Below are positions 1 to 23,307 of a stretch of 23,307 nucleotides of DNA, in pieces. The stretch's first letter is position 1. The number at the start of each line of letters is the position of its first letter. The DNA comes from a virus. The notes beneath the pieces are model-generated. The model saw only the letters and a list, made by a program, of their open reading frames with translations, had not been told where the DNA came from and did no database searches. The DNA is taken from IMG/VR virus record IMGVR_UViG_3300011010_000410, positions 1 to 23,307 of that record; one strand, given 5' to 3'. A program made the position numbers and the translations under genes.

Positions 1-1
1 G

Positions 2-73
2 GCCTACGCCCTCGCCCTCGTTGGGCGTTGGTTGCCAGCTCGCGTCCTCCTCGCCCTCAATCGCACCCGCTAA
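2..73 (+). CDS. 3' end of an unidentified gene (partial)
   Basis: An open frame enters from the left edge and closes with TAA at 71-73, giving a 23-residue C-terminal tail ending in LLALNRTR. The next gene starts 11 bases later, matching the tight packing of the small plus-strand genes that follow. There is too little protein to assign a function. It could be a chance open frame; the case rests on its position and on GC-rich codon use like its neighbours. Confidence 0.35.
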   Translation, partial: AYALALVGRWLPARVLLALNRTR

Positions 74-84
74 CCAACACACCC

Positions 85-261
85 ATGATCGAAGCCACCA
101 TCACCTGCGACACTGGTCGCACCTGGACTACCCAGTTTAACGGCGACCACAAGGCCGCCGTCCGTTACTTCCTCGGCCAGGTCTTTACCGACGAGGACGT
201 CACGACTGGCGCCGAGACGAAGCACCGCGTTGTTAGCGTCATCACCAACCCCATCGCCTAA
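85..261 (+). CDS. small hypothetical protein, 58 aa
   Basis: The protein begins MIEATITCDTGRTW and is probably a small alpha/beta protein. I do not recognise the family. I chose the ATG at 85 rather than the one at 28 because the upstream start would run through the end of the preceding gene. This ATG also follows a C/A-rich stretch (CCAACACACCC) like the leader seen before other genes here. There is no signal peptide, membrane segment or known motif. It lies 22 bases before the next plus-strand gene, so the group is probably co-transcribed. Function unknown. Confidence 0.6.
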   Translation: MIEATITCDTGRTWTTQFNGDHKAAVRYFLGQVFTDEDVTTGAETKHRVVSVITNPIA

Positions 262-269
262 CCCTTCAC

Positions 270-283
270 CCCAACCCAACACC
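270..283 (+). promoter_or_regulatory. C/A-rich leader motif abutting a start codon
   Basis: CCCAACCCAACACC lies immediately before the ATG at 284, where a Shine-Dalgarno sequence would be expected. It is the only plus-strand copy of a motif that abuts several minus-strand starts in this window. Inference: a translation-initiation or 5' leader element. Confidence 0.5.
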
Positions 284-649
284 ATGATCAAACATATACC
301 CAACCACGTCCGCGTCGCCCTGCTCACCGAGCGGGTTATGGCGCATGACTCCCACGCCTACGCCCTTTTCCAGATTGCCGCCGAGGCATCGATTGAACTG
401 GGTGACGCACGTCGCGCCGCCGAGGCGCAGCGTACTGTATGCGCCAACGCCGAGCGCGCGACCGAGTGGTCGGGCAACAAGAAGAAGATCCGCGACCGCG
501 AGATCCTGGAGAGTGACAAGCTAGACAAACTCTATGCCGCCCTTGAATCCATCACTGGCCGGACGCGAGCGGCGACCGAGGACTGGTTGGCTGCCGAGAA
601 GATTGCCAAGGCTGCCGCCCAGGATCTGGCAAAAGCTAGCAAAGCCTAA
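284..649 (+). CDS. hypothetical alpha-helical protein, 121 aa
   Basis: The protein is rich in Ala, Glu, Lys and Arg and looks almost wholly helical, probably a coiled coil or helical bundle over residues 30-120. It has no membrane segment or enzymatic motif. The ATG at 284 is chosen because it directly follows the CCCAACCCAACACC leader; an in-frame start at 230 would overlap the previous gene and add a low-complexity Ser/Pro stretch. It lies in a run of tiny plus-strand genes. I do not recognise the family. Small helical proteins are common in phage accessory regions, but no role can be assigned. Confidence 0.6.
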   Translation: MIKHIPNHVRVALLTERVMAHDSHAYALFQIAAEASIELGDARRAAEAQRTVCANAERATEWSGNKKKIRDREILESDKLDKLYAALESITGRTRAATEDWLAAEKIAKAAAQDLAKASKA

Positions 650-668
650 CCCCTCACCACCCACGCAC

Positions 669-878
669 ATGACCCAACCCACCGACAACGCCCAGCTCCG
701 CAAGGATCTGGAAGATCACCTCCGCCTATGCCAACGCCGCGTCCTCGACGCGGACAGGTACGGCACGATCACCCAACGCGAGGAAGCCGAGGGCTGCCGC
801 CTCGACGCGATGGCGACCCTTGTCGCCTTTAACCTGCGGACGATCCGCATGGTACCTGTCACCCATGTCCGCGCCTAA
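669..878 (+). CDS. small hypothetical protein, 69 aa
   Basis: It starts MTQPTDNAQLRKDLEDHLRL and is predicted to be mainly helical and charged, with two Cys residues. No motif or membrane segment is visible. The ATG at 669 follows a C/A-rich stretch (CACCACCCACGCAC) that loosely resembles the leader motif of the window. It is followed by the next start at 880, one base after its stop (TAA-C-ATG), so the two are probably translationally coupled. Function unknown. Confidence 0.55.
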   Translation: MTQPTDNAQLRKDLEDHLRLCQRRVLDADRYGTITQREEAEGCRLDAMATLVAFNLRTIRMVPVTHVRA

Positions 879-879
879 C

Positions 880-1194
880 ATGAGCAAGCCCAAGCTGGCC
901 GGCATGGTGTGCGAGGGGTGGCAGGCGGAGTTTAAGATTCAGCATAACCTCGTCACGTCAAACGCCGCATTTGATGGCGCGATGTTTGAGACGTACGGCG
1001 CGGATCTCGACCACGTCCTGGCCTTTGCCAACGCGAAGAGCAAAGCGATGCGCCGCATGGTCTGGACACTGGTTGAGAATGACGAGGGCGAGGCGGTCGT
1101 CGTCAATGGCTACCACCTGGTGAACCGGCTTGGCTACTTCATCACCGCCAAGCCAGCGCGCGCGGGGTATGAGTACGTCGTCTTCCTATCCTAG
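880..1194 (+). CDS. hypothetical protein, 104 aa
   Basis: The protein begins MSKPKLAGMVCEGWQAEFKI and looks like a mixed alpha/beta fold. No recognised motif. The ATG at 880 is one base after the preceding stop (TAA-C-ATG), a junction also seen at 10428; an alternative in-frame ATG at 865 would overlap the previous gene by 14 bases. It is the last gene of the plus-strand group and is followed 25 bases later by a strong intrinsic terminator. Function unknown. Confidence 0.6.
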   Translation: MSKPKLAGMVCEGWQAEFKIQHNLVTSNAAFDGAMFETYGADLDHVLAFANAKSKAMRRMVWTLVENDEGEAVVVNGYHLVNRLGYFITAKPARAGYEYVVFLS

Positions 1195-1218
1195 CCAGTC
1201 TCACCAGTAGGTAAACCT

Positions 1219-1250
1219 GCCCCGCCCTAATCGGCGGGGCTTTTGTTTTA
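1219..1250 (+). terminator. Rho-independent terminator of the plus-strand gene group
   Basis: An 8-bp perfect GC-rich stem (GCCCCGCC at 1219-1226 with GGCGGGGC at 1233-1240) has a 6-nt loop and is followed by TTTTGTTTTA at 1241-1250. It lies between convergent genes. The U tract is on the plus side, so it mainly ends rightward transcription. Its distal bases overlap the stop codon of the leftward resolvase gene. Confidence 0.85.
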
Positions 1251-1691
1251 CTGTATCCAGTCGGGGAAGCGGGCGGCTGGTGGTGGGGATAGGGATCGGT
1301 CGTCGTCGTGCAGCGTCATCACTAGCCCACCCTTCGCGGCCCAGGTCTTGGTGACGACCAGTGTCGAGACGGTGGCGTCGTCCTTCAGTAGGCCGGCGGA
1401 CATGACCGCGTCGAGGGCTAGCTTGGCTAGGTTGTCGGCGTCTGGTCGAAAGGTATGGGGTAGGCCATGCCGGTCGGCTTTAGGGGTAGCCAGGTCGAAG
1501 CGTAGGACGGCAGCGATGGCGTCCCCCTGGATCTGGCCGTGCGCTTCAACGGCCAGCTTGGCGGTGGACTGGACTAGATCCTTCCACCTCTTCGCGTTGG
1601 CGTCGGCGGTCGAGATGACCCTGCCCCGGACGAAGCGCGGTCGGGGTTGTGGGCGAGGGTTGCCCTCGACGTTAAGCAGCACGATGTCCAT
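1248..1691 (-). CDS. rusA: RusA-family Holliday junction resolvase
   Basis: This 147-aa protein matches the RusA family in length and motifs. Its N-terminus has the Pro/Arg-rich stretch (NPRPQPRPRF, 11-20). The diagnostic block RPDADNLAKLALDAVMSAG runs from residue 82, followed by LLKDDATV. The acidic residues Asp84, Asp86 and the Asp104-Asp105 pair correspond to the catalytic aspartates of the family. RusA enzymes are dimeric endonucleases that cleave four-way junctions during phage recombination and replication, which fits the recombination genes elsewhere in the window. The gene is the last of the leftward set. It is separated from its upstream neighbour by about 430 noncoding bases, so it may have its own promoter. 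Confidence 0.9.
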   Translation of the reverse strand: MDIVLLNVEGNPRPQPRPRFVRGRVISTADANAKRWKDLVQSTAKLAVEAHGQIQGDAIAAVLRFDLATPKADRHGLPHTFRPDADNLAKLALDAVMSAGLLKDDATVSTLVVTKTWAAKGGLVMTLHDDDRSLSPPPAARFPDWIQ

Positions 1692-1919
1692 GCGCCAGCT
1701 TACCCCTCTCGTTGTCCTGGGTCAACCGTTCCCCTCGACTATAGGGACAGAGAGGCGACGCCCTTCCCCAAAGGGATAGGGCCAAAGCCCAAGGATGGCC
1801 TATTAGTCTTAATACAAGGGGTATCCTCGCTTCCTCACCAGTGTATAACTCACGCACCAATAACGACTTCCGCGTGAGGAAGGGGGGTGTGCGTTTTCTC
1901 AAAACCCTTGAGGAAGGGG

Positions 1920-1940
1920 GGGGTAAGTTAACTTAACCCC
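1920..1940. repeat. inverted repeat around AAGTTAACTT
   Basis: A perfect 10-bp palindrome AAGTTAACTT is flanked by GGGGT on the left and AACCCC on the right, giving a dyad with one unpaired A. It sits in the noncoding region upstream of the resolvase gene. Operator or origin element is an inference. Confidence 0.5.
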
Positions 1941-1987
1941 ATATCAAACAACGACTTAACCTAGTATCCTCGACGCCTTGAGGAAGC

Positions 1988-2018
1988 GGGGAAAGGGGGG
2001 TGGTAAAACCCCTTCCCC
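1988..2018. repeat. GC-rich hairpin in noncoding region
   Basis: GGGGAAAGGGG (1988-1998) pairs with CCCCTTCCCC (2009-2018), with one bulged A and a 10-nt loop. There is no clear U tract on either side, so it is not a standard terminator. It could be a structural element of the leader before the resolvase gene. Confidence 0.4.
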
Positions 2019-2058
2019 ATCCTCGCTTTTCTCCCACTAACTGGAGGACATTCTGATC

Positions 2059-2073
2059 GTGCGCTTCGCGCAC
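2059..2073. repeat. compact GCGAAGC-type mini-hairpin
   Basis: On the minus strand the sequence is GTGCGCGAAGCGCAC: a 6-bp stem with a GAA triloop. Its core GCGAAGC is known as an exceptionally stable DNA mini-hairpin. It follows the last gene of the tiny-gene operon by about 50 bases. It might end or pause that transcript, but no U tract follows on the minus strand. Confidence 0.45.
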
Positions 2074-2121
2074 TAGCTTTGCTCCTGGGCCTGCCGGCGG
2101 GAGGTACAGGGCAGAGATGAA

Positions 2122-2385
2122 TCACTCCCAGTCCGACAGGTCGATAGACTGGGCAGCCTCCTGGATCGCCTTGGTCAAGCCAGGCGTGGCTTCATGGCCT
2201 ACCTCGTCGCCCTCCGCGTCCAGTACCGAGAGGATCTCGGTCGCGTCCCAGTCTATCTCCCAATGGCCGCACTCCTCCGTCCCAAACTCATGGTCGAAAG
2301 AGTCGTCTTCCCATTGCACCTCAATCTCCAGTACGACGTCGTACGTCTCGCCCTTGTGGCGCACGATGATCTCTCGCTCGCTCAC
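2122..2385 (-). CDS. small acidic hypothetical protein, 87 aa
   Basis: The protein is strongly acidic, with clusters such as EVQWEDDSFDHEFGTEE and ends in SIDLSDWE. The best start is GTG at 2385. It overlaps the preceding stop (GTGA) and has GGAGG eight bases upstream, one of the few clear Shine-Dalgarno sites in the window; the longer ATG start at 2433 would lie deep in the upstream gene. Small acidic phage proteins are often DNA mimics or host-enzyme inhibitors, but nothing specific supports that here. It is last of four stop-start coupled genes. Confidence 0.6.
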   Translation of the reverse strand: MSEREIIVRHKGETYDVVLEIEVQWEDDSFDHEFGTEECGHWEIDWDATEILSVLDAEGDEVGHEATPGLTKAIQEAAQSIDLSDWE

Positions 2386-2543
2386 TTGGTAGCCCTCCAC
2401 TTGTTTCGGACGGCGTTGAACAAGGCTTCCCACCTCTCGCGGTGCAGCTTGACCTTGTAATCAATCACTTCCTTCTCCCAGGGCGTCACTAGCTTCAGCC
2501 CCGGCTTGGCCCTGGCTTCGCCAGGTGTCTTCGCGACCTTCAT
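2382..2543 (-). CDS. small basic hypothetical protein, 53 aa
   Basis: A 53-residue, Lys/Arg-rich protein starting MKVAKTPGEARAKPGL and ending RNKWRATK, predicted helical over residues 20-50. Its ATG overlaps the previous stop (ATGA) and has AGGAGG eight bases upstream. Its own stop overlaps the GTG of the next gene. The four-base overlaps on both sides and the good ribosome binding site make it credible despite its size. Its high positive charge, next to the acidic downstream product, suggests nucleic-acid or protein binding, but the function is unknown. Confidence 0.65.
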   Translation of the reverse strand: MKVAKTPGEARAKPGLKLVTPWEKEVIDYKVKLHRERWEALFNAVRNKWRATK

Positions 2544-2749
2544 CGCTCGTCCTCCTGATCGCGAATGCCGAAGGTGTCATTGCGCACCAGCTTGAACTGG
2601 TCGGTCGTCATATGCCGGATGACGCCGTCATGGTCCAGTACGACCGCGAAGACGTCGTTTGAAAATGTCCCGCCGTCGCGGACGTAGATCAGCATGCCAT
2701 ACCCAAGCGGCGTCTCGACCGGGATGGGGTTGCGGAATTCGTGAATCAT
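2540..2749 (-). CDS. hypothetical protein, 69 aa
   Basis: It begins MIHEFRNPIPVETPLGYGML and looks like a small beta-rich fold (YGMLIYVRDGG, DVFAVVLDHDG). Such beta-barrel-like small proteins occur widely in phages, often beside terminase or replication genes, but I cannot name the family. Start and stop both overlap neighbours by four bases (ATGA), so it is translationally coupled within the four-gene cluster. No membrane or catalytic motif is visible. Confidence 0.65.
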   Translation of the reverse strand: MIHEFRNPIPVETPLGYGMLIYVRDGGTFSNDVFAVVLDHDGVIRHMTTDQFKLVRNDTFGIRDQEDER

Positions 2750-3036
2750 GGCACGATCCTTGCGTCGGGGGTGATAGCGTTGCCGGTCGTGATGGCGTCG
2801 GTCAGCCTTTCCACCTCGGCCTTTAGGTAGGCGTTTTCCATTTGCAGGTCGCCCACTTGCTTCTCTAGATCACCGACGGTGTCGGTGAAGCCAGCGTCGG
2901 CAGCGAGCGTTGCGTCGTAGATGACCTTGAGTACGTCCTTATGCAGGGCGGACTGGAAGGCGTTGCGTTGGTCGGTCACCCGGCCAAGCTCTATGCGGAG
3001 CGTGACGGTCGGGTCGTGGGGTTGTTCGTTACTCAT
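2746..3036 (-). CDS. coiled-coil hypothetical protein, 96 aa
   Basis: Residues 50-85 contain a heptad-like coiled coil (TVGDLEKQVGDLQMENAYLK onwards), so an oligomeric or partner-binding protein is likely. The ATG at 3036 is chosen: it lies directly after CCCAACCAATA and overlaps the end of the terminase-like gene by eight bases. The longer frame starting at 3066 is less likely. It is first of four coupled tiny genes. It may act with the adjacent terminase small subunit, but this is inferred only from position. Confidence 0.6.
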   Translation of the reverse strand: MSNEQPHDPTVTLRIELGRVTDQRNAFQSALHKDVLKVIYDATLAADAGFTDTVGDLEKQVGDLQMENAYLKAEVERLTDAITTGNAITPDARIVP

Positions 3037-3559
3037 TATTGGTTGGGAGAATGATGGCGTCTTCAACGCTCTTTAGCTCGTTGGCTACTTGCTTCATGGA
3101 TTCCAATTGCTTCCTGCCCTTATCGACCAGGTCAACCAGCTCGGATACGGACATCTCATGCTGATCCTTCTTGCCGCGATTGCCTAGGTGGATGGCAGCG
3201 GCGATGGCCGACAGCCCATGCCCGCTTGCCTCCAGTGTCCAGCGCGCGGCTTGGAAGCGAACCTGGGGTGGTGCTGAAGGGTCGGTGAGCAGGGATTGCA
3301 TCACCTGCCACGCCTGCGTCGCGCCACCGGTCTTGATGTCCATGTCTCGCTTCAGCTCGATTGCCTCGCGGACCTTATGGGAGGACAACTGGGAGTTTCC
3401 ATCGGCGAAGCCGGCGGCCTTGCCAGCCTGCACGGCATTGCCGCCATTGGCGACGTACGCAGCGACAAAGGCTTCCTGCTGTTGGTTCAACACCGGATCG
3501 GTGTCGTGGCGGATGACCAGCCCGCCCTTCCACTGGTCTTTATCGTTTTGCTTTGGCAT
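3029..3559 (-). CDS. terminase small subunit-like protein
   Basis: A 176-aa protein with the N-terminal DNA-binding pattern of phage small terminases: LNQQQEAFVAAYVANGGNAV at 24-43, then QAGKAAGF and a short recognition helix (SSHKVREAIELKR, 59-71). A helical C-terminal half would support oligomerisation. In the family this protein recognises packaging sites and recruits the large terminase, which is not in the window. I chose the ATG at 3559, after the DNA-binding family's usual short N-terminus; the longer start at 3613 would run far into the upstream gene. The gene overlaps its upstream neighbour by 20 bases. An alternative reading is a general HTH protein. Confidence 0.7.
   Translation of the reverse strand: MPKQNDKDQWKGGLVIRHDTDPVLNQQQEAFVAAYVANGGNAVQAGKAAGFADGNSQLSSHKVREAIELKRDMDIKTGGATQAWQVMQSLLTDPSAPPQVRFQAARWTLEASGHGLSAIAAAIHLGNRGKKDQHEMSVSELVDLVDKGRKQLESMKQVANELKSVEDAIILPTNNE
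3037..3047 (-). promoter_or_regulatory. C/A-rich leader motif abutting start codon
   Basis: CCCAACCAATA directly precedes the ATG at 3036 and is embedded in the last codons of the upstream gene. It is a variant of the leader motif in this window. Confidence 0.4.
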
Positions 3560-3965
3560 CTTGCTTGGTCTGTTTCCAGTTAAAGCCATTCTCAATGCAC
3601 CATCGGTGAACATTGACGTGCGGGACGCCGAGCTTGAATGCTACGTCGCCTTGGGTCTTCCCTTCAGCGGCAGCCCGGACAATCACACTCTCCCACTTGG
3701 ATTTGTCGTACCTGCGACACTTGCGGGCGCGGATCTTCTTGAATCCAATCCCAAGGATCTCCGCCCAGCTTTTGATGGTCGTGATGGAGAAGCCCAGCTT
3801 GCGCGCCACGACTGGCATACAATGCCCTGCCTCGGCCAGGCGACGAAGGTCCGCCCTGTATTCGCAGATCCTGGCGGCGCGCGACGCGAACATCAGCCTG
3901 CCCCGAAAGGACACGGCTCCGCGGTTTTGAAAGCGCAGGATTGGGGACTGGATAATCTCGCTCAT
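3540..3965 (-). CDS. double helix-turn-helix DNA-binding protein, 141 aa
   Basis: Two HTH segments are visible. One is near residues 40-75 (LRRLAEAGHCMPVVARKLGF then SITTIKSWAEILGIG). The second is near 95-130 (AAAEGKTQGDVAFKLGVPHV then NVHRWCIENGF). Basic residues link them (KKIRARKCRRYDKSKW). This tandem arrangement resembles DNA-binding modules that read two half-sites. The start overlaps the lysozyme stop (ATGA) and the end overlaps the terminase-like gene. It may regulate transcription or help packaging-site recognition beside the terminase protein; the choice between these is inference. Confidence 0.65.
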   Translation of the reverse strand: MSEIIQSPILRFQNRGAVSFRGRLMFASRAARICEYRADLRRLAEAGHCMPVVARKLGFSITTIKSWAEILGIGFKKIRARKCRRYDKSKWESVIVRAAAEGKTQGDVAFKLGVPHVNVHRWCIENGFNWKQTKQDAKAKR

Positions 3966-4396
3966 TGGGCTGCATTAAGGGTGGCGGCCTTACGCATCTT
4001 ACGCTCTGGCACGAAGTCGATGCGGTAGCCGTAGCGCGAGAAGCCGGTCATGCCTAGGTTATAGGCAAGCCAAGTCTCGCCTAGGTTGGGCATCCTGCCG
4101 ATCTTGATGATCAACCTGGCTCGCAGGTAGGATAGCCAGGAGGTGGCGTACTGGCGGGCAATGAGGGGGTCGGACGCCTTGGAGTAGGGGTAGGTGGGCA
4201 GGCCGGCTTGGCGTCGCACCTCGGAGCAATCGGCCCAGGCGGAGCGATGAAACTGGAATGGTCCTTTCGCTAGGCCGTAGTCCCCTGGCGGGGTGGCTGC
4301 TCCGCGTCCGGAGGATTCAATATGTTCGACGGCATCGACCCAGCGCGTAGGCATTGGGGCGAAGGCCGCAGAGGCTAATAGTAATTCGGTAATCAT
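3962..4396 (-). CDS. lysozyme/transglycosylase-like muramidase
   Basis: A 144-aa protein with a lysozyme-like pattern: WVDAVEHIESSGRG at 19-32, with Glu27 as the likely catalytic acid, followed by GDYGLAKGPFQFHRSAW (38-54), which matches the G-x-x-Q region of transglycosylase-type folds, and a helical second half ending near WLAYNLG. The substrate would be peptidoglycan, as endolysin or as virion-associated muralytic enzyme. The N-terminus MITELLLASAAFA is mildly hydrophobic but is not a convincing signal peptide. The ATG at 4396 directly follows CCCAACCCAAC. The holin-like gene is about 10 kb away, so it is not in a compact lysis cassette. Confidence 0.75.
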   Translation of the reverse strand: MITELLLASAAFAPMPTRWVDAVEHIESSGRGAATPPGDYGLAKGPFQFHRSAWADCSEVRRQAGLPTYPYSKASDPLIARQYATSWLSYLRARLIIKIGRMPNLGETWLAYNLGMTGFSRYGYRIDFVPERKMRKAATLNAAQ

Positions 4397-4407
4397 GTTG
4401 GGTTGGG
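4397..4407 (-). promoter_or_regulatory. C/A-rich leader motif abutting start codon
   Basis: CCCAACCCAAC lies immediately before the ATG at 4396. No Shine-Dalgarno sequence lies at normal spacing; an AAGGAGT further upstream is too far from the start. Confidence 0.5.
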
Positions 4408-4424
4408 AAACCGACGGTGACTCC

Positions 4425-4613
4425 TTACTTACCCTTGGCAATCTTCTTTTTTCCAATGGTTTTCTTTTTCCTAGCTCGACCAGTACCAGAGATGGGCAGG
4501 CCGCCCGCGTCTCCGTACTTCTTGATTCCATTCTCGACGATCATGCGGCATCTATCCCACAGGGATACGTTGTCGCGTCCGTCATCTGCTTGGCGTATGA
4601 TGTTGCGGCTCAT
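4425..4613 (-). CDS. small basic hypothetical protein, 62 aa
   Basis: It begins MSRNIIRQADDGRDN and ends in a strongly basic tail (RARKKKTIGKKKIAKGK). Its ATG overlaps the stop of the primase-helicase gene (ATGA), so it is probably translated from the same message. The tail suggests nucleic-acid binding, possibly as a helper of the replication protein encoded just upstream. I do not recognise the family. Confidence 0.65.
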   Translation of the reverse strand: MSRNIIRQADDGRDNVSLWDRCRMIVENGIKKYGDAGGLPISGTGRARKKKTIGKKKIAKGK

Positions 4614-6868
4614 GGCTTTCGGATGACTGTACGCGAGTCTTTGTCATATTCAAACTCTTCCCACGCGGCTGGGTCATATGCGCCAGAGTTAATCTCGGCG
4701 CCGGCTTCGTCGGTAGCGATAGGTCCGGTCGGCAGGTCTAGCCACTTTTTCTCCTTACCACCCCTTGCGGCAGCCGCTGCCAGTACCTTCTGGAGGAGCA
4801 TATCGTCAACCAGGTGGGCAAACTCACCTGGTCCGATGGATCGCAGGATGGTGGGTAGCTCGCCGCGTCTGCGGTACAAGCCGGACTTGGCATTCTTGCC
4901 CTCGATTGAGTAGGGATGCCCTGCCCTGGCGGCCAGGGTGACGGCAGCGACAAGCCAAGCCTGCCGCTCTAGGAAGTTAACGTCGTTAAACTTATCCTTA
5001 TCGGTGACGTCGATGAGCGTACCAATCTCGGTACGCAATAGCGTACGCTCGGTGTCGAGCATCTCTGGGTTGTTCGCCTTGATGATGGCGGCCTTCCACA
5101 GGTGCTTACGGCGCGGCACTAGTCCCATGCCCTTCATGCGCCGGTCATAGTCGGACGCATGCCATACCCCGATAGCACCTCGGAACGCACCCAGTAGGGC
5201 GGACGAACCGCGTACCTGTGAAGCCATCTGCTCGGCGTTGCGGATCGGCTCGTCGCCCTGCTTCTTGATGTGGTGGATGACGATCAAGGCAGCGCCTAGC
5301 TCGCCGCCTACCTGGCTTGCGACGCGGATGAATTCATTGATGACCGTGGCGCTGTTCTCCTCGCCGTGCAACACGCTGTTAAGGGTGTCGATGACCACCA
5401 ACTGGAGGTTGGGAATCTGCCGTAGCAGGGCGAAGAATTCAAGCCACTTGCGGGAGGGCTTCGACTCCTGTGTCTTCGGGTCACGCTCGACTAGAGCAAA
5501 CGCGCCGCCGGAATTGATGGACGGAAGGATGATAAGGTCGTCGCCGGCTTCGCGTCGTCGGCTGCCGTCTGGGTCCATGTCGGCGAGGCGAATATGTAGC
5601 TCGTCCTTATCGTCCTCGGTGGTGAGGATGACGACCGCACCCTTGCGCATCACTGGCATACCGCACCAAGTATCGCCCTCGCGTCTCGCTGTGATCTTCA
5701 AGGCTAGGTCGAGGACCATGAAGGTCTTGCCTGCTCCGCCCTCGGCTACCAGTAATTGGTGCTTGGCTGCCTGTAGCCAGTTCTGGACAAGAAACTGACG
5801 CTCTGGTCGGGGTGATAGGCTCCACCTGTGGGCTGCCCATACCGCCAGCCCCTTGCCGTCTTCCAGTATAGGCTTCTCTGGTTCGGGCATGGGTCCGTTG
5901 TTGTGGATGTCATTACGGAGCAGGCCAAGCCACTCGGTATCGAAGCGATTCTCTGGCCAGGGCGGAGTCATGTGCGCTTGCATCCAGCCGTAGGTAGCCA
6001 GACGAGCGGCGTCGAGAGTCATCTTCCCGATGCGGGCGGTGTGAATGTAATGGCCGGCTACGCCGTTGAATGCTGACCACCGCGTCGTCCCTTCGCCACC
6101 TGCGGCGACGTCTGCGGTGAGCATCTCGACGGCTGGCGTATGCAGCTTGGGCATAAGCGGATCGACAGGGGCTTCCTTGATTGCCCACTCCGACTCTGGC
6201 ATTCTGGCGGAGGAGGACAGGGGCATGTCCACCTTGGCGGTCGGGTCGTCACGCTCGATGGTGACTAGGCGACGGACGCCGGACTTGCCGTGGATAGATC
6301 CAGCCAGGCGGATGGGCTGGTGTGCGCGTCCGTAAGGGTTGCCGTCCACGCCTAGCCCAAACTGGATGTCTCCGCCGGCCTTGCGGGCGATGAAGTCTCG
6401 GATGGCTACGACGTGGGCAACCTCAAGGCCATCGACCTGCCAGTAGGCGTGACGCTTGGGCGTACCTTCCTCGGTCGTGCCACCGGACAGCACGACCAGG
6501 GCGGCCTTGCCGAAGTGCTGCTCGACGAAGGCGAGCTTTGCCTCGGTGTTGCCGGTGTCGAAGTCGGCGCACACGGTGCGGAAGATATCGCAATTCTCGG
6601 CGGTGCCTCGCGTATCCTTCAAGGTGCAAGGCACGATGAAGGTGGCGACGTCGTGCTGCCCCCATCGGGTGGCGTGGAAGATTGTCGATAGGACGACACG
6701 CTCCCAACCCATGTTCTCTGGGTCGAGGAAGATGTCCTCACGGAAGACGCCCTCGCGTGACGTACCCTTCTCGCCGATGCCTCGCAGGCAGATGAATCCC
6801 TTCGCCTGCTTACCGAACAGCAGGTCTAGATGCCGAGCGACGGCATCGTTGTCAACGATCAGGTCCAT
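4610..6868 (-). CDS. primase-helicase: RepB-like primase fused to RepA-like ATPase
   Basis: A 752-aa replication protein. The N-terminal half resembles RepB/AEP-type primases: DFD at 102-104 (VCADFDTGN), a conserved His near 140 (TPKRHAYWQVDG) and a basic QPIRLAGSIHGK segment. The C-terminal half is a RecA-fold helicase of the RSF1010 RepA type, with Walker A VAEGGAGKT (Lys381) and Walker B LVVIDTLNS (Asp494), then IVIHHIKK. Such fusions prime and unwind DNA at phage or plasmid origins. The ATG at 6868 is one base after the methyltransferase stop, giving coupled translation; an ATG at 6913 would overlap that gene by 44 bases. It is followed by a four-base overlap with a small basic gene. Confidence 0.85.
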   Translation of the reverse strand: MDLIVDNDAVARHLDLLFGKQAKGFICLRGIGEKGTSREGVFREDIFLDPENMGWERVVLSTIFHATRWGQHDVATFIVPCTLKDTRGTAENCDIFRTVCADFDTGNTEAKLAFVEQHFGKAALVVLSGGTTEEGTPKRHAYWQVDGLEVAHVVAIRDFIARKAGGDIQFGLGVDGNPYGRAHQPIRLAGSIHGKSGVRRLVTIERDDPTAKVDMPLSSSARMPESEWAIKEAPVDPLMPKLHTPAVEMLTADVAAGGEGTTRWSAFNGVAGHYIHTARIGKMTLDAARLATYGWMQAHMTPPWPENRFDTEWLGLLRNDIHNNGPMPEPEKPILEDGKGLAVWAAHRWSLSPRPERQFLVQNWLQAAKHQLLVAEGGAGKTFMVLDLALKITARREGDTWCGMPVMRKGAVVILTTEDDKDELHIRLADMDPDGSRRREAGDDLIILPSINSGGAFALVERDPKTQESKPSRKWLEFFALLRQIPNLQLVVIDTLNSVLHGEENSATVINEFIRVASQVGGELGAALIVIHHIKKQGDEPIRNAEQMASQVRGSSALLGAFRGAIGVWHASDYDRRMKGMGLVPRRKHLWKAAIIKANNPEMLDTERTLLRTEIGTLIDVTDKDKFNDVNFLERQAWLVAAVTLAARAGHPYSIEGKNAKSGLYRRRGELPTILRSIGPGEFAHLVDDMLLQKVLAAAAARGGKEKKWLDLPTGPIATDEAGAEINSGAYDPAAWEEFEYDKDSRTVIRKP

Positions 6869-6869
6869 G

Positions 6870-9029
6870 TCAGACCTGGGTGCGCTTTGCTTCGTGGCGG
6901 GCGATGGCTTCACCGATCCAGGACATCACAGGTACTGCCATTGAGTTGCCACAAGCTTTATATCGCGGTCCGTCCACGCAGTCCTCGGCAGGCTTACCCT
7001 TCCAAGGGATTCTGGACCAAAACCTTGGAAACCCCTGGAGGGCTTCGCATTCCTCTGGCGTCAAGCGACGCACGGCCATCGGCACTACTGGCTCTATATT
7101 CTGGACGAGCGGTACATTACCGCCCCCAGTACCAAACTTTGCGGCGACGGTCGGGGCTACGTCGAGCGGTCCATTTACCCTGCTGTCCTGGGCGTGATTT
7201 TCGTACACCGCACCGACGACTGCATGAGTCGTGCGCGTATCACCTAGGTCAAAGTTGTTCAGCGTGTTGCTTGCGTCGGCGGAAACCCACGTCTCATTGT
7301 CGGTCGTGGACTGGGCGCGCTTCGACTTGCGGAATGGTAAGGGCTGGCCGACCAAGAAAGAATGATCTCCCATTCGGTGTTGATGGCCGGCGCAAGAGTG
7401 ATGCCCGACAGTAAGCGTCCCTGCCACGTCAGAGCATATTGGGACGCCAACGGCCTGCGCGCCAAGGGTGTCGAGGGTGTAAGCAGGGTCGCCTGGCTGT
7501 CCGACGCCAAGTCCGTTCTGGTTCTTCTCAATGGCGCGTCCGTCGTCAATCGGTATAGCCTGCTGCGCGAGATGTAATGCGGTGATCTCGTCGATAGCCT
7601 CTTCAGAGCTACCACCACGGCTACCCTTGCAGGTCGTGATGGTCGGGCTGACGATGGGATGCACGATAGCCATGCCCCCCTGGTTCTTATTCGGGCTAGG
7701 ATTAGTGGTGTCGATGGTGTTTGCTCGGTCAACCTCGCGACAACCGCTATTGGGATTAGAAGACTTCATTGAATTAGATGCGAGTGAATCAAAGTTATAG
7801 GCCGTAGGTTGAGCAAGCCATTGGTCGGGAGCGGTGGCTATGGTGAACGCCTTGTTTTCACTTCCGAGGAAGCCCTTGCCTGCCGCCTTACCGGGTGTAC
7901 CGCCCTGCTCGCCGGTTTCGACTGGCGAACCTCCACGGATCTTGAACATCATCGGGATGCCGACCGCGTGAGGACCGCGAGCTACTAGGCTATCCATCAC
8001 CTCGGATTCACCGATGTGCGGGACGTACTGCGCGTTCTCGCCTTGGTTAAAAGCAGCGCGGTCAATGACGATGGGAGAAGTCGGGATGATATGTCCGTTT
8101 GTAATGGACTGATGGGTCAACTTGCCGCCGCCGCATTCCGTATCCAACGCTCCGATTACATTGGGAACGACGACGCCTTGGAAGTTGGCTTTGTCGGGCA
8201 TCAGTTGATCCATTCCCTTTCGGGTGAGGGTATTGACGACATCGTTTCCGTTCCAGTATTGGGGGATGATGTTCGCAGCGGAACCGTCGCAAGCCAGACC
8301 GGCGTCCGCACCCTTCGCCCACTTGGCGGTTACGGTTGCGGAGGCAGGGTGGATGCCGTCTGCTCCAACGCGGCTTTTAGCATCGGCGGAAGATCCTTTC
8401 CGCGTTTGCTTGCCCTTCTCAATATACCCAGACAAGCCCTCGGCGATAGATAGAATCTCTGCGGCAGCCTGCCAGTCTCCAAGACCTGTGACAGGGTCGC
8501 GATAGGCCAGGACGAAGACTCGCCGGCGACGTTGCGGGGTGCCTCTAAAGTGTTGAGCGTCCAGGATTCTCCAAGCGACGCCATACCCGCGCTCGACCAA
8601 CCCTTGAATGAAGCATCCGAAGTCAGATCCTTTAGGTTGACCGGACGACAGGACGCCTGGGACGTTCTCCCATAAAACGTAGCGGGGATTGAGCTTTGAA
8701 GCCAGCTCAAGAAAGGAGAGCATAAGCTGTCCGCGTGGGTCGTTGAGGCCGCCTCTTTTGCCTGCGACTGAAAATGCTTGGCATGGGGTCCCTCCAACGA
8801 GTAGGTCCACATCTCCAGTTGCGAGGGGCCAGGTGTTAAATTCGGTGAGGGATCCGAGGTTGGGGACGTCATATGGGTAGTTTGGTTGGGTGAAATGGTG
8901 CTTCAAAATGGCGCATGGGAAAGGCTCGATTTCGCTGAACGCCACTGGCTTGAAGCCGAGGTGATGCCAGGCGACGGAGGCTGCTTCCATACCGGAGCAG
9001 ACGGAGAGATATCGGATAGGTTGGGGCAT
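6870..9029 (-). CDS. DNA cytosine-5 methyltransferase with a very large repetitive insert
   Basis: A 719-aa enzyme with the expected order of C5-methyltransferase motifs: I (YLSVCSGMEAAS, 7-18), IV (GGTPCQAFS, catalytic Cys83), VI (ENVPG), VIII (QRRRRVF, near 168), then IX-X at the C-terminus (RRLTPEECEALQGFP, YKACGNSMAVPVM). It transfers a methyl group from AdoMet to C5 of cytosine. About 490 residues separate motif VIII from motif IX, far more than in typical 330-400-residue enzymes. They contain many short variants of a [A/N]-x-T-[L/I/V] unit, suggesting a repetitive target-recognition region. The leader CCCAACCCA abuts the ATG and a promoter-like pair lies just upstream. A 180-codon ORF is nested in another frame of the first third. 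Confidence 0.9.
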   Translation of the reverse strand: MPQPIRYLSVCSGMEAASVAWHHLGFKPVAFSEIEPFPCAILKHHFTQPNYPYDVPNLGSLTEFNTWPLATGDVDLLVGGTPCQAFSVAGKRGGLNDPRGQLMLSFLELASKLNPRYVLWENVPGVLSSGQPKGSDFGCFIQGLVERGYGVAWRILDAQHFRGTPQRRRRVFVLAYRDPVTGLGDWQAAAEILSIAEGLSGYIEKGKQTRKGSSADAKSRVGADGIHPASATVTAKWAKGADAGLACDGSAANIIPQYWNGNDVVNTLTRKGMDQLMPDKANFQGVVVPNVIGALDTECGGGKLTHQSITNGHIIPTSPIVIDRAAFNQGENAQYVPHIGESEVMDSLVARGPHAVGIPMMFKIRGGSPVETGEQGGTPGKAAGKGFLGSENKAFTIATAPDQWLAQPTAYNFDSLASNSMKSSNPNSGCREVDRANTIDTTNPSPNKNQGGMAIVHPIVSPTITTCKGSRGGSSEEAIDEITALHLAQQAIPIDDGRAIEKNQNGLGVGQPGDPAYTLDTLGAQAVGVPICSDVAGTLTVGHHSCAGHQHRMGDHSFLVGQPLPFRKSKRAQSTTDNETWVSADASNTLNNFDLGDTRTTHAVVGAVYENHAQDSRVNGPLDVAPTVAAKFGTGGGNVPLVQNIEPVVPMAVRRLTPEECEALQGFPRFWSRIPWKGKPAEDCVDGPRYKACGNSMAVPVMSWIGEAIARHEAKRTQV
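8330..8872 (-). CDS. nested out-of-frame ORF, 180 aa, FYLSPRACLGILRRA-type
   Basis: This ATG-to-TAA frame lies wholly inside methyltransferase codons 53-233, on the same strand but in another frame. Its C-terminal half (YGRTSQASC at 67-75, GESWTLNTLE at 101-110, LSQVLETG at 127-134, RFYLSPRACLGILRRASKRG at 139-158, then LPPMLKAALE) resembles, from memory, a recurrent phage hypothetical-protein family annotated next to methyltransferases. The sequence ACCCAACCAAAC sits about 6-17 bases before its ATG. It may be a genuine overlapping gene or a frame shadow of conserved methyltransferase motifs; the family resemblance alone cannot decide. Confidence 0.4.
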   Translation of the reverse strand: MTSPTSDPSPNLTPGPSQLEMWTYSLEGPHAKHFQSQAKEAASTTHADSLCSPFLSWLQSSIPATFYGRTSQASCRPVNLKDLTSDASFKGWSSAGMASLGESWTLNTLEAPRNVAGESSSWPIATLSQVLETGRLPQRFYLSPRACLGILRRASKRGKDLPPMLKAALEQTASTLPPQP

Positions 9030-9038
9030 TGGGTTGGG
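9030..9038 (-). promoter_or_regulatory. C/A-rich leader motif abutting start codon
   Basis: CCCAACCCA lies immediately before the ATG at 9029. It is placed a few bases downstream of the promoter-like elements at 9045-9073, so it would form most of the 5' leader of that transcript. Confidence 0.5.
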
Positions 9039-9044
9039 ATAGGT

Positions 9045-9073
9045 TTGATAGATTCAGACGAAGTGTCGGTCAA
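9045..9073 (-). promoter_or_regulatory. sigma70-like promoter before the methyltransferase gene
   Basis: On the minus strand TTGACC (9073-9068) and TATCAA (9050-9045) are separated by exactly 17 bases, in the 51-base gap before the methyltransferase. The expected transcript start would be about 10 bases before the ATG, so the leader would be very short. No test of activity is possible here. Confidence 0.4.
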
Positions 9074-9080
9074 TGAAGAT

Positions 9081-9647
9081 TTATGGCGAAGTGATAGTAT
9101 GACCCTTGGCCTTTCCAACCCAGCAAAGGTAGCCTTCGGTGATAGAGTCTAGACTGGTCATCTGCTCGGCTGGTACGATGTAGGACATCCGGCTAGATCC
9201 ACGGAAGTAGCCGAGGTTTGCGTCGTTGATCACGTCCTTACGTTCAGCCCAGCCAACGAAGGTAACGGTCTGCTCGTCGTACCGTACGCGCATAAGGGCG
9301 TAGATATCGATGGCTTCCCTGGTCGTCCACTTGCCGTCGATCTGGTAGGCCGGTACTAGGAGGTGGGGGTTGTCGTGGTGGCTAGACTTAACTTCAATCA
9401 ACTGGCCGTTTGCGGCGACGAAGTCCGGCGTCCCACTTCTAGTGTAGACGGTGTCGTCGCGTTCAAGGTCGAAGATGCGGGAGAAGCCAATCTCTCCGAG
9501 CAAGCCGACCAAGTCAGATACCAAGCCAGACTGCTTGCCTGCCTTCTGGTCTGGTACACCGGCTATGCGGTTGGATTCGCCTCTCGCTCTGGCTTCAGCC
9601 TCGGCGTTGCGCATCGTGATCTCGTCGAGCTTGATGGACAAGGTCAT
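9081..9647 (-). CDS. PD-(D/E)XK-type nuclease, 188 aa
   Basis: The core is visible as GLLGEIGFSRIF (Glu52), then GTPDFVAANGQLIEVKSS (Asp75 and Glu85-Val-Lys87), the classic D...ExK signature of restriction-endonuclease-fold nucleases. An N-terminal helical segment rich in Ala/Arg/Glu precedes it. The gene lies between a RecB-like nuclease (its ATG is one base after that gene's stop) and the cytosine methyltransferase 51 bases downstream. It could be a restriction partner of the methyltransferase, a recombination or repair nuclease, or a host-DNA degrading enzyme. The exact family is not recognised. Confidence 0.7.
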   Translation of the reverse strand: MTLSIKLDEITMRNAEAEARARGESNRIAGVPDQKAGKQSGLVSDLVGLLGEIGFSRIFDLERDDTVYTRSGTPDFVAANGQLIEVKSSHHDNPHLLVPAYQIDGKWTTREAIDIYALMRVRYDEQTVTFVGWAERKDVINDANLGYFRGSSRMSYIVPAEQMTSLDSITEGYLCWVGKAKGHTITSP

Positions 9648-9648
9648 C

Positions 9649-10428
9649 TTACCAGGACCAGCTCTTCGGAGGCTCGACTGGTGCGGCGACCTGTTCGGTT
9701 ACGCCATAGCAACGCTTCTTGTAGTCGCACCACTTGCACTTGAAGTCATCGACGCCTCGACCGATGCGGCCAAGCTGCTCTGGGTTGTCGGTTTTCACGA
9801 TGCGCACGGCGCGGTCGATGTAAGATTGGGCGTCGCGGGCATTGAAGGCTACCATCTCGATGTGCATCTCTCCGGTGTCGCGGTTGATGGCGGTGAATAG
9901 GCAGGACAGCAGATCCTTGTAGGCCATATAGATTTGCACCTGGGCGTAGTACACAGGCTTGGAATCCTTCAGCCCCTTCTTCACGACGTCGCTCCAGCTC
10001 TTCTCGCCTAGGGATTTGCTTTCCCACAGGCATGGGTAGAACACGCCGGCTAGTGCGGGTCCGTCGTTGATGATGCCGTCTAGATGGCCCTTGAACTTAT
10101 CGCCGGCGTCGGAGATGCCGAACTGCTTGCCGTCAAGTTGGTGGGTCTGTAGATCGAAGCCGGCCATAATAAGATACTCGGCAACTCGGCTTTCGCCGTC
10201 ATGTCCCATGTCGAAGATGCGTAGGGTGTTGGCCTTGAATTCTGCGCCGTCGTCCTTCGGCGTCATGTGGAATTCGTACGCCAGTCGTCGCTCGCATTCG
10301 TCGCCGATTCGTGACGCCCCTAGGTATTGGCGTGGGGCTTGCTTGCCTCGGTTCGCCTTGGTTGCTGCGTCGATTAAGGCTTTGATGCCTTCGGCAATCT
10401 CGCAGGGTTGGGTTTCTGGTTTGAACAT
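9649..10428 (-). CDS. Cas4/RecB-like Fe-S exonuclease
   Basis: A 259-aa PD-(D/E)XK exonuclease. Visible motifs: GHDGES (His77), GHLDGI (Asp117), LWESKSLG (Glu136 and Lys138) and YYAQVQIYM (Gln163), the RecB order. Cys45 in DECERRL together with CKWCDYKKRC (Cys231, 234, 240) reproduces the one-plus-three cysteine layout that binds 4Fe-4S in Cas4 and AddB. It would resect DNA ends in recombination or replication. No CRISPR array or other cas gene is present, so a phage recombination role with the neighbouring helicase and Sak4-like ATPase is more likely. Its ATG lies one base after the helicase stop. Confidence 0.85.
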   Translation of the reverse strand: MFKPETQPCEIAEGIKALIDAATKANRGKQAPRQYLGASRIGDECERRLAYEFHMTPKDDGAEFKANTLRIFDMGHDGESRVAEYLIMAGFDLQTHQLDGKQFGISDAGDKFKGHLDGIINDGPALAGVFYPCLWESKSLGEKSWSDVVKKGLKDSKPVYYAQVQIYMAYKDLLSCLFTAINRDTGEMHIEMVAFNARDAQSYIDRAVRIVKTDNPEQLGRIGRGVDDFKCKWCDYKKRCYGVTEQVAAPVEPPKSWSW

Positions 10429-10429
10429 G

Positions 10430-12085
10430 TTAGATGGAAAGTATCTTGGCTTTGATGAAACGCTCGCGCCACTTCCAAGTTAAGGAGCAGGTTGCTCTGT
10501 ACTTGGTTAGGCCGACGGAAGAGAATACATCTAGCCCCAATTGGGCAAGCTGCTTGTCGGAGGGCGGTTCAGTCAACCAACGCTTGCTCTTCCGGGCGGC
10601 GTCCTTGTCGCCATGCTCTCGGAGGTAGTCGTCTGCCGACGCGACAGCCTGTAGCCGGTCGTCGGTGACGGCGATGAGGGTTGCGCCGGTGGCTCCGTCC
10701 ATACCGCCGATGGCGTACTGCTTGCCGTCGTGCTGGACGACGCAGGCCCAGGCGGTCATAGCCGAGGCGATGGTAACGACGCCGTCCCAGAATGACTCCC
10801 ACAGGAAGGGGGACATCTCTAGGATCTCCACCTCGGTGAGGGTGAAGTTGACTAGGTCGCCACGTTCATCGGCTTCCTTCTGGCGACGCTCTACGCCGTC
10901 GAAGATATGTTCACACGCGGGACATACGGCTACGCCAAGGGGGACTTCCATTTTGCAGGATGGGCAGACCTTTGTCCTAGCTTCACCCTTGACCGGCTCC
11001 AGCACGACGTCGGTATCCAGTCCGCCGTGGGTGAGGATGGAGTAGCCGAAGTCTAGTACAATGCAGTCGGACTTAATGACGCCAGGATGCTTCTCTGGAT
11101 CTACCTTACGCAGGCCACGACCAATCATCTGGATCATCGTAGACTTGAATGAGCAGGGGCGGAGGAGCAGTACGCAGCTCACGGTCTGGCAGTCGTAGCC
11201 TTCGGTGAGGACGGCGACATTGACTAGCACTTGGGTGCGATCCTTCTCAAAGTCGATTAGGGCGCGGCGTCGGTCGCCGTCAGACAGGTTGCCGTGGACG
11301 ATGTCGGCCTTGATGCCGGCGTCGCAGAAGGCTTGGGTCACATGCTCCGCGTGTTCAACGGTGGAGCAGAAGGCTATGGTCTTCCGGCTTCCTGCCTTCT
11401 CACGCCACTCGGCAATCACCCGCTCGGTGACGGCTGACTTATCCATGATCGCCTCCACCTCGGCCATATCGAAGTCGGCGACAGTACGCTTAACGCCGGC
11501 CAGTTCAGAGCGTAGTCCGCAGTCGATGACAAAGACGCGAGGGCGGACCAGGTTGCCAGCCTCAATCAACTCTTTGATGGAGATGACGTCGGCGACGTTT
11601 GAGAAGACGGCGGCGAGGGCTTTCTTGTCGGCGCGTTGAGGGGTAGCCGTCACGCCCAGTATGCGGACGGAGGGATTCAGCTCCCTCGCCCTGGCGACGA
11701 TGCGGATATAGGATTCGGCTGCGACGTGGTGGGCTTCGTCGATGACGAGCAGATCCACAGGCGGCATGGTGGCTAGGTTGTCTTCTCTGGCTAGGGTCTG
11801 AACCATAGCAAAGGTGACGCCATCAGACCAGCGTTTGCGGTCGGCGGCGTAGATGTCGGTCGGTGTGTCGGCGTCGATACGCCGGTAGGTGGCGCGGTTC
11901 TGGGCGACCAGTTCGTCGCGGTGCTGGAGGACAATGGTCTTACCTTTGCCGGCCGCCTTGATGGCGGCTGACAGCATGACAGTTTTGCCAGCTCCGGTAG
12001 GCGCAACACCAAGGGTGTTGCCCTTTTCCTTGAGGGCATAGTTGACCTTGTGAACGAAGTCCACCTGCCTAGGTCGGAGCTTCAT
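10430..12085 (-). CDS. SF2 DEAH-box helicase, RadD/SSL2-like
   Basis: A 551-aa superfamily 2 helicase. Motif I is APTGAGKT (Lys34), motif II is DEAH (116-119), motif III is TATP (146-149), and motif VI is QMIGRGLR (319-326). After the two RecA lobes comes a four-Cys zinc ribbon: Cys374, Cys377, Cys388 and Cys391 (CPSCKMEVP...CPAC). This order is like bacterial RadD (YejH), which processes recombination intermediates, and like helicases of many phages. It would unwind DNA using ATP beside the Cas4-like nuclease and the SSB-like protein. There is no good Shine-Dalgarno site upstream; the ATG overlaps the stop of a short upstream frame (ATGA). Confidence 0.85.
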   Translation of the reverse strand: MKLRPRQVDFVHKVNYALKEKGNTLGVAPTGAGKTVMLSAAIKAAGKGKTIVLQHRDELVAQNRATYRRIDADTPTDIYAADRKRWSDGVTFAMVQTLAREDNLATMPPVDLLVIDEAHHVAAESYIRIVARARELNPSVRILGVTATPQRADKKALAAVFSNVADVISIKELIEAGNLVRPRVFVIDCGLRSELAGVKRTVADFDMAEVEAIMDKSAVTERVIAEWREKAGSRKTIAFCSTVEHAEHVTQAFCDAGIKADIVHGNLSDGDRRRALIDFEKDRTQVLVNVAVLTEGYDCQTVSCVLLLRPCSFKSTMIQMIGRGLRKVDPEKHPGVIKSDCIVLDFGYSILTHGGLDTDVVLEPVKGEARTKVCPSCKMEVPLGVAVCPACEHIFDGVERRQKEADERGDLVNFTLTEVEILEMSPFLWESFWDGVVTIASAMTAWACVVQHDGKQYAIGGMDGATGATLIAVTDDRLQAVASADDYLREHGDKDAARKSKRWLTEPPSDKQLAQLGLDVFSSVGLTKYRATCSLTWKWRERFIKAKILSI

Positions 12086-12246
12086 CGAGAAAAACTGGGG
12101 GGTGGCGGGAGAGGCAAACCCAACATCTGCGTCACCGCTGCGAGCGTAGACGGAAGTTGCTGGACCGACGGCCAGGTTGTCGTCTCGCTCTCACCCTTGA
12201 TGTTAAGGAGCAAAAGGACAAACGTCCCTTGATAAGATGCTGACAT
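12082..12246 (-). CDS. doubtful small ORF, 54 aa
   Basis: The frame begins ATG at 12246, inside the arms of a long palindrome, and ends with TGA overlapping the helicase ATG (ATGA). The product contains a hydrophobic run (FVLLLLNI) and a Pro-rich tail (LPLPPPPSFSR). Its only support is the stop-start overlap, which is common between real genes here. The hairpin over its start and its atypical composition argue against it. It could be a leader peptide. Confidence 0.25.
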   Translation of the reverse strand: MSASYQGTFVLLLLNIKGESETTTWPSVQQLPSTLAAVTQMLGLPLPPPPSFSR

Positions 12247-12282
12247 ATTATTCTCGTTTGTCAGCATCTTAATCAAGGGACG
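12223..12282. repeat. near-perfect 23-bp palindrome, 13-nt loop
   Basis: The arms at 12223-12245 and 12259-12282 are complementary except for one extra A, separated by an AT-rich loop. It lies in the 213-base gap between the SSB-like gene and the helicase gene. On the minus strand it is followed by a weak U-rich stretch (TTTGTCCTTTTG), so it might be an attenuator or terminator of the upstream message. A replication-origin or recombination-site role is also possible. Confidence 0.8.
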
Positions 12283-12298
12283 CCTGGATGGTGTCCGA

Positions 12299-12892
12299 TT
12301 AAAACGGATTAATCGAAGATGGAGTCTTCACCCAACCCGGAGCAGCCGTCGGGGCAGGGGCAGAGAAGGCCGCAGAGCGAGCCTGTTCCACCACGCCAGA
12401 CTGGCCTGCAATCAGCTTCTGGAAGTCGCGGTAGCCACCGGAGGCGGCGTTGGGCGACAGCCATTCACCGACCTTGTTCTTATCGGCGTAAGCAGGGTCG
12501 GTATTCTTCTCGACCTTGACCTTGATGGCGACGCGCTGGCCGTCCATAAAGTTCATGATCGCAAGAGTATCCTTGCCGGTGAACGCCTCGTAGGACTTCG
12601 GGTCAGCGACCTTGAAGTGACCGCTAGACTCGAAGATGCGGGTAATGGACGTGATGCCCATTTTGCGCCACTTCTCGCCATTGCGGTCGTCCTGCACGTC
12701 GGGGATCATGTCGAAGACCTTGCGACCTTCGTGTTCACCGCCGATGACCGTGAGAGTCACCGGGTAGTAGGTGCCTCCGCTGGTCTTCGACTGCTTGGCG
12801 CCGCCGATGGTGATCAACGCCCACGCCAGGGTGCCGTTGGGGATGAGTTCCGGAGCCGAACCGGCGCCGGAGGTGGGGGAGAACATGCTCAT
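12299..12892 (-). CDS. phage single-strand-binding-like protein (DUF669-like)
   Basis: A 197-aa protein with a beta-rich central part (LAWALITIGGAKQSKTSGGT near 23, followed by a YYPVTLTVIGGEHEGRK-type strand pair) and a disordered Pro/Ala tail ending in INPF, like the C-terminal tips of SSB proteins. Proteins of this type are often beside Sak4-like ATPases in phages and are thought to bind single-stranded DNA. It is eight bases downstream of the Sak4-like gene. The first ATG (12892) is used; a second in-frame ATG is at 12886. The CCCAAACCCAACACC stretch lies about 14 bases upstream, in the end of the neighbouring gene. Confidence 0.6.
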   Translation of the reverse strand: MSMFSPTSGAGSAPELIPNGTLAWALITIGGAKQSKTSGGTYYPVTLTVIGGEHEGRKVFDMIPDVQDDRNGEKWRKMGITSITRIFESSGHFKVADPKSYEAFTGKDTLAIMNFMDGQRVAIKVKVEKNTDPAYADKNKVGEWLSPNAASGGYRDFQKLIAGQSGVVEQARSAAFSAPAPTAAPGWVKTPSSINPF

Positions 12893-12900
12893 ATTATGTA

Positions 12901-13770
12901 TTACTTGGTGTTGGGTTTGGGGGTGGAAGCGGGGATGGTGCGGACGAGGTTGGTATCGACACGCTTACCTTCACGGATTTTCTTGATGAGCGCACCGAGG
13001 TCGGGAGCTTCAAGGATATCCAGACGGCCAGAGCGATCCTTGGCGGGGTAGCCCCACGGATTCTGCTGCTGACAGCAGAAGGCGCGGTACATCGAGCCGT
13101 CCTCGTTCTTGAAGTTCTGAAGGGTGATGACCTGGTCGAAGATACCCGGAAGCTCACGACCAGTCTTGCTGCCCTCAATCTGCGGATTCCAAGACACACG
13201 CTTGAGGTCATCGACCTCCTGGTCGAGGATGCCCGACAGGATGATGGACTTGTTGGAGTGCTGGAGGTGGGTCAGCCAGCGAATCATCTCTTGGCCGAGC
13301 AAACCGTAGGAGCCGCGGGTGTCGGGCTTGCCTTCACGATTGAACGTCTCCGGCTGAACCTTCGCCCACTTGAAGCACTCACGACCAGCGACTGTGATAG
13401 AGTCGATGAAGATCGTGTCGTACTTGGCGAGGTCGATATTGGAGAAGGCGGTCGAGACAGCCTCATGGACTGGCTTGGAGTACGGACCGGTGGCGTCGCT
13501 CGGATCGTGGCCGCCGACATACAGAGCCAGGGCGCGGGCGATTTCCCAAGGGTACTTGCCAAAGGACTGGGCGACATCACGGACGTCGATGACGTCTGCC
13601 GGCCAGTCTTGGATGGCGAGGGTGCCAGCCTCAAGGTCCACGAAGAGCGTGGTCTTGGGGTCGAGGGTGCGAGCCTGGGTGGTCTTGCCGACGCCGGCAG
13701 GGCCGAACAGGGCGATGTTGATTTTGGGGATCGCTTTGAGGCGGTCGTCGGCCTTGATGATTTTGATCAT
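12901..13770 (-). CDS. Sak4-like RecA-fold ATPase (AAA_24 type)
   Basis: A 289-aa ATPase with Walker A GPAGVGKT (23-30, Lys29) and Walker B YDTIFIDS (117-124, Asp123), followed by helical segments and a C-terminal basic region. This is the pattern of phage Sak4-type single-strand annealing or recombination ATPases. Family members act with an SSB-like protein, and one follows directly downstream. The ATG at 13770 directly follows CCCAACCCAACAAC; a longer in-frame start at 13977 would run through most of the upstream gene and encode low-complexity residues, so it is rejected. Confidence 0.8.
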   Translation of the reverse strand: MIKIIKADDRLKAIPKINIALFGPAGVGKTTQARTLDPKTTLFVDLEAGTLAIQDWPADVIDVRDVAQSFGKYPWEIARALALYVGGHDPSDATGPYSKPVHEAVSTAFSNIDLAKYDTIFIDSITVAGRECFKWAKVQPETFNREGKPDTRGSYGLLGQEMIRWLTHLQHSNKSIILSGILDQEVDDLKRVSWNPQIEGSKTGRELPGIFDQVITLQNFKNEDGSMYRAFCCQQQNPWGYPAKDRSGRLDILEAPDLGALIKKIREGKRVDTNLVRTIPASTPKPNTK

Positions 13771-13784
13771 GTTGTTGGGTTGGG
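13771..13784 (-). promoter_or_regulatory. C/A-rich leader motif abutting start codon
   Basis: CCCAACCCAACAAC lies immediately before the ATG at 13770, in a 17-base gap after the upstream gene. No Shine-Dalgarno sequence is visible there. Confidence 0.5.
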
Positions 13785-13787
13785 AGA

Positions 13788-14234
13788 TTAGGAAACGAAG
13801 GTGAACTTGGGGTCGCTGTACTTGACCGTGCGGGCGTCGAGCAGCTTGTCGCGTAGGGCGTTCTCGGTGACAGCCTGGAACGTCTTCTCCGGCACGGAGA
13901 ATTCGATCTTGAACATGCGCTGGACCTGGTCGTAAGGCAGGGACCGGGCGACCAGTTCCAACTTGGTGCTGTCCCACTTGACGGTGGCGCGAACCTCGGA
14001 CGTGAGCTTGACGCCCTCGGACTCAAAGGTGTGCTGGCCGTGGGTCTTGCCATCCTGTTCCAAGGCGAACTTGATCACGTCGGCGAACCGGGTGGTCAGT
14101 TCCGACTGGACGTCGGCAAGTCGAGCCTTGGCGGCTTCGACGATGTTGTTCTGAATGGAGGCGGCGTCTCGGAGTTCCGAGACATCCATCTCCGTGAGAG
14201 CCTTAACGGCTGCTGCGGACTTTTTGTTTTTCAT
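13788..14234 (-). CDS. hypothetical protein in the recombination cluster, 148 aa
   Basis: It begins MKNKKSAAAVKALTEMDVSE. The first 65 residues are helical and charged. The C-terminal half is likely a small alpha/beta domain (VKLTSEVRATVKWDSTKLEL region). I do not recognise it. It lies 17 bases upstream of the Sak4-like gene and overlaps the end of the HTH gene by 32 bases, so it is probably an accessory recombination or replication protein. Its ATG directly follows CCCCCAACCGAC. Confidence 0.6.
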   Translation of the reverse strand: MKNKKSAAAVKALTEMDVSELRDAASIQNNIVEAAKARLADVQSELTTRFADVIKFALEQDGKTHGQHTFESEGVKLTSEVRATVKWDSTKLELVARSLPYDQVQRMFKIEFSVPEKTFQAVTENALRDKLLDARTVKYSDPKFTFVS

Positions 14235-14490
14235 GTCGGTTGGGGGAAAGCTTCGTCTCGGCGTTGGGGGCGGAGTTCAGCAGGAAAGAGTTGAGATCGA
14301 TGACACGGCCATCGCGCTTGGCAAGGTCCATCAACTGGACAATGCGGTGTGCCGGAAGGCTGTCGCGTTCAGACCACTTCTCGATGGTCTTAACGGATAG
14401 CTTGTAGCCGGTGGCGTTGAGTTTACGCCAGAGATTGATGCGACCGCCGAAGTAGGCGACAAGCTTTTGAATGTCGAGTTTGATGTCCAC
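14203..14490 (-). CDS. HTH regulator-like protein, 95 aa
   Basis: The N-terminal half carries a helix-turn-helix (LVAYFGGRINLWRKLNATGY then KLSVKTIEKWSERDSLPAHR), like small Cro/YdaS-type phage regulators. The likely start is GTG at 14490, which follows CCCAACACC directly; an upstream frame to 14547 would add an unstructured Pro-rich segment. It is the first gene of the leftward replication and recombination set, just downstream of a promoter-like pair, a classic place for an early regulator. Its C-terminal tail overlaps the next gene. Confidence 0.65.
   Translation of the reverse strand: MDIKLDIQKLVAYFGGRINLWRKLNATGYKLSVKTIEKWSERDSLPAHRIVQLMDLAKRDGRVIDLNSFLLNSAPNAETKLSPNRHEKQKVRSSR
14235..14246 (-). 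promoter_or_regulatory. C/A-rich leader motif (variant) abutting start codon
   Basis: CCCCCAACCGAC directly precedes the ATG at 14234. It lies inside the coding end of the upstream HTH gene, so it is kept in two overlapping contexts. Confidence 0.4.
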
Positions 14491-14499
14491 GGTGTTGGG
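14491..14499 (-). promoter_or_regulatory. C/A-rich leader motif abutting a GTG start
   Basis: CCCAACACC directly precedes the GTG at 14490. Its position supports both the motif and the choice of GTG over the longer frame. Confidence 0.45.
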
Positions 14500-14511
14500 T
14501 CCGATGAGAGG

Positions 14512-14540
14512 GGTATGCCTACTGGGTGTAGGTGCGTCAA
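14512..14540 (-). promoter_or_regulatory. candidate promoter of the replication/recombination operon
   Basis: On the minus strand TTGACG (14540-14535) and a weak CATACC (14517-14512) are 17 bases apart, within the short gap upstream of the HTH gene. The adjoining 14541-14581 is AT-rich with an A-run (CTTTCAAAAAAAGC), like an UP element or a short hairpin. The -10 box is poor. Confidence 0.35.
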
Positions 14541-14581
14541 TCACCACTTCAAATTTACTATGCTTTTTTTGAAAGCTACTA

Positions 14582-14893
14582 TTAACCCTTTAATTTATCA
14601 CCCTTTGCCTTCACCCACATGATTGAGAAGTCAACGATCTGGGAAGCAGAGGCGCCGGCAATGCCGATGCAGGCATCCTTCAGTCCCTGCGTCATACCAA
14701 CATCGTTCAGCCCCTGGCCGACAATCCATGCGACGATGCCTGCTGCTAGTACATACCGCGCGGCCTTGCCCCATGTCATGCCAGGGGTAGTTGAAAGTAG
14801 CAACCTAGCGATCATGCCGGCCATACCAATGATGGCCGCCCACAACCCTCCGTTGCGAAGTTGGTCAATAAAGCTGTCTTCTGGTTCACTCAT
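14582..14893 (-). CDS. holin-like membrane protein, 103 aa
   Basis: Three membrane-like helices are visible: about 15-33 (GGLWAAIIGMAGMIARLLL), 44-62 (AARYVLAAGIVAWIVGQGL) and 72-92 (ACIGIAGASASQIV onward). The short charged N-terminus (MSEPEDSF) and basic C-terminus (VKAKGDKLKG) fit phage holins of this size. Holins open or permeabilise the cytoplasmic membrane at lysis. The ATG at 14893 overlaps the mini-zincin stop (ATGA). The longer start at 14914 is less likely. Confidence 0.7.
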   Translation of the reverse strand: MSEPEDSFIDQLRNGGLWAAIIGMAGMIARLLLSTTPGMTWGKAARYVLAAGIVAWIVGQGLNDVGMTQGLKDACIGIAGASASQIVDFSIMWVKAKGDKLKG

Positions 14894-15150
14894 CGGCGGT
14901 AACCCATTCTCCATAGGGCTTCAGCAATGATAGTAGCAGTTGCTGCTACGCTCTTTTCAGAGGCGTATGGATTCGCAACGTGCAGAAATTCGTGGACGGC
15001 AGAATCCAGCATTTCAAATGCAGGCTGCCGAGGATCTAAAGTTACCTCCCCGGTAACCTTGTCGGCCTGGCCGAAGTCGGTGACGTTCTTGTTAGTGGGC
15101 GGAAGTTCGCCCAGTTCCTTAAAATTAATTTTTATCTTCGGTCTTTTCAT
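14890..15150 (-). CDS. small HExxH zincin-like protein, 86 aa
   Basis: The short protein carries HEFLH (53-57) in AVHEFLHVANPYASE, with Glu65 eight residues after the second His as a candidate third metal ligand. This is the classic zinc peptidase motif on a minimal scaffold. Similar small zincin-like proteins occur in environmental phages, but the substrate is unknown. It overlaps the upstream lipoprotein gene by 26 bases and the downstream holin-like gene by four, so all three are co-translated. It could cleave a cell-envelope or phage protein at lysis. Confidence 0.65.
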   Translation of the reverse strand: MKRPKIKINFKELGELPPTNKNVTDFGQADKVTGEVTLDPRQPAFEMLDSAVHEFLHVANPYASEKSVAATATIIAEALWRMGYRR

Positions 15151-15844
15151 TTTCGTTCACCGAGTCTTTAACTCGGTCGTACAGCCACCACAGCCCTAGT
15201 CCACATGAAGCGGCAATCGTAGTACCTGCGGTAATAGCAAAATATTCTGAATCGTAAATGAACGGCACCGCACCACACAGCATCCCGCACAGTAATAGCG
15301 GCAGCCCAATCTTTGGACCTAGAAACGAGGTTGCCAGCGCGCCGGCTACTGCCAGCCCCCCAGCAATCCAGGTCCAAGCGTTATTACTCGCTTCCTTTTT
15401 AACACGAACTACCTCCTGTGTTAATTCGGCAATCTTCTTGTCCTTTAGGTCGGAGATTCGCTTCGCCTCGGCTTGGTCTTTTTCTAGACGATCCCATGCA
15501 ACCGTCACGGCTGCTGCCAGCTGACGCCCAAAGGCCATTTGCTTGGCGTAGTCAATGTCGCTACCCTTGGCCGCGCGCGCCATACTGAATGCCACGTCGT
15601 TTTCTGGGACAGGTGGTAGGTATGACTGGGCTAGTCGAGACTCCGCTACCACGACCTTCGGCTTGTCCGCGTTCCTTTCAATGGCGACCAGGGCAGCGCC
15701 TACCCGATGATCGGTCTTGTCCAAGTCCTTACCCAGGGTGGTGACTGCGTCGGCCTTGGTCGGCGCCGGCGGCTGGACAGGCAGTTCTGGCGTGGACGAG
15801 CATCCCGCCAGCGTAAGCAATACGACTGACAGGGCGTACCGCAC
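15125..15844 (-). CDS. membrane-anchored lipoprotein, spanin-like candidate, 239 aa
   Basis: Residues 1-15 form a lipoprotein signal ending in LTLAGC, with Cys15 as the predicted lipidated residue. Then comes a Pro-rich segment and a helical, coiled-coil-prone region around 115-150 (DRLEKDQAEAKRISDLKDKK), followed by three hydrophobic segments near 156-175, 180-197 and 201-222. An outer-membrane lipid anchor at one end plus inner-membrane helices at the other is the layout of unimolecular spanins, which fuse the two membranes during lysis. The start is GTG at 15844, directly after the previous stop (TAA-GTG). It is longer than known u-spanins and has three rather than one TM segment. Confidence 0.65.
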   Translation of the reverse strand: MRYALSVVLLTLAGCSSTPELPVQPPAPTKADAVTTLGKDLDKTDHRVGAALVAIERNADKPKVVVAESRLAQSYLPPVPENDVAFSMARAAKGSDIDYAKQMAFGRQLAAAVTVAWDRLEKDQAEAKRISDLKDKKIAELTQEVVRVKKEASNNAWTWIAGGLAVAGALATSFLGPKIGLPLLLCGMLCGAVPFIYDSEYFAITAGTTIAASCGLGLWWLYDRVKDSVNENEKTEDKN

Positions 15845-15982
15845 TTACTTCTTTTTAACTTTGCCCTTGAGAGCGTCGAGAATATCCACGGCCTTATCGA
15901 CCTTGGATGAGTTGGCATTCTTTACGCCGGCGGCAAAGCCACAGGCAAATCCGATGACCAACGTGATGAAGGCGAATAGCAT
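15845..15982 (-). CDS. one-TM small membrane protein, 45 aa
   Basis: A 45-residue protein with a single N-terminal hydrophobic segment (MLFAFITLVIGFACGFAAGV) followed by a charged amphipathic tail ending KGKVKKK. Its stop directly abuts the GTG of the lipoprotein gene (TAA-GTG), as expected in an operon. It lies in the lysis-like cassette and could be a small holin, an antiholin or a spanin partner. No clear Shine-Dalgarno site; CAAACCCAAG lies about 24 bases upstream. Confidence 0.6.
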   Translation of the reverse strand: MLFAFITLVIGFACGFAAGVKNANSSKVDKAVDILDALKGKVKKK

Positions 15983-15998
15983 AGTCCAACCATTGTCC

Positions 15999-16364
15999 TC
16001 AAGACTTGGGTTTGGTCAACCGTTTCAGCCACCTATAGACTTTGCCCAGTTGCTGGGCATTGGCCGAAGACTTGATTCGGTTAGCCAGGTAACAAACCAC
16101 CACCACGTTGCCCCTTATGTAACCCTTGGAATTATCGACTCGGTCGATGGTAGGGGAGCTGTCGATTGGAGTGCCGTCTACCCCCCTCTTAAATGTTATG
16201 CCCAGTACTGGGCATACTGTGCCAATCGGGATGTCGGAGGGCTTTAGATCGAATTCTAGGCCGGACCGGGACGCCCTCTGTTTGGCTAGGCCGAGAAGGT
16301 ATCTCGCCGGATTTGCGGTCCGGTATATCTTTAGCCAGGCGGCCTTCTCTGGGCCGGTGCTAAT
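15999..16364 (-). CDS. HNH-like phage endonuclease with an AUU start
   Basis: The frame is open from the TAG at 16365-16367 to the TGA at 15999 and encodes 121 residues. The pattern is a recurrent phage HNH-like family: LAKQRASRSGLEFDL at 26-40, CPVLGITF at 51-58, SPTIDRVDNSKGYIRGN at 70-86, ANRIKS at 94-99, and a C-terminal helix. The Asp-Arg, Gly-Asn and Ala-Asn positions are the conserved catalytic/metal-type residues. No ATG, GTG or TTG precedes the conserved region. The best start is ATT at 16364 (then Ser-Thr-Gly-Pro), directly after the neighbouring gene's double stop. It probably nicks or cuts DNA. A 5' defect or sequencing error is the alternative. Confidence 0.7.
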   Translation of the reverse strand: MSTGPEKAAWLKIYRTANPARYLLGLAKQRASRSGLEFDLKPSDIPIGTVCPVLGITFKRGVDGTPIDSSPTIDRVDNSKGYIRGNVVVVCYLANRIKSSANAQQLGKVYRWLKRLTKPKS

Positions 16365-16370
16365 CTAGGT

Positions 16371-16706
16371 TTAGCGCCACTTGCCGCTCCGTAGGAGCAG
16401 GCCAATAACGCCATAGTTTGCGAGATCGGACCAAGAATCGATGATCGGTTCATTGGTGGCAGCCGGCTCGCCCTTCATCTCCTTGGTGAGGAGATTCCGG
16501 ATGCGGCTTACCTTATCCTGGGTGCGGACCATGACACCCAACTCGCCGTTCAAACTGATATTACTACTCCCATAGTCCATCTGCTTACGGTCCATAAGCT
16601 GGGCCAGGGGAATAATGGCGCGGAGGTATTCGCGTCCCATTTCAGTCTGTAGGCCGAGATCAGCGTGGAGCTTATCGGCCAGGGCGTCGGTTTCAATGTT
16701 GGGCAT
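16371..16706 (-). CDS. Nmad1 (DUF1599)-like nucleotide-modification-associated protein
   Basis: The 111-aa protein carries MDRKQMDYGSSN (38-49), then LNGELGVMVRTQDKVSRIRN (52-71) and a C-terminal IDSWSDLANYGVIGLL block (89-104). This matches the small helical Nmad1/DUF1599 family, found in phages and associated with modified nucleotides by comparative genomics. The start at 16706 is chosen because GGGAGG lies about 10 bases upstream; the GTG at 16730 is an alternative. It is 46 bases after the giant gene and is followed, after a double stop, by the HNH-like gene. Confidence 0.7.
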   Translation of the reverse strand: MPNIETDALADKLHADLGLQTEMGREYLRAIIPLAQLMDRKQMDYGSSNISLNGELGVMVRTQDKVSRIRNLLTKEMKGEPAATNEPIIDSWSDLANYGVIGLLLRSGKWR

Positions 16707-16752
16707 TGCGAGAGCATCCTCCCACAACACCCAACATCAGTCAACTGATTCG

Positions 16753-19700
16753 TTACTTCTGGGGCTTTTCGACGCCAGACAGACCCTCGATGATAGACTC
16801 CTTAACGTCCCTGCGTCGCGTAATGTAGTTCATACCAGCCCCAGCCACAGGGTTAACTGCGGCAGCACCGGAAACAAGGGCAGGCTTAACGCCCATAGAC
16901 TCTACTTGCTTGGCTACGTTGCGAGCAGCTGAATCTGAATCCGGGTCGGTGGCTAACTTGCCAGCATAATATAATGTGTTGATGCCGGTGCCGATGGTCG
17001 GACCGCCGTAGGACTTGTTTCTGACAGCCCTTCCTACGGTTTCTATCCTGGCGCCGAACATGCCCATGTATGACCCGCTTGTCAGAACCTTATACCATTC
17101 GTCTTCTTCTAGCCACTCGTCGCCGGCGTCGCTTGGGAACATCATAGCAACCATTGTCTTGGTTGCGTAAGAAGCGGCAAGGCCGAGCGTTCCACCAACA
17201 ACTAGAGGCATTGCGTAACGCACTCGGTCGAGTGCAGAAATCTTGGCCCTTGGGTTGGCCGCCCGCAATACGCTGTCGTACATGCGATCCTTAATCAGCG
17301 AAGAATAGGCGTAGCAGTAATTCTGTAGCTGCATTGCCAATCGTCCAATTAGGGAGTCGCTTCCCTCAATCTTCATGGACTTGTCGCTGCTGATTGCCAG
17401 TCCGTTGCTAGTCATTTGGAGGGCAAGGCGGTACATCTCCGCTCCTCGGCTATCTGAATTGAGGGCGTTGTGGTATTGCTCTTCAGTCATTCCCTCAAGG
17501 GACGTGACGAAAGCATTGAAGTCAGCATGCTCGGCTTCCGGTACACCCATTTCATTGAGCATGGACTTGACGGAAGCATCGGCGCGAAGGCCGCCTGGGA
17601 TGCCGGCAAATACCTGCTGCAAGAACGACTTTCCGTTCATTGTGTTGATGACGTTACGGATATGGTGCTTTGCAATGACCATAGAAGTGACGACCTTTGC
17701 ACGCTCTGAAGCGGCCATAAGATTGGATGCCAGCACTCGCTGCGTCAGCCACCTTGCAAACGGCGCACCTTTTACCTCTGGGTCTGAACCATTATTCCAG
17801 GTCGCATCGTGGGCGACACGATCCATCTCGTTGTGCAACAGCCCCAGGTTCTCGGCAAGCGCAGCGTCCATTGCCTTGGCAAACTCAAACTTGTTTCCGT
17901 ATTTCTTTAAGATGAACTTTGACGATGCAATGTCTGAACCGACTTCATGGGCAAAGTTAGCCCAAGTAATTACTACGGCCCTTAATCCCTCAATGACGCT
18001 TCCGGTACGGATGCCGTAAGTGATAGGTTCAAGGAAGAGGTTATTGACAAAGCTTAAACCGAGGAGGGAAGAAACAATTGCAAGGTTAGACCAGTCGATG
18101 AACCGCGCGCTTTTGCCGTCAAGTACCGCCGTACCAACGCTAACGGAACCTCTTACTAGGTCAGCCGTGTGTTGTGCAACTTCAGTAGGGACGTTTTCTT
18201 TTTCAACTAAATCCAGAAGCGCTTTGCCGAATCCGGTTCCATCGACACCGAAGGCCGTGGCGATTTCCGAACGCTTAACGGCTGCGGCGATGTACCTGTG
18301 GATGATCTTGTCTACGTCGCCGTCCATGAACGCATCGGCCATAGCGGCTTCTTCCTGTGAGAACATGCGCGGGTCTGCATGATCGGGACTGCGCGCTTCG
18401 CTGATACCCTTATTCTCAAGGGTGACTTCGTCTAGGCGTCCAAACTCGGCACGGAAAACCCATGCTTTTGCAAGCTTCTGGTAGTGTGCGTCGTCCTTGG
18501 CGTCATGTTCCGCCTGTAGTGCGGCGATCTTGTCGTCAGCGTTGTCGCGGGCGTCCTGCTGATACTCTGCGTCTGGCTTAATGCGACGGTTCGCACCGCG
18601 ACGATTTGCTTCTAGATCAAGTTCCTTCTTGTGGGCAGCCTCGGCATCAACGCCGGCATCAATCTTGGCAATGTCTGCTGCCAGTAGTCGAGCGTCCCTG
18701 GCCCTATGCATATCCATAGCGATGGCCGTGAATCCAGCTCGGTCAGCGGCAATCTTAATTGCGCTGTAAATGCGCGGGAAGTAATTCTCGCCGACGTCGC
18801 CGATATCCTGGCCGGATTTTTTCTGGTAGGCCAGTAACTCCGCCATCAATTCACGGAATGCCGTTACGGCCTGCCCAAGCTTACCGGTCGGCATAGGATC
18901 AAGGCCGATGATAGCGCGACGGAATTCATCGTCCCACTTTTCCTGCTGGTCCTTGTCCATGTTCGCAAATTCAACTGCGAACATTTTGATAATAGAAGCG
19001 TATGCGTTGCTGAAGGCTGCGGTACGAGTCTGGATTAATTTAGGCAGGGAAAGGCCGGATGCCTCTGCGTCTGGTCCGGACTTGGAAAATACCATACCGG
19101 CCAGTTTCTTTAGAGTAGGCGAATTGGGATAGCGACCGGAGTTTTGCCACATCTTGCTTGCGCGCGCAGCAAGGATGCGAACCGATATGAAGTCGTAAGA
19201 CCCTCTTGCGAAAGCCTTGGCCCTTGTCCAAATTTCAGAAAGGTGCTGCTTGATTTGAGGACCATGAAGGGCGATCATCTTGGCCGACCAGTCCTTGAAG
19301 TCCATTGCCAGGGAGGCGGCGTCCTTCGATAGACGGTAGATGTAGGCAGCGATGGAGTTAGGGTCGATAGACAGCAGGCGCGATCCAGGCTTTCCTAGCG
19401 TGTCGTTTTCCCACGCATCTAGTGCGGCCTTAACTCGCTCCGCAAACGTAGCAGGGTCGCCCTTGGCCGCTTCCTCTAATTCAATGCGTAGCTTGGCTGT
19501 TTCCTTTGATTCGCCAGTCTCTTGAGGAGCAGTTGTAGGTGCGTTGTTCTGTTTGGTATCAGACTCCTGGCGGTTCAATGCATCAATCGCTCCTTGAACT
19601 GCGGCGATAGCATCCTTGGCTGCTTTGACCGACTTGCGCTGTTCAGCCTCCGTAGCGCCATCCCTTCCGGATGTGCGCGCCGCATCGAGCGAAGTATCAA

Positions 19701-22700
19701 GGCGTTCACGAAGATCGTCTAGATGGTCTTTTAATGTCTTGATTCCGGCCTCTTCAACAAAGTCCGACTGAAGACCCTCCTCCGAGCGAATCTCAATTTC
19801 AGAAGCTGCAGCTTTTGAAAGCTTCTGACCGGACAACTGTTGCACGACGCCAGGCGTGTCACTTGCGTCGGCAGGAAGGTTGTTGGATTGCGCATAATCG
19901 CCCCTTCTCATTGCGTCTCTAACAGAAGAGTCTGGCGGTCCGTAGTATCCTTCGCCGCTTTTCAATGTGCGTTTGCTTCCCGCTATTGCCTCAATGGATG
20001 CAATGGAAGTACCAAGCATAGACTCCATCTGTTTTTCAGAAATATTAAAAGCCTTCATTACGGCGTCGATAAACGTGCGGAATAGGGACTGCTTGTACTC
20101 TGGATCTGGGATGCTCGCTAGTATGCGCTGCACTTCTGGTTCAGAAAGCGCACCGATCATGAATTCAGCCAAGTTCTTTGCACGATAATGCATACCGATC
20201 TGAATCCTGTCTTTTGGATTAAACCCTTTTTCAGACTGCATCTTCTCCGTGAAAGCTACAAACGCACGGCAAAGATTTCTCCACTCCGGATTTGATCCGT
20301 TCTTTGCATACTCTCTAGCAACCTCAATTTCAGCCTCTGTTTCGGATTTATTGAATGGATCAATAGAATCCATCGCTTTACCCAGTGCCTTGCGAAGGTC
20401 GGCAGGATATTTAGAAACAGTAGCGGCGTGTAGAATTTCCTCAACTGCTACCGCTTCTAGGCTAGTGCCTCTTTCCTGCAAAGCTCCGACATAGATTACT
20501 TCGCCATATTTAAAAGGTGAATCTCCGTTAGGAAGTTCAGCCTCGGTAGAGTAATCAGTAATCTTGTCGAGCGGCACCCAATGCCCACCCTCAATGTCTC
20601 CACTAGTAATCTTTCGATTAAGTGACTTCTTGTCACCGATTTCTAGTATGACCTTTGCGATGGGAGCAAGTACGCCATTAAGTTCGATGATTTTTTCGAG
20701 TACTTCTCTAGCCGTTTTGTTGGGTTTAAACATTGCGTCATCATTTGCTGGGTTTGAGAGTCCGTCTGCCGCTCCTTCTCCTTCAATTAAAAAATCTCCT
20801 AGTTTGTCGTCAATGTCTGCACGATCTTTTCCTTCGTCATCATAGGAAAATTCATCACGCCCAGTTTTATCTAGCGCAGCGCGTACTTTCTGCTGTTTCT
20901 CTTTTGTGTCGATGGTGCTTGGGATATCAAGAGAACCATCTTCTTTAGTAGTAATATTTCCAGACTCGACACCCTCGTTGATGTCTCGTTGCGCCCATAC
21001 AGTCGTCATAACCTGGCCTTGATAGTTGGAAGCAGACACAACCCTGTCCCTTGCTGCTACGTTAAGAGCAGCCTTAATAGCCGCTTCGTGAAGGCTGTCG
21101 GCCTGCATCTCGACGCCTAGCGTCTTTGCAATTAGTTTGGTGATGTACTTGAAGAATCCACCGACCTTTTCGCCTGGGAAAGGATTTGGGATGCCTTCAA
21201 GCGCATTCTGAATGTCTTTGTCTAAAAGCACACCTGCGACAAATTCAGAAAAGTCTTTTGCCCTGTAAAGCCTGACAAATTGATCTGGGGTAAGGTTTGC
21301 GGCAAGAGACTCTTCGCCGAATTTCCCGAACTTCTTTTCAAACAATTCTGGATTTGATTCCTTCAATTTCTTGAAAGACATGTAATGGGCGAAAGCGAGC
21401 GTGACATAGTCCCTGCTTTTTTCCCACCCTTTGTTTCCTTTGTTGAGAAGATCAAAGTCAATCTTTCCGGTGCTTTCAAAGTTCTCAAAGACAGCTTTCA
21501 GCGCGTCTCTGAAACGCAAGTCAAACACACCGACACCAGCCTGGCGAAGAGGCAGGTCTGTCCTATCAAGACTATCGCCCCTTGCGATTTCAATTCCTCC
21601 AGTCTCTTCTAGCAGTTTTCTAGTTGTTAGGGCGTGGATGACTTCTTCAATAGCGGCTATCTCGACAAGATTGATGTTTCCATCTCCAATCGAAATTGAA
21701 TCCCTACGTCCCTTGTCTCGCTTTGAGGATTCAATAAATGTACCTCTGTCATCGACGATGTAGCTTCCTCCGGTTTGATTTGTAGAAATTACAGGAGTAT
21801 CTAGACCTTCTTTGTCTCCGATAAGGAGGAGTATTTCAGCCAATTTAGCCTTTGCACCGCCAGCCGAGACTACGGACTGGAGTAATCCCCTTGCCGTCTT
21901 CGTGCCAGAACCTGTGCGCAAGTAGGCCATAATCTTTTTGCCGACTTCAAAGCTGTTTTTGCTCCATCCTGCGTTAGCAGACTGTTGCGTAATTGGACTT
22001 CCGCCTTCTTTTTCATCAGTAGGCGTCTGCTCCTGGGCCGGTGCGGCCGGCGTCAATGAAGGTTCGGCATTGATTGCCGCTTCATATCCTTTCTTGAGGT
22101 TGCTAGGGATGTCGTAGTCTCCAAGGTTTACGGTTCCGTCTTTAGATTCGCCCGACATCTCAAGCGTGTTCTTGACGATGGCATTTGCCTGGTCCGAATT
22201 GAATCCAGACTTAATGACTGCAGCCTTCATGGTGGAAGTATTCTTACCCCTAGAAAGCTCATTAATTTGAAAAACAGGTACGTTTTTAACTCCAAGTTTC
22301 CTCAAGGCTTCAAGTCTATGCTGTCCTTCAATTACATTTCCTTGGTCATCGACGACGATTCGAGAAACCCATCCGTTTTCCTTGATCTGTTTGGCAAGAT
22401 TATCGACTCTTCCAGCCTCCTTCTTATCATCCATTCTTACGCCTCCGGTGAGAGAGTCGATAGGAAGTTCTTTGTTCCCGACGGCCTTTCCGTATTCAAA
22501 GTTTGAATCAATAACATTTCTGATGTCATCGGTAGGATCCCTGGCTTCAATAGCAGGTTCGGAGGTAGTTTGCTCTTGGACTGGTGCGGCCGGCGTCTCT
22601 TCGTAGTCGTAGGTCTGGTCGGCTGCGGTCGGGTCGATGGGGGCGACGTTCGGATCTACAGGCGGGTTAGGCTTGGCGGCTGGCTGGCCGGACAGGATGC

Positions 22701-23307
22701 GTTCAACCTTCTCCTTGTTCTGGGCAATTCGGTCGTCTAGGTTCTTGGTCTTGCGACCTTCCTTAATAGCCTTCTCGCGCGCCTTCTCGTCGTTGATGAC
22801 CTTGTTATGCAGTTGGCGGACGTCCTGCTTGAGGTTACGATTTAGGGCTTCAAAGCGTCGGTCGTTACGAGGATCTGCGACAGCCGTTGCACCGGAGGGC
22901 AGGACTGAAGGGGTAGGGGCAGAAGACACCTGCTGACCCTTGAGCTTGGCCGCGTCTTCACGCAGACCGGCGACGAAGGAAGACTTCGGCTTTGCCCCAG
23001 GAGCAGGGGTTGCAGGGGCGGGGGTAGGGGCTGGAGCGGGCGTAGCGGCTGCCGTAGGGGCAGGAGCAGGCGTAGGGGCAGGGGCAGGGGTTACCTGCGG
23101 TGCAGGAGCAGGGGCGGGAGCAGGTGCGGGTTGGGCGACTGGTGCAGGTGCAGGAGCGGCCTGGGCAACTGGAGCAGGGGCAGCGTCGCCAAGAAGCTGG
23201 GCGATGTTGGCTTTGATCTTCTCAATCTGCTTCTCCTTCTTTTCCGTCTTGTAGTTCTTCGCCTTCATATCGGCCAAGACCTGCTGTTGCTCTAGAAGGA
23301 ACTGGTA
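16753..23307 (-). CDS. giant polyvalent protein (5'-truncated at window edge)
   Basis: The frame is open to the right edge, so the N-terminus is outside; at least 2184 residues are visible. Numbering from the TTG at 23277: a Lys/Glu-rich helical start; a Pro/Ala repeat tract (about 38-94); helical linker; a ParB-like domain (about 265-345, with EGQHRLEALRKLGVKNVPVF near 314); two tandem zincin-like domains, with EEVIH at 544-548 and EEILH at 946-950, each followed by a matching RAK-x-x-x-EF and IP[ND]P block; then more than 1000 largely helical residues with hydrophobic segments near 1726-1745 and 2018-2046. This is the general layout of large polyvalent phage proteins, which are thought to be injected into the host. 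In both zincin copies the first His of HExxH is Glu. Function is inferred only. Confidence 0.75.
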   Translation of the reverse strand, partial: YQFLLEQQQVLADMKAKNYKTEKKEKQIEKIKANIAQLLGDAAPAPVAQAAPAPAPVAQPAPAPAPAPAPQVTPAPAPTPAPAPTAAATPAPAPTPAPATPAPGAKPKSSFVAGLREDAAKLKGQQVSSAPTPSVLPSGATAVADPRNDRRFEALNRNLKQDVRQLHNKVINDEKAREKAIKEGRKTKNLDDRIAQNKEKVERILSGQPAAKPNPPVDPNVAPIDPTAADQTYDYEETPAAPVQEQTTSEPAIEARDPTDDIRNVIDSNFEYGKAVGNKELPIDSLTGGVRMDDKKEAGRVDNLAKQIKENGWVSRIVVDDQGNVIEGQHRLEALRKLGVKNVPVFQINELSRGKNTSTMKAAVIKSGFNSDQANAIVKNTLEMSGESKDGTVNLGDYDIPSNLKKGYEAAINAEPSLTPAAPAQEQTPTDEKEGGSPITQQSANAGWSKNSFEVGKKIMAYLRTGSGTKTARGLLQSVVSAGGAKAKLAEILLLIGDKEGLDTPVISTNQTGGSYIVDDRGTFIESSKRDKGRRDSISIGDGNINLVEIAAIEEVIHALTTRKLLEETGGIEIARGDSLDRTDLPLRQAGVGVFDLRFRDALKAVFENFESTGKIDFDLLNKGNKGWEKSRDYVTLAFAHYMSFKKLKESNPELFEKKFGKFGEESLAANLTPDQFVRLYRAKDFSEFVAGVLLDKDIQNALEGIPNPFPGEKVGGFFKYITKLIAKTLGVEMQADSLHEAAIKAALNVAARDRVVSASNYQGQVMTTVWAQRDINEGVESGNITTKEDGSLDIPSTIDTKEKQQKVRAALDKTGRDEFSYDDEGKDRADIDDKLGDFLIEGEGAADGLSNPANDDAMFKPNKTAREVLEKIIELNGVLAPIAKVILEIGDKKSLNRKITSGDIEGGHWVPLDKITDYSTEAELPNGDSPFKYGEVIYVGALQERGTSLEAVAVEEILHAATVSKYPADLRKALGKAMDSIDPFNKSETEAEIEVAREYAKNGSNPEWRNLCRAFVAFTEKMQSEKGFNPKDRIQIGMHYRAKNLAEFMIGALSEPEVQRILASIPDPEYKQSLFRTFIDAVMKAFNISEKQMESMLGTSIASIEAIAGSKRTLKSGEGYYGPPDSSVRDAMRRGDYAQSNNLPADASDTPGVVQQLSGQKLSKAAASEIEIRSEEGLQSDFVEEAGIKTLKDHLDDLRERLDTSLDAARTSGRDGATEAEQRKSVKAAKDAIAAVQGAIDALNRQESDTKQNNAPTTAPQETGESKETAKLRIELEEAAKGDPATFAERVKAALDAWENDTLGKPGSRLLSIDPNSIAAYIYRLSKDAASLAMDFKDWSAKMIALHGPQIKQHLSEIWTRAKAFARGSYDFISVRILAARASKMWQNSGRYPNSPTLKKLAGMVFSKSGPDAEASGLSLPKLIQTRTAAFSNAYASIIKMFAVEFANMDKDQQEKWDDEFRRAIIGLDPMPTGKLGQAVTAFRELMAELLAYQKKSGQDIGDVGENYFPRIYSAIKIAADRAGFTAIAMDMHRARDARLLAADIAKIDAGVDAEAAHKKELDLEANRRGANRRIKPDAEYQQDARDNADDKIAALQAEHDAKDDAHYQKLAKAWVFRAEFGRLDEVTLENKGISEARSPDHADPRMFSQEEAAMADAFMDGDVDKIIHRYIAAAVKRSEIATAFGVDGTGFGKALLDLVEKENVPTEVAQHTADLVRGSVSVGTAVLDGKSARFIDWSNLAIVSSLLGLSFVNNLFLEPITYGIRTGSVIEGLRAVVITWANFAHEVGSDIASSKFILKKYGNKFEFAKAMDAALAENLGLLHNEMDRVAHDATWNNGSDPEVKGAPFARWLTQRVLASNLMAASERAKVVTSMVIAKHHIRNVINTMNGKSFLQQVFAGIPGGLRADASVKSMLNEMGVPEAEHADFNAFVTSLEGMTEEQYHNALNSDSRGAEMYRLALQMTSNGLAISSDKSMKIEGSDSLIGRLAMQLQNYCYAYSSLIKDRMYDSVLRAANPRAKISALDRVRYAMPLVVGGTLGLAASYATKTMVAMMFPSDAGDEWLEEDEWYKVLTSGSYMGMFGARIETVGRAVRNKSYGGPTIGTGINTLYYAGKLATDPDSDSAARNVAKQVESMGVKPALVSGAAAVNPVAGAGMNYITRRRDVKESIIEGLSGVEKPQK
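22996..23190. repeat. Pro/Ala-coding G-rich tandem repeat tract
   Basis: This DNA codes for repeated Ala-Pro-Ala-Pro units in the giant protein, giving imperfect hexanucleotide repeats such as GGGGCA and GGAGCA on the plus strand. The plus strand has several consecutive G4 runs (near 23054-23090). The protein segment is probably an extended flexible linker. Such repeats are prone to length changes. Confidence 0.8.

Follow-up and report, generated by a model that had tools for sequence, protein, structure and literature searches.

Weak near-cognate codons at the predicted start of a nuclease-like phage gene family, mostly behind DUF1599

A stretch of viral DNA of 23,307 nucleotides (IMG/VR record IMGVR_UViG_3300011010_000410; the whole stretch that was analyzed, hereafter the window) carries a small conserved gene that offers no canonical start codon. 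Here, we ask where translation of this gene would begin, how ribosomes would reach that point, and whether the weakness of the start codon is itself conserved.

Locus and predicted product

The small HNH/PacI-like gene (15999..16364, minus strand; 121 codons plus stop, with a weak near-cognate start) lies behind a gene for DUF1599 (nucleotide modification associated domain 1; 16374..16706, minus strand; ATG start at 16706), which is preceded by a Shine-Dalgarno sequence in the window and in its closest relatives. Read along the minus strand, the DUF1599 stop TAA (16371..16373; TAA, TAG, or TGA in relatives) is followed by a 6-nt spacer, ACC-TAG (16365..16370), which contains a second in-frame stop (TAG, 16367-16365), and then by ATT (16362..16364), from which 121 codons stay open up to the stop at 15999. 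The nuclease-like frame is that of the upstream DUF1599 gene, a point absent from the initial annotation. That annotation had otherwise read the locus in the same way, with ATT directly after TAA-ACC-TAG of the upstream gene (16373-16362), and had described a lack of ATG, GTG, and TTG before the conserved core; we likewise found none of these codons in frame between the tandem stops and the core of this open reading frame, and codon 1 of its relatives (39 loci, described below) is similarly weak. Its expectation that standard gene callers would miss the gene agrees with the standard open reading frame listing of the window, from which the gene is absent. The window gave no Rfam match and no tRNA, which leaves no sign of an intron or other known RNA. 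Elsewhere on the minus strand (6870-9029), a C5-cytosine methylase of 719 aa has its N- and C-terminal conserved blocks separated by ~400 aa.

The predicted product matched the PHROG family phrog_3322 (endonuclease; E value, 5.4e-29) and, more weakly, HNH (phrog_3118, HNH endonuclease; E value, 4.4e-11) and Srd/sigma-decoy families. The closest PDB fold to its AlphaFold model (pLDDT, 87) was the rare-cutting HNH restriction endonuclease PacI (PDB 3ldy), but the match was weak (E value, 1.8e-3; TM score, 0.54; 19% identity over the structural match), and a PDB sequence search returned no match. No HNH model was matched in a Pfam search, and the alignment of relatives, in which D74, R75, N86, N95, and K98 are invariant, contained no invariant histidine of the kind that is catalytic in HNH/His-Me finger nucleases. 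The PacI active site also includes an Arg. The earlier description of the gene as HNH-like finds some backing in the PHROG match and the PacI-like fold, and none in Pfam or in a conserved histidine; "nuclease-like" appears to be a fair name for the predicted protein, which may also have lost nuclease activity and act on transcription, as with its Srd relatives.

Codon 1 across relatives

Related loci (39 from IMG/VR) were collected via protein similarity, with the start codon playing no role in selection; use of the DUF1599 protein as a query, which is blind to the nuclease start, added many loci beyond the closest relatives. The nuclease-like gene lies behind DUF1599 at 37 loci and behind other genes at two (L129 and L134). 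At 90% protein identity, the 39 loci formed 26 clusters, 24 of them DUF1599-linked, and all cluster counts given here are not independent, as the sequences share ancestry. A nucleotide search against isolated phages gave no match and so turned up no cultured representative of the DUF1599-nuclease pair. The nuclease-like gene is missing beside DUF1599 in some relatives; at another locus (L090:3001-3332), the DUF1599 frame is apparently broken by a one-base indel and the nuclease frame is intact.

Codon 1 was CTG in 8 clusters, ACG in 6, ATT in 5, ATA in 4, and ATC in 3, and ATG, GTG, or TTG in none (0/26). Weak near-cognate codons therefore fill codon 1 in 26/26 clusters; they were found in 3/26 at the preceding codon, in 0/26 at the following codon, and at a frequency of 10.8% in gene bodies. 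Wherever codon 1 is a Thr codon it is ACG (6/6; ACG makes up 22% of Thr codons within the genes), and wherever it is a Leu codon it is CTG (8/8; 30% of Leu codons within the genes). The DUF1599 gene served as a control within these contigs: in all 22 testable clusters, ATG lies at or beside the conserved DUF1599 N terminus. Sister groups (L135-L145) start with ATG or GTG, and in the outgroup (L147/L253, including the Dinoroseobacter phage R5C relative) the residue aligned with codon 1 is encoded by ATG. Among 146 distinct HNH-type open reading frames, 26 were without a canonical start ahead of the core; the weak-start clade accounts for 24 of them.

Alignment with homologues, which the initial annotation had proposed as a check on its choice of ATT, places the Met (ATG) of the R5C protein at this residue and weak near-cognates there at the 39 loci; by this comparison, ATT (16364-16362) is strongly supported as the translation start of the nuclease-like gene. 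A special role for AUU was not borne out, since relatives have AUC, AUA, ACG, or CUG at the same position. Among the 11 close IMG/VR relatives that reach the start (80-99% identity), 9 (85-99% identity) carry TAG-ATT and 2 carry ATC without the second stop; a miscalled base, for which the initial annotation had proposed a check of the reads, is therefore excluded.

Purifying selection was assessed as pN/pS over two body segments, with values of 0.23 and 0.12 in the ATT clade, 0.25 and 0.11 in the ACG clade, and 0.15 and 0.72 (codons 61-112) in the ATA clade, the last value being high because L080, L081, and L083 have lost one codon, after which the compared codons are out of register. Codons 2-11 gave 0.39-0.57, with constraint present and weaker than in the body. 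Judged by these ratios, the predicted gene is under purifying selection.

On the protein tree, codon 1 changed at least 8 times among weak-start genes (9 if L086, on a long branch, is included), and a minimum of 5 changes between the classes AUH, ACG, and CUG was required (6 including L086); 200 bootstrap trees gave 7-8 codon changes and 4-5 class changes. A change of class takes two substitutions, with AUG as the sole intervening start codon, and AUG intermediates likely existed during these changes. AUG was seen at codon 1 in none of the 39 weak-start loci. Our main argument is that, because AUG intermediates are likely and yet none was observed, weakness itself would be under selection. We think it rather likely that selection holds the weak class in place, with five near-cognates interchanging and AUG, GUG, and UUG purged. 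This would throttle, at the level of the codon and perhaps as a switch responsive to IF3, a phage nuclease whose coupled partner, DUF1599, is a gene of nucleotide metabolism. The pattern suggests that evolution has kept production of the nuclease-like protein very low.

Several annotations of relatives were looked at alongside. The public annotation of the Dinoroseobacter phage R5C endonuclease (L253:892-927) starts at a later ATG, 33 nt further in, and the alignment suggests that the true start is the ATG 33 nt upstream of the annotated one. One of the two open reading frames outside the clade (L287:1474-1520), an HNH relative in another context, begins TAA-CTG-TAT without a canonical start before the core and, as a single locus, may be a further CTG start. 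HNH relatives in four Caulobacter phages (L248, L249, L250, and L252 for Magneto, Ccr5, Karma, and CcrPW, respectively) are unannotated or truncated in public records; they have usable ATG or GTG starts and were therefore rejected as examples of the same kind.

Ribosome delivery and alternative readings

Of the 24 DUF1599-linked clusters, 21 have a spacer of 6 nt between the DUF1599 stop and codon 1 and 3 (L085, L087, and L212) have one of 7 nt; none has a Shine-Dalgarno sequence before codon 1 (approximately -2.5 kcal/mol against the anti-Shine-Dalgarno). Coupling of translation weakens sharply as the distance grows, and distances from -8 to +10 nt have been taken to predict it (PMC10666635); the short intergenic distance of a termination-reinitiation pair was found in 24/24 of these clusters. 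Initiation at non-canonical codons is inhibited when IF3 is raised, and so is re-initiation at sites that have no Shine-Dalgarno sequence (PMC2268962). Because of the 6- to 7-nt spacer, the absent Shine-Dalgarno sequence, the published range, and the IF3 effect, we favor termination-reinitiation with a throttle and consider it probable that this living phage gene is started at near-cognate ATT by ribosomes that have terminated on DUF1599, with the weak codon limiting output.

From these comparisons, we infer four elements. Translation would begin at ATT (16364-16362), where initiator fMet-tRNA would pair near-cognately. Ribosomes would be delivered by re-initiation, those ending DUF1599 at TAA starting again 6 nt downstream without a Shine-Dalgarno sequence. 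Output would be low, since a small fraction of ribosomes would start at the weak codon and the nuclease-like protein would be very scarce relative to DUF1599; the target of selection would be this weakness, with AUU, AUC, AUA, ACG, and CUG tolerated and AUG, GUG, and UUG removed. Low output may serve to hold back a nuclease that is costly or selfish. In E. coli, near-cognate codons of this kind initiate at about 0.01-1% of the AUG level, and start-codon stringency in the phage host may differ from that in E. coli.

The two loci with other upstream genes bear on how general the coupling is. At L134, where the upstream gene encodes a deoxynucleoside monophosphate kinase, the nuclease start again lies 6 nt past its stop. 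At L129, codon 1 sits 25 nt past the preceding stop, and coupling is therefore not universal. Both have a strong Shine-Dalgarno sequence before CTG (-12.2 kcal/mol in L134 and -10.0 kcal/mol in L129), as would suit independent binding of the 30S subunit at the weak codon, with DUF1599 translation unneeded or merely opening RNA structure. A possible hairpin, from the 3' end of the DUF1599 frame to the first base of its stop (16373..16412, minus strand), also fits that account; none of its 14 pairs has changes on both sides, and the signal may reflect merely DUF1599 protein conservation. We regard independent binding as unlikely, given that a usable Shine-Dalgarno sequence is absent from all 24 DUF1599-linked clusters, in which the spacer after the stop is nearly fixed. 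As a separate observation on L134 (817-1467), the kinase gene occupies the DUF1599 slot and the nuclease is retained, which is a gene exchange beside the nuclease.

The gene might instead act as a sensor, with expression rising when initiation fidelity drops, as when free IF3 is scarce, ribosomes are poorly recycled, infection is at a late stage, or the cell is stressed. All five codons found at codon 1 belong to the class that IF3 discriminates against, as it does against re-initiation without a Shine-Dalgarno sequence (PMC2268962), but simple low-level expression accounts for the data just as well, and we give the sensor a comparably small chance.

Codon 12 is ATG in five clusters and TTG in one (of 26), and an alternative start could lie there in these six. 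As a general account, a true start at a canonical codon at codon 12 or later, which would make codon 1 irrelevant, is improbable: codon 12 is not a strong start codon outside the six clusters, canonical codons are missing ahead of the conserved core in most clade members, including the window, and residues 2-11 are constrained.

Readthrough of TAA/TAG into a DUF1599-nuclease fusion, for which no start codon would be necessary, draws on the common frame of the two genes in the window and in 21/24 DUF1599-linked clusters. As a general explanation it is nonetheless refuted, as many relatives, including the window, have tandem in-frame stops, the 7-nt spacer of three clusters (L085, L087, and L212) places the nuclease outside the DUF1599 frame, L129 and L134 follow other genes, and the constant near-cognate at codon 1 would be left unexplained. 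Bypassing of the T4 gene 60 type, with a GGC...GGC hop, was dropped as well, since the repeat does not hold generally and the frame across the spacer is variable. A decayed gene or an assembly artefact, with the start lost through mutation or miscalled, would account for a window without a canonical start and is refuted by the identical pattern at 39 loci, purifying selection, and the restriction of codon 1 to five codons.

Comparison with known systems

To our knowledge, bacterial weak near-cognate starts are known mainly from single genes. The present family would amount to a natural, replicated evolutionary experiment, in which one start site is CUG, ACG, AUU, AUA, or AUC by lineage and never strong, so that selection for low initiation itself, and the control of phage nucleases, become testable. 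It also points to a class of conserved genes that standard callers miss or mis-start because only ATG, GTG, and TTG are considered. Taken singly, starts at weak near-cognate codons, translational coupling, and phage homing endonucleases with throttled translation (PMC3014915) are all known already; in the open-access literature, we found no gene family with a weak start class conserved while the codon itself changes, and no phage endonuclease family with weak near-cognate starts.

E. coli infC, which encodes IF3 and starts with AUU, shares with the present gene a weak near-cognate bacterial start, and the infC start is IF3-sensitive. It has a single codon and is autoregulated by its own product, whereas the present family has five interchanging weak codons and a nuclease-like phage product; the infC-like autoregulation raised in the initial annotation finds no support, as the product is not IF3 and, being nuclease-like by PHROG and fold, is unlikely to act on initiation. 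The homing endonucleases I-TevI, mobE, and segB of T4-like phages are likewise phage nuclease genes with translation held down (PMC3014915), but in those genes the ribosome binding site and/or the AUG is sequestered in an RNA structure, whereas the weakness in the present family lies in the start codon. Termination-reinitiation pairs (PMC10666635, PMC2268962) resemble the present arrangement in its start 6-7 nt past the upstream stop without a Shine-Dalgarno sequence; they most commonly overlap by 4 or 1 nt, while the present start lies downstream of the stop and is never canonical. The ShiLan element (PMC11855218), a hidden out-of-frame HNH in mycobacteriophage methylases, was also overlooked and has no detectable Shine-Dalgarno sequence, but its HNH starts with GTG within another gene, whereas the present gene would start with a weak near-cognate codon behind a stop.
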